DNA from: Fibrobacter succinogenes
Lineage (GTDB): Bacteria; Fibrobacterota; Fibrobacteria; Fibrobacterales; Fibrobacteraceae
DNA length: 61,051 nt
NCBI GenBank assembly: GCA_902756345.1
Contig: CACVQR010000014.1
Location: 1-61,051, forward strand
Direction of reading: 5' to 3'
This document shows positions 1 to 61,051 of the stretch, in pieces. Within the stretch, counting starts at the first letter, position 1, and every line of letters begins with the position of its first letter. The translations under genes were made by a program, and so were the position numbers. A model generated the notes under the pieces. It did no database searches. It was not told the DNA's origin and saw nothing but the letters and a program-made list of their open reading frames with translations.

Positions 1-534
1 TTCGGCGATAAGGCCGGTAAGGCCGTTGTGCGATTCCAGAATACGGACAATCGGCTTTGCCGCAATCAGGCGACGCAGCGAAGAAAGCCTCGCCTGCGGG
101 GTCGTGCCCAGGGATTCCATTTCCTTCTTGAGTCCAGTCGAGGTAATGCCCTTCGTGTAAGGAATTTCGATCACCTTGCCGCCCAAGGATTCCATGACCT
201 TGAAGACTTCGTCACGGATATACTTGTCCGGACCGTAAAGCCAGTCATCGCCGTGGATAATGTAGTCCGGCTTGTACTTCTTCAGGTTTTCGACATAGCT
301 CCATTCATCTTGCGGAACGACCATCGATACACCCTTGATATTCTCGATGACATTCTTGCGCTGTTCGTAATTCAGATACGGGAGTCGCTTATGCGTCGCA
401 ATCGCCTTGTCCGTAAAAAGCCCAATCATCACGTCGCCGTACTTGGTTCCCTCATTAATGATGTTGATGAGACCGGGATGCATACCGGGATGCATAATAT
501 CCCCGATCATTCCTAAATAAACAATTTTCGCCAT
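1..534 (-). CDS. Cytidylyltransferase/phosphoenolpyruvate mutase fusion (3' end off the window)
   Basis: Only the first 178 residues are in the window. Residues 1-135 form a TagD/PcyT-like nucleotidyltransferase domain: HPG motifs at 15-21, YEQRK at 56-60, HGDDW at 94-98 and TKGITST at 127-133. From about residue 149 the sequence turns into the start of PEP mutase (AKPIVRILESHNGLTGLIAE, 159-178). PEP mutase makes phosphonopyruvate, the entry step to 2-aminoethylphosphonate; the fused domain is usually taken to activate a phosphonate head group with CTP. The ATG at 534 follows a GGAAA. A 12-bp in-frame tandem duplication lies in the nucleotide-binding motif. It is divergent from the CotH-like gene. 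Sure of the nucleotidyltransferase; the mutase call rests on about 30 residues. Confidence 0.8.
   Translation of the reverse strand, partial: MAKIVYLGMIGDIMHPGMHPGLINIINEGTKYGDVMIGLFTDKAIATHKRLPYLNYEQRKNVIENIKGVSMVVPQDEWSYVENLKKYKPDYIIHGDDWLYGPDKYIRDEVFKVMESLGGKVIEIPYTKGITSTGLKKEMESLGTTPQARLSSLRRLIAAKPIVRILESHNGLTGLIAE
472..495 (-). repeat. 12-bp perfect tandem duplication inside the cytidylyltransferase motif
   Basis: The coding-strand unit ATGCATCCCGGT occurs twice in a row, giving MHPG-MHPG at residues 14-21. This is where nucleotidyltransferases of this family carry their nucleotide-binding HxGH-type motif, normally present once. Confidence 0.9.
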
Positions 535-621
535 TTTTTATTTCCAAAAGAAAACAATCTAAATAATAACAAAAATAAAACCCGTTTTACCATAACGTTC
601 TAAAAAACTACATTTATATAT

Positions 622-1944
622 ATGCATTATCGTACTGCAAGATTTCAACCCTTACTACTAGGCCTCGTCATCACAATCCTGTTTTTAGGGTGCAGTAATA
701 GCGAATACCCGGGATGGGACGGTATCAGCAGCAGCAGATATACAAATGAATCTGCGGATTCGTCTTCCGAATTAGACCACTTTCTCTTGGATGATTCCGA
801 ATACCCCTATGCAGGAATTCCCCGAGTTGTCATTGCAACCGAGAACTACCAAGAAATTAAAGACCGCGAAACAGAAATCCCTGCTAAGCTGCAAATCTGG
901 GGAGAATGCAGTCCCGAAAGTGAGATAATGGATTTGACTATTCGAGGGAGAGGAAATAGTTCATGGACCCATTCTCCTAAAAAAAGCTATAAAATCAAAT
1001 TCAAGACAAAGGAATCTTTATTCGGCTTTCACAAAGATAAAGAGTGGGCACTCATAGCCAATTATGCAGATAAAAGCATGCTAAAAAACCTTATTTCTTA
1101 CAAGTTGTTGAGCCACATTGAAAACACATGGAATCCACAAATATTCTTTGTTGATTTATACCTAAACAACGTATACCAAGGCGTCTACGCATTTACTGAA
1201 ACTATCAAGAAAGCCAATCACCGAGTAAAAATCAGCGACAACGATTTCTTATTAGAAATTGACGCAAAGCCAAGAAACAACGATCAAATAATTAACATAA
1301 AAGGCTTTAACTACCCATTCAAAATTCACTGGCCCAAGAATGCCAACGAAAACAAGATTATAGAAGTTTCCCAACATCTCGAAAATTTTCAAAACTTCAT
1401 TTCTAGCAACAAGCCTTCAAAAGGAACCGAATACAACCAATGGATTAACGCTGAAAAATTCGCCATGTATTTTTGGATTCAGGAATTCAGCAAAAATCTT
1501 GACGCCTACTATACTAGTTCATTTCTTATAGTACGTGAAGACGGTTTAATCGAAATGGGCCCACTATGGGATATGGACGCCGCTTATGGATTCCCTGGAT
1601 GGGACATTAACACAACACTCCCCATAGATGGATTCAGACAAAACAAAAAAACATGGACGACTCCCTTTTTAAAAAACGACCTTTTCGTCCAACAAGCTGA
1701 TTCCATTTGGAAAAAAATGAGTCCAATTATCAAAATTTATGCAGATTCAATAATGAGTTATGGAAAATCTCTAAAACGCGCTTACATAAACGAAGAAAAA
1801 AAATGGAATAAAATAGAAAGCACTCATAGTCCCCTTCATCATAAGGGCTATTTATCTTATTCCGACGCATTTATCGATTTTCATGATTGGTATATCAGCC
1901 GTCTTAATTGGCTAGACAAATACAGCTACACGATAAGGCCCTAG
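622..1944 (+). CDS. CotH-family protein kinase-like lipoprotein
   Basis: 440 residues. An N-terminal hydrophobic segment ends in a lipobox (LFLGC, Cys24), so the product should be a lipoprotein. The rest fits the CotH kinase family: RGRGNSSW and KKSYKIKF near residues 107-126, a GVYAFTETIKKANHRV stretch near 190, and an LWDMDAAYG block near 314-322 that resembles the metal-binding DMD region of these atypical kinases. Spore-coat CotH phosphorylates coat proteins; the role of the Gram-negative homologues is not established. No clear ribosome-binding site precedes the ATG, which lies just after an AT-rich tract. The intergenic region to the phosphonate gene is a shared divergent promoter region. 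The next gene belongs to the heptose operon, 85 bp on. Confidence 0.8.
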   Translation: MHYRTARFQPLLLGLVITILFLGCSNSEYPGWDGISSSRYTNESADSSSELDHFLLDDSEYPYAGIPRVVIATENYQEIKDRETEIPAKLQIWGECSPESEIMDLTIRGRGNSSWTHSPKKSYKIKFKTKESLFGFHKDKEWALIANYADKSMLKNLISYKLLSHIENTWNPQIFFVDLYLNNVYQGVYAFTETIKKANHRVKISDNDFLLEIDAKPRNNDQIINIKGFNYPFKIHWPKNANENKIIEVSQHLENFQNFISSNKPSKGTEYNQWINAEKFAMYFWIQEFSKNLDAYYTSSFLIVREDGLIEMGPLWDMDAAYGFPGWDINTTLPIDGFRQNKKTWTTPFLKNDLFVQQADSIWKKMSPIIKIYADSIMSYGKSLKRAYINEEKKWNKIESTHSPLHHKGYLSYSDAFIDFHDWYISRLNWLDKYSYTIRP

Positions 1945-2029
1945 ACTCTTCACTCATTTACGACATTCCAAGATTGACACGATACATATTTTTGAATATC
2001 TTTTGCACAAAAGAAAGGTATGGCAAATT

Positions 2030-3085
2030 ATGATTATTCGTAGCAAAGCTCCCCTTCGATTAGGCCTTGCCGGTGGCGGTAGCGACGTCTCGCCCTACAG
2101 CGATATGTTCGGCGGTTTAATTCTCAATGCGACAATCAACTTATACGCTTACACTACTATAGAAGAGACCGATGACGGAATGATTACTATCCAGAGTTAC
2201 GACAGCGACTATTTTGAAAGTTTTCCGGCTACAAAGGTTATCCCAATCAACAACAAGGCCGCTTTGATCAAGGGCACCTACAACCGCGTTGTCAAGGATT
2301 TCGACATTCCGTTAAAATCCTTCAAGATTACCACCTACAACGACGCCCCAGCAGGCTCCGGACTCGGCACATCATCGACAATGGTGGTCAGCATTCTCAA
2401 GGCTTTTGTAGAATGGCACGGGCTGCCACTGGGCGATTACGAAATAGCCCGACTGGCTTATGAAATCGAAAGAAAGGACCTTCGACTGAGCGGCGGCAAA
2501 CAAGACCAATATGCGGCCGCTTTCGGCGGGTTTAATTACATGGAATTTCTTCCGCAAGACGTGGTCATCGTGAACCCCCTCAAAGTAAAGCGCTGGATCC
2601 TTGACGAACTGGAAGCCTCCATCGTCCTTTATTTTACGGGCCGCAGCCGTTCTTCCGCCCAGATTATCGACGAGCAGAAAAAGAACACAGAAAAAGGCAA
2701 CACCAGGTCCGTCGAGGCGATGCACCGTATCAAGCAAGGCGCCGTAGACATGAAGCTCGCCGTACTGAAAGGCGACATGAACGCATTCTGCAAAGTCCTT
2801 GGGCAAAACTGGGAAGACAAGAAACAGATGGCAAACGCCATCACGAACCCGGTCATCGAAGAAGCTTTTGACGTCGCAATAAAGGCGGGTGCAAAATCCG
2901 GCAAGGTCAGCGGCGCCGGTGGCGGAGGCTTTATCATGTTCTTTGTCGAGCCGACCCGCAAAAAAGAAGTCACCGAAGCCCTCAAAAAACTTGATGGCTT
3001 TGTCATGCCGTTTAACTTTACCGATGGTGGCGCTCACGGTTGGAAAATCTACAACACGGACAATGTCGATTCCTTAAAGCACTGA
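2030..3085 (+). CDS. hddA: D-glycero-D-manno-heptose 7-phosphate kinase
   Basis: GHMP-family sugar kinase of 351 residues that phosphorylates C1 of D-glycero-alpha-D-manno-heptose 7-phosphate. The start MIIRSKAPLRLGLAGGGSDV is the family N-terminus; APAGSGLGTSSTMVV is the ATP-binding motif 2 and KVSGAGGGGFIMFF is motif 3. I chose the ATG at 2030, 11 bp after AGAAAGG, over an in-frame TTG at 2003. It is the first of four tightly packed genes (gaps of 7, 12 and 5 bp) that encode a complete route to GDP-D-glycero-alpha-D-manno-heptose, used in S-layer glycans and in some capsules and O-antigens. Confidence 0.92.
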   Translation: MIIRSKAPLRLGLAGGGSDVSPYSDMFGGLILNATINLYAYTTIEETDDGMITIQSYDSDYFESFPATKVIPINNKAALIKGTYNRVVKDFDIPLKSFKITTYNDAPAGSGLGTSSTMVVSILKAFVEWHGLPLGDYEIARLAYEIERKDLRLSGGKQDQYAAAFGGFNYMEFLPQDVVIVNPLKVKRWILDELEASIVLYFTGRSRSSAQIIDEQKKNTEKGNTRSVEAMHRIKQGAVDMKLAVLKGDMNAFCKVLGQNWEDKKQMANAITNPVIEEAFDVAIKAGAKSGKVSGAGGGGFIMFFVEPTRKKEVTEALKKLDGFVMPFNFTDGGAHGWKIYNTDNVDSLKH

Positions 3086-3092
3086 GGTTCCT

Positions 3093-3737
3093 ATGTCGAA
3101 CAACAACGTAATGAGTTATTTGGAATCCCTTGTTGCTCGCTATCCTGAATTGGAAGCCTGTAGGGAAAGTATTGCCAGCGCATACGACATCCTTGAAGAT
3201 TCTTACGCGAATCACGGAAAACTGCTCGTCGCCGGCAACGGAGGTTCCGCCGCGGACTCGGAGCATATTGTCGGTGAGTTGATGAAAGGCTTTGTCAAGC
3301 CGCGCAAGCTCCCGGAAGAATTGATCAACGCATTGACTACCGCAAATGCCGAACTCGGTCCGGTACTCGGAAACGCGCTTCAGGGGGCCCTCCCCGCTAT
3401 CGCCCTAGATGGACATCCGGCGTTGACTACCGCCTACATGAACGACTGCGAACCGCTGTTCTGTTTTGCGCAGCAAGTAAACGGTTACGGCATTGCAGGC
3501 GACGTATTTCTTGGAATTTCCACTTCAGGAAACAGCAAGAACATTCTTTTCGCAGCAACCATCGCCAAGGCAAAGGGACTCAAGGTAATCGCGCTCACGG
3601 GAGAACGTGACAGCAAACTGTCGTCATTGGCCGATGTTTGCATCCGTGTTCCCCAGACCGAGACATTTAAGATACAGGAACTCCATCTGCCTGTCTATCA
3701 CTGCCTTTGCCTCATGTTGGAAGAACGTTTCTTTTAA
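3093..3737 (+). CDS. gmhA: Phosphoheptose isomerase (sedoheptulose 7-phosphate isomerase)
   Basis: 214 residues. GmhA converts sedoheptulose 7-phosphate to D-glycero-D-manno-heptose 7-phosphate, the substrate of the upstream kinase. The SIS-domain signature is clear: AGNGGSAADSEHIVGELMKG near residues 48-67 and ISTSGNSKNILFAA near 147-160, with the C-terminal helix (IQELHLPVYHCLC) carrying the Glu/His pair seen at the zinc-linked active site. The ATG follows the hddA stop by 7 bp, with a GAGG across the junction. Length is slightly above the usual 190-200 residues because of a longer middle segment around residues 70-110. Confidence 0.93.
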   Translation: MSNNNVMSYLESLVARYPELEACRESIASAYDILEDSYANHGKLLVAGNGGSAADSEHIVGELMKGFVKPRKLPEELINALTTANAELGPVLGNALQGALPAIALDGHPALTTAYMNDCEPLFCFAQQVNGYGIAGDVFLGISTSGNSKNILFAATIAKAKGLKVIALTGERDSKLSSLADVCIRVPQTETFKIQELHLPVYHCLCLMLEERFF

Positions 3738-3749
3738 TCAAGGACTGAT

Positions 3750-4454
3750 ATGGAAGTTGTCATTTTAGCAGGAGGCCTTGGCACAAGGCTCCGTAGCGTC
3801 GTAAGCGAAGTTCCCAAATGCATGGCCCCTGTTGCAGGCAAGCCGTTCCTTTGGTATTTGCTAAAGTACCTGACACGATTCAACGTTTCCCGAGTCATTC
3901 TAAGTGTGGGATATCTTCGCGAAGTCATTTTCAAATGGATAGACGAGAACAAGGACGAGTTCCCTTTTGAATTTGAATACGCAATTGAAGAAGAACCGCT
4001 TGGTACCGGTGGCGGAATCAAACTAGCCCTGGGCAAGGTTCACGAAAAATTCGCACTCATTTTAAACGGAGACACGTTCTTTGACGTAGACCTGGACGAA
4101 CTCGCAAGGCTGCATTCGCAAAACGCAAAGAACATCACAATTGCCCTAAAACCGATGCAGAATTTTGACCGCTACGGTTCAGTCGATTTCAACGCAGGCT
4201 CTTCAACAATCAAAGCGTTCAACGAAAAAAAACACTGCGACCAAGGCCTTATAAATGGAGGAATTTACCTTGTTTCAGTCAGTTCCAACATATTTGCCGG
4301 ACTGCCCACAAAATTTTCTTTCGAAACTGCAGTCCTCGAAAAGCAATGCCAATCAGGCAACGTAGGCGGAGTCATTCAGGACAAGTATTTCATTGACATC
4401 GGCATTCCCGAAGATTACCACAAGGCTGACGCCGAATTCAACACCATGTTCTAG
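3750..4454 (+). CDS. hddC: D-glycero-alpha-D-manno-heptose 1-phosphate guanylyltransferase
   Basis: 234-residue nucleotidyltransferase. It begins [15 protein letters not shown], the NTP-binding signature of sugar-1-phosphate nucleotidyltransferases, followed by [14 protein letters not shown] and the metal-binding [10 protein letters not shown] near residue 103. Context sets the substrate: with hddA, gmhA and gmhB it should transfer GMP to heptose 1-phosphate, giving GDP-heptose. An AAGGA lies 7 bp before the ATG. Sequence alone cannot exclude a mannose-1-phosphate or glucose-1-phosphate substrate, but the operon argues strongly for heptose. Confidence 0.88.
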
Positions 4455-4459
4455 CATCA

Positions 4460-4978
4460 ATGAAACTGACCGATATAAATATCGCCCCATACGACACCCT
4501 GCTACTGGACCGAGACGGAACGATCAACGTCCACATCATCGGGGATTACGTCCGCAAATGGTCCGATTTCGAATTCATTCCCGGAGCATTGGAGGCACTC
4601 TCCAAATTCGCCAAGCATTTCAAGCATATCTTTATCGTCACCAACCAACGGGGCATCGGCAAAGGGAAATACTCTGAAGCCGACCTAACGGACATCCATA
4701 ACAGAATGTGCGCCGAAATAAATAAAGCCGGGGGTCGCATCGATAGAATATACTATTGCACCGCGCTTACGGAAGAAGATATCCGACGCAAGCCTGGCCG
4801 TGGAATGTTCGACGACATTTTAAGGGACTACCCGAACATCGACACATCCAAGTGCCTTATGCTGGGCGACGGCGATGTTGACATGGAATTCGCTAAGAAC
4901 TGCGGAATTAAGGGAATAAAGGTCGACTCCCTAAAAAAGGAGAACGGTCAATACAAATACATCGAAGTCCAGAACTAG
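4460..4978 (+). CDS. gmhB: D-glycero-D-manno-heptose 1,7-bisphosphate phosphatase, HAD family
   Basis: 172 residues, HAD superfamily class [13 protein letters not shown] near residues 14-23 holds the nucleophile Asp and the acid/base Asp; [14 protein letters not shown] is motif [10 protein letters not shown] gives the motif III Lys; [16 protein letters not shown] is motif IV. It should remove the 7-phosphate from the bisphosphate made by HddA, leaving the 1-phosphate for HddC. Unlike E. coli GmhB, no Cys/His zinc loop precedes the RRKP motif ([15 protein letters not shown]). The stop codon lies 1 bp from the stop of the convergent wecG/tagA-like gene, with no terminator between them. Confidence 0.85.
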
Positions 4979-4979
4979 A

Positions 4980-5747
4980 TTACGATTTCTTATTTTCCCA
5001 CGGGTCGCGATACAAACCGAGCATTTGCTTCAGCAACAAGAAAAAGAAAGGCATGTCTTCGACAAAATACCGGTGCCAAAGTCTTTTGGGTTCCTGGGCA
5101 AACCGATAAAGCCATTCTAAAGCCATTTTTTGAAAGAACACCGGCGCCCGCTTTACATTGCCCGCCTCAAAATCAATGGTTGCCCCAAGAGCCATAAACA
5201 CATCGATGTTTGGTAGGCGGTTCTTGTATTTATAGATCCACTTTGTCTGTTTTGGGTTTCCCAACCCAACCAACACCACATTTGCTGCAGACGAATTCAA
5301 AATATCGAGAATCTTTTCGCATTCCGCCTCGTCCTTTTCGAACCCGAAAGGAGGAGAATAGGCGCCAACAATTATTTCGCGACCGATGCGGGCGTTAATT
5401 CGGTCCATTGCCTTAAGTCCGACGCCCTCTTTGGCGCCCAGCAAGAAAATCTTAATATTTTCGTTCTTGGCATGATAATCGCAATACTGTGGGAAAAAGC
5501 TAGACCCCGGAATAGACTCCTTTAAAGACACCCCGCGCAACTTTGCCGCAAGCTTGACTATTTTGCTGTCACAAACAGAAAATTCAGCCGCACTAGCCAT
5601 TCGATGAAATTCCTCGTCACGCTGATGTTTCATAATGTCATCAACATTCGGAGTCACCAAAACACCTTTATCAAGTTTTTCCAATAGTTCTTGAACCGTA
5701 TAATTATCTATACGAGTATTGAGAAGCTTTGCATACGATTTTTTCAT
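4980..5747 (-). CDS. WecG/TagA/CpsF-family glycosyltransferase
   Basis: 255-residue GT26 glycosyltransferase. Family marks are the early TPNVDDIMKHQRDEEFH block, the central IFLLGAKEGV, the VGLGNPKQTKWI strand and the C-terminal RAPVFFQKMALEWLYRFAQEP. TagA and WecG add N-acetylmannosamine (or its uronic acid) to undecaprenyl-PP-GlcNAc; CpsF-type members use other sugars. In teichoic-acid synthesis TagA builds the linkage unit onto which glycerol phosphate is placed, which fits the tagD and glycerophosphotransferase genes of the same operon. It is the last gene of the operon. ATG 5747 is preferred over the in-frame TTG 9 bp upstream. Confidence 0.87.
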   Translation of the reverse strand: MKKSYAKLLNTRIDNYTVQELLEKLDKGVLVTPNVDDIMKHQRDEEFHRMASAAEFSVCDSKIVKLAAKLRGVSLKESIPGSSFFPQYCDYHAKNENIKIFLLGAKEGVGLKAMDRINARIGREIIVGAYSPPFGFEKDEAECEKILDILNSSAANVVLVGLGNPKQTKWIYKYKNRLPNIDVFMALGATIDFEAGNVKRAPVFFQKMALEWLYRFAQEPKRLWHRYFVEDMPFFFLLLKQMLGLYRDPWENKKS

Positions 5748-5884
5748 ATCAACCAACCATATTCACCAAGCGATGCAAAACTCGAAATGTCAAAACAAAA
5801 GAAAAATCCATATAGTTCGTAAGTATCACTGAAAAATTTTATCTTGTCCTGATAAATATAACACTTCCCGTTCCACAACTATTT

Positions 5885-6913
5885 CTAATTCCATACTTCA
5901 GCCTTCAAATTCCGATTCCACAAGCCTTTCATAACATCGCCGACGTCAAGATCTTCAAAAAGTAACGCATGCACGGCACTTACAATAGGCATTTCTACAC
6001 CTAATTTGTCTGCCAAGGCCTTAGTGCTGCGGCAGGTGGGAACCCCTTCGGCAACCTTTTTCATGCCGGCGAGAATATCGCCGATTTTTCCGCCACGACC
6101 AATATGTTCGCCAACATAACGTTTTCGACTATGCTGAGAAAGGCAAGTCACTATCAGGTCGCCCATTCCAGCAAGGCCCGCAAACGTATCAGGATTTGCA
6201 CCGAGAGCCTTGCCTAAGCGGCATATTTCGGCCAATCCGCGGGTAAGAATTGCCGCACGAGTGTTGTCCCCCGCATTCACGCCACTCGCTTCCAATCCAT
6301 AAACGACACCAGAGGCAATCGCAATGACATTCTTCACAGAACCACAAAGTTCCACGCCAATAATGTCGGTTGAAGTATAAACGCGCAGGTAGGGACAGCT
6401 CATAATCTTCTGGACGCACTTTGCAGATTTTTCGTTGGTAGAAGCCGCAACGATTGCCGTAAGCACGTGGCGGCTGACTTCTTCGGCATGGGACGGGCCA
6501 CTAAAAACAACCATCTTGTCTTCGTTGAGCCAAGGCACATGTTCCCTAAGCACTTCGCTCATGAGCTGATTTGAGCCTTCGAGAATACCCTTCGTGGCAC
6601 AAACCACTACCGGCTCCTTGCCCTTGGCCGGAGTCCACTTGCCAAGATTCTTGGCAACGTCCGCCATAAACTGGGAAGACACCACAATCAGGACCATGTT
6701 GCAGTCTTCGAGGGCGGCGCTCATGTTGGTCGTATACTTAAAGTCTTCCGGGAAAATCACACCAGGAAGCTTATCCTTGTACTGGTGCTCCGTTGAAAGT
6801 AAATCTACTTCGGCCTGGGAATTGGTCCAAAACGCGACATCATGCCTGTTTTCGTATACAACTTGACCAAGAGACAAGCCCCATCCGCCAGTACCAAGTA
6901 CAGTGACCTTCAT
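5885..6913 (-). CDS. gpsA: NAD(P)H-dependent glycerol-3-phosphate dehydrogenase
   Basis: 342 residues. Makes sn-glycerol 3-phosphate from dihydroxyacetone phosphate. The N-terminus MKVTVLGTGGWGLSLG is the GxGxxG Rossmann motif; VFSGPSHAEEV, the GSVKNVIAIASG Lys segment and the AGLAGMGDLIVTC / HSRKRYVGEHIG block are diagnostic for GpsA. Its position between glycerophosphotransferases and a TagA-like gene suggests that it supplies glycerol phosphate for CDP-glycerol as well as, or instead of, phospholipids; whether another gpsA exists in the genome cannot be seen. An AGGAA precedes the ATG. Catalytic motifs look intact and the length is typical. Confidence 0.93.
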   Translation of the reverse strand: MKVTVLGTGGWGLSLGQVVYENRHDVAFWTNSQAEVDLLSTEHQYKDKLPGVIFPEDFKYTTNMSAALEDCNMVLIVVSSQFMADVAKNLGKWTPAKGKEPVVVCATKGILEGSNQLMSEVLREHVPWLNEDKMVVFSGPSHAEEVSRHVLTAIVAASTNEKSAKCVQKIMSCPYLRVYTSTDIIGVELCGSVKNVIAIASGVVYGLEASGVNAGDNTRAAILTRGLAEICRLGKALGANPDTFAGLAGMGDLIVTCLSQHSRKRYVGEHIGRGGKIGDILAGMKKVAEGVPTCRSTKALADKLGVEMPIVSAVHALLFEDLDVGDVMKGLWNRNLKAEVWN

Positions 6914-6985
6914 ATTCCTATTTCCCGTATATAACCATCAAGACAACAATCAAAAATGATAAACCTAAATGCCCGGCACCCTGCA

Positions 6986-8134
6986 CTACTGTTTTCCCCG
7001 AATCCTTTTATACGTATTATAGAGCTTACGTAGCAACAGGAATCGGACACAGTAGTTACAGGTTAATTCCCTTCTTAGAGTAATATCTACATGCCTAAGC
7101 CAATCTACGAAACTAAGTCTCACCGCCTTTTCCCTTTCCAACGGCTTGATCGGCGATTCCTGTCCAGCAATAGCCGCATCTAGGACATCCAACATTTTGG
7201 GAATACAAGATCCGATATTTGAAAAATGAGAATCCGAATACTGTTGCGCCTCGCCCTGGTACTTGTCGTAATCGGCAATTACTCCCGCAATGCATTCAGT
7301 CAACTTTTCCTTCGTCGTCTTGATGACATAATCATAATCATTAGCAGGCTTTCTACTTGGAGTCGTATCGGGGATTAGCCAATTGTCAACAGAAACGGCG
7401 GGCTTTCCAAGCATTACCGATTCGCTCATGGTGCTAGATTCATCTGACACCAGAACATCGGAAACCATTATTGCATCCAAGATGCTGGTTTTCGGATTCA
7501 TTTGTATGACACGAGGATTATCCTTATGGAGTTCATACATCTCTTTTATATTGGCAACCTGTTCAGGATAGCAGTCCGGCCACGGCGCCTGCTTAATAAG
7601 GATGTTAACATTCAGGGGGAGCATCGCCTGCACAAATTCATCTTGCTTATGATCATTCTCCCACGCAGGGGCATATAGAATAGTTCTTTTTTGGGAATCC
7701 AGGCCCATTTTTTCAGCCAGCATCATTTTCTTCGTTTTGTCACTATATTCAGCAAGTCTGTCTGCCTTAGGCCATCCGGTAAGATAAACGCCCATTCTCG
7801 GGTTCGCATAATAATACTGAGAGCACCAACTCCAGTTTTCTACCCAGACCTTGCTCGGGAGAAAACCGATATCATACTTATCCCATGGCTCCCTCAACCA
7901 GATATCCGGCCAGTTGCCAAACTGTTGCATGATATCATGAAGCATAATAACAGAGAACTTACTGAATTGGGGATGATTGATATGCTCGCAATACCACCCT
8001 ACTTCACATTTTGCAAACTTGTCATCCGTAATTCGTGTTTTGTAGCCTCTCTTCTTCGCTTCTTCCGCAATCATCTCATATACTTGTTTCTGAACGGTAT
8101 CCAAGTATATAAATGTTATTTCCTTTTTAACCAT
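6986..8134 (-). CDS. CDP-glycerol glycerophosphotransferase family protein (second copy)
   Basis: 382 residues from the ATG at 8134 (MVKKEITFIYLDT). The C-terminal half carries family marks: VYLTGWPKADRL, RTILYAPAWENDHK, and SDVLVSDESSTMSESVMLGKP, the nucleotide-binding segment shared by TagB/TagF. These enzymes transfer glycerol phosphate (or a related polyol phosphate) from the CDP donor to a lipid-linked sugar or growing chain on the inner face of the membrane. No transmembrane segment is seen. It differs clearly from the other copy at 9611-10813, so the two probably do different steps, such as priming versus extension, or modify different sugars. It lies between the flippase and gpsA. Confidence 0.85.
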   Translation of the reverse strand: MVKKEITFIYLDTVQKQVYEMIAEEAKKRGYKTRITDDKFAKCEVGWYCEHINHPQFSKFSVIMLHDIMQQFGNWPDIWLREPWDKYDIGFLPSKVWVENWSWCSQYYYANPRMGVYLTGWPKADRLAEYSDKTKKMMLAEKMGLDSQKRTILYAPAWENDHKQDEFVQAMLPLNVNILIKQAPWPDCYPEQVANIKEMYELHKDNPRVIQMNPKTSILDAIMVSDVLVSDESSTMSESVMLGKPAVSVDNWLIPDTTPSRKPANDYDYVIKTTKEKLTECIAGVIADYDKYQGEAQQYSDSHFSNIGSCIPKMLDVLDAAIAGQESPIKPLEREKAVRLSFVDWLRHVDITLRRELTCNYCVRFLLLRKLYNTYKRIRGKQ

Positions 8135-8201
8135 TGATTTTCCTCGCTTCACAGAATTCAGTTTACCAATAAAATAAATTTAAGCTATTAGGGTATCCAT
8201 G

Positions 8202-9626
8202 TCAAGTAGTCCTAAGGCCCTTCACCATATTCACAAATGTTCTACGCTTAACTAGCACCAGCAACGACACAAGAACGGCAACGCTCCAACGGATATAATC
8301 GTAATCGTACAAGAAAGTGAAAACGAGTGACGAGGCAAAAGACACCGAACAAATTAAAGCCATTCCCTTGATATTGAAAATTTTTTCTTTTGTCATCTTC
8401 TTCATAAAGAAATAATGAAGAACCATAAGCGCCAAATAGCACACTTCCGTTGTATACGCCGCAGCGACAAAGCCGAATTTCGGAATAAAAAGCAAATTCA
8501 GAACAACATTAAGCAAGGCTCCCGCAAAAGAAGCGACCGCCACATAAGATGTTTTTCCGACATAAAACTCCACCGTCGAGAACAAGCCATAGCAAAAGGT
8601 AAAGTACGTTCCCATCACAACAGGAGGAATGCACCATTTTGCCGGCATATATTCTGCCCCGCCCATCACGAGAACTACTTCTGGAGCAAGAAGCATTACT
8701 ATAGCCGACATCAGTCCCAACAGAATACACAACATGTTCGATGTGGCTGCTATAGAATGATATTCTCCCGCTTTAAGCTTCTTGTACATCCAGGGAACCA
8801 AGGAGCCGTTTATAGACGCAATTACTATAAGGATAATCTGGCCGATATTATACGTCAGGCTATAAATGCCAGCAAACGAGGTTCCGCAAATATGGTCGAT
8901 CATCAATCTGTCAGACTGGGCAAGAACAATTAACGATAAATAATGGGGAATCAGGGGAATGTTAAATTTAAGGCTTTCCCACCAGACTGTTTTCGAGAAA
9001 AAAGCTCGCCCTTCAACAAGTTGCTTTACAAAGAAAAGCAATCCTACAGCGGTTTGCACATAAAGAAAACCATAAATAAGCGCATTAACCCTAATGTCTG
9101 TCCAGAAAAACATCATAAGGCTTATCGCGGGAACAAGTAAAGAAACGAGCAGCGTAATCGCGACCATGCTCTTATACTTGTTTTCTACTCGCTGACGCAC
9201 TGACCAAAACAAAAATGACGGATTAAACACATAGTAGATAAACAGCGTCATCACGAGTTTTTCATCAAAGCCAGTGAGTCCACGAAACGGGTCAATAAAA
9301 AAGAAAACGACCAAAAGAGTCAATACCGCTACAGCAGCGCTCAACCCTTGCATCTGCGCAGTGTACTTATCATTCGACCCGTCGTTCTTTACAAGTCCCC
9401 GAGTGAACACGCCCGCCGAGAGGTTTAGCGTCGCAAAAATCAATATCAAATCACGCCATGACTGGAAAACAGTGTATGTACCATATTCCGAAGTGGTCAA
9501 TAAGCGAGTGTACAAGGGAATCACAATAAAAGATATTCCCTTTTGTACAAGGTTGCAAAACAGGTACCAAAGAGAAGCCTTGGCTTCTACCGACAAAGAT
9601 CTGTATTTCCCTAAGACTTGGACCAT
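8202..9626 (-). CDS. Wzx-type polysaccharide flippase (MATE/MOP superfamily)
   Basis: About 474 residues, very hydrophobic, with roughly 12-14 membrane segments. The N-terminus (LWYLFCNLVQKGISFIVIPL, then YTRLLTTSEYGTYTVF) is the usual start of oligosaccharide flippases, and a basic MKKMTKEK loop lies near residue 405. It should move undecaprenyl-PP-linked repeat units across the inner membrane. The ATG at 9626 overlaps the preceding glycerophosphotransferase gene by 16 bp; GAAGG lies very close to it, and an in-frame TTG at 9674 is an alternative. With a Wzy-like gene in the same operon, a Wzx/Wzy assembly route is likely. Confidence 0.85.
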   Translation of the reverse strand: MVQVLGKYRSLSVEAKASLWYLFCNLVQKGISFIVIPLYTRLLTTSEYGTYTVFQSWRDLILIFATLNLSAGVFTRGLVKNDGSNDKYTAQMQGLSAAVAVLTLLVVFFFIDPFRGLTGFDEKLVMTLFIYYVFNPSFLFWSVRQRVENKYKSMVAITLLVSLLVPAISLMMFFWTDIRVNALIYGFLYVQTAVGLLFFVKQLVEGRAFFSKTVWWESLKFNIPLIPHYLSLIVLAQSDRLMIDHICGTSFAGIYSLTYNIGQIILIVIASINGSLVPWMYKKLKAGEYHSIAATSNMLCILLGLMSAIVMLLAPEVVLVMGGAEYMPAKWCIPPVVMGTYFTFCYGLFSTVEFYVGKTSYVAVASFAGALLNVVLNLLFIPKFGFVAAAYTTEVCYLALMVLHYFFMKKMTKEKIFNIKGMALICSVSFASSLVFTFLYDYDYIRWSVAVLVSLLVLVKRRTFVNMVKGLRTT

Positions 9627-10813
9627 TCCTTCTTGCCCAATTTTTGTAGAACGAAATCCATTATTACCTTGCAACTATCACCCGATTCAAATTCAATGAA
9701 TTTGCCGCGATTTTTTTGGCGACGCGCCTGTTCCAAATCGGGATTGCAAATATTATCCTTAATAGCCGCAAGCAATTCATCATGATTGGTTGCTACAGAT
9801 CCGCAAGCAACATCTTCTATGTCGTAATACAACCCCCGATCTTTATTCTTATAATATTCATAATCGTAGGCAAAATGTATAATAGGCCTATCGCAAATTA
9901 AGAAATCAAAAAAGCAACTAGAATAGTCTGTTATTAAAATATCAGCCCCAGCCAACAAAATTTGAGCGTCCAAATTAGGACATAAAAAAATCCGTTCATT
10001 AGAACGCAACGATTCTTTTCCTCTAGAAATGTCTTGAAAATGAGACTTTTCAATAACAACAAAGTTAAGATCTTTCGCCAATTGATTTACGGATTGGCAT
10101 AAAGAAGGTTCAAGAAAAGATTCCGTCTTTGTTTTTTTGTCCCTAAATGTCGGCATGTATACAACAATCTTGTAATCGCCATTCATTCCACAAGCATTCA
10201 GCAGGACTTTCCTAGATTTTTCACAAAAATCAGCGTCATAGAGGACTTGGTTTCGAGGTTGCCCTACCCTAAGAATTGAATTCGCCGATGCATTAAATGC
10301 AGACTCAGCAATAGCCGCATAACTATCAGAAGGCGCAATATAGAGGTCATAATTGGCCAACTTTCGAACAAGGTTTTGCGTTAACTTCTCCATGAAATTT
10401 TTAGGCAATTCTACAGAGTCGTTGCATATTTTCTTCCAAGGAACACCATGCCACAATTGAACTTTATAGGCTCCAGCCAATAAATTAAAGGAACATAAAT
10501 CAAAATAGCCCTGATTAACAAAAGCGACCTTTGCTGTAGCCACATAAAACATTCCCTTAATAGAATTCCTTTTTATAATTTTGCAATCTAGACTAAATTT
10601 CGCTGGATTTCTAACAAGCCAAATCAATTCCAATTGAGGATTGTTATTCTTGATGTAGTTATACATCGCCAACGAGTTATCCGAGATCTGATTACCAAAC
10701 CAAGAACCAAATACCCAACGATTCTTTTTCCGAGGCATAAGATATGAGAAACAATACAGCAGAAAACTAAGTGCATTATAAAGGAGCCAAAGGTACTTAT
10801 TCGTAATTACCAT
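9611..10813 (-). CDS. CDP-glycerol glycerophosphotransferase family protein (TagB/TagF-like)
   Basis: 400 residues from the ATG at 10813, preceded by GGGGAGAG. A hydrophobic N-terminus (about residues 5-25) probably anchors it to the membrane. Family marks: RWVFGSWFGNQISDNSLAMYNYI, LIWLVRN, YKVQLWHGVPWKK with the family's conserved His, MPTFRDKK, and ADILITDYSSCFFDFLICDRPIIHF. This is the canonical TagB/TagF pattern, so transfer of glycerol phosphate from CDP-glycerol to a membrane-linked acceptor is a firm prediction; acceptor and chain length are unknown. The start overlaps the end of the polymerase gene by 17 bp. Confidence 0.9.
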   Translation of the reverse strand: MVITNKYLWLLYNALSFLLYCFSYLMPRKKNRWVFGSWFGNQISDNSLAMYNYIKNNNPQLELIWLVRNPAKFSLDCKIIKRNSIKGMFYVATAKVAFVNQGYFDLCSFNLLAGAYKVQLWHGVPWKKICNDSVELPKNFMEKLTQNLVRKLANYDLYIAPSDSYAAIAESAFNASANSILRVGQPRNQVLYDADFCEKSRKVLLNACGMNGDYKIVVYMPTFRDKKTKTESFLEPSLCQSVNQLAKDLNFVVIEKSHFQDISRGKESLRSNERIFLCPNLDAQILLAGADILITDYSSCFFDFLICDRPIIHFAYDYEYYKNKDRGLYYDIEDVACGSVATNHDELLAAIKDNICNPDLEQARRQKNRGKFIEFESGDSCKVIMDFVLQKLGKKEWSKS

Positions 10814-12137
10814 GAAACAGTCTCTCCCCTTTCTTTTTTTTTGAATAATCAAGACTCGGCAGACATTGAAGTCCATCTTTATACAAAATACAGAATAACA
10901 AAAACACCCAACACCAGTTGAACATAACATTATATGTAACACCTTCTACTAGAAGGCCTATAAAAAACAACCCATATTTATAATTTATTCTTGCACCCTT
11001 AATAAAATGATAAAACAACCAAGAATAAAGCAAAATAAAGCCCAAGTAACCTCGGCTCCACAAATTATTAATAAAATCACATTCTACAACCCACGCATAC
11101 TTACTATCAGCATATTGTCCGTAATAAAGGACCTGAGAATAGCCACTAGACTTCAAGCCAAAGCCCAAAAGATTTTTTTCTAATGAATTATTTTTCGTGA
11201 TATGCGGAACTGAAGTCCAATACCTTGCATGTAAGCGAGCGCTTGATTGCGAATCCAGAACATTACTGCTTAAACTATCACGAACGCCAAGAACCTTATC
11301 AACGACAACCTGATTTTGTGCACCCACAAAGATTACAGCAAGAATCGCAACGGCATAAAGCACCATTTTACGACGAATCCTTACTCTAGAACGGAAAAAA
11401 TCATTGTAAACTGTTCGAATAAATTCACAGACTACCACCGCAATGAAACCCAAAAAGAGTGTTCTACTACCACTCATGCAGCACATTCCTGCAAAGAGCA
11501 ACTTCGTGATCGATTTTTCACCAAAGCAATAACCTAATAACATAAGTGGAGCAAAGTTTCCTGAATTCCAACACATGCCACTTATTTTTAAATTTTCCTC
11601 CATTATTTGGCTGGCATTAGGTACCATATTCAGCAGCTTGACAAATATCATGTTATTTATGTCAATGTGAGCTATATAATAAGAGACAAATTGGAAATAC
11701 CCCCAAACCATCTGAAATATAGCCCCGACAAAGACCCCCCTCATATAATTGATTATCAGGTGGCAGTTCCGTTGACCTGTATACGCAAGAAATAGGAACA
11801 AATAAAAAAAATCCCACAACAATTCTGTCCACTGAGCATTTTTCCACCACTCCGGGATACTGCTTGTCAAACACGACACGACACTGCATACACTACATAT
11901 GACTATCAGCACATAGGGCACACATACTTTGCGAACCCAAATCTTTCGAGTGACAATCAACTTAAACAGAACTGTTATACACAACAGTAACGTAAATATG
12001 GAAAAACCACCAATCTGAATAATTGGCATGGTTCCTAAAAAACCAAATAAAAACAACAACTCTTTTTCTAAGCCACGAGAATGACCATCATAGCTTAACG
12101 TCTCATTAGGCAAGGCTACGGATTCTTTTGTTCGCAT
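10797..12137 (-). CDS. O-antigen polymerase (Wzy)-like membrane protein
   Basis: 446 residues with about 10-12 hydrophobic segments and a long periplasmic loop near residues 265-340 (VRDSLSSNVLDSQSSARLHARYW), the layout of O-antigen ligases and polymerases. LGFGLKSSGYSQVLYYGQYADSKYAWVVECDFINNL resembles the conserved late-loop G-x-G / H-N-x-x-L region of that superfamily, with DFINNL in place of HN. In a locus with a Wzx flippase, a polymerase for repeat units is the simplest reading; a ligase is possible. It overlaps tagD by 22 bp and the next gene by 17 bp, implying translational coupling. Confidence 0.7.
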   Translation of the reverse strand: MRTKESVALPNETLSYDGHSRGLEKELLFLFGFLGTMPIIQIGGFSIFTLLLCITVLFKLIVTRKIWVRKVCVPYVLIVICSVCSVVSCLTSSIPEWWKNAQWTELLWDFFYLFLFLAYTGQRNCHLIINYMRGVFVGAIFQMVWGYFQFVSYYIAHIDINNMIFVKLLNMVPNASQIMEENLKISGMCWNSGNFAPLMLLGYCFGEKSITKLLFAGMCCMSGSRTLFLGFIAVVVCEFIRTVYNDFFRSRVRIRRKMVLYAVAILAVIFVGAQNQVVVDKVLGVRDSLSSNVLDSQSSARLHARYWTSVPHITKNNSLEKNLLGFGLKSSGYSQVLYYGQYADSKYAWVVECDFINNLWSRGYLGFILLYSWLFYHFIKGARINYKYGLFFIGLLVEGVTYNVMFNWCWVFLLFCILYKDGLQCLPSLDYSKKKKGERLFHGNYE

Positions 12138-12526
12138 GATTTCAATTCTTGTTTGATTTGAGTCGTGCTAATTTCCGGCGTTCTTGGCAGATAAACAACA
12201 TCAACTCCTTCATCCTTCAAAAAATCAAATTTTCCAACCCAATCATCACCCATAACAAACGTATCAATATGATATTCATGCACGTCAGTTTTTTTTTGAT
12301 TCCAATTTTCTTCAGGAATAACCAAATCAACATAACGAATTGCTTCCAACAGTGCCTTCCTCTTTTCATAACTGAAGTAGCATTTCTTTCGTTTTTCATT
12401 CCAGTTAAACTCATCTGTTGACAAAGCAACAACCAAATAATCACCTAAAGCTTTCGCTCGTTTCAGCAAATTGATATGACCATAATGCAATAAGTCAAAT
12501 GTGCCATATGTGATAATACGTTTCAT
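12116..12526 (-). CDS. tagD: Glycerol-3-phosphate cytidylyltransferase
   Basis: 136 residues, the normal TagD length. It makes CDP-glycerol from CTP and glycerol 3-phosphate. The N-terminus MKRIITYGTFDLLHYGHINL holds the HxGH nucleotide-binding motif (residues 14-17), VMGDDWVGKFD is the conserved middle block and RTPEISTT (115-122) is the signature near the C-terminus. The product is the donor for the two glycerophosphotransferases of this operon, with substrate from GpsA. The ATG lies 22 bp after the end of the GT2 gene. Confidence is high because every signature motif is present. Confidence 0.95.
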   Translation of the reverse strand: MKRIITYGTFDLLHYGHINLLKRAKALGDYLVVALSTDEFNWNEKRKKCYFSYEKRKALLEAIRYVDLVIPEENWNQKKTDVHEYHIDTFVMGDDWVGKFDFLKDEGVDVVYLPRTPEISTTQIKQELKSCEQKNP

Positions 12527-12548
12527 AGGAAAACCTGTCTGTTAAATT

Positions 12549-13472
12549 TTAAAAAAGATGAAATAATATTTTACAACGAATAGATAATGTTGTTCGATCC
12601 CAAGGAATATCATGAGTATCAGGATGTCTTAGGAGTTCGATTGTTTTTTTATAATTTTTTTTGTAATCTCGAAGCAGCTCGACATCTTTTTGATATAAAG
12701 ATTGATTGCCACAAGCGTCCAAACGAATAAACTGATCGGCTAATTTGCTAATATCATAAGGTTCTTTTTTTACAAGAAGCTTGATTTTTTCAACTATCCA
12801 CTTATGTAGGATAATTTTTTTATGACCTTCGCCCACAACATTCTTTCCGTGAATACGGTGTAAAATAGAGGATCGGCAATCATACTTTACAGAACCAATA
12901 TATGAGGCTAACGAAAGCAACATGCTATCATGCATCATAACATTATCAACATTGACTTGCTTCAACAAATTCATCATGGACTTATTGAAGGCCATACAGC
13001 AACCGGGCACTTGATTAAACAACAAAGTTTTTATCGGCGTAAATAACGGCATTTTTTTTATAAACGCCTCATCCCTGACATTCAACGATTCATCTGTAAC
13101 AGTATAATTCGAGCAATATACTGTAGCATTTTTAGCATCTCTCAGCGAAGAAACGCCTCGCTCGATTTTGTTAGGCAGCCAAACATCATCTTGATCTGCA
13201 AAAAAATAATAATCAGCGGTTCCCGCATTCTTTATCAATTTCAAAAAACTTTTTTGCGGACCAATATTTTCACCTTGTTGAACATAAATTCTTCTCAATT
13301 CGGTTTTAGGATATTTTTCCAAAAAAGACATTGTATCATCTTTGGAACCATCATCGCGAACAAAAATTTCAATTTCACCGTCATAAACTTGGTTAAAGAT
13401 GCTATCTACCTGTTCTTGAAGATGGGACATTCCATTGTAGGTTGACATTAATACTATAGTCTTTTCTCTCAT
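12549..13472 (-). CDS. GT2 glycosyltransferase, rhamnosyltransferase-like
   Basis: 307 residues with a GT-A fold of family 2: TIVLMSTYNGMSHLQEQVDS at the start, IFVRDDGSKDDTM with the nucleotide-binding Asp, and YYFFADQDDVWLPNKIERG with the DxD metal motif. The DQDDVW form is common in O-antigen rhamnosyl- and galactosyltransferases; the sugar is not readable from sequence. It is soluble, with no membrane segment. I chose the ATG at 13472, 32 bp after the stop of the upstream GT2 gene, because the family N-terminus begins there. Third positions are AT-richer than in the housekeeping genes of this window, as is usual for polysaccharide loci. Confidence 0.85.
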   Translation of the reverse strand: MREKTIVLMSTYNGMSHLQEQVDSIFNQVYDGEIEIFVRDDGSKDDTMSFLEKYPKTELRRIYVQQGENIGPQKSFLKLIKNAGTADYYFFADQDDVWLPNKIERGVSSLRDAKNATVYCSNYTVTDESLNVRDEAFIKKMPLFTPIKTLLFNQVPGCCMAFNKSMMNLLKQVNVDNVMMHDSMLLSLASYIGSVKYDCRSSILHRIHGKNVVGEGHKKIILHKWIVEKIKLLVKKEPYDISKLADQFIRLDACGNQSLYQKDVELLRDYKKNYKKTIELLRHPDTHDIPWDRTTLSIRCKILFHLF

Positions 13473-13504
13473 TTTACGACTCCGGCAATGATAGGATCCA
13501 AATT

Positions 13505-14335
13505 TTAACCTTCTAGTACCTTTATCTTCAATCCATTGAACACACAGCAAATCTTTACAAATAAAGCATTAAACCGTCTGTATTTTTTCAAATAGTACGC
13601 AAAGCTTTCATTACTTATAGATATGATTTTCTTCAATTTAATGTTAGATTTTACAACTTTTGAGTGATTGTGAATTATGGAAGTTTCCAAGCAACAAGCA
13701 CACTTATAGCCCAAAGAACTCATTTTTTCGGCCAAAATGAACTCTTCGCAATACAAAAAAGTCGTTTCATCCATATAGTCCACGGCCTTTACAACACTCA
13801 GTTTCAGCATCATGCAGCAGCCCTGTGGACGATACACATATCCATAACCGCCTAAATCGGCAATCTTACGGCCCTTTCTTTTATAATTCAACAGTCCTAA
13901 GGTAAAATCCCAGAACGACGGTTTGACGCTATCCCTATTGAAAAGATGACCTTCTGGCGAATAAACATCAGGACTTACCGCACCAACCGACTCGTCCTTT
14001 TCAAAAACAGAAACAAGCTTGTCCAGTAAAGATCCATCTTCTACAATTATATCATTGTTTATAACCAAAGCGTAATCATACCCATTTTCATAAGCATATT
14101 TCAAACCTATGTTGTTCCCTGCCGCATACCCGCAATTTTTTGACGATCTAATAAATACAAAGTTGTCCTTTGATTCTTTTTCAAGATTTTCAGCAGATTC
14201 ATTAGGAGAATAATTATCAACAACAATGATATCCTGGGATTGAAGCCCAAGTTTTTTCTTGCAGACTTCAACTTCTTCTAAAGTATCCTTCCAAGACACA
14301 TAATTCAAAATAATAGCCGCTATTTTTCTTATCAT
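13505..14335 (-). CDS. GT2 glycosyltransferase
   Basis: 276 residues, family 2, close to the group that includes WbbL-type rhamnosyltransferases: IAAIILNYVSWKDTLEEVE, DIIVVDNYSPNESAENL, SSKNCGYAAGNNIGLKYA, and YALVINNDIIVED as the DxD equivalent; GGYGYVYRPQGCCMML and TFLYCEEFILAEKM follow. It should add one sugar to the lipid-linked repeat unit. The ATG at 14335 has AAGGA 6 bp upstream and overlaps by ATGA the stop of the short ugd-like reading frame, so its translation may be coupled to that remnant. It is the first intact gene of the glycan operon. Confidence 0.87.
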   Translation of the reverse strand: MIRKIAAIILNYVSWKDTLEEVEVCKKKLGLQSQDIIVVDNYSPNESAENLEKESKDNFVFIRSSKNCGYAAGNNIGLKYAYENGYDYALVINNDIIVEDGSLLDKLVSVFEKDESVGAVSPDVYSPEGHLFNRDSVKPSFWDFTLGLLNYKRKGRKIADLGGYGYVYRPQGCCMMLKLSVVKAVDYMDETTFLYCEEFILAEKMSSLGYKCACCLETSIIHNHSKVVKSNIKLKKIISISNESFAYYLKKYRRFNALFVKICCVFNGLKIKVLEG

Positions 14336-14454
14336 AAACAATCCTTAAAACAGCTCTTGGCCCGGTTCGTAAATAGATCCACAGCACCCATTTCTGCGAA
14401 ACAGGAGCCACTTACAAGCGCAACATAGCCAGTACCAATAATCGCAATATTCAT
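14332..14454 (-). pseudogene. 5' remnant of UDP-glucose 6-dehydrogenase (ugd)
   Basis: A 40-codon reading frame starts MNIAIIGTGYVALVSGSCFA then EMG, which is the N-terminal Rossmann strand of UDP-glucose/GDP-mannose dehydrogenases except that the third Gly of GxGxxG is Ala. After about residue 24 similarity stops (AVDLFTNRAKSCFKDCL) and the frame ends in TGA overlapping the next ATG. A normal Ugd has about 390-450 residues, so the gene is deleted here. It may persist as a leader peptide that carries ribosomes to the GT2 gene. The likely cause is recombination at the edge of a polysaccharide locus. Confidence 0.75.
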
Positions 14455-14711
14455 CTAAAGTTTCAAAATACCTAATGAAAAAAATACATATTTACAAGTA
14501 ACAGACTAAACCACATTTCAAAAAAAGTATCAAAAAAGATATGGCGGTAACGAACCGCACATCGTGGTTGAGGAAGGGACATTTCGCCAGCATCCATGAT
14601 TACTAAATCACAGAATCGGCATTGCGCATTTACAGAAAAAAAAGGAAGATTTAAAAACCGTTTTTTTACAAAACATTCCGTTTTTGGAAAAGAATCTAGT
14701 TCTTCCTCATA
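14455..14711. other. Non-coding stretch upstream of the glycan operon
   Basis: AT-rich sequence with no gene I can support; it should contain the promoter of the minus-strand glycan operon. No clear promoter box was identified. Confidence 0.4.
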
Positions 14712-14748
14712 AAAAAACACCCCGGCTCTTGCGAGTCGGGGTTGTTTT
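14712..14748 (-). terminator. Rho-independent terminator downstream of nfnB
   Basis: On the minus strand a 9-bp stem CCCCGACTC/GAGCCGGGG (one wobble) with a 4-base loop is followed by a run of seven U. It lies about 105 bp after the nfnB stop, beyond the palindromic element. Confidence 0.85.
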
Positions 14749-14755
14749 AGATCCT

Positions 14756-14846
14756 TCTCCCCGCAAGGGGGATCATGCTCACATAAGCGCTGAAGCGCTA
14801 AGTGATCAAAGAGGCTTCGGCGTTTCACGCCTCCGCTCAGGATGAC
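14756..14846. repeat. Palindrome-rich intergenic element
   Basis: Between the nfnB stop and its terminator. Read on the minus strand it starts TCATCCTGAGC and ends GAAGGATC, so its ends are imperfectly inverted (ATCCT/AGGAT). It contains three small hairpins: GGCGT-GAA-ACGCC, AGCGCT-TC-AGCGCT and CCCC-CTTGC-GGGG. The layout resembles the short non-autonomous hairpin repeats common in bacterial intergenic DNA. It codes for nothing recognisable. Confidence 0.6.
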
Positions 14847-14853
14847 AGTTGAA

Positions 14854-16353
14854 TTACTTTTTCAAGAATTCGTTGATGCCTGCGGCAGCGCGACGACCTT
14901 CGCCCATGGCGAGAATGACAGTTGCGGCGCCGAGCACGATGTCACCACCGGCGTAGACCTTTTCCATAAAGGTCTTGTTGGCGGTTGCATCTTCGAGAAG
15001 GATGTGACCCTTCTTGTCGACGGAGAGTTCCGGCGTGGTGTTGCTGATAAGCGGGTTAGAACCGTTACCGATAGCAACGAGCACGGTGTCGCATTCGATT
15101 TCAAAGCTTGCGCCTTCGACCTTGACCGGACGCGGACGGCCCTTTTCGTCGGGTTCGCCCAGCTCGTACTTGTCGACGAGCATGCCGCGAACGTGGCCGG
15201 CTTCGTCGCCAAGAATCTTGGCCGGGTTCTGCAGAACGCAGAATTCGACACCCTCTTCCTGGGCATGGAGAACTTCTTCCTTACGGGCGGGCAGTTCGTT
15301 CATGCTGCGGCGATAGACGATGCGGACCTTTTCAGCACCCAAGCGGAGAGCCATACGGGCAGCGTCCATAGCGACGTTACCACCACCGAGAACCACCACG
15401 TTCTTGCCGGGCCACATCGGAGTATCGGCATGTTCCTTGTCGTAGGCGCGCATGAGGTTGGCGCGGGTGAGGTATTCGTTAGCGGCGAACACACCCACCA
15501 GGTTTTCACCTTCGATGTTCATGAAGAGCGGGAGGCCTGCACCGGTACCGACGAACACGGCATCGAAGCCATCCTTTTCAATCAAGTCCTTGAGCTTACG
15601 GGTACGACCGATGACAAAATTTGTCTCGAACTTCACGCCCATGGCAGCGAGAGATTCGATTTCGTTGTCCACAATCTTCTTGGGCAGACGGAATTCAGGA
15701 ATACCGTAGCGGACCACGCCACCCAGCTTGTGGAAGGCTTCGAAGATGGTCACGTCGTGGCCTTCACGGCGCACGTCGGCGGCAACCACCAGGCCGGCAG
15801 GACCGGAACCGATCACAGCCACCTTCTTGCCGGTAGCGGGCTTAACGGCCGGCACAGAGGCGCCACCGTTGTTGCGTTCGTAGTCGGCAGCAAAGCGTTC
15901 CAGGCGGCCGATAGCCACAGCCTGGTTCACGTCCTTGTGCATCTTGCCCATGGTGCAGTTCATCTGGCACTGGCGTTCCTGCGGGCAAACACGGCCGCAG
16001 ATTGCCGGGAGCAAGCTGGTTTCCTTAATCTTCGCGATAGCGGCCTTGAAGTCACCTTCGGCAATCTTTGCGATGAAGGCCGGAATGTCGATGTGCACCG
16101 GGCAGCTTTCGACGCAAGGCTGGTTCTTACAAGCGAGGCAGCGGTTAGCTTCCACGATAGCCTGAGCTTCGGTGTAACCCTGGGCCACTTCTTCCATCAC
16201 GCGGGCACGGTAGCTGGGTTCCAGCTGCGGCATGGGCTGAGCCGGAATAGCAGTCTTGTCCTTCGGCTTGAGCGGCTTCGGGAGGGCGTTAATCTTTTCA
16301 AGTTCCACCTTGGCGGCGGCGTCCAACTGTTCACGAGTCAAATGTTCAGACAT
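14854..16353 (-). CDS. nfnB: NfnB: FAD/iron-sulfur subunit of NADH-dependent ferredoxin:NADP+ oxidoreductase (GltD/SudA type)
   Basis: 499 residues. Two [4Fe-4S] clusters are bound by the N-terminal cysteines (C72, C75, C80, C84 and C119, C123, C129, C133), followed by an FAD-binding KVAVIGSGPAGL and an NADPH-binding NVVVLGGGNVAMDAARMA domain, the glutamate-synthase small-subunit fold. Beside an FAD/[2Fe-2S] partner this is the NfnAB pair, which couples NADPH, NADH and reduced ferredoxin by flavin-based electron bifurcation in anaerobes. The annotation name gltA/gltD is less likely because no glutamate synthase large subunit is nearby. The ATG shares one base with the nfnA stop (TAATG). A terminator lies downstream. 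Confidence 0.87.
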   Translation of the reverse strand: MSEHLTREQLDAAAKVELEKINALPKPLKPKDKTAIPAQPMPQLEPSYRARVMEEVAQGYTEAQAIVEANRCLACKNQPCVESCPVHIDIPAFIAKIAEGDFKAAIAKIKETSLLPAICGRVCPQERQCQMNCTMGKMHKDVNQAVAIGRLERFAADYERNNGGASVPAVKPATGKKVAVIGSGPAGLVVAADVRREGHDVTIFEAFHKLGGVVRYGIPEFRLPKKIVDNEIESLAAMGVKFETNFVIGRTRKLKDLIEKDGFDAVFVGTGAGLPLFMNIEGENLVGVFAANEYLTRANLMRAYDKEHADTPMWPGKNVVVLGGGNVAMDAARMALRLGAEKVRIVYRRSMNELPARKEEVLHAQEEGVEFCVLQNPAKILGDEAGHVRGMLVDKYELGEPDEKGRPRPVKVEGASFEIECDTVLVAIGNGSNPLISNTTPELSVDKKGHILLEDATANKTFMEKVYAGGDIVLGAATVILAMGEGRRAAAGINEFLKK

Positions 16354-17240
16354 TACTTGCTCTCCTTGGCCTTTGCGTCAGCCATCTTATCAATGTTGCA
16401 CTTGTGGCCGTCGTTGGCACCGAAACGGTGCAAGGCTTCCTGTTCCTGGGGCTTGAAGGCGCCCATACGCTGGAGCATGTTGTTCCAGTCGACTTCGTGG
16501 CCGTCGAATTCCGGGCCATCGACGCAGACGAACTTCGTCTTGCCGCCGATAGTCACGCGGCAGCCACCGCACATGCCGGTCCCGTCCACCATGATGCTGT
16601 TGAGGCTCACGACGGTCTTCACGCCGTAGGGCTTGGTGGTGAGGGCGCAGAACTTCATCATGATCGGAGGACCGATGGCGAGCACCATGTCGGGCTTGCC
16701 CTTGGTGTCTTCGCAGAGTTCCTTCAGCGGTTCGGTCACGAGACCCTTGCGGCCGTAGGAGCCGTCGTCGGTCATGAAAATGATTTCGTCGGCGAGGGCG
16801 GTCATTTCTTCCTTCATGAGGAAGAGGCTCTCGTTACGGGCACCCATGATGATGGTGACCTTGTTGCCGGCCTTCTTCATAGCCTGCACGATCGGGTGCA
16901 TCGGAGCAATGCCCACGCCACCGCACACGCAAACCACGTGGCCAAAATTCTCGATGTGTGTCGGGGAACCCAGCGGGCCCACGAGCACCGGGATATCGTC
17001 ACCGACTTCGAACTTGGAGAGTTCGGTGGTGGTCTTACCGACGGTCTGGAAAATCAGGGTGATGGAGCCTTCAGTCGTGTCGGCATCGGCGATGGTGAGG
17101 GGCACGCGTTCGCCGTTGTCCTTGTTCGTCTGGAGGATGATGAACTGGCCGGCCTTACGCTCTTGGGCGATCAGCGGGGCCTCGACGCGGAATTGGAATA
17201 CCGCAGGAGATAACTGTTTTTTAAAGAGAATTTTTGCCAT
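16353..17240 (-). CDS. nfnA: NfnA: FAD/NAD- and [2Fe-2S]-binding subunit (SudB/PyrK-like)
   Basis: 295 residues, ferredoxin-reductase fold. ERVPLTIADAD is the FAD-binding RxPLTI segment, VVCVCGGVGIAPMHPIVQAM the NAD-binding Gly-rich loop, and the C-terminal cysteines C224, C227 and C239 (GMCGGCRV...KFVCVDGPEFDGHEV) the [2Fe-2S] site, as in dihydroorotate dehydrogenase PyrK and sulfide dehydrogenase SudB. Partnered with the overlapping nfnB, the function is ferredoxin:NADP+ transhydrogenation. It fits an anaerobic fermenter that must make NADPH from ferredoxin and NADH. The start overlaps nothing upstream; a terminator for the preceding gene lies in the 103-bp gap. Confidence 0.87.
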   Translation of the reverse strand: MAKILFKKQLSPAVFQFRVEAPLIAQERKAGQFIILQTNKDNGERVPLTIADADTTEGSITLIFQTVGKTTTELSKFEVGDDIPVLVGPLGSPTHIENFGHVVCVCGGVGIAPMHPIVQAMKKAGNKVTIIMGARNESLFLMKEEMTALADEIIFMTDDGSYGRKGLVTEPLKELCEDTKGKPDMVLAIGPPIMMKFCALTTKPYGVKTVVSLNSIMVDGTGMCGGCRVTIGGKTKFVCVDGPEFDGHEVDWNNMLQRMGAFKPQEQEALHRFGANDGHKCNIDKMADAKAKESK

Positions 17241-17257
17241 AGTGGGCTGAAAAATAG

Positions 17258-17290
17258 AAAAAAGGCACCCCGAACGAGGTTACCTTTTTC
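17258..17290 (-). terminator. Terminator between the outer-membrane protein gene and nfnA
   Basis: On the minus strand an imperfect stem (GGTAACCTCG / CGGGGTGCC) is followed by six U. It ends the transcript of the outer-membrane protein gene before the nfn operon. Confidence 0.7.
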
Positions 17291-17343
17291 ATAAAAACAT
17301 ACTCCATTTGGACCGGTTAGGTCCGAAAAAGGACTGTTTGTCA

Positions 17344-18858
17344 CTAGAAGTAGATGAATCCGCCGAAGCTTACGAACACGCCTTCGCCATTGAAGATGGA
17401 CTTGGTGTCGGTGAAGAAGGAATCGCCAAAGGCAAATTCACAAGCGGCCCAATCCTTGTACTGGTAACGGAAGCCAACAGTCGCCTGGACCTTGTCGGCA
17501 ACGCTTTCGAGCACCTTGTAGTCACCGGCTTCAACGTTTTCGCCCTTGGTGTAGGACACGGCCTCCCACTGGTAGGCGGCTTCACCGAAGAGCATGACCG
17601 ATTCGCCCAGAAGAACTTCGCCAACCACGTTCGGCGTAAGCGAAAGGCCCACGTGAGTCATATTCTTCTTGGCGGTCACCCCGCTGGTGGTATCGCGGAC
17701 AATATATTCATCCTGAATAATGGTAGGAACGGCAGCGTTCAAGCCGAGCAAGAGTCTTGCATGTTCCGACTGGAGCGCAGGCGTACCGTAATCGAAGAAC
17801 GGAACGATTCCAATATAGGAATCAGGATTTTCGTTCTTGAGAGAGCCGGCCACTTCCATTTCGTTAATGTGGCGGGTAAAGTTCACACCGGCGGACCAGA
17901 AATGCTTACGGGCAGACGGGCCATCAGAAACCACGAGGGTTGCGGTAAGATCGCGATAGCGTTCTTCGGTGGTCGGCGCACGCTTTGCCTTAGGATCCGT
18001 ATCGGTTTCTTGGGCAACGGTAATCCAGTCTCCGCCCAAGGTGACTACATAGCCACCGAGCATTTTAGACAAAGTAAGGCCAAAGTCATTTCCGTTGTAC
18101 GAAACCTTCTGTTCAACGTTGTCGTTTTCAAAACGACGCTTGCCGACACCGGCACGGATTTCGGCACCGAAGCTTCCGTTGGTGTAACCGAGGAGAGCTC
18201 GACCGACATCGCCCGAGATATCCATGGCGCCAAAGAAGTTACCGAGCGAAACGACACCGCGTTCGCCGGCGGGTTCAATGTAGAAGAACTTCTGACCGTA
18301 AAGCTTGGTCAAGCGACGGTCCAAGAGAAGGTCGACGTTGTCGCCTGCGGCTTCGTTCTTGACGGTATTGTAAGCGCTTCCGTGAACGACCGTAAAGGGA
18401 GTTTTAGGCGGTCCCATGCGCACGCCTTCGGGAGCGCCTTGCGGGCCCTGAGGGTCGGCAGAAGGTGCGGCAACCTGTTCGGGTTCTGCAGGCTTTGCAG
18501 TTTCTGCGGGGGCGGCTGCAGGGGCGGCCTCTTGAGCGGGTTGAGCAACTTCAGCAGGAGCCTGGGCTGCTGCAGGTGCTTCTGCAGCCGGGGCTTCAGG
18601 ATTTTCTGCAGGGGCGGCTGCAGGAGCGGCCTCTTGGGCAACAGGCTGTGCGACTTCGGCTGGAGCCTGGGCCGCTGCGGCAGGCTGAGCTTCTGCGGCA
18701 GGGGTTTTAGCGGCAGGTGTTTCTGCAGCCGGTGCATCTGCGGCAGGGGCAGGTTGTGCAGCTTCAGCAGGAGCGGCCTTTTGAGCAGGGGCAGCTTCTT
18801 GTGCCATGGCGAAAGCAGCCGACACGAGAGCCATTGCAAAAGTTTTCTTCAGATTCAT
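17344..18858 (-). CDS. Ala/Pro-rich outer-membrane protein, function unknown
   Basis: 504 residues. A signal peptide (MNLKKTFAMALVSAAFAMA) leads into about 125 residues of low-complexity Ala/Pro/Glu/Gln sequence made of imperfect APAEVAQPAQEAAPAAAPAE-like units. The remaining 360 residues alternate in the way of a beta barrel (VLSVAD-type short strands, many Gly and aromatics, ending FGGFIYF), so an outer-membrane porin-like protein with a periplasmic linker is likely. The linker could span or bind peptidoglycan, as Pro/Ala tails do in some OmpA-like proteins, but there is no OmpA domain. ATG 18858 is chosen for its GAGG and signal peptide. I recognise no specific family. Confidence 0.65.
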   Translation of the reverse strand: MNLKKTFAMALVSAAFAMAQEAAPAQKAAPAEAAQPAPAADAPAAETPAAKTPAAEAQPAAAAQAPAEVAQPVAQEAAPAAAPAENPEAPAAEAPAAAQAPAEVAQPAQEAAPAAAPAETAKPAEPEQVAAPSADPQGPQGAPEGVRMGPPKTPFTVVHGSAYNTVKNEAAGDNVDLLLDRRLTKLYGQKFFYIEPAGERGVVSLGNFFGAMDISGDVGRALLGYTNGSFGAEIRAGVGKRRFENDNVEQKVSYNGNDFGLTLSKMLGGYVVTLGGDWITVAQETDTDPKAKRAPTTEERYRDLTATLVVSDGPSARKHFWSAGVNFTRHINEMEVAGSLKNENPDSYIGIVPFFDYGTPALQSEHARLLLGLNAAVPTIIQDEYIVRDTTSGVTAKKNMTHVGLSLTPNVVGEVLLGESVMLFGEAAYQWEAVSYTKGENVEAGDYKVLESVADKVQATVGFRYQYKDWAACEFAFGDSFFTDTKSIFNGEGVFVSFGGFIYF

Positions 18859-18983
18859 ACAACCTCGTTTGTTTACTTTCTTTTGCAATTATACTTTAAA
18901 AAAGTCAAAAAAGCAAGAATTTATTTACAAAGGTTGAACTTTTTACATAGAATGCAAGCATACAACCCGCTTCTGCACTTCGA

Positions 18984-20099
18984 TTAGCGCATCATGTCGC
19001 AGATTTCAGGGCCAATCGCCCCGTTCTGGATAGTCGTTACCAACAAACGTTGTTCGATTTCGCTAGGCGGATCCTGCACGCCCTTGAAGGGGCATGCCTC
19101 TTCGGCGCATTCTTGCAGCAGGCGTTCTCCCAAGGCCGCATGCAGCGCGAGACTCGTATCGATATACTTGAGGTGCGTGGGTTCATCCAGCACAAAATTC
19201 AGGGGAGACTTTCTGTTCAGAACTCTTGTATCGGGAACAAGTTCGCCGAATTCGTCTTCGACACCCATATTCGCGACCACCGCCTTGACGTTTGAAAGTA
19301 TTGCCGACACGGCAGACAAGGTCAACGCATTTTTGCGTCCCGTCGCCGTCACCACAAAATCAGCGTGGGCAATCACATCAGCCACCCTATCGTCGTCCAG
19401 GTAATCCTCGATTTGCACTTCATTGTTCAACAGGACTCTGCTGAAATTCGAGTTAGAATCTTCATTACGGGTGTTGGTGATAGAGCAGACATTCATGCCG
19501 CGGCGCACACCGTGCAAGGCAATGCCGCAGCCGACTTTGCCACTACCGAACACCACCAGCGATTTACCTTCAAAGTCACCAAAACCCAGCGATTCCAGCG
19601 CGCGGAAATAGCCGTCGCCTGTACCGAGCACAGTTTCGATCCGCTTTACGATTCCGCTGTCAGCCACATACACCGGGTGTTCCGACTTTTCAAAAAACTG
19701 CACGCCGCTGCGGGTAAGTTCAACAAATCCCTTACGCGGGTGGCAAAAGGCAAACTGACCGGCACAATCCAGAATCAGGTCGAAATCATCGGCAACTTTA
19801 CCGCTCTTGATATCTTCATCGGTCACAACGGGAACGTCTTTTTCTTTCAGCAAATCAATGATTTTCCGGTCGCAAGGCATTGCCGCCCCCGATGTTCCGA
19901 TGGCATGGCCCACATAAAGGTCAGCTCCGCCAGCCATCAGCGCACGGTATTCTACCAGCGTGTTCCTGAAAATCGGTGTTGCCACCAAGACCTTACATCC
20001 CCAAAACGGGCGTGTCTGCACCCACTCATCTGAAAGCTGGGCCAGCGCCGGATATTCCCTCGGCTCGTAAGATTCTTTGATAATCTCGGAAAAAAGCAT
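18984..20099 (-). CDS. S-adenosylhomocysteine hydrolase-like NAD-binding protein
   Basis: 371 residues from the ATG at 20099. The layout follows adenosylhomocysteinase: an N-terminal substrate-type domain (VLVATPIFRNTLVEYRALMAGGADLYV), a linker with DSxxxK and a GTGDG turn, and an NAD-binding domain GKSLVVFGSGKVGCGIALHG with FVVTATGRKNALTL, matching GK-VVVxGYGxVGKGxA and FVTATGN in SahH. It is shorter than SahH (about 430-480) and its substrate-site motifs are divergent, so a different thioether or nucleoside substrate, or a regulatory role, is possible. It is divergently transcribed from trxA across a 110-bp gap holding a perfect palindrome. Confidence 0.65.
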   Translation of the reverse strand: MLFSEIIKESYEPREYPALAQLSDEWVQTRPFWGCKVLVATPIFRNTLVEYRALMAGGADLYVGHAIGTSGAAMPCDRKIIDLLKEKDVPVVTDEDIKSGKVADDFDLILDCAGQFAFCHPRKGFVELTRSGVQFFEKSEHPVYVADSGIVKRIETVLGTGDGYFRALESLGFGDFEGKSLVVFGSGKVGCGIALHGVRRGMNVCSITNTRNEDSNSNFSRVLLNNEVQIEDYLDDDRVADVIAHADFVVTATGRKNALTLSAVSAILSNVKAVVANMGVEDEFGELVPDTRVLNRKSPLNFVLDEPTHLKYIDTSLALHAALGERLLQECAEEACPFKGVQDPPSEIEQRLLVTTIQNGAIGPEICDMMR

Positions 20100-20130
20100 G
20101 GCGCCGAATTTAGAAAAAATTTTCGGATAA

Positions 20131-20145
20131 TGTGACCTAGTCACA
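20131..20145. promoter_or_regulatory. Perfect palindrome between the SahH-like gene and trxA
   Basis: TGTGACCTAGTCACA has 6-bp arms TGTGAC/GTCACA and a 3-bp centre. It resembles Crp/Fnr-family operators (TGTGA-N6-TCACA, here with 5 bp between half-sites) and is 32 bp from one start codon and 65 bp from the other. A Crp/Fnr-type regulator gene lies 450 bp away. Confidence 0.55.
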
Positions 20146-20209
20146 GATAAGCGGGCGCACATTAGGTAAAATATAGGTGTAAACAAGAATAAAAATAAGA
20201 GAGGTAAAA

Positions 20210-20521
20210 ATGACCGAAATGAACATCACCAAGGAAAACTTTGAAGCTGAAGTCATGAACTCCGACAGGCCCGTTCTGATTGACTTTTGGGCACCCTGGT
20301 GCGGGCCCTGCCGCATGCTTTCGCCCACCATCTCCGAAATCGCCGAAGAGTACGGAGACAAGGTAAAAGTCTGCAAGGTAAACGTCGACGAACAAGGCGA
20401 ACTGGCATCCACCTTCGGCGTCATGAGCATTCCCACGCTCGTCGTCATCAAGGAAGGAAAAGTCGTGAATTCCGTGACCGGAGTTCGTCCGAAAGACCAG
20501 ATCGTAAGCATGTTCAGCTAA
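20210..20521 (+). CDS. trxA: Thioredoxin
   Basis: 103 residues, the standard thioredoxin length. The active site is WCGPC (Trp30, Cys31, Cys34) in VLIDFWAPWCGPCRML, with the buried cis-Pro in VMSIPTLVVIKEGK near residue 76 and the conserved VNVDEQ strand before it. It reduces protein disulfides in the cytoplasm. A GAGAGG lies about 6 bp before the ATG. A Crp/Fnr-family gene follows 74 bp downstream on the same strand. A candidate Crp/Fnr palindrome lies upstream, so redox-linked control is a reasonable guess but not shown. Confidence 0.96.
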   Translation: MTEMNITKENFEAEVMNSDRPVLIDFWAPWCGPCRMLSPTISEIAEEYGDKVKVCKVNVDEQGELASTFGVMSIPTLVVIKEGKVVNSVTGVRPKDQIVSMFS

Positions 20522-20554
20522 ACGCACATTCCACTTAACTATACTCCTTGAGGC

Positions 20555-20591
20555 GATGCACCTTTTTTGTATATTACAGGGAAGGTGCATC
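20555..20591 (+). promoter_or_regulatory. Inverted repeat covering the ribosome-binding site of the Crp/Fnr gene
   Basis: Arms GATGCACCTT (20555-20564) and AAGGTGCATC (20582-20591) pair perfectly over a 17-base loop. The second arm contains the AAGG that is the only Shine-Dalgarno candidate for the ATG at 20596, so the hairpin would hide it. It could instead serve as part of the trxA 3' end or as a protein-binding site. Confidence 0.6.
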
Positions 20592-20595
20592 TTTT

Positions 20596-21267
20596 ATGAG
20601 CTTAGGTCCATTCAGTCACTTCCTTCCGAATCTGCCGTTTTGGCAGAAACTTTCGACCGAAGAAAAGGCGATGGTTTCGGACCGTTGCGTTACAAAGCGC
20701 TTCGGCAAGAACCAGATGATTCACAACAGCAAGACCTCTTGCCTCGGGATTATCTTCATTCTGAGCGGAGGGATTCGCGTGGGACTCATCTCTGACGAAG
20801 GTCGCGAAATCACCCTGTACCGCGCCAAAGCAAACGAGTTTTGCGTTTCGACGGCCTCTTGCGTAATTCACCAGCTAACCTTCGAGACACAGGTTACCGC
20901 CGAGGAAGACACGACCGCATTGGTGATTCCGGCGGCTCTGTGCGCCAAGCTGATGGATACGAATATTCATGTGCGGGCTTTCATTTTTGAAAAAGAGACC
21001 GAGCGTTATTCGCAGACCATTTGGGCGATTCAGCTCATGCTGTTCAAACGATTCGACCAGCGTCTGGCTTCTTACCTGATTTCGGCTTTTGAAAGCACCG
21101 GCAAAGACGAAATCAAGAAAACGCAGGAAGAAATCGCCCGCGACGTGAATTCTGCCCGCGAAGTGGTAGCTCGCATGCTCCAGGAATTCGCCGCCAAGGG
21201 CCTAGTCGAAATCAAGAGGGGCAGAATCCTGCTCCGCGACATCGACGGTCTGAAGAAAATCCTGTAA
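20596..21267 (+). CDS. Crp/Fnr-family transcriptional regulator
   Basis: 223 residues. A cyclic-nucleotide-binding-type sensor domain (about residues 30-130: IFILSGGIRVGLISDEGREITLYR, then EFCVSTASCVI) precedes a dimer helix and a C-terminal winged helix (KTQEEIARDVNSAREVVARMLQEFAAKGLVEIKRGRILLRDIDGLKKI), where NSAREVVARML is the recognition helix. It has several cysteines (near residues 31, 49, 85 and 91); FCVSTASCV is a common motif in Crp/Fnr proteins of anaerobes, but the classic Fnr four-Cys cluster is not evident. The effector is unknown; redox or oxygen sensing is a guess from context beside trxA. ATG 20596 begins MSLGPFSHFLPNLPFW. Confidence 0.88.
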   Translation: MSLGPFSHFLPNLPFWQKLSTEEKAMVSDRCVTKRFGKNQMIHNSKTSCLGIIFILSGGIRVGLISDEGREITLYRAKANEFCVSTASCVIHQLTFETQVTAEEDTTALVIPAALCAKLMDTNIHVRAFIFEKETERYSQTIWAIQLMLFKRFDQRLASYLISAFESTGKDEIKKTQEEIARDVNSAREVVARMLQEFAAKGLVEIKRGRILLRDIDGLKKIL

Positions 21268-21282
21268 AATAATTCTATAATG

Positions 21283-21299
21283 GCACTCCTTCGGAGTGC
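21283..21299 (+). repeat. Hairpin after the Crp/Fnr gene
   Basis: GCACTCC-TTC-GGAGTGC, a perfect 7-bp stem 16 bp after the stop codon. No U run follows, so it is only a weak terminator candidate. Confidence 0.5.
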
Positions 21300-21321
21300 A
21301 AGATAGGCGCCTCAGCCATGT

Positions 21322-21368
21322 CAAAACAAAAATTGTTTTGCCGCGGCATTCAGCTTTTACTATCTTTG
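21322..21368 (+). promoter_or_regulatory. Bacteroidota-like promoter of cysS with overlapping inverted repeat
   Basis: TTTG at 21337-21340 is followed after exactly 20 bp by TATCTTTG at 21361-21368, matching the -33 TTTG / -7 TAnnTTTG consensus known from Bacteroides. The predicted start is about 40 bp before the cysS ATG. An inverted repeat CAAAACAA-AAA-TTGTTTTG (21322-21340) ends on the -33 box and could be an operator. Confidence 0.6.
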
Positions 21369-21415
21369 GCCGCGTTGACGCAAGTTGCGCCGCATTAACT
21401 AACCGGAGGCTTAAA

Positions 21416-22870
21416 ATGGCACTTCAATTCTACAACACTGCATCGCGTAAGAAAGAGATTTTCACACTCCCCGAAGGCGTTCCCGCCGTGCGCATGTACT
21501 GTTGTGGCCCGACGGTGTACCATTTCGCCCACATCGGCAACCTCCGCACCTATATTTTTGAAGACTTTTTGGTCCGCACGCTCAAGTACTACGGCTACAA
21601 GGTGAATCACATCGTGAACATCACCGACGTGGGCCATTTGACCAGCGACGCCGACTCCGGCGACGACAAGATGGAAAAGGGCGCCGCCCGCGAAGGCAAG
21701 TCCGTCTGGGACATCGCGAAGTTCTACACCGACGCGTTTATGGCCGACTGGCACCGCTTAAACATCCAGGAACCGACCCGTTGGACGCCTGCCACGCAGC
21801 ACATCCAGGAACAGATTGAACTGGTGAAAACCCTCGAAGAAAAGGGTTACACCTACCGCACCAGCGACGGCATCTACTTCGATAGCCTCAAGTTCCCGCG
21901 CTATGCCGACTTCGCTCGCCTCGACGTGGAAAACCTGCGCAAGGGTAGCCGCATCGACATGGGCGAAAAGCATAACGCCACCGACTTCGCGCTGTGGAAG
22001 TTCAGCCCGAAGGACAAGAAGCGCGCCATGGAATGGGACAGCCCGTGGGGCGTCGGTTTCCCCGGCTGGCACATCGAATGCTCTGCCATGGCCATGAAGT
22101 ACAATGGCCCGACGCTTGACATCCACTGCGGCGGTACGGACCACATCCGCGTGCACCACACAAACGAAATCGCCCAGAGCGAATGCGCCAACGGCGTCAC
22201 GTTCGCACGTTTCTGGATGCACGGCGAATTCCTGCGCACCGCTAGCGAAGAAAAACTGGAAGACGGCACCACCGAGACTAAGTTCGGCAAGATGAGCAAG
22301 TCCAGCGGTGAGTTCCTGACGGTTTCGCTCCTCATGGACCGCGGCTTCAATCCGCTGGATTACCGTTTCTTCGCCATCGGCAGCCACTACCGCAACTATC
22401 TGAACTTCACTTGGGAAGCTCTGGAAGGCGCTAAAGAAGGCCTCAAGAGCTTGCACAAGAAGACGGACCCGCTGATTGGCAAGGCTACCGCGATTACCAG
22501 CGATGCAGCCAAGGCATTCCAGCAGGAATTCAAGGACGCCATCGGCGACGACCTGAACATGCCGCGTGCTCTCGGTATCATGAACACGATGCTCAAGAGC
22601 GAAATCGATGACGGTGAGAAGGCCGCCCTGGTTGCCGACTTCGACAAGATTTTCGGTTTGAAGCTCGACCAGCCTCGTGAAGAATACGCCAAGAAGGGTG
22701 CCAACGACGGCGTCGATGTCGCGAAGATTGAAGCACTGCTTGCCGCCCGTAAGGAAGCGCGCGCCGCCAAGAACTGGGCCGAAAGTGACCGCATCCGCGA
22801 CGAGCTCGCCGCAATGAATGTTGTCATCAAGGACAGCAAGGAAGGCACGACCTGGGAATTGAAAGGTTAG
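21416..22870 (+). CDS. cysS: Cysteinyl-tRNA synthetase
   Basis: 484 residues, class I synthetase that charges tRNA-Cys. The zinc-site Cys is in MYCCGPTVYHFAHIGN with HIGN (39-42) as the HIGH motif; GFPGWHIECSAMAMKY and GTDHIRVHHTNEIAQSE supply the remaining zinc ligands, and KMSKS is at 292-296. GDDLNMPRALGIM starts the DALR-like anticodon-binding domain. The ATG at 21416 has GGAGG 6 bp upstream; longer in-frame starts lack homology. A strong terminator follows 68 bp downstream. Codon use is GC-rich at third positions, as expected for a well-expressed housekeeping gene here. Confidence 0.97.
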   Translation: MALQFYNTASRKKEIFTLPEGVPAVRMYCCGPTVYHFAHIGNLRTYIFEDFLVRTLKYYGYKVNHIVNITDVGHLTSDADSGDDKMEKGAAREGKSVWDIAKFYTDAFMADWHRLNIQEPTRWTPATQHIQEQIELVKTLEEKGYTYRTSDGIYFDSLKFPRYADFARLDVENLRKGSRIDMGEKHNATDFALWKFSPKDKKRAMEWDSPWGVGFPGWHIECSAMAMKYNGPTLDIHCGGTDHIRVHHTNEIAQSECANGVTFARFWMHGEFLRTASEEKLEDGTTETKFGKMSKSSGEFLTVSLLMDRGFNPLDYRFFAIGSHYRNYLNFTWEALEGAKEGLKSLHKKTDPLIGKATAITSDAAKAFQQEFKDAIGDDLNMPRALGIMNTMLKSEIDDGEKAALVADFDKIFGLKLDQPREEYAKKGANDGVDVAKIEALLAARKEARAAKNWAESDRIRDELAAMNVVIKDSKEGTTWELKG

Positions 22871-22918
22871 AAATGTGTAGTGTGTAGTGTGAGATGAGAC
22901 ATTTCACATCACACATTG
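22871..22918. repeat. TGTG/CACA imperfect inverted repeat
   Basis: Sequence right after cysS with AATGTGT at 22872-22878 and ACACATT near 22911 as perfect ends, and repeated GTGTGA/TCACAT words inside. A related stretch lies at 29222-29280. Confidence 0.5.
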
Positions 22919-22938
22919 TATAGTTCATGTTCAAAGGC

Positions 22939-22976
22939 GAAGGTCCCGAGCGAAAAGTGTCGGGCCTTCTTTTTTA
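22939..22976 (+). terminator. Rho-independent terminator of cysS
   Basis: Stem GAAGGTCCCGA / TCGGGCCTTC with a 10-base loop and six following T. Confidence 0.88.
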
Positions 22977-22988
22977 TATTAAAGAGAA

Positions 22989-23645
22989 ATGATACTAAAG
23001 GCTTTTACATTCAATCCCTTCGGTGTGAACGGTTTCGTTTTAAGCAACGATGCCGGCGATGCGATTCTCATTGACCCGAGTGTCAGCAACGAGCGCGAAG
23101 AAGCGGCGTTGGCGAACTACATAGCCACAAATAACCTGACCGTGCGACACCTGCTGAACACGCACCTGCACCTGGACCATGTGCTGGGCAATGCGTTTGT
23201 CGCCAAGACTTATGGGGTGCAGCCTGAAGCGCACGAAGAGGACGCATTCCTTTTGGATTTGCAAGAAGAACAGAGCCAAATGTTCGGGCTCCCGATGCGA
23301 GAACATTCGCCCGGACTCGGCAACTACCTTGCCGAGGGCGATGCCGTCGAGGTGCCCGGCATCAAGTTGCAGGTTTTCCACATCGCAGGGCACTCCCCCG
23401 GCGGCATCGCGTTTTACTGCGAAAACCCGGGCGAAGTCAACAGCCAGAAGAAAGTGCCGCCGCTTCTGTTCCCAGGCGACATCCTGTTCGCGGGCAGCCG
23501 CGGGCGCAGCGATTTGTTCGGCGGCGACGAAGAAGCGCTCGTCAGTGGAATCAAGAGCAAACTCCTCACGCTCCCCAAAGAAACCGTCGTGTTCCCCGGA
23601 CACGGGCCCATGACGACCATTGCAGACGAGAGAAGGTGGTATTGA
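22989..23645 (+). CDS. MBL-fold metallohydrolase, glyoxalase II-like
   Basis: 218 residues. THLHLDH at 58-64 is the THxHxDH zinc motif; further ligands are in FHIAGHSPGGIAFY, the LLFPGDILFAGSRGRSDLFGGD Asp segment and VVFPGHGPMTTI. This pattern is that of the glyoxalase II/YcbL subgroup, which hydrolyses thioesters such as S-lactoylglutathione or, in bacteria without glutathione, other thiol esters. Fibrobacter-like anaerobes may use another thiol, so the substrate is uncertain. The gene starts 12 bp after the cysS terminator, so it needs its own promoter; TATATT with AAAGAG lies directly before the ATG. Confidence 0.88.
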   Translation: MILKAFTFNPFGVNGFVLSNDAGDAILIDPSVSNEREEAALANYIATNNLTVRHLLNTHLHLDHVLGNAFVAKTYGVQPEAHEEDAFLLDLQEEQSQMFGLPMREHSPGLGNYLAEGDAVEVPGIKLQVFHIAGHSPGGIAFYCENPGEVNSQKKVPPLLFPGDILFAGSRGRSDLFGGDEEALVSGIKSKLLTLPKETVVFPGHGPMTTIADERRWY

Positions 23646-23708
23646 TTCCTCGATGGGCTCTATCGACACTTCGTGTCTCCAGAGTGACAATCGAACAAGA
23701 GCAGCAGA

Positions 23709-24920
23709 ATGAGCAGCAAGGCGATGGCAAGAATTGGGTGGATTGACGAGTTCAAGGGATTCGTGTTGTTGCTTGTGTGCCTTTATCACGTGGAGCAGGC
23801 CTTTCCGCAGGCGCAAATGGGGATGTTGCACCTGAACGCGCTCCGTATGTCGGCCTTCTTCTTCATTTCGGGAATGCTATTCAGTACGCGACGCTTCCCC
23901 GATTTCAAAAGTTACCTTGTTCACAAAACCCGCGTCTTGCTCATTCCCTACATTCTGCTTTCGCTGCTGTTCTTGGCCCTAGATCCGGTGCTGTACAATT
24001 TCGATTTATTCCCGAAAGCGCCCCGCATGACCATCATGAACATCAAGCCCGAAATTGCAGGCGTATGGGATTATATCTACTGGAACCTCGCAAAAATTTT
24101 CGTAGTAGGGAAATCTTCCATCGGGTCGGGGCCGCTGTGGTTCGTGTTTACGCTGTATTCAGTGAGCCTCATGTTTTATAGTGTGCAATGGGTTGCAATT
24201 CACTTTTTTTCGCAAACGAGAACGGAGATGCCGCATCAAGTGCGGCATGACAATAAGAAGGCCGAGAAGACAGAGAGCGTAAGCAAATTGTTTATCGCAG
24301 TCTTCGCAATCATAAGCCTCGCAGGTGGTTGGCTCCTGTACAAGAATCACGTTCGCCTGCCGTTAGGAATCGAACGCGATCTGACAGTACTATTCTTCTT
24401 TGCTTGCGGCTGGCTGAGCAAGGAACCTATTCGCAACACTCTATGCGGGAAAGGGAAAAAAGGCTTTCCTTGGAGTCTTGTGGTCGCCACTTCCATCACA
24501 ACATTCATTCTCTATGCCGCATTCGAAATTCCAAATCCTGATTTCAGCATCATGAACAACACCCTCGGAAAATCACTCCCGATATTCATCGCCAGTTCCT
24601 TCTTCGGCATCGCGGGCCTTGTAGCCGCCTTCATTCTCGCCGACAAACTCCCGAATATCGCCCCCATCCGCATCATCAAGGGAATCCTGCGCAACATCTC
24701 GCGCAACGCACTCGTGATTCTCGCGGCTCACTGGTATATTCTGTTGATCATGCGCCTGCTCTTCCGCGACACATTCAACCAACCCGGGATCGCCTACTTA
24801 TCCATCGCCATCGTAACGGCAGGAGTCATCGCCGCCATTCCGCTATTCCGGTGCAAGCTCTACAAGTTGCTCGGCAAGCAACCCGCCAGCGTCCGCGAGA
24901 GTTTAAACATCAGAGATTAA
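23709..24920 (+). CDS. Acyltransferase 3 family membrane protein with a repeat-encoded insert
   Basis: 403 residues, about 10 membrane segments. The start IGWIDEFKGFVLLLVCLYHVEQAF has the family's catalytic His region, followed by LRMSAFFFISGMLF; such proteins O-acylate surface sugars or other exported molecules. Residues 172-183 (TEMPHQVRHDNK) come from a 33-bp palindromic element (24221-24253) and sit in a predicted loop between membrane segments. The same element occurs in uvrB. The gene converges on the FISUMP lipoprotein gene, 16 bp away with no terminator. Function in surface glycan acetylation is inferred from family only. Confidence 0.8.
   Translation: MSSKAMARIGWIDEFKGFVLLLVCLYHVEQAFPQAQMGMLHLNALRMSAFFFISGMLFSTRRFPDFKSYLVHKTRVLLIPYILLSLLFLALDPVLYNFDLFPKAPRMTIMNIKPEIAGVWDYIYWNLAKIFVVGKSSIGSGPLWFVFTLYSVSLMFYSVQWVAIHFFSQTRTEMPHQVRHDNKKAEKTESVSKLFIAVFAIISLAGGWLLYKNHVRLPLGIERDLTVLFFFACGWLSKEPIRNTLCGKGKKGFPWSLVVATSITTFILYAAFEIPNPDFSIMNNTLGKSLPIFIASSFFGIAGLVAAFILADKLPNIAPIRIIKGILRNISRNALVILAAHWYILLIMRLLFRDTFNQPGIAYLSIAIVTAGVIAAIPLFRCKLYKLLGKQPASVRESLNIRD
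24221..24253. repeat. Intragenic palindromic element, short form
   Basis: Core ATGCCGCA-TCAAG-TGCGGCAT, a perfect 8-bp stem, within a 33-bp unit that starts AACGGAGATGCCG. It is read in frame in the acyltransferase gene as TEMPHQVRHD. The uvrB copy (36579-36665) has the same two halves, in the same reading frame, split by 54 bp. Confidence 0.8.
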
Positions 24921-24936
24921 AAGAGACGACCTGCGT

Positions 24937-27600
24937 TTACTTATCTACAATGCAACGGATGGTGTAAGCGTCTTCTTTCAGCGCTTCAACTTGGTAATTG
25001 ACATTGAGCAACGTATCGACGTAAACAGCGCTTCCCGTACTCGTTGTCTTTCCCGCATCTGTCGTCCAATAATAAAGAGACATATAATCAGCCGAACCAA
25101 CCAAAGGGTCGTTACCAAGCGGATAATAATCCATATCCATAAAGCCGTTTCTTCTTAGACCAAGGTTAAAATAATCTTTCCCCGTTCTACTCACTCGCCA
25201 ATCATCATCAAGTAAAGAAACCACACCCTCGCCAGGATTCAAACTCTCCGCAAATTCAAAAAGCGTCTTCCAGTCCGCTTTGGACGGGATCCGAGTCCCA
25301 TCGGGGCAAATATTTGCACCACCCAGAGCATCACTCCACACATAGTAAAACGAGTGATACATGTCTGGCTCAAATACATATGGGTTCTCTCTCATTTTAT
25401 ATCCATCGCTTCCATAAGCGCTCGTGGTCCAATATTGCAAATCTCGGTTCAACCATTTTTGCGTACCAAAAGTCAACACGCCATACACGGCTCCGTCACG
25501 CTTATCCGTGATGCTTTCGCGCACGATCGATTCCCAAAAATATCCCGTTATATTGTATTTACTACATATTTCCGTATCTTTTCCATTATAGGCGTAAGTT
25601 CTTTCACGAACTGTGCTACATGAATTATAAATGCATACTGCCGTATCTACGCCATTAAACACGCGACGTCCAAGGTTATCCTTATCGCACTTTCCTCTAT
25701 AATCCTCAAATGTTCCAATAGTCCAAGTTTTCTTGGTCTTTGATTCGCTATCAACACGGCACACGTAAATGGTATCATTGTGTTTCACCGCTTTTCCCAA
25801 AATGGCCGTTCTGCAGTATCCACCCAAAGCAGAATCAAGAGCCGTCATGGCATACCAGGCTCCATTACTCTTCAGGGCCGTCGTATCGCAAACGAACTCC
25901 CTGCCATTAAAAATCTTTTTTTCGCCTTTAGCGGAATTACAAGACCCAAGGACATCACTCTGTGCCGCCTCTTTCCAAGAGCCAGAACATTTATAGAATT
26001 TTCCGGAATTTTCTACGACAAATGTGGTATCCCTGCGGCAGTATCCCAGTGTTTTTTCCAATTCCGTCGCCTTTTGCCAACCATAGCCGCGGTCAGCTTC
26101 GCAATAGTAAATCGTATCGAGGTACACCCCTTTTGCGCCCACATTTTGTGTGGTGCAGAAACCGATTTCCCTACTCATTTTGTCATGTTGTTTCCACGTA
26201 TTGTTGACACACTCATACTCGTTCGTTCCAATGAGGATTTTCAAGCCTTCCTTTTCACTAGTACAATTTCCAAGGACCAGGCTGTTATCCGCCTTATGCC
26301 AATTTTCATAATAGCATTCATAATAATAATGGTCCTTGGTCTCACGTAGCGAATCCTGCAACTTCGGTGTACAAGCGCCGAATTCGTCTTCAATCGCGGT
26401 CGTTCTTCTCCACGATTTATTGTAACAGATGTAACCTAAGTTCTTGTAAGATATAATTTGGTTTGTCTTAGCCGAATCACACTTTCCGTAATAGTCTTCC
26501 AGTTCCGCCTTTCTCCACAAAAAGTCTTCGCAAACGTAAGCGTTTGCCGAATCCATTTCGGCAAGTTTGCCTGCGACCTTCGGGCTACAAAAGCCAAGCT
26601 CTGTCGCCGGATACGTCAGTTTAACCATGCCATTGTCGCCACAGGCGTAGCGTACATCGTTTACCACGTATTCCTCGTAGCGGTTGTCATCGTTACACTT
26701 GATATCCACATCGTCAATCGTCGTGAATCTCCAAGAGCCATTCTTGCAAATGTACACATAGCCCTTGATCAAGTACTTGTCACCCGTTTCCTGTTCCCTG
26801 CAGGCTCTCTTGATGCTAGAAGAATACCACTTGCCACTGCTACAGTAATAATTCGAATCACGATCTACTACATAAATGCTAGCATAGTTGTTGTCACCGT
26901 CCTCTTCGCAGTCGGGCAAGTCCGCCATGCGTTCCACAATGCTCCTGTAGCGAATGCAGCGTAGCGAATAGAATTCATTGTCGCGAGCCATCTGACGTTC
27001 AAATAAGCCGGAACGGTCCATCAATACGGCATAGCCATCGTTGGCAAGGTAACGTACGGAATCACCGATACCTGTACATTCCAAGGTATCGCGTTTAGTA
27101 CAAACGCCCGCGTAGTCCGTCTTCGTCAGTTCCGCCTGCAGCAAGTTTTTCCAGTCTGAAACAGTCGGCAAGGTGTAACCCGTGGGGCAAACCTTTTCGG
27201 CATTGCTCGAAAGATACAGTCTTCCGTACGGGTTGCAATTGGAATCATCGTAAGCGTAACAGGTGTTTCTCGCCACAGAGGATTTCACATTGATGTTCTG
27301 CTCGGTCCAAGTGTAAATGCCAACGCTGTGCGTCGCGAAGGTAGTTCCCGTCGCAGAGTCAACTTCGGAATCATGACTGTGTTCCGTGTTACGGACATCC
27401 TTGGCGTCGGCATCGATGACCGTCGTCGCACTCGACATCGCCCACGAACTGGAAGAGCGGTCCCTAGCCAGAGAGCCAGATTCGCTAGATTCCGTTTCGT
27501 CATCAACAGCCTTCGTAGAGCCACTGGAATCACCACCGCACGCTGTCAAACAAAAGCTAGACAGTGCACAACAAAAAATAAACTTGACAGCAGAGTTCAC
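24937..27600 (-). CDS. FISUMP-domain lipoprotein with about twelve Cys-pair repeats
   Basis: 887 residues. A lipobox LTAC (Cys21) and a Ser/Asp-rich linker are followed by an N-terminal FISUMP-like domain (about 95-240: VGIYTWTEQNINVK, YGRLYLSS, VCPTGYTLPTVSDWKNLL). Next come about twelve units of 35-55 residues with the pattern LGxC-x(15-25)-YxC-x(3-10)-W, two cysteines per unit. A C-terminal FISUMP domain follows (GVLTFGTQKWLNRDLQYW, YYVWSDALGGANICPDGTRIPSKADWKTLFEF, RCIVDK). FISUMP (TIGR02145) is abundant in F. succinogenes surface proteins; its function is unknown. The repeated cysteine pairs suggest a disulfide-stapled extracellular stalk. An AGGAGG precedes the start. Confidence 0.85.
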   Translation of the reverse strand: MNSAVKFIFCCALSSFCLTACGGDSSGSTKAVDDETESSESGSLARDRSSSSWAMSSATTVIDADAKDVRNTEHSHDSEVDSATGTTFATHSVGIYTWTEQNINVKSSVARNTCYAYDDSNCNPYGRLYLSSNAEKVCPTGYTLPTVSDWKNLLQAELTKTDYAGVCTKRDTLECTGIGDSVRYLANDGYAVLMDRSGLFERQMARDNEFYSLRCIRYRSIVERMADLPDCEEDGDNNYASIYVVDRDSNYYCSSGKWYSSSIKRACREQETGDKYLIKGYVYICKNGSWRFTTIDDVDIKCNDDNRYEEYVVNDVRYACGDNGMVKLTYPATELGFCSPKVAGKLAEMDSANAYVCEDFLWRKAELEDYYGKCDSAKTNQIISYKNLGYICYNKSWRRTTAIEDEFGACTPKLQDSLRETKDHYYYECYYENWHKADNSLVLGNCTSEKEGLKILIGTNEYECVNNTWKQHDKMSREIGFCTTQNVGAKGVYLDTIYYCEADRGYGWQKATELEKTLGYCRRDTTFVVENSGKFYKCSGSWKEAAQSDVLGSCNSAKGEKKIFNGREFVCDTTALKSNGAWYAMTALDSALGGYCRTAILGKAVKHNDTIYVCRVDSESKTKKTWTIGTFEDYRGKCDKDNLGRRVFNGVDTAVCIYNSCSTVRERTYAYNGKDTEICSKYNITGYFWESIVRESITDKRDGAVYGVLTFGTQKWLNRDLQYWTTSAYGSDGYKMRENPYVFEPDMYHSFYYVWSDALGGANICPDGTRIPSKADWKTLFEFAESLNPGEGVVSLLDDDWRVSRTGKDYFNLGLRRNGFMDMDYYPLGNDPLVGSADYMSLYYWTTDAGKTTSTGSAVYVDTLLNVNYQVEALKEDAYTIRCIVDK

Positions 27601-27649
27601 AGTCTCCTCCTATGAAGAATATCTACCCCGTAAATTCTACTATGTAAAT

Positions 27650-28495
27650 TTAAATTTCTAAAAACGCCTTGAGATCGTCCATGCGGCGTTTTGCCATCTC
27701 TACGCCGTGTTCATAGGACTCATTCATCTTTTCCATATTGGTATCGAACTGGTCGCACAAATCAATAACAGGACGAATCAAAAAGAGTTTTCCCTCTTTT
27801 TCCAGGTTTTCCATGCGTACGAACATTTTTTCGTAGCGTTTCAGGCGGACCATGAGAGCACGGAACAGGTCCGGGTACTTGCGCTTGTACATGGGGTTCA
27901 GAATCGCACGGTACTTGCGAAAATCCGTCACCGCTTCGCCCGGATAATGGGTCGAAATGGCTACCACCTTGTCGCAGCCCTTTTCAAACGCACGCTCGAA
28001 CGGTATTGCGGCGGTAATGCATCCATCGGCATAATGCTTGCCGTCGAGTTCTGCCATCGGGAAAATCATAGGCAGGGCGCAGCTGGCACTGATCAAGTCA
28101 AGCAAGCGTTTCTTGTCGTTCTTTTCGCTCTTGAATTCGGCGCGGCCCGTTTCGCAACAAGTAAGTCCGATTTCGCATTCAATCTTTGAACTGCGGTAAG
28201 CTTCAAAGTCAAGCGGCATCTCGCCATCGGCAGCCAGGTAGTTCAAAGCATGGAATTCTTTCTGGATTCCGATGAACTTGCTGGCCCATTTTTTGCCTTT
28301 TTGCAAACGCGTCGGGAGCACAATGAAACGCAGGCGCCCTTGCTGACGCGTAATGAAGTTCACCGCAGCATGGGCTCCGGCAGACACTCCTGCCACGTAG
28401 TTAAAATCAATCCCTTCGTCAAGCCAGGTGTCAATCACGCCTGCGCTGAACATGGTCTGACGAGAACCGCCTTCTAACACAAGTCCAGTCTTCAT
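27650..28495 (-). CDS. Patatin-like phospholipase, YjjU-like
   Basis: 281 residues. MKTGLVLEGGSRQTMFSAGVID is the oxyanion-hole region, GVSAG at 36-40 holds the nucleophile Ser38 and YADGCITAAIP the dyad Asp157, so the catalytic dyad is complete. The closest layout is E. coli YjjU. There is no signal peptide, so it acts in the cytoplasm or at the inner membrane, probably on lipid esters. It overlaps the upstream acyltransferase gene by ATGA (28492-28495) and ends the lipid cassette that runs from the ACP gene. A role in editing the product of that cassette is inference. Confidence 0.85.
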   Translation of the reverse strand: MKTGLVLEGGSRQTMFSAGVIDTWLDEGIDFNYVAGVSAGAHAAVNFITRQQGRLRFIVLPTRLQKGKKWASKFIGIQKEFHALNYLAADGEMPLDFEAYRSSKIECEIGLTCCETGRAEFKSEKNDKKRLLDLISASCALPMIFPMAELDGKHYADGCITAAIPFERAFEKGCDKVVAISTHYPGEAVTDFRKYRAILNPMYKRKYPDLFRALMVRLKRYEKMFVRMENLEKEGKLFLIRPVIDLCDQFDTNMEKMNESYEHGVEMAKRRMDDLKAFLEI

Positions 28496-29196
28496 GCCTG
28501 AACCTCTTCAGGAGTTTCAGATGCGACCGGGAGCGGAGCCACTTCAGACTTACCCAGCGCCTGCTGCTTGAGCCCCCAGACTTTCTGTCGGAAGTATTCG
28601 CTGCGTTCAGCCAAGTGCTTCGAAGAAGGGATTCCCTTCACGCGTTCAATCTTTTCGGGCTCGCTCACGACAATCTGTGTGCGGTGACCACGTTTATAAA
28701 TACCGTCGATTCCCACAGCAAGCACTGGAGCACCGGTACTGCGGGCAAGGAAGGCAAAACCCGTCTTGAATTCGTTCAACAAGCCGTCATAGCGGCACTT
28801 GCCTTCGGGGAAAATAATGACGTTATTTCCCTTTTCCAGTTCACGTTTGGCAAGCAAGGCCCATTCAGTGTCCATGTTAAAGCGGTCGCAAGGAATCACG
28901 CACTTCACGCGGGTCAGCGCCCAACTAAAATGCGGGTCTTCAATCTGGTCTTTAGCCACCACGATGCTTTTGTGATGGAAAAAGATAGCGAGCATCATGA
29001 GGGGGTCCCACATACTCGTATGGTTCGCAATAATCACCGACGGTGTCTTCAGGCGCGGAGACTTTACCGTGTTACCGACAAAAGTCACCTTCGGGCGGTA
29101 CCAAACAAGCAAATAGACTCGCACGGTGTAGATGACAATCACCATAAAGAGCCGCATAAAACTTTCGACAAAAATATTTTTCTTTTTATCGTTCAC
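28492..29196 (-). CDS. 1-acyl-sn-glycerol-3-phosphate acyltransferase (PlsC)-like
   Basis: 234 residues. One N-terminal hydrophobic segment (about 12-33), the HX4D motif HTSMWD (His59, Asp64) in VIIANHTSMWDPLMML, and the FPEGKC block near 127 identify the LPLAT family. It moves an acyl chain from acyl-ACP or acyl-CoA to a hydroxyl, classically lysophosphatidic acid. In a cassette with an ACP, ketosynthases, ketoreductase and dehydratase it may instead place a special acyl product onto its final carrier. It is separated from fabZ by 90 bp containing a TGTG-type repeat. Confidence 0.85.
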   Translation of the reverse strand: MNDKKKNIFVESFMRLFMVIVIYTVRVYLLVWYRPKVTFVGNTVKSPRLKTPSVIIANHTSMWDPLMMLAIFFHHKSIVVAKDQIEDPHFSWALTRVKCVIPCDRFNMDTEWALLAKRELEKGNNVIIFPEGKCRYDGLLNEFKTGFAFLARSTGAPVLAVGIDGIYKRGHRTQIVVSEPEKIERVKGIPSSKHLAERSEYFRQKVWGLKQQALGKSEVAPLPVASETPEEVQA

Positions 29197-29221
29197 GATA
29201 TATAAAATTCAGAGGCAGAGG

Positions 29222-29280
29222 AGATGTGAAATGTGGAATGTGAGATGTGAAATTATCATTAGTCATCACACATTACACAC
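29222..29280. repeat. TGTGA-type repeat between fabZ and the plsC-like gene
   Basis: GATGTGAAATGTGGAATGTG-type words on one side and TCATCACACATTACACAC on the other, forming an imperfect inverted repeat. It is of the same type as the sequence just after cysS (22871-22918). Confidence 0.45.
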
Positions 29281-29286
29281 TAGCCA

Positions 29287-29733
29287 TTACTTTCCTAAAC
29301 TTTCCTTCGGGATGCTGGTGAAGGTCAGAGCGCCCTTGGCATGAACGTTGCCGTTCACTTTCACGATGCAGTCAAAACCGACCAACACGCCACCTTCTTT
29401 TGTCTTCTTCACGGAAATTTCAAGCTGGTCGCCCGGAATCACCGGTTTCACGAACTTGAATCCGTCAATCTTCAAAAGCACATAAAGATTCTTTTCCAAA
29501 TCTTCGGCAGGCTTTTCGATCACGAGCGAGCAAAGCTGAGCGCAGCTTTCCACAATGAGCACGCCCGGCATAATCGGAGTTCCAGGAAAATGTCCCGTAA
29601 AGTAAGGCTCATTCACGCTCACGTTCTTGATGCCCACGGCAGACTCGTTCGGCGTAAGTTCCGTGACACGTTCGATCATCTGGAACGGCGGACGCTGAGC
29701 AATCTTTTCGCTGATTTCGTAAATGTTCATCAT
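29287..29733 (-). CDS. fabZ: 3-hydroxyacyl-ACP dehydratase, FabZ type
   Basis: 148 residues, hot-dog fold, typical FabZ length. HFPGTPIMPGVLIVESCAQ contains the catalytic His and the catalytic Glu of FabZ (HFPGxPxMPGVLxxExxAQ). It removes water from 3-hydroxyacyl-ACP to give the trans-2-enoyl product. It overlaps the fabG stop by 4 bp (ATGA), so the two are translationally coupled. Whether this is the only FabZ in the cell, or one dedicated to a special polyene or fatty acyl product, cannot be told from the window. Confidence 0.92.
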   Translation of the reverse strand: MMNIYEISEKIAQRPPFQMIERVTELTPNESAVGIKNVSVNEPYFTGHFPGTPIMPGVLIVESCAQLCSLVIEKPAEDLEKNLYVLLKIDGFKFVKPVIPGDQLEISVKKTKEGGVLVGFDCIVKVNGNVHAKGALTFTSIPKESLGK

Positions 29734-30461
29734 AGAGAAAGACCTCCGTCAAGCACAAACACCTGGCCGGTCACGTAGGCGAACTGATCAGAAGCGAGCG
29801 CAGATACAATATTTGCGACTTCATCGGCAGAGCCAAAGCGCTTCAGAGGAATCTTTTCGAGATAGCCCTTACGGGTTTCTTCGGGAATCGCTTCGATCAT
29901 TTCGGTAGCGATAAAGCCCGGAGCCACGGCATTCACGCGAATACCGAAACCGCCCAGTTCCTTGGCAAGCGTCTGGGTCAAGGAATTCACGGCACCCTTC
30001 GTGGCGCTGTAAACAGCCTGACCCGCGAGAGCGAACTTCGAAGACACGGAACTCATGTTAATGATCACGCCGGACTTCTGCTTGTACATTTTCACGGCCA
30101 CCTGCTGTGCGCAGTAGAAATAACCCTTCACGTTCAGGTCGAAGCACTTGTCCAAGGTTTCGGGATTCATCATCATCAAGTATTCGTCGCGCACGATGCC
30201 TGCGTTGTTCACGAGTACGTCAATGCGACCGTAAGCCATGAAGACTTCGCGAACCATGACTTTCACCTGAGAAAGGTCAGCCACGTTCGCCTTGTAAATC
30301 ATGCCGTCACCGCCCTCGGCCTTGATCTGGTCGAGCGTCTGCTGGGCAGCCTCGTCGGAACTGGAGTAGTTCACCACGACCGTGTAGCCGTCACGGGCAA
30401 GACGCAAGGCACAAGCCTTGCCGATTCCCTTAGATGCACCTGTTACCAAAGCTACTTTCAT
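29730..30461 (-). CDS. fabG: 3-oxoacyl-ACP reductase, FabG type
   Basis: 243 residues, short-chain dehydrogenase. ALVTGASKGIGKACALRLA is the NADP-binding TGxxxGIG motif, LVNNAGIVRD the NNAG motif, and INMSSVSSKFALAGQAVYSA then TKGA holds the Ser-Tyr-Lys catalytic residues. It reduces 3-ketoacyl-ACP to 3-hydroxyacyl-ACP. The ATG at 30461 has a strong GAAGGAG 9 bp upstream. It lies 24 bp after the double-ketosynthase gene, forming a compact elongation set: ACP, ketosynthase, ketoreductase, dehydratase. Confidence 0.93.
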   Translation of the reverse strand: MKVALVTGASKGIGKACALRLARDGYTVVVNYSSSDEAAQQTLDQIKAEGGDGMIYKANVADLSQVKVMVREVFMAYGRIDVLVNNAGIVRDEYLMMMNPETLDKCFDLNVKGYFYCAQQVAVKMYKQKSGVIINMSSVSSKFALAGQAVYSATKGAVNSLTQTLAKELGGFGIRVNAVAPGFIATEMIEAIPEETRKGYLEKIPLKRFGSADEVANIVSALASDQFAYVTGQVFVLDGGLSL

Positions 30462-30485
30462 ATTCAAGCTCCTTCTACCTAAACA

Positions 30486-32882
30486 CTATTTTCCGAACAC
30501 GACTGCGCTATAAGATCCACCAGTCGCAAAGGAGATTACCAAAATTTTCTTGAGACTTGCCGAGTCTACATTCTTTGCAGAAACAGAACCGTCTGCCGCC
30601 ACAAAGTATGCGTTGTCGTTTGCAAGTTCACCGCTCAAAAGGAGAGCGGCTTCGGCAGCGGCAAGGGCTGCAGACCCCGCACGGCCTTCACCGGTGCGTT
30701 CCTTGACTTCGAAGAGCGGCATCGCGGCAAGCTTTTCGCCAAATACACGCTTGAGCGCACCCTTTTCGATGTCGTCAATTTTCTTACAACCATTGGCAAA
30801 GCCACAAACGGCATCAATTTCGTTAGCAGAAATACCGGCATCGGCAAGGGCATCGGCAATGGCCTTGTCCAAAGCTTCGTCAGAACCGGCGAGCTTACCG
30901 AACTTCACATTCTTGCGGCCATGGCCGAATCCGAGAGCGTAGCAGTAAACCTTGGCACCGCGGGCCTTGGCGTATTCTTCCTCTTCGAGCAGAATCGACA
31001 CGGAGCCGTCGCCCACCACAAAGCCTTCGGCATTTGCGTAAGGAGCGACTACATCGTTTGCGGCCACGCCAAGCTTCTGGGCAAATTCCGTAATAATCGG
31101 CAGGTTTTCGTCGGTACCGGTAGCCATCATGGCCTGTTCCTGACCGTCGTGAATCACGTTCATGGAGTAGCCGATGCTATCGAGGCCCGAAAGCGGACCG
31201 CTGGTAATGGTTACCCCGTAACCCTTGATGCCCGAACAAATAGAGAGGTAACCGCCAGCCGCATTGTAAACGGTGTGCGGGAACTTGAAGGCGGAACCGC
31301 CGGCATTGCCGAGTTCTGCGATCAGTTCTTCAAAATCGTAAGTGGCGCCGAGACCGCCTTCGCTGGTACCCACGATAATGCCGATATCCATAGCATTTTC
31401 GTCAGACACTTTGAAGTTCGCATCTTGCAGCGCACGCATGCCGGACACGGTCTGGAGCTGGCCCAAGTTGTCGAGCTTGCGATAGAACGCCATCTTGATG
31501 CCGAGTTCCTTATAGTCATCCAAGGCAATCGTAGAACGCACCGAGGCGGACTCGGGCTTCTTGCCGGCCTTCACGGCTTCGACGTAAGCGGTCTTGCTGT
31601 TGCCGAGAGGCGACACAATTCCCACACCCGTCACGGCAATCTTCTTGCCTGCTGCACTCTGGGCAGACACGTTACCCGCTTCCTTCGAGAAGACGATTGC
31701 GGCATTCGTACCGCCGAAGGCAACGTTATTGCTCAGCACGCACTTCAAGTCCTTATGGCGGGCCTTGTTCTGCACAAAGTCCATGTCACCCACTTTTTCC
31801 TTGAGGGCGGCTGACTGTTCTTCGCTATACGGGAAGGTGGGAAGCACCGTATCGGTGGTCAGGGCCTTGATGCTGAACACGGCTTCAATCGCACCGGCAG
31901 CACCCAGGCAATGGCCTGTAAGCACCTTGGTAGAACTAACACTCACCGTCGGGTTTTCTTCGCCAAAGTAGGCCTTGAAAGCGGTCATTTCGGCGTTATC
32001 GTTCTTGCCCGTACCCGTACCGTGAGCGTTCACGTAGCCGATATCGGACTTGTCGATGCCGGAATTCTTGACAGAGCGGTTGATTGCCTCCTTAAGACAA
32101 AGGCCATCTTCGCGCGGTGCGGTAATGTGGTTTGCATCGCTTGTGACGCCGGAACCAAGCACTTCGCAGTACTGCTTGGCAGCACGCTTTTGCGCATGCT
32201 CGTAAGATTCCACAATCACAATGCCAGCACCTTCGCCAAGCGTAATTCCATTGCAACGATTAAACGGAGAGCATCCGTTTTCGTCAAGGGCATGCAAAGA
32301 AAGGAATCCGGAATAAGGCACCGAGGCAAAAGAGTCGGCACCACCCGCAATGACAACATCTGCCTTGCCGGCGCGAATCAAGTCGCAAGCCACCGCAATC
32401 GAAATCGTGCCCGCGGCACAAGCATTCGCCACATTCGTGACAACGCCCCCAGCACCACAAGTTTCAGCCACCTGAGACGCAATAGATGCAATCGGCATCT
32501 TGGCGATTTCAGAAGCGTTGCGACCATGTTGATGATACTGCTCAATCGAAAGAACGCCACCCACGCAACTTCCGATAACCACGCTCACACGTTGGTCGTC
32601 GTTAAAGTTTTTGAGGCCTGCATCGGCCAAAGCTTCGTTTGCAGCCTTGATGCAAAGTTTCGAGACGCGGTCCTTTTCTTCGGGAGCGTCAATTTCATCG
32701 AGGGTATCGCACTTGACTTCGGCTGCCAAGTCCGCATAGCAGTTCACTGTATCAACAGAAGTGGTCTTATGAATGCCGGAAACCGATTCCAGGGCACTCT
32801 TCCAAGTTTCTTCGACATTGTTACCGACGGCACAAATGACGCCTAAACCTGTAACTACACAACGCTTGTCATTAGGGGTCAT
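30486..32882 (-). CDS. Fused double ketosynthase: active KAS domain plus degenerate, chain-length-factor-like KAS domain
   Basis: 798 residues holding two beta-ketoacyl-ACP synthase folds in tandem. Domain 1 (1-405) has the full triad: Cys155 in NACAAGT, His287 in VNAHGTGT, His324 in LTGHCLGAAG. Domain 2 (about 413-798) starts KIAVTGVGIVSPLGN but has Pro563 in SGPLSGLDSIG where Cys belongs, Phe695 where the first His belongs and Glu732 in TGEGRAGSA where the second belongs. It cannot condense; it resembles the KS-beta/chain-length factor of type II polyketide and aryl-polyene systems. Those are normally two proteins; here they are one reading frame. A TATCTTTG box lies 9 bp before the start. 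Confidence 0.85.
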   Translation of the reverse strand: MTPNDKRCVVTGLGVICAVGNNVEETWKSALESVSGIHKTTSVDTVNCYADLAAEVKCDTLDEIDAPEEKDRVSKLCIKAANEALADAGLKNFNDDQRVSVVIGSCVGGVLSIEQYHQHGRNASEIAKMPIASIASQVAETCGAGGVVTNVANACAAGTISIAVACDLIRAGKADVVIAGGADSFASVPYSGFLSLHALDENGCSPFNRCNGITLGEGAGIVIVESYEHAQKRAAKQYCEVLGSGVTSDANHITAPREDGLCLKEAINRSVKNSGIDKSDIGYVNAHGTGTGKNDNAEMTAFKAYFGEENPTVSVSSTKVLTGHCLGAAGAIEAVFSIKALTTDTVLPTFPYSEEQSAALKEKVGDMDFVQNKARHKDLKCVLSNNVAFGGTNAAIVFSKEAGNVSAQSAAGKKIAVTGVGIVSPLGNSKTAYVEAVKAGKKPESASVRSTIALDDYKELGIKMAFYRKLDNLGQLQTVSGMRALQDANFKVSDENAMDIGIIVGTSEGGLGATYDFEELIAELGNAGGSAFKFPHTVYNAAGGYLSICSGIKGYGVTITSGPLSGLDSIGYSMNVIHDGQEQAMMATGTDENLPIITEFAQKLGVAANDVVAPYANAEGFVVGDGSVSILLEEEEYAKARGAKVYCYALGFGHGRKNVKFGKLAGSDEALDKAIADALADAGISANEIDAVCGFANGCKKIDDIEKGALKRVFGEKLAAMPLFEVKERTGEGRAGSAALAAAEAALLLSGELANDNAYFVAADGSVSAKNVDSASLKKILVISFATGGSYSAVVFGK

Positions 32883-32890
32883 AATTATTC

Positions 32891-32898
32891 CAAAGATA
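32891..32898 (-). promoter_or_regulatory. Candidate -7 promoter box before the double ketosynthase
   Basis: TATCTTTG on the minus strand, matching TAnnTTTG, lies 9 bp from the start codon; a transcript from it would be nearly leaderless. No clear -33 TTTG is seen at the right distance. Confidence 0.3.
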
Positions 32899-32935
32899 GA
32901 TGCATCCTATTGCCAAGCTCCAGGATGCGAGAAAA

Positions 32936-32965
32936 ACAAAAAAAAGCCGAGAACGGATCCCCGGC
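32936..32965 (-). terminator. Terminator or attenuator between the ACP and ketosynthase genes
   Basis: On the minus strand a 6-bp stem GCCGGG/CTCGGC (one wobble) with an 8-base loop is followed by TTTTTTTTG. It sits directly after the ACP stop and could let ACP be made in excess over the enzymes. Confidence 0.65.
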
Positions 32966-32973
32966 TAAATTCT

Positions 32974-33213
32974 TTAAGCCTTGTGAGCTTCGATGTAAGC
33001 GGCGATTGTATCGATGCTCTGGAAGTTTTCCTTGGCAACGCCTGTCATGGACACGCCAAAATTGGAATCCACAAAGGAAATAATTTCAAGGGAATCCACA
33101 GAATCAAGGCCAATTTCTTCGCCAAAAAGCGGAGTATCGAACTGGAGCACGTCGCCATCGACGCCGAGATCAGACATAAAGAAGGCCTTGAGTTTTTCTT
33201 TCATTTCGTTCAT
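32974..33213 (-). CDS. Acyl carrier protein
   Basis: 79 residues, acidic, ACP length. The phosphopantetheine site is Ser in GLDSVDSLEI (the DSxxxxE motif), near residue 38. It carries the growing acyl chain as a thioester. It opens the lipid cassette, with GAGG 8 bp before the ATG and a TATCTTTG box 26 bp upstream. The divergence from typical AcpP around the recognition helix (DSVDSLEIISFVDSNFG rather than DSLDTVELVMALEEEFD) suggests a second, dedicated carrier rather than the housekeeping ACP; this is inference. Confidence 0.9.
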   Translation of the reverse strand: MNEMKEKLKAFFMSDLGVDGDVLQFDTPLFGEEIGLDSVDSLEIISFVDSNFGVSMTGVAKENFQSIDTIAAYIEAHKA

Positions 33214-33238
33214 ATTATACCTCGTAACTTTTTTGAGA

Positions 33239-33246
33239 CAAAGATA
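33239..33246 (-). promoter_or_regulatory. Candidate -7 promoter box of the lipid cassette
   Basis: TATCTTTG on the minus strand, 26 bp before the ACP start. A TTTG lies 23 bp upstream of it, slightly beyond the usual 19-21 bp spacing. Confidence 0.4.
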
Positions 33247-33296
33247 GAAAAAAACAACAAATGGGTTGTCAAAATTATTACAAAAGCGACATATAG

Positions 33297-33309
33297 CCCT
33301 AAATTAGGG
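33297..33309. promoter_or_regulatory. Palindrome upstream of the ACP operon
   Basis: CCCTAA-A-TTAGGG, perfect 6-bp arms, 84 bp before the ACP start and just upstream of its putative promoter. A candidate operator; no regulator is identified. Confidence 0.4.
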
Positions 33310-33349
33310 ACGAAATGCACACATTTAGGCGTTTTCCGGCTTTTTCGCG

Positions 33350-34423
33350 CTAAAATGCTTGACGGACGTAGAAGGACAGGCCTAAATGGTCAAAATCGAC
33401 CCAAGAAAAATCGGCTCGCGCAAACAAGTTCTGCTTTAAATTCAAGCCGAGGAGTGCACCTGCGCCAACGGAACGGTGCCAATCATTACGGACTAGCTCG
33501 CTGAAATAGCGACCCGATTTTCCGCCTTCGAAAAACACATGACTCCCCAGGCGCCACCAAATAAACTGACGGACTTCGGCCTGCATGATTACCGCCTGGT
33601 TGTCACCAAAATACAGGCTTTCTACACCGCGGAATCGGCAAATGCCATCGGGGCCAGCCAGCATGTCGAAAGGCACATCGCCGTCTGCGCGCTGCCACAA
33701 CATGCCAAACGCCATCGTCGTTGTTTTTGATACGCTGGAATACCCGCGCAAATCAAGCGATTCCACGTCAAACGTGTAGTCGCCCAGGCGGTCGCTATAG
33801 AACATCTGCTGCCACTGGGCCAAAAAGCCGTGACGCGTCCAGTTGATGTTGTCGCGGGTGTCAATCCCCAACAAATAGCCCGCGCCATTACGCCAGCCGG
33901 AATGGGTGTCGGGCAACTCCTTGATTTTACCGACTTCAAAATCGATTTCGGTGTATTCCGCATGGACTTCGACCCCGTACTTGAACGCCTTCGGAAGCCC
34001 GATTCTAGACTCGATTCGCGTGCCGTACTGGAATTTTTTGCGGTTGAAATTGGTGAAAACATCAATGTCGGGATCGTTACCGCGACCGTAATAGCCAGCG
34101 ACCCAATCCTGGTACTTGAGGAGTCCCCAAATACTCACCTGGTCATGGAATAAATAATAGTACGGTTCCAATTGCAACTGCAACTGACCGCGCGTCGAAC
34201 CATACGCCGTAAGGCCTATTTCGGGGACGTTGCCGTTCGGTTCGTCGGGGCGCAAAAACAGCAGAGCCATCACTCCGATCTGGAATTCCGTCTCTTCGGT
34301 ATAGCCCAGAATCGGGACCACGGAATACCGCTGGAAATCGTCTTCGGACGCCTCCTCCGTTGCCGCGGCCACAAGCGCCACGAATACCATTAAGAGCAAT
34401 CCTATTTTTTTCAACAATTCCAT
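33350..34423 (-). CDS. BamA/Omp85-like outer-membrane beta-barrel protein
   Basis: 357 residues. A signal peptide (MELLKKIGLLLMVFVALVAAA) is followed directly by beta-barrel sequence, with no POTRA domains. The C-terminal part (FFEGGKSGRYFSELV, RSVGAGALLGLNLKQNLFARADFSWVDFDHLGLSFYVRQAF) resembles the last strands of the bacterial surface antigen (D15/Omp85) family and ends in Phe, the outer-membrane insertion signal. It probably forms an outer-membrane channel; a role in lipid or protein export is unknown. It lies 137 bp before the ACP gene on the same strand, so co-transcription with the lipid cassette is possible. TATATTTG precedes its start. Confidence 0.75.
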   Translation of the reverse strand: MELLKKIGLLLMVFVALVAAATEEASEDDFQRYSVVPILGYTEETEFQIGVMALLFLRPDEPNGNVPEIGLTAYGSTRGQLQLQLEPYYYLFHDQVSIWGLLKYQDWVAGYYGRGNDPDIDVFTNFNRKKFQYGTRIESRIGLPKAFKYGVEVHAEYTEIDFEVGKIKELPDTHSGWRNGAGYLLGIDTRDNINWTRHGFLAQWQQMFYSDRLGDYTFDVESLDLRGYSSVSKTTTMAFGMLWQRADGDVPFDMLAGPDGICRFRGVESLYFGDNQAVIMQAEVRQFIWWRLGSHVFFEGGKSGRYFSELVRNDWHRSVGAGALLGLNLKQNLFARADFSWVDFDHLGLSFYVRQAF

Positions 34424-34490
34424 AGCGAACCAAATATAAAATTAAAAACAAGCCTTTTATTAATTGCTAATTTTTCATTATTCATTTTTC

Positions 34491-34520
34491 ACTCCGAATT
34501 CCAAAATCCGAATTCCGAAC
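34491..34520. repeat. GAATTCGGA-type repeat in front of uvrB
   Basis: On the minus strand GTTCGGAATTCGGA and GGAATTCGGAGT words lie next to each other just before the uvrB start codon, taking up the space where a Shine-Dalgarno site is expected. Related arrays are at 36451-36483, 39968-40054 and 50021-50063. Confidence 0.65.
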
Positions 34521-34524
34521 TAAC

Positions 34525-36777
34525 ATGGCTCGCGCACGCAAGACAATTACACCTGACCCGTATGCAAAACCGATAGCGAAACCGCTACCGCCCGAAAAAA
34601 GTTTGCCGGGAAAGTTAAAGCAGTTCCAGTCGCCGACACGCGCGAACTTCGAACTCGTGAGCCCCTATGGGGCAGCGGGCGACCAGCCGAAGGCCATCGA
34701 AGAACTGACGGAAGGTTTCAAGCACGGTGAACAGTTCCAGACGCTGCTTGGCGTGACAGGTTCCGGCAAGACGTTCACCATGGCGAACGTCATCAAGAAC
34801 GTGGGCAAGCCGACGCTGATTTTGACGCACAACAAGACGCTCGCGGCGCAACTCTACCAGGAATTCAAGGCGTTCTTCCCGCACAACGCGGTGGAATACT
34901 TCGTGAGCTATTACGACTATTTTCAGCCCGAAGCGTATATTCCGCACACGGACACCTTCATCGAGAAAGACGCGAGCATCAACGACGAAATCGACAAGCT
35001 CCGCCTGCGCGCCACCGCGAACTTACTCACCCGCAGGGATGTGATTATTGTCGCCTCCGTGAGTTGCATCTACGGTTTGGGAAGCCCCAGCGAATATTTT
35101 GATTTGATGGTTCGCATCAAAAAGGGTGACGTTTACGACCGCGACAAGATCCTGCACGACCTGGTGCGAATCCAATACACGAGAAACGATTTCAGCCTGG
35201 AACGCGGCAGCTTCCGCGTGCACGGCGACGTGATTGAGATTCACCCGAGCTACGACGAAGAAGGCCTCCGCATCGAACTTTTCGGCGACGAGGTTGACAG
35301 GCTCGTTCGCTTCAACATCATTACCGGCGAAGTCACGCAGGAAATGGACGAAATGACCATCGCTCCGGCGAAGCACTTCGTGACGAAGGAAGAAGGCCGC
35401 GCAGGAATCTTGCAGCGCATGCAGGTGGAACTGACCGAGCGCCTTGCGGAACTCGACAAGGAAGGCAAGGTGCTGGAATCGGCCCGCCTTTCGAGCCGCA
35501 CCCGCTACGACATGGAAATGATTCGCGAGACCGGCATGTGCAGCGGCATCGAGAACTACTCCCGCATTATCGAGAACCGCGCCCCGGGTACGCGCCCGTT
35601 CACGCTTATCGACTACTTCGGCGATGACTGGCTCCTGATGGTGGACGAATCGCACGTAAGCATTCCGCAGGTGGGCGGCATGGCCGAGGGCGACAAATCC
35701 CGCAAGACAACGCTCGTGCAGTACGGATTCCGCCTCCCCTGTGCCCTCGACAACCGTCCGATGAACTTTGCCGAATTCGAGTACATGTACCCGAAGCAGG
35801 TGCTTTTCGTGAGTGCCACCCCCGGCGATTACGAACTTACCAAGACCGGCGGCGTCGTTACCGAACAAATTAACAGGCCGACCGGGCTTCTGGACCCGAA
35901 AATCGAGATGTTCCCCATCAAGGGCCAGATGGACGTGCTCCTGTACCGCATCGAGGAAGTGGTCAAGAACGGCGACCGCGTGCTCGTCACCACACTTACT
36001 AAAAAGATGGCGCAGGACCTCACCGACTTCTTCGTGGAAGCGGGCATCCGCGCACGTTACCTGCATAGCGACATCAAGACGCTAGAACGCCACGAACTCA
36101 TCCGGGGCTTGCGCACTGGGGAATTCGACGTGCTGGTGGGCATCAACCTGCTGCGCGAAGGTCTGGACCTGCCCGAAGTGAGCATGGTAGCGATTCTCGA
36201 CGCCGACAAGGAAGGATTCCTGCGCAACTACAGGAGCCTCATCCAGACCATGGGCCGCGCGAGCCGTAACGTGAACGGCACGGTGCTTTTGTTCGCGGAC
36301 AACATGACCGACAGCCTCGACAAGGCCATCACCGAAACCGCCCGCCGCAGGGCCGTGCAGGAAGAATTCAACAAGGAACACGGCATTACGCCGAAGTCCG
36401 TGACCCGCAAGCTGGAAGACGACCTGAGGATCAACGACCCGCTGGAAGAAGAATTCGGAGTTCAGAATTCGGAATTCGGAATTGATGACGAGGATGACGA
36501 AGAAAGCCTCGGCATTCGCCCGATGGAACCGCTACAGCCTTCGAGCAAGACCAAACGGAAGAAAAACTCCGGTAAGGGAACGGAGATGCCGTCCCCGTTC
36601 CGAGGATCATATCCACTAAGCAGCAAAGCTGCAAGTGGCTATTGTCATCAAGTGCGGCATGACAAGTCCGGGACAAGTTCGCTAGAAGACCTGGAGCGCC
36701 AGATGAAGGAAGCCGCCGCGCGCCTCGATTTCGAGGAAGCGGCGCGGCTTCGCGACATTATCCGCGGTATGGAATAG
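34525..36777 (+). CDS. uvrB: UvrABC excision nuclease subunit B with repeat-derived insert
   Basis: 750 residues against the usual 660-690. UvrB is the damage-verifying helicase-like subunit of nucleotide excision repair. [17 protein letters not shown] and [10 protein letters not shown] (Walker A, about 75-84) start the core; [12 protein letters not shown] is the beta-hairpin; [23 protein letters not shown] and TMGRASRN are helicase motifs; [23 protein letters not shown] is the C-terminal UVR motif that contacts UvrC. The extra length lies between the core and UVR motif: residues 643-653 come from a GAATTCGGA array, and 686-713 from a palindromic element with an inserted hairpin. Both stay in frame. 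No ribosome-binding site is visible at the ATG. Confidence 0.96.
36451..36483. repeat. GAATTCGGA repeat array inside uvrB
   Basis: GAATTCGGAGTTCAGAATTC followed by GGAATTCGGAATT, read in frame as [11 protein letters not shown] in the linker before the UVR motif. The same words occur between genes at 34491, 39968 and 50021. Confidence 0.75.
36579..36665. repeat. Intragenic palindromic element with nested 54-bp insertion, in uvrB
   Basis: AACGGAGATGCCG (36579-36591) and CATCAAGTGCGGCATGACAA (36646-36665) are the two halves of the 33-bp element seen whole at 24221-24253. Between them lie 54 bp (36592-36645) with their own hairpin CCACT-AA-GCAGC-AAA-GCTGC-A-AGTGG. Both pieces are multiples of 3, and the reading frame is kept: GTEMP, 18 extra residues, HQVRHDK. 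Confidence 0.8.
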
Positions 36778-36920
36778 ATTTTTATCACGAAAATCCGCTT
36801 TTTTACGCAAAAACGCGTGTTTTTCGCATCATTTTAGCTTAAATTTACACTTTTTTGATTGCATTTCAGCCCATTTTTGTTTATTTTCAAGGGCAGAAAA
36901 ACAATTAATGAGGAAAAATC

Positions 36921-37988
36921 ATGATTTTTGCAAAGAAACTTATCCTGAGTTCCGTTTTCGCTATTGGCGCATTCGGTCTCATTGCTTGCGGAAGCGATAG
37001 CAAGTCTTCTACCGAAGCCAACCAGGGCACCAATCCGGGTGAAAAGATGGAAATCCCGACACAAAAGGACGCCAACATCACCGTTTCGGAACTTTCCTCC
37101 AGAATTGCCGGCGACGACGTGCGTTTCAAGGGTCAGTTCGGCTTGGACTTTGTCGGTGACCCTGAAGCCCAGGACAGCTCATTCAATATCGTCTTTACCA
37201 ATATCGAATACGAGGTCGGCAAGGGCACTGACGTGAACAACATGACTAAGGTTGGCGTGACTGTCAACTCCAACCAGATTCTCTTCCCGACGCAGAACTC
37301 CATCGACCTGAACACCATGACTTCTGCCTATGTGTCCATTAGCTTGCTCGACTCAGGCTTCACCGAATGCGGCATGTACAGCTTGATCGTTACCTTGTCG
37401 GCATTCGATGGCGATAAAGAATTCAAGAGAACTGAAGTCATTCCGTTCGAACGCGATGCAGCCGAATACTGCCGCACCGAAGACACGACTTCTCAGCAGC
37501 CCGTGAAGGTCGAAATTCCCATGACCTCTTGCCAGGTGGAACTTTCTACGAACGTGAATCCGGGTCTGAGCCTCTCCACCTGCACTGCAGTTCCGGCCGG
37601 CTCTCCTGCTGACATCACCTTCTCTAAGGCTGGCACCAGAAACGAACCTGAACTTGCTGCGACCACGGGCGCAGGCGTCTTTGTCACCCCGATTACCAAC
37701 GGTGACCTTCCGCCGTACACCGACGACTACGAAGTGGATATGTGGCCCGAAGACATGAACGCAGACCGCTCTCCGGCAACCGCCTACGTGAGCGACTTCA
37801 AGTTCAAGGCTATCGAAGGCACTCAGCTGACCGGCATGATCCAGAACGCCAACCAGATCTACGTCGCAAAGACCGCAGCCTACAATGCTGAAACGGGCGC
37901 CGGCTTCTTCGCGTTCGCTATTACCGAACCGACCGAAGGCAACAACGGCGACTACACCTTCAAGGTAAAGGTCTACAGAGTCCAGTAA
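36921..37988 (+). CDS. Lipoprotein of unknown function
   Basis: 355 residues. The signal ends in LIAC (Cys23), followed by GSDSKSSTEANQG, so it is a lipoprotein. The rest is rich in beta-type sequence and Asp/Thr/Asn, with scattered cysteines (about residues 152, 191, 206, 220) that may pair. I recognise no domain; there is no FISUMP signature. It is expressed from its own unit: GAGGAAA before the ATG, and a strong terminator 23 bp after the stop. GC-rich third positions suggest good expression. A cell-surface or periplasmic structural role is all that can be said. Confidence 0.75.
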   Translation: MIFAKKLILSSVFAIGAFGLIACGSDSKSSTEANQGTNPGEKMEIPTQKDANITVSELSSRIAGDDVRFKGQFGLDFVGDPEAQDSSFNIVFTNIEYEVGKGTDVNNMTKVGVTVNSNQILFPTQNSIDLNTMTSAYVSISLLDSGFTECGMYSLIVTLSAFDGDKEFKRTEVIPFERDAAEYCRTEDTTSQQPVKVEIPMTSCQVELSTNVNPGLSLSTCTAVPAGSPADITFSKAGTRNEPELAATTGAGVFVTPITNGDLPPYTDDYEVDMWPEDMNADRSPATAYVSDFKFKAIEGTQLTGMIQNANQIYVAKTAAYNAETGAGFFAFAITEPTEGNNGDYTFKVKVYRVQ

Positions 37989-38010
37989 TCTGGTCTAAAA
38001 CCAAGTTTAA

Positions 38011-38037
38011 GCCCTCCCCCCGTGGGAGGGCTTTTTT
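38011..38037 (+). terminator. Rho-independent terminator after the lipoprotein gene
   Basis: Perfect stem GCCCTCCC/GGGAGGGC, 5-base loop, then six T. Confidence 0.92.
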
Positions 38038-38059
38038 ATTTACTCGGTAGATTTTCTAA

Positions 38060-38075
38060 ATTTACGCCCGTAAAT
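38060..38075. promoter_or_regulatory. Short palindrome upstream of gpmI
   Basis: ATTTACG-CC-CGTAAAT, perfect 7-bp arms 18 bp before the gpmI start and within the likely promoter region. Function unknown. Confidence 0.35.
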
Positions 38076-38092
38076 TCAAACACGGAGTAAAT

Positions 38093-39727
38093 ATGCTCAA
38101 GAAGCTTTCCAATTTTCCCGGCATCAAGGGACCGGTCGTAACCATCGTGATGGATGGTTTTGGTATCACCGATAAAGTCGAAGGCAACGCCATCAAGGCA
38201 GCCCGCACCCCGACTCTCGACAACCTCTTCAAGATGTACCCGAACGTTCTTTTGAAGGCTCACGGCCGCGCCGTGGGTATGCCCACCAACGAAGACATGG
38301 GTAACTCCGAAGTGGGCCACAACGCCATCGGTGCGGGCCAGGTGTACAACCAGGGTGCCGCCCTCGTGCAGGACGCAATCGTCTCCGGCGACATCTTCGG
38401 CCGCGACGCCTGGAAGGAAATCGCCGGCAACGCCCGTGAAAAGAATACCGTTCTCCACTTCATCGGCCTTTTCAGTGACGGTAACGTTCACTCTAACATT
38501 TCTCACCTGAAGGCCATGGTCGCCCAGGCCAAGAAGGAAGGCCTCAAGAAGGTACGCGTGCACATCCTCCTCGATGGCCGTGACGTTCCGGAAACTTCCG
38601 CTCTCGATTACGTTGGCCCGTTCGAAAAGTTCCTCGACGAACTCCGCAGCCCGGAATTCGACGTCTGCATTGCTAGCGGCGGTGGCCGTATGCAGATCAC
38701 CATGGACCGTTACAACGCTAACTGGAAGATGGTGGAGCTGGGCTGGAAGACCCACGTGCTGGGCGAAGGCCGCTACTTCGACAACGCCACGCAGGCTATC
38801 GAAACCCTCCGTGGCGAAACCAAGGCTATTGACCAGGACCTCCCGCCGTTCGTGATTGCCAAGGACTGCGCTCCGGTTGGCACCATCAACGATGGCGACT
38901 CCGTGGTGTTCTTCAACTTCCGTGGCGACCGCGCCATCGAAATCACCCGCGCCTTCGAAGAAGAATCTTTCAACGAATTTGACCGCAAGCGTTTCCCGCA
39001 TGTGTGCTACGCTGGCATGCTCCAGTACGACGGCGACCTCAAGCTCCCGAACCGCTTCCTCGTTCCGCCTCCGGCCATCAAGGAAACCAGCGGCGAATGG
39101 CTTTCCGAAACGGGCGTCAAGCAGTTCGCCTGCTCCGAAACGCAGAAGTACGGCCACGTGACCTACTTCTGGAATGGTAACCGTTCCAGCAAGTTCGACG
39201 GCGAAACCTACCTGGAAATTGAATCTGACGTTGTTCCGTTCGAACAGCGCCCGTGGATGAAGGCCGCCGAAATCACCGACGCCATGATCGAAGCCCTGAA
39301 GAGCGGCAAGTACCAGACGCTGCGCTGCAACTTCCCGAACGGCGACATGGTGGGCCACACCGGTAGCTTCCGCGCCGCTACGATGGCTATCGAAGCCGTG
39401 GATATCGGCCTTGCACGCCTCCTCCCGGTGATTGACGCCCTCGGTGGTGTCGCCATCATCACGGCTGACCACGGTAACGCCGACGAAATGTACGAAATCG
39501 ACAAGAAGACCGGCATGCCGAAGGTCAACAAGGACGGTACCTTCAAGGCAAAGACCAGCCACACCTTGAACAAGGTTCCCTGCATCCTTTACGATAACGT
39601 AACGGGCGGCAAGCTCGGCCTCAAGGAAGGCGACTGGGGTCTTTCCAACATCGCTGCTACGACGGCCAACCTCCTCGGTCTCGAAAAGCACGAGGCGTGG
39701 GACGATAGTATGTTGATTATCAAATAA
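38093..39727 (+). CDS. gpmI: 2,3-bisphosphoglycerate-independent phosphoglycerate mutase
   Basis: 544 residues, typical iPGM length. Interconverts 3- and 2-phosphoglycerate in glycolysis through a phosphoserine. TIVMDGFG (Asp21) and GNSEVGH (70-76, nucleophile Ser72) are the alkaline-phosphatase-like metal and nucleophile sites; DGRDVPETSALDYV, GDRAIEITRAF and GGVAIITADHGNADEM give the other manganese ligands, with a late HTLNKVPCILYD. The sequence is strongly codon-biased (GC at third positions), as expected for a glycolytic enzyme. A GGAG precedes the ATG and a terminator follows. Confidence 0.97.
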   Translation: MLKKLSNFPGIKGPVVTIVMDGFGITDKVEGNAIKAARTPTLDNLFKMYPNVLLKAHGRAVGMPTNEDMGNSEVGHNAIGAGQVYNQGAALVQDAIVSGDIFGRDAWKEIAGNAREKNTVLHFIGLFSDGNVHSNISHLKAMVAQAKKEGLKKVRVHILLDGRDVPETSALDYVGPFEKFLDELRSPEFDVCIASGGGRMQITMDRYNANWKMVELGWKTHVLGEGRYFDNATQAIETLRGETKAIDQDLPPFVIAKDCAPVGTINDGDSVVFFNFRGDRAIEITRAFEEESFNEFDRKRFPHVCYAGMLQYDGDLKLPNRFLVPPPAIKETSGEWLSETGVKQFACSETQKYGHVTYFWNGNRSSKFDGETYLEIESDVVPFEQRPWMKAAEITDAMIEALKSGKYQTLRCNFPNGDMVGHTGSFRAATMAIEAVDIGLARLLPVIDALGGVAIITADHGNADEMYEIDKKTGMPKVNKDGTFKAKTSHTLNKVPCILYDNVTGGKLGLKEGDWGLSNIAATTANLLGLEKHEAWDDSMLIIK

Positions 39728-39754
39728 TTGATGATTAACATAAAACAAAATTAA

Positions 39755-39782
39755 AAATGGGCCCCATAAGGGGTCCATTTTT
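39755..39782 (+). terminator. Rho-independent terminator of gpmI
   Basis: Stem AAATGGGCCCC / GGGGTCCATTT (one wobble), loop ATAA, T run. Confidence 0.88.
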
Positions 39783-39960
39783 GCCACGCCTCCAAATCCT
39801 TGTTAAGAGCTGCGGCAGCCATAGGCTGGCGCATCTCTAAAAACAACGATTTCGTTCGACGAACGGAGGGCATAAAGCCCTCCTCCCGCACCATAGGTGC
39901 GGAGTCTCACGAGAGGCTTGAGACGAATCTATGTTAATCGTTAAATAAACGATTAACATA
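39783..39960. other. Palindrome-rich non-coding stretch, candidate structured RNA
   Basis: Five perfect hairpins stand in a row: CAGCC-ATA-GGCTG (39816), GGAGGGC-ATAAA-GCCCTCC (39865), CCGCACC-ATA-GGTGCGG (39886), GTCTCA/TGAGAC (39904-39924) and TATGTTAATCGTT-AAATA-AACGATTAACATA (39930-39960). No reading frame of note. A terminator with no gene of its own lies downstream at 40056-40085. It could be a non-coding RNA or a cluster of palindromic repeats. Confidence 0.5.
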
Positions 39961-39967
39961 ATTACGA

Positions 39968-40054
39968 TTTCGGAATTCGGAGTTCAGAATTGTTTAATTT
40001 GGCGGCTACGCCGCGATTATTCAAATTCTGAAATCCGAAATCAAAATTCCGAAT
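39968..40054. repeat. Large imperfect palindrome built from GAATTCGGA words
   Basis: Left part TTTCGGAATTCGGAGTTCAG and right part TCTGAAATCCGAAATCAAAA pair imperfectly around a central GCGGC-TAC-GCCGC hairpin (about 40002-40014). The same words are found at 34491, 36451 and 50021. Confidence 0.65.
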
Positions 40055-40055
40055 T

Positions 40056-40085
40056 AAAAAGGAACCCTCGCGGGTTCCTTTTTTT
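40056..40085 (+). terminator. Terminator without an upstream gene
   Basis: GGAACCC-TCGC-GGGTTCC with A run before and seven T after, so it can work in both directions. gpmI already has its own terminator 270 bp upstream and no minus-strand gene ends here. Confidence 0.8.
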
Positions 40086-40173
40086 ACAATTTGTCCACAA
40101 CAACGTTGCAAATAAATTGTACTGTTCTCTTTTTTTTGTATATATTCATAGTAAACAAACAAGGAGAACAATC

Positions 40174-41010
40174 ATGTCTATTCGAAAATGCAAACGCAAA
40201 CTAGCCCTGTGCATAGCATCCCTTTTTTGGGCGGCATGCGACAACGATTCTAGCAGCTCCGTGGCACCGGTTCCCGACCCGGAAACGAACGCGTCTAACG
40301 ATGTTTCAAGTAGTTCAGAATCGCAGACCGAGACTCCTTCTAGCAGTTCCGAGGAACAACCGGCTAACCCAGACATTCAGGAACCGGCTTCGTCTAGCAG
40401 CGAAATACCCAGCAGTTCTTCTTATTTCAACCCCGATTACCCGTACACGTTAGGGTTGCACCCATCGGTTCATTGCAAGGACTCGACATTCTATGTTCCA
40501 TCACCTTGTCAATCTTACCGACCAAGCTTAAAGACCGTCGTGTCTGAACTCGCTGATAACGAGGCTCTCTATGGCGTTCCTCCCCAAACGTGCGCCATCC
40601 CCGCCCGAGAAGATTCCATATTCAAATGCGATAACGGAATGGTTTATTTCAAAAAGATGGCGGCAGCCTCAACAAAATCTTTCGATTTAGTCGGAGATAC
40701 CATTGAGCAATGTGCACCAACAGTAAGAGATGCCAACAATCCGTGTCCTCCCGCAAAAGAATACTTCATTAAGCAGGCTGAAGAAGCCGAAGCAAGCACG
40801 GAATATCCCCATAAATACAAGTTGGCTGATAAGACAATCCTCAACTGTAAAGATGCTTACGAAACCAAGCTCGACACAGTGAAAGCCTACGGAGCGATGT
40901 ACGACAATTGGACCAACGAATTCAAACTAAAATGTGATGACGGGAACAAGTATACGATCGATGAGATGTTCGACTTAACATCCAAACAGAATCCCGCTGA
41001 ACAGAACTAG
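40174..41010 (+). CDS. Lipoprotein with Ser-rich linker, function unknown
   Basis: 278 residues from the ATG at 40174, which has AAGGAG 8 bp upstream. Lipobox AAC at Cys22 (ASLFWAAC), then a linker of about 65 residues with five Ser runs (SSSS) and many Pro/Glu, the style of Fibrobacter surface lipoproteins. The globular part contains Cys pairs in a pattern like that of the repeats in the large FISUMP lipoprotein (QTCAIPAREDSIFKCDNGMVYF; NCKDAYETKLD...LKCDDGNKYTI), so it may be a short relative of that repeat family without a FISUMP domain. A terminator sharing the GGAACCC stem with the one upstream ends the transcript. Confidence 0.75.
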   Translation: MSIRKCKRKLALCIASLFWAACDNDSSSSVAPVPDPETNASNDVSSSSESQTETPSSSSEEQPANPDIQEPASSSSEIPSSSSYFNPDYPYTLGLHPSVHCKDSTFYVPSPCQSYRPSLKTVVSELADNEALYGVPPQTCAIPAREDSIFKCDNGMVYFKKMAAASTKSFDLVGDTIEQCAPTVRDANNPCPPAKEYFIKQAEEAEASTEYPHKYKLADKTILNCKDAYETKLDTVKAYGAMYDNWTNEFKLKCDDGNKYTIDEMFDLTSKQNPAEQN

Positions 41011-41017
41011 ATTTCCG

Positions 41018-41043
41018 AAGGAACCCGCAAGGGTTCCTTTTTT
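41018..41043 (+). terminator. Rho-independent terminator of the Ser-rich lipoprotein gene
   Basis: AAGGAACCC-GCAA-GGGTTCCTT with a T run; it overlaps the stop codon of the convergent gene. Confidence 0.9.
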
Positions 41044-41563
41044 ATTTACCCATGGTGCCGCGGGAATATTCGTTGATGCAGGTGACGGCCTTGCGCTTGC
41101 AGGGCGAACTTTCGTCGTAGAAGACGACGCGGTCGTTGCGGAAGACCTCTCCGAAAATTTCCTTGCCGGCGGCGTTGCTCGCCTTATTGTACTTGACATC
41201 GTAGAAGATGTCGGTGTCGCGGGTAACGACGCGGATTTCTACATCGATTTTGTAGGCGCCGTGTGAACCCTTGAGCTTGAAACCGTAAGGGACTTCTTCC
41301 ATCTTCAAGAACTTGAACGTAGGCGCTTCGAAATCCAGCTGCATCCAGGAGCGGGCGCCACCCTTGTCGCGCAAGTTGAACCAACCTTCCAGCGAACCTT
41401 CGGTGCTTTCGTTGGCGGATTCCATGGCCATGTTCAAGCATGCGATATAACCGTCACGAGCAAGCGAAAGGTCTTCCTTGAATTCATGATAAGTGTCCAT
41501 GTCGCCATCATAGGCAAAAAGAGGGACAATACAAATAGCAACCAGAATTACAAAAAATCTCAT
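41042..41563 (-). CDS. Small secreted protein of unknown function
   Basis: 173 residues from the ATG at 41563. The signal peptide MRFFVILVAICIVPLFA ends near residue 17; the mature part is polar with three cysteines, SPCKRKAVTCIN near the C-terminus being a likely disulfide. The pattern (ARSWMQLDFEAPTFKFLKMEEVPYGFKL, then YKIDVEIRVVTRDTDIFYDV) suggests an all-beta periplasmic protein. I do not recognise the family. It converges on the Ser-rich lipoprotein gene, sharing its terminator region. The longer in-frame start upstream is not preferred because it lengthens the signal peptide unnaturally. Confidence 0.6.
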   Translation of the reverse strand: MRFFVILVAICIVPLFAYDGDMDTYHEFKEDLSLARDGYIACLNMAMESANESTEGSLEGWFNLRDKGGARSWMQLDFEAPTFKFLKMEEVPYGFKLKGSHGAYKIDVEIRVVTRDTDIFYDVKYNKASNAAGKEIFGEVFRNDRVVFYDESSPCKRKAVTCINEYSRGTMGK

Positions 41564-41603
41564 ACCATTAATGTAGAAAACAACAACAAAATACATTCAT
41601 ATT

Positions 41604-41642
41604 TGGATTGCTTCGTCGCCTTACAGACTCCTCGCAATGACG
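41604..41642. repeat. Short interspersed repeat-like sequence (ATTGCTTCGTCG ... CGCAATGACG)
   Basis: Inverted ends ATTGC/GCAAT flank a 22-bp centre, followed by a T run. This type of word is seen between genes of many bacteria as a small repeat; only one copy is in the window. Confidence 0.45.
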
Positions 41643-41693
41643 TTTTTTTAGCTAAATCCTAGCCACTGCCTACTATCGACTGTCTACTTTTTA

Positions 41694-41701
41694 TATATTT
41701 G
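41694..41701 (+). promoter_or_regulatory. Candidate -7 box of tRNA-Leu
   Basis: TATATTTG (TAnnTTTG) 12 bp before the mature tRNA. No good TTTG at 19-21 bp upstream. Confidence 0.35.
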
Positions 41702-41713
41702 TGGCACGCCCGA

Positions 41714-41796
<83 letters not shown>

Positions 41797-41822
41797 TTAA
41801 AGGCTAAATCAGGGAGCTCCTT

Positions 41823-42251
41823 ATGATCGAATTCTACCCGAACAGCATCTATTACCCGCGCGAAGCCGTCGAAGAAAAGCTCGCCAAGGGTGAACTCCAG
41901 AGAACCGAAAAGCACCTGATGGGCTGGACGGAACGCCACCGCGGCGAAATTTGGGATTGCGCCCGCGACGATTCCGACAATCCGTCCGACGAAATTTTGC
42001 TTGACAACCTGCGCGCCCTCTTGCTCTGCAAGGGGTCCTTGCAGCCTGCCGCCGAAATGGGCGACATGATTCGCGAAATCAAGAAAGAAGAATGGTACAG
42101 AAACGAATCGCACCACGAAGACCCCGAAGAGGTGGCCGAAGAATGGAAGGCCAAGTACTTGGTGAAGTGGCGCGAAGCTCGCATGTTCGAAGCCTTCATC
42201 TTGATCGAGAAGCGCACCGCCGAACTGCTCGCAATACTTAAGAGCAAATAA
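41823..42251 (+). CDS. Conserved-looking hypothetical protein, charged and helical
   Basis: 142 residues, very rich in Glu/Lys/Arg, no signal peptide or membrane segment, so cytoplasmic. Predicted mostly alpha-helical, with a Trp-rich centre (HLMGWTERHRGEIWDCARDD) and a C-terminal amphipathic helix (WREARMFEAFILIEKRTAELLAILKS). A GGAG lies before the ATG, and codon use is like that of the housekeeping genes, so it is very likely real. It starts 26 bp after tRNA-Leu and may be co-transcribed with it. I recognise no family and propose no function. Confidence 0.7.
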   Translation: MIEFYPNSIYYPREAVEEKLAKGELQRTEKHLMGWTERHRGEIWDCARDDSDNPSDEILLDNLRALLLCKGSLQPAAEMGDMIREIKKEEWYRNESHHEDPEEVAEEWKAKYLVKWREARMFEAFILIEKRTAELLAILKSK

Positions 42252-42277
42252 ATTGAGTCTGCGCTCGGAATTCTAAA

Positions 42278-42778
42278 TCAATATTCGGTTTCCCAAGCGA
42301 TTGGGAACCAAACGACAAAGCGTCCGCTTTCACTACGCGGATAACGCCAATAGGTCTGGATTTGCGAAAGCACCAGGCCTTTAAAGTTGTTGTCGTGTAC
42401 ATTGGTAAAAAGGATTTCAGGCGAAGAAGCACCCAAGGAATCAAGGGTCAACTTGATCCCCATAATCGCATGGGGCGAATCCTTTTTCAAGTTCTTCTGG
42501 TTTGCCTTAAAGTAGGCGGCCGAGGCATAATGGAGGCCTGCGGCGCGGCCCTTCAGGAACCTTGCAAACTGCACGAGATCTCGGCCAGCCGTATTCTCCA
42601 GCACATAGATATCGTCTAGCGAAGGCATGATTACGCGCCCCGTAAAGCCTTCCTGTTCCACAGGAGCGGGCTCCGGTTCTGCCGGAAGAACCACCGGCGT
42701 GTAGATATGCACCTTCGAGAGCGCGAACAGCATTCCCGCAAAAACCAGAACCATGAAATAAATCGGCAAGTTGCGCAT
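42278..42778 (-). CDS. AgmX/PglI- or TonB-C-terminal-like anchored protein
   Basis: 166 residues. An N-terminal membrane anchor (about 5-22), a short Pro/Glu linker (LPAEPEPAPVEQEG), and a C-terminal domain: IMGIKLTLDSLGASSPEILFTNVHDNNFKGLVLSQIQTYWRYPRSESGRFVVWFPIAWE. That is the pattern of the AgmX/PglI family, a TonB-C-like fold found in proteins of envelope-spanning motors and in gliding loci. It is the last gene of the ftsX-envC-holB-recJ operon, 11 bp after recJ. Energy coupling to an outer-membrane partner is possible but not shown. Confidence 0.6.
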   Translation of the reverse strand: MRNLPIYFMVLVFAGMLFALSKVHIYTPVVLPAEPEPAPVEQEGFTGRVIMPSLDDIYVLENTAGRDLVQFARFLKGRAAGLHYASAAYFKANQKNLKKDSPHAIMGIKLTLDSLGASSPEILFTNVHDNNFKGLVLSQIQTYWRYPRSESGRFVVWFPIAWETEY

Positions 42779-42789
42779 TTAAAGTTATC

Positions 42790-44586
42790 CTAGTCGTTTA
42801 CGGTGTCGGGTTCAATGTAAGGCTCGATTGCCTTGACGCAAAGTTGCAAAGACTTGCGGTCGTTAAAGTAATTCCAAGTGGGCTCGAAAATCACCGACAC
42901 GGGCTTGCTGAGCAAGCTCTTGAACTTACGCAGTCCAAAACCAATAGCCGGATACACGCGGCTGCCCGCCTGCGAAATATCCATCTGCAAGTGTCCGCCC
43001 TTGAGTTCACGAAGTCTATGGATTTTCACGTTGTCAGCACGGAAAGTCGGGTACGGGAAATTCCCGCTGAAGGGTTCAAGCAGGTCGATAAAATCAAGGA
43101 TCGAAATCAGTTGGCCATTGTTCGCCCCATTGCCGGAGCCGTAATCGCTCGGCGTCATGTACTGCGAAGCCTCGACAATCAATTCATTGAGCGAGATGCA
43201 AATATCATACGAACAAGGAGCCGTCTCGCCTTCGCATTCCTCGGTGCCGGTATAATTCTGGTTTGCCGCAGAAACTTCCAGGCGTTTGCGGAGTTCGTCG
43301 ATTTTGTCGGCCGGAAGCGAGAAACCAGCCGCATTGGCATGTCCTCCCCAGCGATCAAACAATTCGCGCGATTCGAACAAGGCCTTATGCCAGTTGAAGC
43401 CCGGCACCGCGCGCGCACTCGCATGCGCCATGCCGTCTTGAATCGAAAGCACTGCTGTCGGGCGGTGGTATTCCTGAGCCAGTTTTGCCGCCACAATGCC
43501 GATAACGCCCACGTGCCAGTCGTTGCCGGCAACTACAATCACCGTCGGAAGCTTGTCGCCATACATGGCCGCCATCTGGGCCTGCGCCATCTCAGTAATT
43601 TCGGCTTCTTTCTGTTTGCGTTTGCTGTTCCATTCGCGAAGTTCCGCCATCAGGGCATTCGCGGTCGCCATATTCGGGCTGAGCAAAAGTTTGAGTGCCG
43701 GATCCGGACGTTCCATACGGCCAGGCGCATTCAGGAGAGGCGCAAACTTGTACATGACATCGATGCCGCCCACGCTGCCGTGGCCCTTCATCAGGTTGCT
43801 GTACATTTCTTGCAAGCCAGGCCAATGGCTGCGCTCAATAGACCTGAGACCAGTCTTGGTAAAGGCGCGGTTCTCGGGCGTCATAGACACCAAGTCGGCA
43901 AGCGTTCCGAGCGCCACCAAGTCCAGGAACTTGGTCGGCTCGGGCATCGAAAGTCTGGAATACAGGGCGCATACGAATTTGTACGAAACACCCACGCCGC
44001 AAAGTTCCGGATTCGGGTAAGTATCGCCTTCCTGGTGCGGGTCCAAAAGCACATCGCATTCCGGGAGTCCATCGCCCGAAGGCTGGTGGTGGTCAATAAC
44101 CAGCACCGACATGCCATAGCTCTTGGCAAGTGCAATCTCGGCGTTCGCGGTAATGCCGGTGTCTACCGTAATCACGTAGCGGGCGCCCGCCTCGCGCATT
44201 TCTTCGACCGCCGAAGACGAAAGCCCATAGCCATCGCCAAAGCGGTTCGGCAGTCTCCAATCCGATTCCAGGCCCAGTTCGGCCAGGGCACGCGTCATGA
44301 GCGTCACGGCCGACATGCCGTCCAAATCGTAGTCGCCAAAAACAAAAACCTTTTCGTGCTTTTCGCGAATGTCCAGCAGCCAGGCAACAGCCTCTTCCAT
44401 TCCCTTCATCAAGAACGGGTCAAGCACGTCGCCCGCGTTACCACACAGCATGCGGTGCGCCTCGGACACAGAACAGACGCCACGAGACACTAAGAAGCGC
44501 GCCACCACATGGGGAATGCGCAAGTTCTTCGACATTGCCGAAGCCAAGCGTTCGTTCAGTTCAACGTCTGTCGTTTCTAGAGCCAT
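42790..44586 (-). CDS. recJ: Single-stranded-DNA-specific exonuclease RecJ
   Basis: 598 residues, 5'-3' exonuclease of recombination and mismatch repair. DHH-family motifs: VFGDYDLDGMSAVTLM (motif I), VITVDTGITANAEI, SVLVIDHHQPSGDGLP (the DHH), NPELCGVGVSYKF, and the DHHA1 part with GGHANAAGFSLP. Lengths and spacing match RecJ. It begins 1 bp from the end of holB and is part of a five-gene operon with cell-division and replication genes. All metal-binding residues appear to be present. Confidence 0.95.
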   Translation of the reverse strand: MALETTDVELNERLASAMSKNLRIPHVVARFLVSRGVCSVSEAHRMLCGNAGDVLDPFLMKGMEEAVAWLLDIREKHEKVFVFGDYDLDGMSAVTLMTRALAELGLESDWRLPNRFGDGYGLSSSAVEEMREAGARYVITVDTGITANAEIALAKSYGMSVLVIDHHQPSGDGLPECDVLLDPHQEGDTYPNPELCGVGVSYKFVCALYSRLSMPEPTKFLDLVALGTLADLVSMTPENRAFTKTGLRSIERSHWPGLQEMYSNLMKGHGSVGGIDVMYKFAPLLNAPGRMERPDPALKLLLSPNMATANALMAELREWNSKRKQKEAEITEMAQAQMAAMYGDKLPTVIVVAGNDWHVGVIGIVAAKLAQEYHRPTAVLSIQDGMAHASARAVPGFNWHKALFESRELFDRWGGHANAAGFSLPADKIDELRKRLEVSAANQNYTGTEECEGETAPCSYDICISLNELIVEASQYMTPSDYGSGNGANNGQLISILDFIDLLEPFSGNFPYPTFRADNVKIHRLRELKGGHLQMDISQAGSRVYPAIGFGLRKFKSLLSKPVSVIFEPTWNYFNDRKSLQLCVKAIEPYIEPDTVND

Positions 44587-45711
44587 TTACTTGTAGCCCT
44601 CGAACAGTTTAAGCGACAAGCTCTGCAAGCTCATGGTAGCCGTCACACGGCGTGACTCAATTCTAGACATCGTTTCTTGCACAGCGACAAGCGCAAGTTC
44701 AAGTGCCGTCGCATCGACCCGCGGAAATTTCGAGAGGCCGACAGAGGTCGTGGTTTCGGGCATACGCAAGTGCGCTCCCGCCTGCTCGCGCAACAAGTCG
44801 GCCAGCAAGAACGAAAGCACTTCCAGGAATCGGTTCGCTTCGTAGGCATCGCTCAGCGAAGACTCGCTCAATTCCATAAACAAGTCGGTGTAGTTTCCCC
44901 GCAGGGAATGCACCACAAAATCAGCGGCCAGTTTGCACCAGACCTTCGCATGTTCGGCATAGTACAGCGCCTTGCCCGGCGAACCCACCGCAAGTCCAAT
45001 GACGTCGTCCGTCAAAGAGGTTTCATCAAAATCTTCGCCCGCGACCCGCAAGACTTCCGACCGAACCTCGTCGTCGGAGAGCGGCAACAAGTGGAGCGCC
45101 AGGCAGCGGGAACGAATCGTCTGGAGCATCTTTTCGCGGGAATTCGTGGTCAAAATAAAATACGTGTTCGGCGGGACTTCTTCAAGCGTCTTGAGGAAGG
45201 CGTTCGCCGCCGATTCGTTCATGCGGTCCGCTTCGGCAATAATCACCGTGCGCACGCGGTCGCCCTTCATGGCGAAGCTCGATGTCATCATGCGCATCAA
45301 GTCCACCGAAATAAAGGCGCCTGTCGAAAACACGTCGACGCGGTAGGGGTTCTTCTGGATTTCTTCGATGTAGGCTTTCTTGAAGTCTTCCACCGTCTTC
45401 GCCTTGCTGCCGGCAGACACGTCGTCGGAACTGCGGGCGTGGGCCTCGGCCGATTCCATGGGCACGACCCAGCCATCGGTGGCACCGCTGTCGTCGGCCA
45501 TACGGCAGCCAAAGCAATGTCCGCAGGGGCGCATGTTCGGATCGGTACACTGGAGCGCCTTTGCGATTTCCATCGCGAGCCTTTTCTTGCCGATTCCGGC
45601 AGGGCCATCAATCAAAATCGCCTGCGGAAAGCGGTTCTCGCGGAGCGCCGACATCAAGCGGATGCGGGCGCGTTCTTGAGAGGCGGGACCATTTAACGTA
45701 TATTCGATCAT
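44587..45711 (-). CDS. holB: DNA polymerase III delta-prime subunit
   Basis: 374 residues, AAA+ clamp-loader subunit. AILIDGPAGIGKKRLAMEIA is the P-loop, CGHCFGC with an upstream Cys the zinc site, VIIAEADRMNESAANAFLKTLEEVPPNTYFIL the Walker B/sensor 1 region and TIRSRC the SRC motif. The insertion after the zinc site (about 80-120) is longer than usual. The ATG at 45711 overlaps the envC-like stop as ATGA, so translation is coupled. It delivers the sliding clamp at replication; its location inside an ftsX/envC operon ties division and replication genes in one transcript. Confidence 0.92.
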   Translation of the reverse strand: MIEYTLNGPASQERARIRLMSALRENRFPQAILIDGPAGIGKKRLAMEIAKALQCTDPNMRPCGHCFGCRMADDSGATDGWVVPMESAEAHARSSDDVSAGSKAKTVEDFKKAYIEEIQKNPYRVDVFSTGAFISVDLMRMMTSSFAMKGDRVRTVIIAEADRMNESAANAFLKTLEEVPPNTYFILTTNSREKMLQTIRSRCLALHLLPLSDDEVRSEVLRVAGEDFDETSLTDDVIGLAVGSPGKALYYAEHAKVWCKLAADFVVHSLRGNYTDLFMELSESSLSDAYEANRFLEVLSFLLADLLREQAGAHLRMPETTTSVGLSKFPRVDATALELALVAVQETMSRIESRRVTATMSLQSLSLKLFEGYK

Positions 45712-47081
45712 TTCTGCTTTAACCACTGCAAGGGGTCCACGGTCTGTGTACCCTCGCTCACTTGGAAGTACAATTTAATTCCATTTAGCGATGCAACATC
45801 GCCCACTTCGCCAATTTCTTCGCAATTTCGCACTTCTTTGCCCTCTTGCACGCGAATTGACTTGAGGTGGCCATAAACGGAGTAAGTTCCGCCATCGTGT
45901 TCGATAATCACCGAGGGACCGCGACCGTCGATTTCGCCCACCATGACGACAGAACCTGCCGCCGCGGCACGGACTGCATCGCCCCGTTTTCCGCGGATTT
46001 CGACACCCAGGTTACGAGTCATAATGTGAAGCACCGGGTGTTCTTGCAAACCGTATTGGCTGATGATGTTTCCCTTGAGCGGAGTGCACTTGGGACCCTT
46101 TACCGATTCGGCCACCGTGACCTTCGGTTTTTGCACCTTCTTTGCCGGCGCCTTCGTGTCTTTCTTTTTGCCCTTGTCGGCCTTTTCCTTTGCCTTGCGG
46201 GCGGCCTCGTCCTTCTTCGCCTGCTCGATTTCTTTCTTGCGTTTTTCTTCGAGCTTCTTGATAAGCGCAAGCATGGTCTTCTGGTTCTGTTCGAATTCCT
46301 TGAGGGCACGGCGCTGCATGTTCTGGTCATGCTTCAAGGTTTGCAGCATTTTTTCTTGTCCGCTCATCTGCGAGACAAGTCCCTTTTCTTCGGCAGCCTT
46401 CTTGGAACGCATCTGCTTAAGGTCAGAAAGGTGGTCGCTTTCCATTTGCTTTTTCTCGTCACGTTCTTGCACCAGCTGTTGCAAGGTTTCGACTTCTTGC
46501 TGGTCCTGGTTCAGAATGTGGTGCACCCAATACACCTGGCGGTCAGGGTTGCCTTGTTGAGTAAGCAGGCTGTAAAGTACACGGGCTTCGCTGTTGCGGC
46601 CGCTAACGTAAAGCGTGCGGATACGCTTTTTCATGGCCTCGCGCCTAGTCTCGATTTTACGGTCCAAGGAATCGATATCCGCCGTCAGTTGCACAAGCGC
46701 CCGTTCCAGCATGACCTCGCTCTTGGTAAGTTCCGAGAGGTAAGTGCGGGTCTGGTTCAAGTTCTGGTCGAGAATCGAAATCGTATTGAGCACGCCTTTT
46801 TCTTCGGTTTCGAGGAGGGCCAGTTCCTGGCGTTTTTTTGCAAGGTCCGACTCCAGCTTCTTGAGGGCGCTTTTCTGTTCGCTAATCTGGGCATCCGTCT
46901 TCTTGGTCGCCGACTTGGAGGCGTTCTTCGACGAAGCCTTTACAGAAGCCTTCGTCGTTTTTTTGTTCGCCGTTTTAGCAGGCGCGCTCTTCGCGTTTTT
47001 TGCGGCAGGCTTTGCATAGGCGTTTTCAGCACCAAGCCCAAGCAGCAAGCAAAACAGCAAGACGACAAGACGCATCATCAT
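45708..47081 (-). CDS. EnvC-like murein hydrolase activator (coiled coil plus degenerate LytM domain)
   Basis: 457 residues. Signal peptide (to about residue 23), a Lys/Ala-rich segment, a long coiled coil (about 65-290), a Lys-rich stretch, then a LytM/M23 domain (about 335-457). The peptidase metal ligands are gone: RNLGVEI replaces HxGxDI and KLYFQV replaces the HxHFxV motif, so it should not cut peptidoglycan but activate an amidase, as E. coli EnvC does. It overlaps ftsX by ATGA; FtsEX controls EnvC in E. coli, which supports the pairing. No ftsE lies in the window. Confidence 0.87.
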   Translation of the reverse strand: MMMRLVVLLFCLLLGLGAENAYAKPAAKNAKSAPAKTANKKTTKASVKASSKNASKSATKKTDAQISEQKSALKKLESDLAKKRQELALLETEEKGVLNTISILDQNLNQTRTYLSELTKSEVMLERALVQLTADIDSLDRKIETRREAMKKRIRTLYVSGRNSEARVLYSLLTQQGNPDRQVYWVHHILNQDQQEVETLQQLVQERDEKKQMESDHLSDLKQMRSKKAAEEKGLVSQMSGQEKMLQTLKHDQNMQRRALKEFEQNQKTMLALIKKLEEKRKKEIEQAKKDEAARKAKEKADKGKKKDTKAPAKKVQKPKVTVAESVKGPKCTPLKGNIISQYGLQEHPVLHIMTRNLGVEIRGKRGDAVRAAAAGSVVMVGEIDGRGPSVIIEHDGGTYSVYGHLKSIRVQEGKEVRNCEEIGEVGDVASLNGIKLYFQVSEGTQTVDPLQWLKQK

Positions 47082-47965
47082 TCCTGTTCATTGCGCTTAA
47101 TCGAAAGGAATTCGCGCACCGTGCGAAAACTAAAATATCCCGAAAGGGCTGTGACTAAGACAACCACCAGGAACAACCCCGTTCCAAGTCCAGCCAAATT
47201 TGCAGCTACAATCGGGAAAGCATCTGCCACCGAGTTCAACACGATAGCCAAAAGAATCACGGCAATGCCACTGCCGACCAACCCCTGGAAGGCTCCCTGC
47301 AACACAAACGGGAACTCGATAAAGAAGTGGCTGCCGCCAGCGTACTTCATGTTTTCGACAAGAAGCCTGCGAGACAAAAGCGAAAGCCTGACGGAGTTGC
47401 ATATAATAAGCGACAACGTAAACAGAAGCAAGACGCTAATGCAAATAGGCCAGAAGATCATACGGAACTTCCAGGCAGCAATCTTTTCGACCCATTCGAC
47501 CGGAGCCTGGATTTCTTCGAAGATTTCTTCGCGGGCAAGGGCGTTCTTGACCTCGACAAGGGTGGAGGGGTTCTTGTTCTCTTCGTCAAGAGTCACCCTG
47601 AAAAACGGCGGGATGGGGTTCCCTTCGACCAGGTCGAGCATTTCGCCCGAAAAATGCCTGCGAAAATCGGCCAAGGCAGAATCGGCGCTCACAAAGGTCA
47701 CGGAATCCACGAACTTGGTGTGTTCCAGGCGGTTCTGAATCACCTTCAGGGAATCTTCGCTGACCGATTCCGGCAAAAAGGCTTCAATGGCATACAGGTT
47801 CTTTTCCATCGAAAGAACGCGCATGACCGCCCCGAAAGCGGTAAACGAAGCAGCCAAAAGCAGCGAACACAGGAATATGGTGGCAAACGACGGTAAAATC
47901 ACCGTGCGGTGCTGCCGCATTCCGCGAAAAGATTCCGATATTAAATAGCCAAGTTGTCCGAGCAC
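47078..47965 (-). CDS. ftsX: Cell-division protein FtsX
   Basis: 295 residues, four membrane segments (about 22-45, 170-192, 225-248, 262-285) with a large periplasmic loop after the first, the FtsX layout. ESFRGMRQHRTVILPSFATI and MKYAGGSHFFIEFPFVLQGAFQGLVGSGI are family blocks. With FtsE it forms an ABC-type complex that passes conformational changes to periplasmic peptidoglycan hydrolase activators. The partner gene envC is next to it with a 4-bp overlap; ftsE is elsewhere. It is the first gene of the operon, divergent from ybbR. Confidence 0.92.
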   Translation of the reverse strand: MLGQLGYLISESFRGMRQHRTVILPSFATIFLCSLLLAASFTAFGAVMRVLSMEKNLYAIEAFLPESVSEDSLKVIQNRLEHTKFVDSVTFVSADSALADFRRHFSGEMLDLVEGNPIPPFFRVTLDEENKNPSTLVEVKNALAREEIFEEIQAPVEWVEKIAAWKFRMIFWPICISVLLLFTLSLIICNSVRLSLLSRRLLVENMKYAGGSHFFIEFPFVLQGAFQGLVGSGIAVILLAIVLNSVADAFPIVAANLAGLGTGLFLVVVLVTALSGYFSFRTVREFLSIKRNEQE

Positions 47966-48009
47966 GGAGTGAATTATAACTAAATTTTAGGCAGTCATTC
48001 GAGAGTTCT

Positions 48010-49017
48010 ATGGGAAACATCGTTCTAAAAATAACCGCACTGATATTTGGCATAGCCCTCTGGTTCCTGGTGATCTCGCAAAAGGATTTCCAGCTTTCGG
48101 TGAACGTGCCTTTGAACTTTGTGAAACTCCCCGAAACCATGGCAATTGCCTCGAAACCGCCGCATAGTTTGCATATTACGGTCGAAGGCAAGTCGTGGGA
48201 TTTGATCCGTTTGAACAACCTGGTAAGCGACCCCAAGCAGAATTCCATCGCCATGGTCGTAGACCTGCAGCAAGCCGAACTGGGCGCAAAGCGCATTCAC
48301 CTGGACAGCAAGAACTTTGTAGCCGCCGGCTTTCCCGACATCCGCTTTGTAGAACCCGAAAACCAGCTTCTGTTTGTCGACCTTGATATCGATACCCGCA
48401 TCACTAGAAACGTCCCTATCAAGTCTATCGCGACATTCACGGCGGCGCAGGGCTACCTGATTGCAGACGAGCCCACGATCACACCCGAAGAACTGCTGGT
48501 ATCTGGTGCCCGCAACGCGCTCACCCGCATTATCGATATTCCGACCGATTCGTCTTTCCACGATACGCTGCGCGCAAGCCAGGAATTCACGATTCCACTG
48601 GATTTCAGCATGCTCCCGGCATTCGTTTCGCCCAGCGATTCCTCGGTCAAGATTACGGTGAACATCCAGAAGATGGCCACCCGTACATACGACAGCATAC
48701 CCGTAAGCCTGATCGGATTTTTCGACAGGAGCATTTACTCTCTGGAACCCAAGACCCTTTCGGTCGAAATTACTGGCGGCGAAACCGTTCTTGATTCGAT
48801 TACCTCGCACAACATTGAACTGGCGATGGAATTCAACCGATTCGCCATCGAAGACGCCGACAGCCTTTCGCCGACCGTCAAGCTTTCGCTCCCGGCCCAA
48901 ATCAACCGCGAAATGTCTATCAAGGCAATCCAGTTGAAACCCGAAAAGGTAACGCTCCGCAAAAAAGAAACAAAGCCTGCCGCTCCCGCAGACTCGCTTG
49001 AAGAGGTTGCTCCATGA
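48010..49017 (+). CDS. YbbR-domain membrane protein (CdaR-like)
   Basis: 335 residues. One N-terminal membrane segment (KITALIFGIALWFLVIS), then YbbR-type beta repeats outside the cytoplasm (SVNVPLNFVKLPETMAI, TRNVPIKSIATF, PIKSI-like repeats, RTYDSIPVSLIGF). YbbR/CdaR proteins regulate the diadenylate cyclase CdaA in Firmicutes; cdaA is not seen here. The gene overlaps tsaD by 4 bp (ATGA), a coupling I do not know from other lineages. Divergent promoters lie in the 44-bp gap to ftsX. Confidence 0.85.
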   Translation: MGNIVLKITALIFGIALWFLVISQKDFQLSVNVPLNFVKLPETMAIASKPPHSLHITVEGKSWDLIRLNNLVSDPKQNSIAMVVDLQQAELGAKRIHLDSKNFVAAGFPDIRFVEPENQLLFVDLDIDTRITRNVPIKSIATFTAAQGYLIADEPTITPEELLVSGARNALTRIIDIPTDSSFHDTLRASQEFTIPLDFSMLPAFVSPSDSSVKITVNIQKMATRTYDSIPVSLIGFFDRSIYSLEPKTLSVEITGGETVLDSITSHNIELAMEFNRFAIEDADSLSPTVKLSLPAQINREMSIKAIQLKPEKVTLRKKETKPAAPADSLEEVAP

Positions 49018-50021
49018 TCTGGCTTGGAATTGAGTCCAGCTGTGACGAAACCGCCTGTGCCATACTGCAAGACGATCCTGTAAAAGTCCTTTCGAATCCG
49101 CTCTACAGTCAAATTGACGAACACGCCCTCTATGGCGGTGTCGTTCCCGAAATTGCCGCACGCGCACACCTACAAAAGATTTCCCCGATAGCAGAAGCCG
49201 CCGTCAAGGAAGCCGGCATCGAACTCAAGGATATTGACGCTATCGCCTACACCACGGGCCCGGGCCTTATGGGACCGCTCCTGGTAGGCGCAAGCTTTGC
49301 CAAGGGTCTCGCCCGCGACTTGCAGATTCCGGCTTATGGCATGAACCACCTGGAAGGCCACCTGGCCGCCGCCTGGCTCACGCACCCCGAAATCGAGCCG
49401 CCGTTCTTGACGCTTACCGTTTCGGGCGGCCACACGGAACTTGTGCTCGAAGAGCCTGGCTTTAAGTACACAAGCATCGGCCGCACCCGCGACGATGCCG
49501 CCGGCGAAGCCTTCGACAAGTGCGGAAAACTGCTCGGCCTCAAGTACCCCGCAGGCGCAACCATCAGCCGCCTCGGCAAAGATGGCAACCGCAAGTTTGT
49601 AGATTTTCCGCGCGCGCTCCATGTGCACGACAACTGCGAATTCTCTTTTAGCGGTTTAAAGACAGCCGTGCTCCGCTACACCGAAACACACGATCCGGAA
49701 TTCATCCAGAAGAACATCGGCGACATCTGTGCCTCCTTGGAAGACGCCATTGTCGATAGCCTCGTCACAAAGACGATCACCGCCCTCAAAAAGACCAAGA
49801 TGAAAACACTCGTGGTCGGTGGCGGCGTAAGCGCAAACGCCTGGCTCCGCACACGCTTGCAAGATTACTGCGACAAGCACGGAATCCTATTCTGCATTCC
49901 GGAACGCAGTCTGAGTACCGATAACGGCGCCATGATTGCGGCAGCCGCTATCCGCCGCAAACTGCAAGGCAAGTTGACCTCGGTCAACGAAGTCAAGCCC
50001 TGGATGCCACTCGCTATTTAA
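49014..50021 (+). CDS. tsaD: tRNA N6-threonylcarbamoyladenosine transferase
   Basis: 335 residues, Kae1/TsaD family. MIWLGIESSCDETACAIL is the family start; GGVVPEIAARAH, NHLEGHLAA (the HxxxH iron site), LTVSGGHTEL, DDAAGEAFDKCGKLL and VGGGVSANAWLR complete the ASKHA-fold motifs. With TsaB, TsaE and TsaC it makes t6A37 in ANN-decoding tRNAs, an essential modification. Overlaps ybbR by ATGA. A GAATTCGGA repeat begins at the last base of the stop codon. Confidence 0.97.
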   Translation: MIWLGIESSCDETACAILQDDPVKVLSNPLYSQIDEHALYGGVVPEIAARAHLQKISPIAEAAVKEAGIELKDIDAIAYTTGPGLMGPLLVGASFAKGLARDLQIPAYGMNHLEGHLAAAWLTHPEIEPPFLTLTVSGGHTELVLEEPGFKYTSIGRTRDDAAGEAFDKCGKLLGLKYPAGATISRLGKDGNRKFVDFPRALHVHDNCEFSFSGLKTAVLRYTETHDPEFIQKNIGDICASLEDAIVDSLVTKTITALKKTKMKTLVVGGGVSANAWLRTRLQDYCDKHGILFCIPERSLSTDNGAMIAAAAIRRKLQGKLTSVNEVKPWMPLAI

Positions 50022-50063
50022 TTCGGAGTTCGGAGTTCGGAATTCAGAGTTTAGAATTCGGAG
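50021..50063. repeat. GAATTCGGA-type repeat between tsaD and the patatin-barrel gene
   Basis: Words ATTCGGAGTTCGGAGTTCGG and GAATTCGGAG alternate; an adjoining small hairpin GGAGTTT/AAACTCC lies at 50060-50080. It fills most of the gap between the two convergent genes. Confidence 0.7.
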
Positions 50064-50084
50064 TTTGGATTTTAAACTCCGAGA

Positions 50085-52385
50085 TTAGAAACTGTAGTCA
50101 CCAACACGGACAAAGTAATTGTATCCGCTCAGGTGAGTCAAGTCACCGAAGGTGCCGTAATCAACAACGCGGCTTAGGCCCGCATACAGGGTAACCGACT
50201 TGTAGGCAAACCGTAGCGCCGGTTCAAGCACGAACTTGTCTGCGTCCAGATCCGCATACGGGCTATCTTCAAAGTCGTGGTAGTAAGCTCCAAAAATCCA
50301 TGCACCAAGATAGTCCCCATGTAGTCCGCCATTCAAGCGCACCATGGCATATTCATGCGAAGAAAACTCCGGATTGTACCATTCGGTGGACCAAGGTGTC
50401 GCCGCCGCATGCTGGCGGTAAGCTACATCCAGCGGGGGTTTGTCAAAGGATTTCGGCGAGACATAGCCATGACCTTCGTCATGGTAACGTTCGATTGCAC
50501 CCGCTGCCGCAGCCGTCAAAGTCACAAAGCGCACTGGCGAAATCGTGTAGCGCGCATCGGCCAAAAGCTTCCAGTAAATGGGCACCACATCGATAATGCC
50601 GTCGTCATAGCCAATCGATTCAAAGCCGCCCCAGACATTCAAGGCATAGCCGTTATTTGCAAACCAGTTGTCGTCTTCGCCATTCAAGTAGCGGTAATGC
50701 AACATCGGTGAAACCGGATACGCCTTCATTTCGCGGTTGCCATAGTAGGCCGAATCCAAATCATAATACCTGGAACCGAACCTGAATTCTGCAGAAACAC
50801 GCTGGCGGCTATCGACCGTATACAAAAGGTCCATCATCAAGTCGCTACGTTCTTCCGACAAAATGCGTAGCCAGCGATGAGTGTTGCCGTTAAAACCCTT
50901 CAGCGGCACAAGTTTCAAGTAATCGTAACCGAACTGCAAATTCCAATGGCGGTTCCACAATTTCGAAATATTCAAACGCGGGCGGAACCCGTAAGAATGT
51001 TCACCCCAGAACCCGGCCATCACCAATTCAATTTCGACATGATCCACATAATGAACAGACGCCTCTCCGTACAGATTCGGACCAAACGCATTCGAACCGA
51101 ATCCGCCCACGGCAAAATCGACAACCGGCTTCACCGAAGATTCCACCGTAACATGCCCGCTCGGGCGCATGTTCAAATCCAAGGAATCGTACGCCGGATT
51201 CTGCAACAGGTTCAGCGCAAAATTTTCGGGCGCCACCATTCCCGTATCCGACTCGAGCCAGTACGACTTTACCGCATTCTGCACTTCAGACGAAAGGCTG
51301 TCATACGAGGGTTCAAATTTGAACCAAGGCATCGCTCCTTTTTGGTCCGCAGAATAGGCGTGACGACGTCCATTAAGCACCTTGAAGCTGCCAAGCTGTT
51401 TCTCGAACGAAGTGAATCCGGACTGGATCCACGCCGCGCGAGCGGTATCGAGAATCGTATGCGCGCGCACAATGATTCCCGGTTGGCTTGCCAAAATCTC
51501 AGAGGCGTGCCGCTTGATCAAGCGGGTTCGTTCATCGCCCACAATCGGGGCGCGCAGCGGGTCTGCGACAACAATAATCGAAAGTTCCTGCGCATTGTCT
51601 TCAATCGGCATCGCGTAATACGGGCAAAGTTCACCCGATACATTCTCCGAGGAATCTTTCGGACTTTTCCACAGCGGAAGCGAGGCAATTACCTCTTGCG
51701 TCGAATTTCCGACAACGACAGCCTTGCCCGATTCGCAAGACTGTACTGCAAACGGAATCTGAATCTTGGAACGCTGGCGGTAAAGACTTTCTTGAAAACG
51801 GAGCTTTGCAAGAGAGCGCACCACCTGCATTGAATCCGGCGTGAGCGATTTAGAATCGCTATGCACCGAGAACGCCGAATCCATGGTCAGCGCAAAACGC
51901 TTGCGCATCGAAGGAATTCCCGAAACCGAAATCGGAAGCTCGTAAGAATCCACCTCGCGATACCCCGCCTTGTTTGCGGGGGCCGCAAGGTCATGGCCCA
52001 CGAAAGGCGCAATTGCCGAGTCCAGCATAATCTTCTGGATATCATCGAGCGGAACGCCGCGAGTCCATAGAGCCGCCATCCAAGCGCCCCAAGAAGTCGC
52101 GACCACGGAATCTACCGGAATGCCGTATTCTTCAATCGCATAGAAAACGCCCAGCTGGAACCATGGCGACCGTTCGCCACCGCCCAGATACAGGACCGTT
52201 TTGAGCGAAGAATCCGGCTTTGCCGCAACCGCTCTTGCAACCGTATCTGCCGCCGCAATCGAATCTACCGAGGCTTTCAGCAAATCAAGCGACGGTACAT
52301 TCCCAGCAGAGCCTTTCTCGGCAGAGAAAGCCCCTGTCACGCATAGCGCAATTATCGCTATAAATTTGCCTAACCCATTCCGCAC
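50085..52385 (-). CDS. Patatin-like protein with C-terminal outer-membrane barrel
   Basis: 766 residues. Signal peptide (to about 21), then a patatin-like domain: YLGGGERSPWFQLGVFYAIEE (68-88) and VATSWGAWMAA with candidate nucleophile Ser98 (first Gly of GxSxG replaced by Ala96). The DG dyad motif is not clear (SGELCPYYAMPIED lies where it might be). The last 350 residues look like a beta barrel (VVDFAVGGFGSNAFG, FRPRLNISKLWNRHWNLQFGYDY) ending VRVGDYSF. The layout recalls type Vd patatin autotransporters such as PlpD, but no POTRA domain is evident. It ends an operon with two PilT-like genes and an ABC transporter, 3 bp after the second PilT-like gene. Confidence 0.72.
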   Translation of the reverse strand: MRNGLGKFIAIIALCVTGAFSAEKGSAGNVPSLDLLKASVDSIAAADTVARAVAAKPDSSLKTVLYLGGGERSPWFQLGVFYAIEEYGIPVDSVVATSWGAWMAALWTRGVPLDDIQKIMLDSAIAPFVGHDLAAPANKAGYREVDSYELPISVSGIPSMRKRFALTMDSAFSVHSDSKSLTPDSMQVVRSLAKLRFQESLYRQRSKIQIPFAVQSCESGKAVVVGNSTQEVIASLPLWKSPKDSSENVSGELCPYYAMPIEDNAQELSIIVVADPLRAPIVGDERTRLIKRHASEILASQPGIIVRAHTILDTARAAWIQSGFTSFEKQLGSFKVLNGRRHAYSADQKGAMPWFKFEPSYDSLSSEVQNAVKSYWLESDTGMVAPENFALNLLQNPAYDSLDLNMRPSGHVTVESSVKPVVDFAVGGFGSNAFGPNLYGEASVHYVDHVEIELVMAGFWGEHSYGFRPRLNISKLWNRHWNLQFGYDYLKLVPLKGFNGNTHRWLRILSEERSDLMMDLLYTVDSRQRVSAEFRFGSRYYDLDSAYYGNREMKAYPVSPMLHYRYLNGEDDNWFANNGYALNVWGGFESIGYDDGIIDVVPIYWKLLADARYTISPVRFVTLTAAAAGAIERYHDEGHGYVSPKSFDKPPLDVAYRQHAAATPWSTEWYNPEFSSHEYAMVRLNGGLHGDYLGAWIFGAYYHDFEDSPYADLDADKFVLEPALRFAYKSVTLYAGLSRVVDYGTFGDLTHLSGYNYFVRVGDYSF

Positions 52386-52388
52386 AAA

Positions 52389-53387
52389 TTACCCTAAGCG
52401 AGCCGGATTTGAAACAACGCGAACGGCGTCGTCCGGAGAAACATAGCCAGCCTTCACAAGTTCTGCAAGGCAATCGTCCATAAGAATCATGCCTTCGGAT
52501 GCCGAGGCCGCAATAATCGAGGGCAGCGCATAGTATTCGCCGCTACGAATCTTGGATGCCACGTTCTGCGTGCCGTAAAGGATTTCCCAAGCAGGCACAA
52601 CGCCCTGGGCACCCGGCAGCAAGCGCTGCACCACCACCGCCTTCAAAACAGAGGCAAGCATGTTGCAGGCCATATCACGGTTCTCGAGCGATTCCGACGA
52701 AAGCAGCGCATCCAGCGCGCCCACGGCGTTACCCGCCGTCACGGTAAGCACCACGAGGGCGCCCGCTTCGGCAGCGCGCAAAACCGGAATCAAGGACAGG
52801 CCTTCGAAATTGCCAAGCCAAATCAGGTCGATTCCGCTGCGAAGCGCCTGTTCCAGCTTTTCAGGAATCGTACCCGTCGAATTTTCAAGAACCAGGCTGT
52901 CGCCTTGTTTCACAGGCATTTCGGCTTCTTGGTCCAACAGGCTCACGCGCAAAATACCCGACTGGCAAAGTGCAGACACGTAAGCCGTACCCGTCGTCGT
53001 TTTTCCGCTGCAAGCAGGGCCACTGAACACGACCAAGCCCGAACGCATGCCGAGCAAGTTCATCATAGATTCCGGCACGCCAAGCGCCGTAAAGTCCGGG
53101 CATTCATCGAGCACCGGGCGGAAAATTGCGGAGCTACCCAAAGCAGTACGGTTGTAGCGCACCCGCCACTTGGAACCACACCAAGGGCCACCCATGACCG
53201 TACCCGATTCGCCTTCCATGGAATTCAAGAAGTTACGAAGCGAGCCCGTTTCGACAGCAGGGGCATCGGGAATGGCACAAACCTTCCCCGCCAAGCGCAC
53301 TGCAGAGGCTGCACCCTCGGTAATCACCAGTTCGGAGGCGCCCACATTCAGCGTATATTCCAGCAAAGATTCAATTTCTGTAGCCAT
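52389..53387 (-). CDS. Degenerate PilT-like ATPase (short form)
   Basis: 332 residues with the PilT layout. Walker A is intact (GPACSGKTT, 123-131), but the Walker B/catalytic segment reads IDLIWLGNFEGLSLI (Asn193 where PilT has the catalytic Glu of GEMRD), and the His-box TGHLVFGTLHT has become AGALVVLTVTAGN. PilT hexamers power type IV pilus retraction; this copy is unlikely to hydrolyse ATP normally. It is 9 bp after a second PilT-like gene that is degenerate at other positions, so the pair may form a hetero-oligomer or have a regulatory role. The genes beside it are an ABC transporter and a patatin-barrel gene, not pilus genes. Confidence 0.75.
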   Translation of the reverse strand: MATEIESLLEYTLNVGASELVITEGAASAVRLAGKVCAIPDAPAVETGSLRNFLNSMEGESGTVMGGPWCGSKWRVRYNRTALGSSAIFRPVLDECPDFTALGVPESMMNLLGMRSGLVVFSGPACSGKTTTGTAYVSALCQSGILRVSLLDQEAEMPVKQGDSLVLENSTGTIPEKLEQALRSGIDLIWLGNFEGLSLIPVLRAAEAGALVVLTVTAGNAVGALDALLSSESLENRDMACNMLASVLKAVVVQRLLPGAQGVVPAWEILYGTQNVASKIRSGEYYALPSIIAASASEGMILMDDCLAELVKAGYVSPDDAVRVVSNPARLG

Positions 53388-53396
53388 AATATCCTC

Positions 53397-55034
53397 TTAG
53401 TTCTGAGCCCTGTAAGTGGCGAAACGGCGACTATCGCAGGCGCGTTTCCACGCCTCGGCACCTTCAATGTAGCCCGATTCCACGCACTTCTGCAAGGAAT
53501 CGTCAAGCGAAATGCCCTGATCTTTCTGGCTGCTGATCGAAGCGGACAGCTGCGAGATTTCTCCGCGGCGAAGCATGTTCGCCATCGTTGAATTCATCTT
53601 GGCGGCTTCGACAGCAAGCACCTGGCCCTGATTCTGCACAATCGGAATCAAGTGCTGCACAATGATTCCCTTGAGCTGTTCGGCCAAGGAATTCGCAAAG
53701 GCCGTGCGTTTTTCGGCAGACACCGACGAAAGCAAGCGAGAAAGCAGAGCGTGAATGTTGTTGCCCGTCGTCACCGCGAACACCAGGGCGCCCGCGTTCG
53801 AAGCACGCAACAGCATCGAAAGTTCATCCAGAGTTTCGAGGTAGTCGAACAGAATCACGTCGGCGCCACTCTGCATGGCAAATTCCACGCCTTCGATACC
53901 CGAGCGCACATGCAAACCGACTTCGCGCTGGGCGATCGCGCCGCGCGGATTCTGGAGCACACGTTCTATCGGTTTTTCGATCGTCTGAATGTAAACATCG
54001 CGGTTAGCGGCAATGGTTTCGGCAAAGGTCGAAATCGTCGTGGAGCGACCGCTTGCGGCAGGCCCTGCCACAAGCACAAGGCCGCTATTGAGTTCCACAA
54101 ACTGATTGCAGAACGCAGGCAAATACAGGTTTTCGAGCGTGGTCGATTCCTGCGGAATCACGCGAATCGAAACGCTCGGATTCGTGCCATTCCACGTGAC
54201 CGTCATACGGGCACGGCCAACACCGGCAAGACCGATTGTCTTGCTAAAGTTCTTGCCGACTACAATCTTATAGCCGTCCGAAAAGCCCTTGGACGCCTCG
54301 TCCAGGCGTTCGTTAATGCGCGACAAATCCAAGGCGTCGTCCGAGGCCACAAAGAGTGCGCCCGACTGGCGCATGACCACCGGGCGGTCTGCATACAGGT
54401 AGATATCCGTCGCACCGAACTTGCGGGCAAACGCGATAATCTGCGACAGGTTCGTCATCGGGCGAATCTTTTCAGGAGCCTCGACCGGAGTCCCTTCGCC
54501 TGTCAAGATGGCAAAGCGGCTCGGCAATTTTTCGGAATCTTCGCCCGAAGTTTCTTCTTCGGCCTCGGTCTGCACTTGCACCGTGCTGATGCTAGTCGAT
54601 TCCAAGCCCGCGACCGCTTCGACTTCCACGTTGGAGGTCGAGACTTCGCCATACAGGCTACTGTTGCCTTCGATCTGCAGGCCTTCGGACTGCGCTGACT
54701 GCGGTGCAGCAGGCGCAACAGACGGTGACGATGCCGGAGGCGCTTCAAAGCGCGCGGTCGACTGTTTTTGCGGAGCAGCAGGCGCGGCATTAGCGGGCGC
54801 CGCACTTGCAGGTGCTGCAGCCGGAGCAGTACCGCCTCCGGCGGCGGCCTTGGCCTCTAAATTCTTGACAAAGGCGAGCACCTTGATGTACATCGGAGGC
54901 GGGAGGATTCCTGCATCCACGAGCACCTGGCCAATGTCTTTCTTGTCGGTAATTTCACCCCAGTGGGCTTTAACCTGAGCTTCAGTAACGACCTTGTTAT
55001 GCACAAGGACTTTTGCCATGTACTGGTTTCTCAT
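53397..55034 (-). CDS. Degenerate PilT-like ATPase with N-terminal GspE-like region and Ala/Pro linker
   Basis: 545 residues. Residues 1-60 (AKVLVHNKVVTEAQVKAHWG, IGQVLVDAGIL) resemble the N-terminal domain of PilB/GspE-type ATPases. Then comes a low-complexity Ala/Pro/Ser linker (about 62-190), and a PilT core from 190. In the core Walker A is GPAASGRST with Arg330 for the essential Lys, and Walker B reads ADVILFDYLETLDEL with Tyr398 for the catalytic Glu; TIEKPIERVLQNPRGAIAQREVG matches PilT's EDPIE/QREVG block well, so the family is sure. An ATP-binding defect is expected. It overlaps the ABC permease gene by ATGA. Confidence 0.75.
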   Translation of the reverse strand: MRNQYMAKVLVHNKVVTEAQVKAHWGEITDKKDIGQVLVDAGILPPPMYIKVLAFVKNLEAKAAAGGGTAPAAAPASAAPANAAPAAPQKQSTARFEAPPASSPSVAPAAPQSAQSEGLQIEGNSSLYGEVSTSNVEVEAVAGLESTSISTVQVQTEAEEETSGEDSEKLPSRFAILTGEGTPVEAPEKIRPMTNLSQIIAFARKFGATDIYLYADRPVVMRQSGALFVASDDALDLSRINERLDEASKGFSDGYKIVVGKNFSKTIGLAGVGRARMTVTWNGTNPSVSIRVIPQESTTLENLYLPAFCNQFVELNSGLVLVAGPAASGRSTTISTFAETIAANRDVYIQTIEKPIERVLQNPRGAIAQREVGLHVRSGIEGVEFAMQSGADVILFDYLETLDELSMLLRASNAGALVFAVTTGNNIHALLSRLLSSVSAEKRTAFANSLAEQLKGIIVQHLIPIVQNQGQVLAVEAAKMNSTMANMLRRGEISQLSASISSQKDQGISLDDSLQKCVESGYIEGAEAWKRACDSRRFATYRAQN

Positions 55035-55840
55035 AGGAAGTCCCTCCGGCTAAACCACCAGCTTGCAATCGCAAGGAATACGCCGATGTAGCCTAGCGCA
55101 TAAATGCTATTCCAGAATACGTACATATCGGGGAGAGCCACGCCGTGCACCACGTAAGTCGTCACGTTGTAGCGGTAAAGCCCCGGGAAGATTGCGTGAA
55201 TGACTTCGGCGGCCTTCTGGAACAGCATGCTCGATGTTCCGTTCAGTTCGCCCATACGGGTCGCAAAGCGCACCTGTTCCAAAAGCTGGTCACTCAAGTG
55301 GCCCGCAAAGTAAACACCCAACGTAAACAGCGCACTGAGCACCGTGCTGCTGAAGCTGCTGAACAAAAGCGCCACTGCAATCACCACCGCCATTTCGCAG
55401 AAAATCAGGTAGATAGCCGTAAGCAGGCTAAGTGTGGGAGCAGAACCCGTGAGGAACAGCATTACGTAGTAAATGGCCGTCAAAAGCATCAGGTGAACCG
55501 CCACTACCGCAAGCAAGCCAAAGTACTTGCCCACAATGAACGAGGCGCGGCTAATGGGCTTCGAGAGCAGCGTAAGCACCGTACGGCGCTGGATTTCCTT
55601 CTGCACCAAGCTGATGCCCACGAAAATGGAAATCAACAGGCCCGAAAGGCTCATCACCGAAAGCGTCGTCGACTTGATCACGTAGGCGCGATCAAACACC
55701 GACCATTCGCCAAGCACAATGCTGAACAAGGTGAGCGCAATCGCCAAAAAGCCGATGTTATAGAGAATCTTGTCGCGAATGGATTCGCGGAACGTATTGA
55801 GGGCAATGATGCCGATATGCTTAAGCGTCTGCACGGGCAA
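55031..55840 (-). CDS. ABC transporter permease, ABC-2 type
   Basis: 269 residues, six predicted membrane segments in the ABC-2/NosY layout: FRESIRDKILYNIGFLAIAL, then LLISIFVGISLVQKEIQRRTVLTLLSKPISRASFIVGKYFG, which is the conserved cytoplasmic coupling segment of NosY/GldF-like permeases. It pairs with the ATPase gene whose end it overlaps by 20 bp. Substrates of such transporters range from lipids to antibiotics and folded proteins, and gliding-associated GldF is of this type. It overlaps the PilT-like gene downstream by 4 bp, so all are made together. Confidence 0.88.
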   Translation of the reverse strand: MPVQTLKHIGIIALNTFRESIRDKILYNIGFLAIALTLFSIVLGEWSVFDRAYVIKSTTLSVMSLSGLLISIFVGISLVQKEIQRRTVLTLLSKPISRASFIVGKYFGLLAVVAVHLMLLTAIYYVMLFLTGSAPTLSLLTAIYLIFCEMAVVIAVALLFSSFSSTVLSALFTLGVYFAGHLSDQLLEQVRFATRMGELNGTSSMLFQKAAEVIHAIFPGLYRYNVTTYVVHGVALPDMYVFWNSIYALGYIGVFLAIASWWFSRRDFL

Positions 55841-56732
55841 TCTCCTCCGTCAAAATATCTTCGAGACTCGGGCGCTTGTGGTCCATGCGCTCGACAGCAA
55901 TTCCTTTTTCCAAGCAATAGCGCAACAGGCGGTCGCGGGCGGCATCGTCGGCGCATACGCATTCTTGCGGGTGGCCGGCAGGGCTAACACCTTCGGGCAG
56001 TTCAGCCTGCGGAATCGCTTCGCGGGTACGCACGTGGTATTCCACGCCGCAAGATTCCGTAATCTCGTCGACGGTTCCTTCGCGCACGATCTTGCCATCG
56101 ACAATCATCGCGACCTTGTGGCTGATTGATTCCACGTCACTCAGCAAGTGGCTCGAATAGAAAATCGTGACGCCCGTGCGGTTGAGTTCCATAATGGCTT
56201 CGCGCACGTCGCGGCGGCCCATCGGGTCAAGGCCGCTCATGGGTTCGTCCAAAATCAAAAGTTTCGGCTTGCCAAGAATCGCCTGGGCAATGCCCACGCG
56301 CTGCATCATGCCCTTGGAGTACGAACGCAGGCGGCGGTCAATCCAGTCCTTGTTCGCATGCAGCAAGTCGAGCGACCAGTCGATGCGCTTGTCCAGTTCG
56401 GCACCAGAAAGCCCCACAAGCTTGCCGTAGAACTGCAACAGTTCGCGGCCTGTCAAATAATCGTAGAAGTACGGCTGTTCCGGCGAATAACCGATAAACT
56501 GGCGGCTCTTCACGTTACGCGGAGAAATCCCGTTCACCAGCACCTTGCCCGAATCAAAATTCAAAAGGCCCGTCAGCACCTTGATGGTCGTAGACTTGCC
56601 CGCGCCGTTCGGCCCGATAAAGCCATACACCTGTCCCGGTTCTACGCTAAAACTCACATCCTTAAGCGCAAGCTTCGGTTTCATCAAGAAACCGCTGCGG
56701 TACGTCTTATGCAAATGTTCAATCTTAATCAT
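55821..56732 (-). CDS. ABC transporter ATP-binding protein
   Basis: 303 residues. GFIGPNGAGKSTT is Walker A, the Q-loop follows at GYSPEQPYF, the signature is YSKGMMQRVGIAQAI (in place of LSGGQ), LLILDEPMSGLDP is Walker B and SSHLLSDVE the H-loop, all intact. The C-terminal 80 residues form an extra domain as in NatA/GldA-type exporters. The ATG at 56732 (MIKIEHLHKTY) is preferred over the in-frame upstream start. The LysR-free context and the overlap with the permease make a two-component exporter very likely. Confidence 0.92.
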   Translation of the reverse strand: MIKIEHLHKTYRSGFLMKPKLALKDVSFSVEPGQVYGFIGPNGAGKSTTIKVLTGLLNFDSGKVLVNGISPRNVKSRQFIGYSPEQPYFYDYLTGRELLQFYGKLVGLSGAELDKRIDWSLDLLHANKDWIDRRLRSYSKGMMQRVGIAQAILGKPKLLILDEPMSGLDPMGRRDVREAIMELNRTGVTIFYSSHLLSDVESISHKVAMIVDGKIVREGTVDEITESCGVEYHVRTREAIPQAELPEGVSPAGHPQECVCADDAARDRLLRYCLEKGIAVERMDHKRPSLEDILTEEIARADA

Positions 56733-56743
56733 AAACAACCCAA

Positions 56744-57022
56744 TCACTTGTCCGAATCGTCGGACTTTTTACCAAAGGCACGTTCCGAGGCTTCCTCAAT
56801 TTCCCTTTTGCGGCGTTCTTCCCTTTCTTGCTTCTTGATAAAGAAATGGATAATCGCACCCACGGCGTAGCATGCCACGCCGGTATAGAACAGCGGATTG
56901 ATCGATTGGCCCTCGAGACCGGGGAAGATATTCAGGACAATGCTGTGTCCGAAAAGCATCAAAAGCACTAACACAAAACCCAGCGCACGGAGCACATAAG
57001 TCACAATCACGAGTTTTTTCAT
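56744..57022 (-). CDS. Small two-helix membrane protein
   Basis: 92 residues from the ATG at 57022. Two hydrophobic segments (about 4-27 and 42-62) are followed by a charged tail (KKQEREERRKREIEEASERA). It is the first gene of the operon with the ABC transporter and the PilT-like pair, 11 bp before the ATPase gene. No family recognised. The 5' untranslated region holds a GCACC-GAAA-GGTGC hairpin and a 16-bp palindrome, so control of the whole operon may be exerted here. Confidence 0.65.
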   Translation of the reverse strand: MKKLVIVTYVLRALGFVLVLLMLFGHSIVLNIFPGLEGQSINPLFYTGVACYAVGAIIHFFIKKQEREERRKREIEEASERAFGKKSDDSDK

Positions 57023-57037
57023 AGATACCTCAAAACA

Positions 57038-57070
57038 GCACCTTTCGGTGCCTCTTTCTTTATAAAGAAA
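57038..57070 (-). promoter_or_regulatory. Leader hairpin and palindrome of the ABC/PilT-like operon
   Basis: GCACC-GAAA-GGTGC (57038-57051; a stable GNRA tetraloop hairpin on the minus strand) and the perfect palindrome TTTCTTTATAAAGAAA (57055-57070) lie 16-49 bp upstream of the first start codon. Confidence 0.5.
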
Positions 57071-57129
57071 AATACACAAATATTTGAGTAAAGGAAAAGC
57101 CGCGCCCCAAAAAAGCCTATAAAAAGGCT

Positions 57130-57152
57130 CATTCCGAAACGAGTTCGGAATG
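57130..57152. repeat. CATTCCGAA/TTCGGAATG hairpin repeat
   Basis: Perfect 9-bp arms with loop ACGAG, a common form of short intergenic repeat. It stands at the upstream edge of the operon leader. Confidence 0.6.
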
Positions 57153-57403
57153 ACTTTCAACTACAAGAATTCAAAAGAGAAGCGTTCATTCATTCAGCGC
57201 AAGGCAAAAGGTCAAAAACCAAGTTTTGCAAAAACGAGCAGAAGAAGGCGTAAAACGACGTGGCGTACAAAGGTACGCGAGGAGTTTTACAACGCACTTA
57301 CAGACCGTTCGGCGCTATTGCGAATAAAAAAGATGGTTTCGCCTCACTCTCGCAACCACGCCTCGTTAAGACGAGGCGCTTGTTACTCACTGACGAAGCT
57401 TTT
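57153..57403. other. Non-coding stretch with nested hairpins
   Basis: No gene supported. A nested inverted repeat has outer arms GTAAAAC (57251-57257)/GTTTTAC (57285-57291) and inner arms GCGTAC-AAAG-GTACGC (57264-57279). A second, perfect hairpin CGCCTCGT-TAAG-ACGAGGCG is at 57359-57378. Neither is followed by a U run on the strand of a neighbouring gene. Confidence 0.5.
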
Positions 57404-58159
57404 TTAGCCTTTCACGTGGATTGCGGCGGCGAATTCTGCCAGCAACTTCGGGTCTTCGACCTTTTCCCAAAGCGTGCCGGTCACGATGATGTTCGCGCCG
57501 GCAGCCACGCGAACTGCTGCAGTCTGCGGGTCCTTGATTCCACCGCCAGTAATAATGGTCATCTCGGTCGCCTTGCGAGTGTAGGCGATGTGTTCCACCG
57601 GCACGGGCTCTTCGGCGCCGCTACCGGCTTCCAAATACACGTAACGCATGCCCATGAGTTCTGCCGCAATGGAATTCACCATGCTGAGCTTGGGCTTGTT
57701 GGCAGGTACGGGCATGGTACCGCTGATGTATTCCACCGTCGTGCGCTTGCCGCTGTTGATCAGCTGGTATGCCGTCGGGATTGCTTCCATGTTGAGCGCA
57801 CGCACGAGCGCGCCACCGCGCACCTGTTCGTCAATCAGGTAATTCGGATTGCGTCCGCTCACAAGCGTCATAAAGAGCATTGCGTCAAAACCGGGCACCA
57901 CCTGAGAGGCTCCACCCGGGAACAGCACCACGGGCAGATCCACGTTCGCCTTGAGGGCCGCCACCTGCTTCGGGAGCGTAAAATTACCCAGGTAAGAACC
58001 GCCTACAAGCAAGAGGTCGGCACCGTTTTCGGCGGCCATCGCGCCCGCCTTCACAAAGGCAGCTTCGTCAGAAGTATCGGGATCTAGCAGCACGGCAAAA
58101 AGCGCACCGCGTTTTTCGATTTCAGCATTCAGACGGAGTTCAGTCTTCCCAGGTTTCAT
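57404..58159 (-). CDS. Geranylgeranylglyceryl phosphate synthase-like prenyltransferase (PcrB/GGGPS family)
   Basis: 251 residues, TIM-barrel. LFAVLLDPDTSDEAAF, ADLLLVGGSYL, VVLFPGGASQVVPGFDAMLFMTLVSGRNPNYLIDEQ, YVYLEAGSGAEEPV and TIITGGGIKDPQTAAVRVAAGANIIVTGT are the family blocks; the SGRNPNYLI and YLEAGSGA segments bind glycerol 1-phosphate and prenyl diphosphate in archaeal GGGPS and bacillar PcrB. It joins sn-glycerol 1-phosphate to a prenyl diphosphate by an ether bond, an archaeal-type lipid step. The bacterial product is unknown here; no G1P dehydrogenase is in the window. The ATG at 58159 has AAAGGA upstream. Confidence 0.87.
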   Translation of the reverse strand: MKPGKTELRLNAEIEKRGALFAVLLDPDTSDEAAFVKAGAMAAENGADLLLVGGSYLGNFTLPKQVAALKANVDLPVVLFPGGASQVVPGFDAMLFMTLVSGRNPNYLIDEQVRGGALVRALNMEAIPTAYQLINSGKRTTVEYISGTMPVPANKPKLSMVNSIAAELMGMRYVYLEAGSGAEEPVPVEHIAYTRKATEMTIITGGGIKDPQTAAVRVAAGANIIVTGTLWEKVEDPKLLAEFAAAIHVKG

Positions 58160-58228
58160 ACAATTCCTTTTCTTGCGTCTACTCCGCAAGATGCCATAAA
58201 GATACATTATTTGTTTCCTCCTTGCCAC

Positions 58229-58264
58229 AAAAAAAGTAAAGAAGGCGGGCCGAAGCCCACCTTC
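58229..58264 (-). terminator. Rho-independent terminator of the TIGR02147/FISUMP operon
   Basis: On the minus strand GAAGGTGGGC-TTCG-GCCCGCCTTC (one wobble, stable UUCG loop) is followed by TTTACTTTTTTT. Confidence 0.9.
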
Positions 58265-58296
58265 TCGTTCTCTCGTTGTTCTCTACCCCAAATTCG

Positions 58297-59937
58297 CTAT
58301 TCGTCCTTGATGCAGCGCACATTCAACTGGATAATTCGGTCAGACCACAGCGCACGTTGCTGTACGAGCCATTTTCCATAGCTTTCGAACATGATCATCG
58401 ATGCCCGAGGGTTCGAATACGCGCTATCGGGCTTTACCGCATAATAGGTCCAAACTTCCTTGCCGCCATCTTTCGAGGTCACGTTTCCAAATCCAGCGGC
58501 AAACAAGTAGTCCGCAAGTGCATAAGCTTCAAGATCCAGCGATTCCTTGACAAAGCCAAACATTTTCTCCCAATCGTTGCCATTCGGAAGACGCCAGCCA
58601 TCAGGGCAAACACCCTGATAAGTTCCAGTGGCCTTTTCAACAGAATCGATTGCGGCCATCATTCTATCGTAGTTGATGTTATTGCCCATGGCATGCAACG
58701 TATCGCAAAGTGACGGCACCTCGCTTTCTGCCAGACATTCATCAAGCGACACCATCACAATCGAGGTATCCAGCGCAAGCACTTCGGACAACGAGTAATA
58801 ACCATTGGGGCTGTTGAACATCAGGTTTTCACCAAACCATGTCTGCGTTCCGTTTTCCAAGGTGTACGTCACCGTCTTGTATGTCTTTCCGTCGCGTTCG
58901 TCAGTCATAGAGCCCGCAACATAGGGAGCCTGCCTGACCGAAGTTGTCCACTTTTTCGACGTACAGACAAAGTTGAACAAGACACCCGAATTTTCAATAA
59001 CGGCACCTTCTTTTTCCGCAGTACATTCTTCCAGGCCCTGCATAAGAATCGCAAAGTTCGTATTGATTTCTTTGGACAGCTCGGACATTTTCAAAACGCC
59101 TTGGGCGTCTTCTTTCACAATAGTATTCAGTTTGCTAAACGACCATGCGGTAAAAAGTTTTTTCGTCTCTTCGTCAATATTGTCAAACGTTCCGTCTTCG
59201 CCAAACTTTTGCGCCAACGATTCAACGCTGGATTTGCTCAAAGATGGGCCCAAGTACAAACCCACAAAGTTCAGGACATCGACAACATCAGAATCTGCAG
59301 CATGTTCATTCTTTTCGAAATTGAATGGAACACCCTCGATTCCAAACGCCGCGAGAACTTCCCTGTCAGCCTGCGCTTTTGCTTCGGCAAAGGTTTTACC
59401 CGAATTCACCAGATAGCGCAAACGGTAAGCTTCCAAGTAGGTCATTACATTGACATTCACATTCCTAGTCTCGCGCAAATCCACTATGGCCAGATACGGG
59501 ACATAATCCTTGTACCAGATGCCGTCGTACCAATCATCACTATTTCGATTGGGGTGAATTTCGAATTGCGCATACGGACTGTTAAAAGTAACGCTGTCGA
59601 TTTCGAATTTTCCGGATCCATTTATAAAGGCGCCTTCATAAACAACTCCCGTCGTATCCAAAGTCGACGAATCCAATTCGAACACCTTCATCAGCGATAC
59701 ATTAAGCTGAATTGATGTGTTCTCATCGTATTCATTACCGTTCGGAGTGACAAGCGAAGGCATATTCGCCATTTTGCCACCCACCGAAATATCGGCAAGC
59801 ACCGGAGTCAAGCCGGTCTCTTCGGCAGAGCCGCCCATCACGGTGTCGGGTTTACTGTCATCCGTGGAACATGCCGCAAGAGTCAAGGCGAATAGCACCG
59901 CCGCTTTGCAGACCATTTGTCTTTTTAAGTTGTTCAT
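58297..59937 (-). CDS. FISUMP-domain lipoprotein
   Basis: 546 residues. Lipobox LAAC (Cys23), then about 330 residues of unassigned sequence (a beta-rich part with FINGSGKFEIDSVTF and a helical part with VNVMTYLEAYRLRYLVNSGKTFAEAKAQADREVLAAFGI). The C-terminal FISUMP domain runs from about 345: DERDGKTYKTVTYTLENGTQTWFGENLMF, GVCPDGWRLPNGNDWEKMF, VRCIKDE. The middle helical block occurs in several Fibrobacter lipoproteins as I remember them, but I cannot name it. It follows the TIGR02147 gene by 14 bp. Surface-exposed role, function unknown. Confidence 0.85.
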   Translation of the reverse strand: MNNLKRQMVCKAAVLFALTLAACSTDDSKPDTVMGGSAEETGLTPVLADISVGGKMANMPSLVTPNGNEYDENTSIQLNVSLMKVFELDSSTLDTTGVVYEGAFINGSGKFEIDSVTFNSPYAQFEIHPNRNSDDWYDGIWYKDYVPYLAIVDLRETRNVNVNVMTYLEAYRLRYLVNSGKTFAEAKAQADREVLAAFGIEGVPFNFEKNEHAADSDVVDVLNFVGLYLGPSLSKSSVESLAQKFGEDGTFDNIDEETKKLFTAWSFSKLNTIVKEDAQGVLKMSELSKEINTNFAILMQGLEECTAEKEGAVIENSGVLFNFVCTSKKWTTSVRQAPYVAGSMTDERDGKTYKTVTYTLENGTQTWFGENLMFNSPNGYYSLSEVLALDTSIVMVSLDECLAESEVPSLCDTLHAMGNNINYDRMMAAIDSVEKATGTYQGVCPDGWRLPNGNDWEKMFGFVKESLDLEAYALADYLFAAGFGNVTSKDGGKEVWTYYAVKPDSAYSNPRASMIMFESYGKWLVQQRALWSDRIIQLNVRCIKDE

Positions 59938-59951
59938 GAGTCCTCCTCGTT

Positions 59952-60782
59952 TTATTTTTTTAAACCCTTGATGTTTGTCATCGGGAAAAACTGCATATTC
60001 AATCGGTACACTTCATCGACCGCAGAATCCCTAGTCGCAATCGCGATGACGCGCTTGCGGCATTCAGCAATTTCTTGCACAATTTCGTTGTAGGCTTCGT
60101 GCGTAACGCCCAGCGTAACACCCGAAAAATGCCGTTCCGCTTGCGGAACTCCCTCGATTGCGTCAAGGGCGAACTCGCCCATTTGGCGGTGCATCCCGCG
60201 AACGGCGACAGGCGTTACTTCCATAGGGCCAGTCGTCACCGACTTTTCGGTTTGCGTATAGTTGCCGGCATCGTCTTTTTGGAGCAGGCCCGCCTTGACC
60301 AAGAAATTCAAGGTTTCGCTCACCTCGGCCGCCGTTATCTTTTCACGGCAGGCATGGGCAAGGGCCAAGGGTTTTGCCCCCGGCATGGCAGGAGCGAGTT
60401 CGCGGATGACCGGATTTTTCCAGTCACTGAAAAAACGGAACGAATCCCCTTCCAGGACCTTCGCCTTGTGCGCCTCGGCAATCGAAATCATCTTGCCGTA
60501 AGCGGCCTTCTTTTCGGCATCCGTTTTTGCATGGTCGAACTTGACCAGCTCCACGAAGAAGTCGCACTCGTAATCAGCAAGCTTCATAGCCGTAGCCACA
60601 CGCACGGCCGTTGCTTCGCCCAGATTATAGCGTCCCTCACTTACATATTTAAGGAAAATCGACGAGGAAAACCCCGCCAAGGTTGCGAACTCCTGCCAGC
60701 TAAACGCGGATTTCGCCTTTCGTTCGGCGTAGTAATCCGCAATATACTGACGGTAGCTCGTATATTCAAGTATATCTTTCAT
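59952..60782 (-). CDS. TIGR02147-family protein (putative DNA-binding regulator)
   Basis: 276 residues. The N-terminus MKDILEYTSYRQYIADYYAE then RKAKSAFSWQEFATLAGFSSSIFLKYVSEGRYNLGEATAVRVATAMKL is a helix-turn-helix-like region and the mark of TIGR02147, a paralogous family abundant in Fibrobacter. The middle and C-terminal parts (DGDSFRFFSDWKNPVIREL, the winged KITAAEVSETLNFLVKAGLL, GVTLGVTHEAYNEIVQEIAECRKRVIAIA) match the rest of the family. It is likely a regulator of the lipoprotein gene it precedes or of its own promoter. An AGAGGAG lies 7 bp before the ATG. Confidence 0.87.
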   Translation of the reverse strand: MKDILEYTSYRQYIADYYAERKAKSAFSWQEFATLAGFSSSIFLKYVSEGRYNLGEATAVRVATAMKLADYECDFFVELVKFDHAKTDAEKKAAYGKMISIAEAHKAKVLEGDSFRFFSDWKNPVIRELAPAMPGAKPLALAHACREKITAAEVSETLNFLVKAGLLQKDDAGNYTQTEKSVTTGPMEVTPVAVRGMHRQMGEFALDAIEGVPQAERHFSGVTLGVTHEAYNEIVQEIAECRKRVIAIATRDSAVDEVYRLNMQFFPMTNIKGLKK

Positions 60783-60868
60783 TTGTTCTCCTCTTAGCCC
60801 CCGAAATATCGGTTCAAGCTAAGTTCATTCTAAATATAAACAAAGATTTTTAAAAAATCAATAGTTTT

Positions 60869-61026
60869 ATGACATAAATTTTATGTTTTCAGCAAAATTT
60901 CAAACATTTTTCTATTTTTATCAAAAATTAGCAATTTTTACGACATAAAACATTTCGGTCTATATGACAAAAAGGTACCTGAAAACAGGTACTTTTTGAT
61001 TATATGACATTTGGGTACCTGAAATC
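60869..61026. repeat. Spaced ATGACA/ACGACA motifs and a direct repeat upstream of the TIGR02147 gene
   Basis: ATGACATAAA (60869), ACGACATAAA (60940), then TATATGACA followed by GGTACCTGAAA twice (60961-60984 and 61001-61024), 40 bp apart. Regularly placed motifs upstream of a regulator gene may be binding sites; the second copy may begin another hairpin cut off by the window. Confidence 0.55.
60969..60997 (+). terminator. Terminator-like hairpin near the right edge
   Basis: GGTACCTG-AAAA-CAGGTACT flanked by A5 and T5, so it can act in either direction. It may end a gene that lies beyond 61051 on the minus strand, before the TIGR02147 gene. Confidence 0.7.
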
Positions 61027-61051
61027 GTCCGCAAGCCTTTATCTGCTTGGC

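Follow-up and report, generated by a model that had tools for sequence, protein, structure and literature searches.

TGTC-tagged palindromic hairpins read in frame in re-occupied protein linkers of Fibrobacter

Small palindromic hairpins are dispersed through the genomes of the genus Fibrobacter, and one of them is read in frame within the membrane acyltransferase gene that begins above. Very probably, these are CGTC/TGTC-tagged REP hairpins that insert in frame into genes and repeatedly re-occupy tolerant flexible linkers. We base this reading on the identity of the repeat, the covariation of its stem, its in-frame location, the existence of insert-free orthologues, the parallel occupation of the same linkers, and a difference in hairpin content between close species. 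The analysis started from a stretch of 61,051 nucleotides of Fibrobacter succinogenes DNA (hereafter, the window), whose genome is designated G000.

The in-frame unit of the acyltransferase gene

Positions 24227-24251 of the window read GATGCCGCATCAAGTGCGGCATGAC, with a perfect 8-bp stem, a 5-nt loop and a TGTC tag (Table 1), and this is the single full copy of the hairpin unit in the whole window. Folding of the unit gave -10.5 kcal/mol versus -3.0 +/- 1.3 for shuffles (z -5.6), and the acyltransferase ORF (23709-24920) translates across it in frame (...RTEMPHQVRHDN...). Sequence, folding and ORF thus confirm what an earlier note on this DNA had described, i.e., a palindromic repeat with a perfect 8-bp stem lying in frame in a membrane acyltransferase gene. 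EMPHQVRHD corresponds to residues 173-181, in a hydrophilic loop (mean Kyte-Doolittle value of -1.3 over residues 165-195) that is directly followed by a hydrophobic segment at residues 191-209; structure prediction from the single sequence had a pLDDT of 44, too low for use. Directly 5' of the gene, at 23659-23689, we also observed an intergenic TCTATCGACACTTCGTGTCTCCAGAGTGACA that resembles the hairpin repeat in the loops of L062, L064, and L065.

Table 1. Coordinates of the features in the window
Feature	Position	Strand	Basis
Host gene, Acyl_transf_3 (PF01757) membrane acyltransferase, 403 aa	23709..24920	+	ORF, Pfam
Palindromic insert (TGTC-tagged hairpin), in frame, read TEMPHQVRHD(N)	24221..24253	+	sequence, copy search, translation, folding
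5' stem arm ATGCCGCA	24228..24235	+	sequence, folding
Loop TCAAG, the most frequent loop in the hairpin family	24236..24240	+	sequence, 96-copy set
3' stem arm TGCGGCAT	24241..24248	+	sequence, folding
Unpaired TGTC tag (+ strand: GACA) adjoining the hairpin foot	24249..24252	-	sequence; tag definition from PMC3733652
uvrB, second in-frame host gene of the window, 750 aa	34525..36777	+	ORF, Pfam
AATTCGGA/GTT-type repeat, in frame, first UvrB linker	36452..36483	+	repeat family comparison
Composite element (54-nt core flanked by hairpin arms) in the UvrB linker that directly precedes the UVR motif	36579..36664	+	
54-nt core within the UvrB hairpin loop	36592..36645	+	

Among 30 acyltransferase orthologues, only that of G003, a close relative, has the insert in common with the window. 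Short loops devoid of it were found in other orthologues (e.g., L076, from a relative, and L078-L083), as the earlier note had proposed to look for, and further loops host other repeats: GCTGAACCGAGTTCAGC-ATGACA in L058; a different stem of the same hairpin family, in the same frame, in L063; and GTCATTCTGAGC...GAAGAATCC-type forms, in either orientation, in L062, L064, L065, L068, L070, L071, L073, and L075 (repeat labels were assigned by eye). On a gene tree built without the loop, the loop states require about 10 changes. L055, L056, and L063 share both the hairpin family and its frame, and their placement in a single clade was rejected (p-AU 5e-46). Filled and empty orthologues are separated by more than the 36-bp unit alone (~23 residues in the acyltransferase), and the G000/G003 pairs resolved neither an exact insertion junction nor a target duplication. 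Since the orthologues lack the peptide or hold other repeats at the same place, TEMPHQVRHD is, on this sequence comparison, not native to the acyltransferase; conservation of the peptide across distant acyltransferases, the outcome that the earlier note had set against itself, was not seen among these orthologues.

A dispersed hairpin family and its kinship with known repeats

The window's genome was searched by pattern, with the reversed pattern serving as a control. This analysis uncovered 10 copies with up to 3 mismatches, and a looser degenerate pattern gave 40 raw matches, ~35 of which were judged by eye to be true hairpins; both controls returned 0. The palindrome thus belongs to a dispersed repeat family and is not a chance one. 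Across the genus, a strict pattern identified 1,968 copies, distributed over all 80 Fibrobacter genomes (median of 18 per genome, range 1-114), with 1 match for the reversed control in the same 80 genomes. Elsewhere in the phylum, any copy at all was present in only 18 of 87 other genomes, and high copy number within Fibrobacterota is limited to the genus Fibrobacter. At the 4 stem pairs that the pattern leaves unfixed, 367 of 384 cells were Watson-Crick compared with 185 +/- 8 with shuffled partners, in a sample of 96 distinct copies taken from the matches listed. An Rfam search of the hairpin loci yielded nothing at gathering score.

Most G000 copies lie outside ORFs with a known domain (L001, for example, is in no long ORF); intergenic and genic calls were made from ORFs and Pfam only, and several of the relatives are MAGs. 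L013 had been considered as another in-gene copy and was dropped from that count because its ORF has no Pfam domain. When the six reading frames of the 96 copies were examined, one always contained a stop, a second did so in half of the copies, and four were usually open. Several of these open frames, and either orientation of the hairpin, are represented among the copies within conserved genes, which fits random insertion followed by selection; this was the count of reading frames that the earlier note had suggested. In addition, tagged hairpins occur in frame in serine-rich linkers of Fib_succ_major proteins (L031, which is under the curated cut-off, and L049), and the hairpin copies of L004, L006, L007, L008, and L010 are found within longer repeated intergenic mosaics, with some copies near contig ends.

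The exact 25-mer is present in the isolates Hoeflea halophila, Pseudovibrio exalbescens (four copies in one stretch), and Psychroflexus planctonicus, as well as in MAGs labelled Chloroflexi, Ignavibacteria, Gastranaerophilales, Coriobacteriia, Nitrospira, and others; MAG labels may err, and the isolates are the firmer cases. A repeat confined to Fibrobacter was ruled out by this cross-phylum scan.

On sequence grounds, the unit fits the superfamily of CGTC-tagged REPs (Di Nocera, De Gregorio and Rocco 2013, PMC3733652). The tag, which in the superfamily is CGTC and often altered to TGTC or CCTC, is TGTC here and TGTC or CGTC in other copies. The superfamily stem of 8-9 bp, with AT in the first two positions, corresponds to the 8 bp of ATGCCGCA/TGCGGCAT and of most matches in a strict scan of five proteins (see below), and the loop of 4-5 nt corresponds to TCAAG, with 4 and 5 nt dominating that scan. 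Like the superfamily repeats, which are sometimes found inside genes, including uvrA and uvrB, and have no dedicated transposase (PMC3733652), the Fibrobacter copies are multiple, dispersed, and mainly intergenic (most of the ~35 lie outside domain-bearing ORFs), and no dedicated transposase flanks them (no PF01797 in G000, and no family hairpins at six Y1 loci of relatives). Three features set them apart: whole linkers are re-occupied across the genus, some copies are composites that enclose a conserved core, and the unpaired tail is CTCC (the reverse complement of GGAG) rather than CCA. Since most, and not all, superfamily tails fit CCA (PMC3733652), the CTCC tail does not exclude membership. 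Fibrobacter is unmentioned in the main text of that study. REPs have been described at about the same recB site in two Xanthomonas species (PMC3733652), and re-occupation of one site therefore has a precedent.

The earlier note had likened the unit to the palindromic elements of Rickettsia (RPEs) and had taken it for an independent system of Fibrobacter. The parallel is of the right kind, as RPEs also are palindromic repeats in frame in conserved genes (here, those for the acyltransferase, UvrB, HrpB, and the APH kinase), and RPE-4 and RPE-6 have been assigned to the CGTC REPs (PMC3733652); RPE units, however, are given as 105-146 bp (PMC2229807), compared with ~36 bp here. Independence did not stand, because the 25-mer spans many phyla and the anatomy fits the CGTC-tagged superfamily. 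RAYT (TnpA_REP)-mobilised GTAG REPs resemble the unit in having a tetranucleotide tag beside a hairpin, a high copy number, and an HUH-nuclease model, but the tag here is TGTC and not GTAG or GTGG, and G000 has no RAYT gene (no Y1_Tnp). Neisseria dRS3 is akin, having been assigned to the CGTC-1 REPs (PMC3733652), although the CGTC-1 loop has 4 nt where the present unit has 5, and the Neisseria elements are mostly clustered.

Linkers of other proteins and the composite element of UvrB

Besides the acyltransferase, in-frame copies with the same pattern are hosted by UvrB, HrpB, a UvrA-like protein, and an APH-fold kinase. In UvrB, the two linkers close to the C-terminus hold repeats that vary from species to species, and HrpB, the APH-fold kinase, and the UvrA-like protein each have at least one re-occupied linker. 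The strict scan of the five proteins for tagged perfect hairpins found 46 in 34 of 133 ORFs and 0 in the reversed-sequence control; given that some sequences in the set are closely related, 46 should not be read as the number of independent insertions. These hairpins mostly cluster at the same linker positions (in the UvrA-like protein, 8 of 9 matches fall at residues 508-510 of the reference). Other repeat types, namely GACGAAAG and AATTCGGA tandem units and CCCTTCGACAAGCTCAGGG (UvrB and UvrA-like protein), fill these linkers too, and the linkers are thus tolerant sites in general. Two further observations concern such repeats. Linkers of UvrB and of the UvrA-like protein contain in-frame GACGAAAGACGAAAG heptamer repeats (L096, L097, L107, L308, and L309), and the AATTCGGAGTTC-type repeat of 36452-36483 recurs outside uvrB at 34490, 39960, and 50020, as well as in the linker of the G000 UvrA-like protein (L310).

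That halves of the acyltransferase peptide also appear in UvrB proved correct (TEMP at 36580 and HQVRHD at 36646, within the ORF 34525-36777), and each half is one arm of a single hairpin, the arms being 54 bp apart. The UvrB orthologue of G037 has a plain hairpin in the same place with similar flanks. The core occurs at 6 places in G000, and the matches listed put it at 48 sites spread over 21 of the 80 Fibrobacter genomes; no match was obtained in the phylum outside Fibrobacter, and none was found in viral contigs, phages, or plasmids. Nearly all readable core copies sit between the arms of a tagged hairpin, whose sequence is much less conserved than that of the core. The arms covary with one another, giving a mean outer stem of 5.3 bp versus 3.5 bp with shuffled partners in a set that omits six divergent copies. 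Modelled folding suggests a three-way junction for some core copies, and comparison of the core with Rfam gave no match at gathering score, only weak ones nearby and far under it. The composite might represent a distinct structured mobile element, i.e., a three-way-junction nucleic acid whose conserved ~55-nt core lies in the loop of tagged hairpins, either placed there by specific insertion or with the short hairpins as its deletion products; we regard this as rather unlikely. Further apparent nested insertions, with a second short segment in the loop of an in-frame hairpin, were noted in L106, L098, and L274.

Turnover, alternative origins, and mobilisation

A comparison of G003 with G000 covered 23 G003 copies (21 in the stretches compared, the other two being those of the acyltransferase and HrpB). 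Six of them share a site with a G000 copy, one with a different stem; in one more region (L287/L011), the cluster is arranged differently; and 16 had no counterpart among the compared G000 loci, which is an upper bound because ten G000 matches are without a locus. The G003 hairpin in the UvrA-like protein is absent from G000, which has a AATTCGGA-type repeat in the same linker. At the shared intergenic site L292/L017, the two genomes have different stems, each self-complementary.

Could such diversity arise with few new insertions? Homologous recombination may have swapped linkers between species, so that most of their diversity would reflect the exchange of old alleles. Indeed, UvrB linkers depart from overall similarity (G002, which is 97% identical, has no hairpin, whereas G037 has one with matching flanks), and repeat labels are scattered among close acyltransferases. 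Yet the repeats dispersed between genes recur in the linkers, several distinct families occur at one site, and exchange accounts for the spread of alleles rather than for their origin, leaving recombination as the main source an improbable account. The hairpins might instead be immobile, having formed in place in fast-evolving linker DNA where replication template switching perfects quasi-palindromes and yields covariation. Stem covariation can also be obtained in this way and does not by itself separate such correction from selection on structure, and the self-complementary but different stems at L292/L017 would fit. However, the tag and loop beside the stems are conserved, distant phyla have the identical 25-mer, and a uniform tag and loop is not what an origin in place would produce; we consider this origin very unlikely. 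Retention of the hairpin because it serves the mRNA or the peptide, e.g., in transcript stability or regulation, would agree with its strong fold and with the belief that most superfamily repeats are transcribed (PMC3733652), but is highly improbable when different repeats, oriented either way and read in several frames, interchange at the same site and are missing from some orthologues. A TEMPHQVRHD native to the acyltransferase with a merely coincidental palindrome, for which its presence in G003 might speak, is as good as dismissed by the orthologue comparison, the other orthologues examined having no insert, and by the same DNA lying outside long ORFs in G000 (e.g., L001).

In-frame insertion into re-occupied linkers, the reading that we favor, would involve REPs of the CGTC/TGTC-tagged superfamily scattered mostly between genes, with a hairpin now and then landing within one. 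Since four of the six frames are usually stop-free, an insertion whose net length keeps the frame would add ~10-12 residues. Insertions in folded regions would be lost through selection, and those in flexible linkers would be tolerated, with the same linkers being refilled by different repeats in different species; this tolerance would be why the acyltransferase loop, the two UvrB linkers, and those of HrpB, the UvrA-like protein, and the kinase have been filled repeatedly. We infer neutral tolerance of the inserts rather than benefit.

The hairpins probably move in single-stranded form, and we speculate that an HUH (Y1)-type nuclease mobilises, or once mobilised, them in trans. A profile search of G000 for Y1_Tnp (PF01797) found none. 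Across the genus, Y1_Tnp is present in 27 of 80 genomes and bears no relation to hairpin copy number (p = 0.60), and no family-pattern hairpin lay beside the Y1 genes at six inspected loci of relatives. A resident Y1 transposase was accordingly rejected as the mobiliser, there being none in G000 and copy number being unrelated across the genus.

How CGTC REPs move is a question that the literature states as open (PMC3733652). If the composite element of UvrB is what the structured-element reading proposes, tracking its core could reveal the missing mobiliser of these REPs. With ~2,000 strict copies that differ between close species, and with at least five proteins having re-occupied linkers, the genus Fibrobacter offers natural full, empty, and differently filled alleles. 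With such alleles, both the agent that moves the hairpins and a possible role of selfish DNA as raw material for protein linkers become testable.
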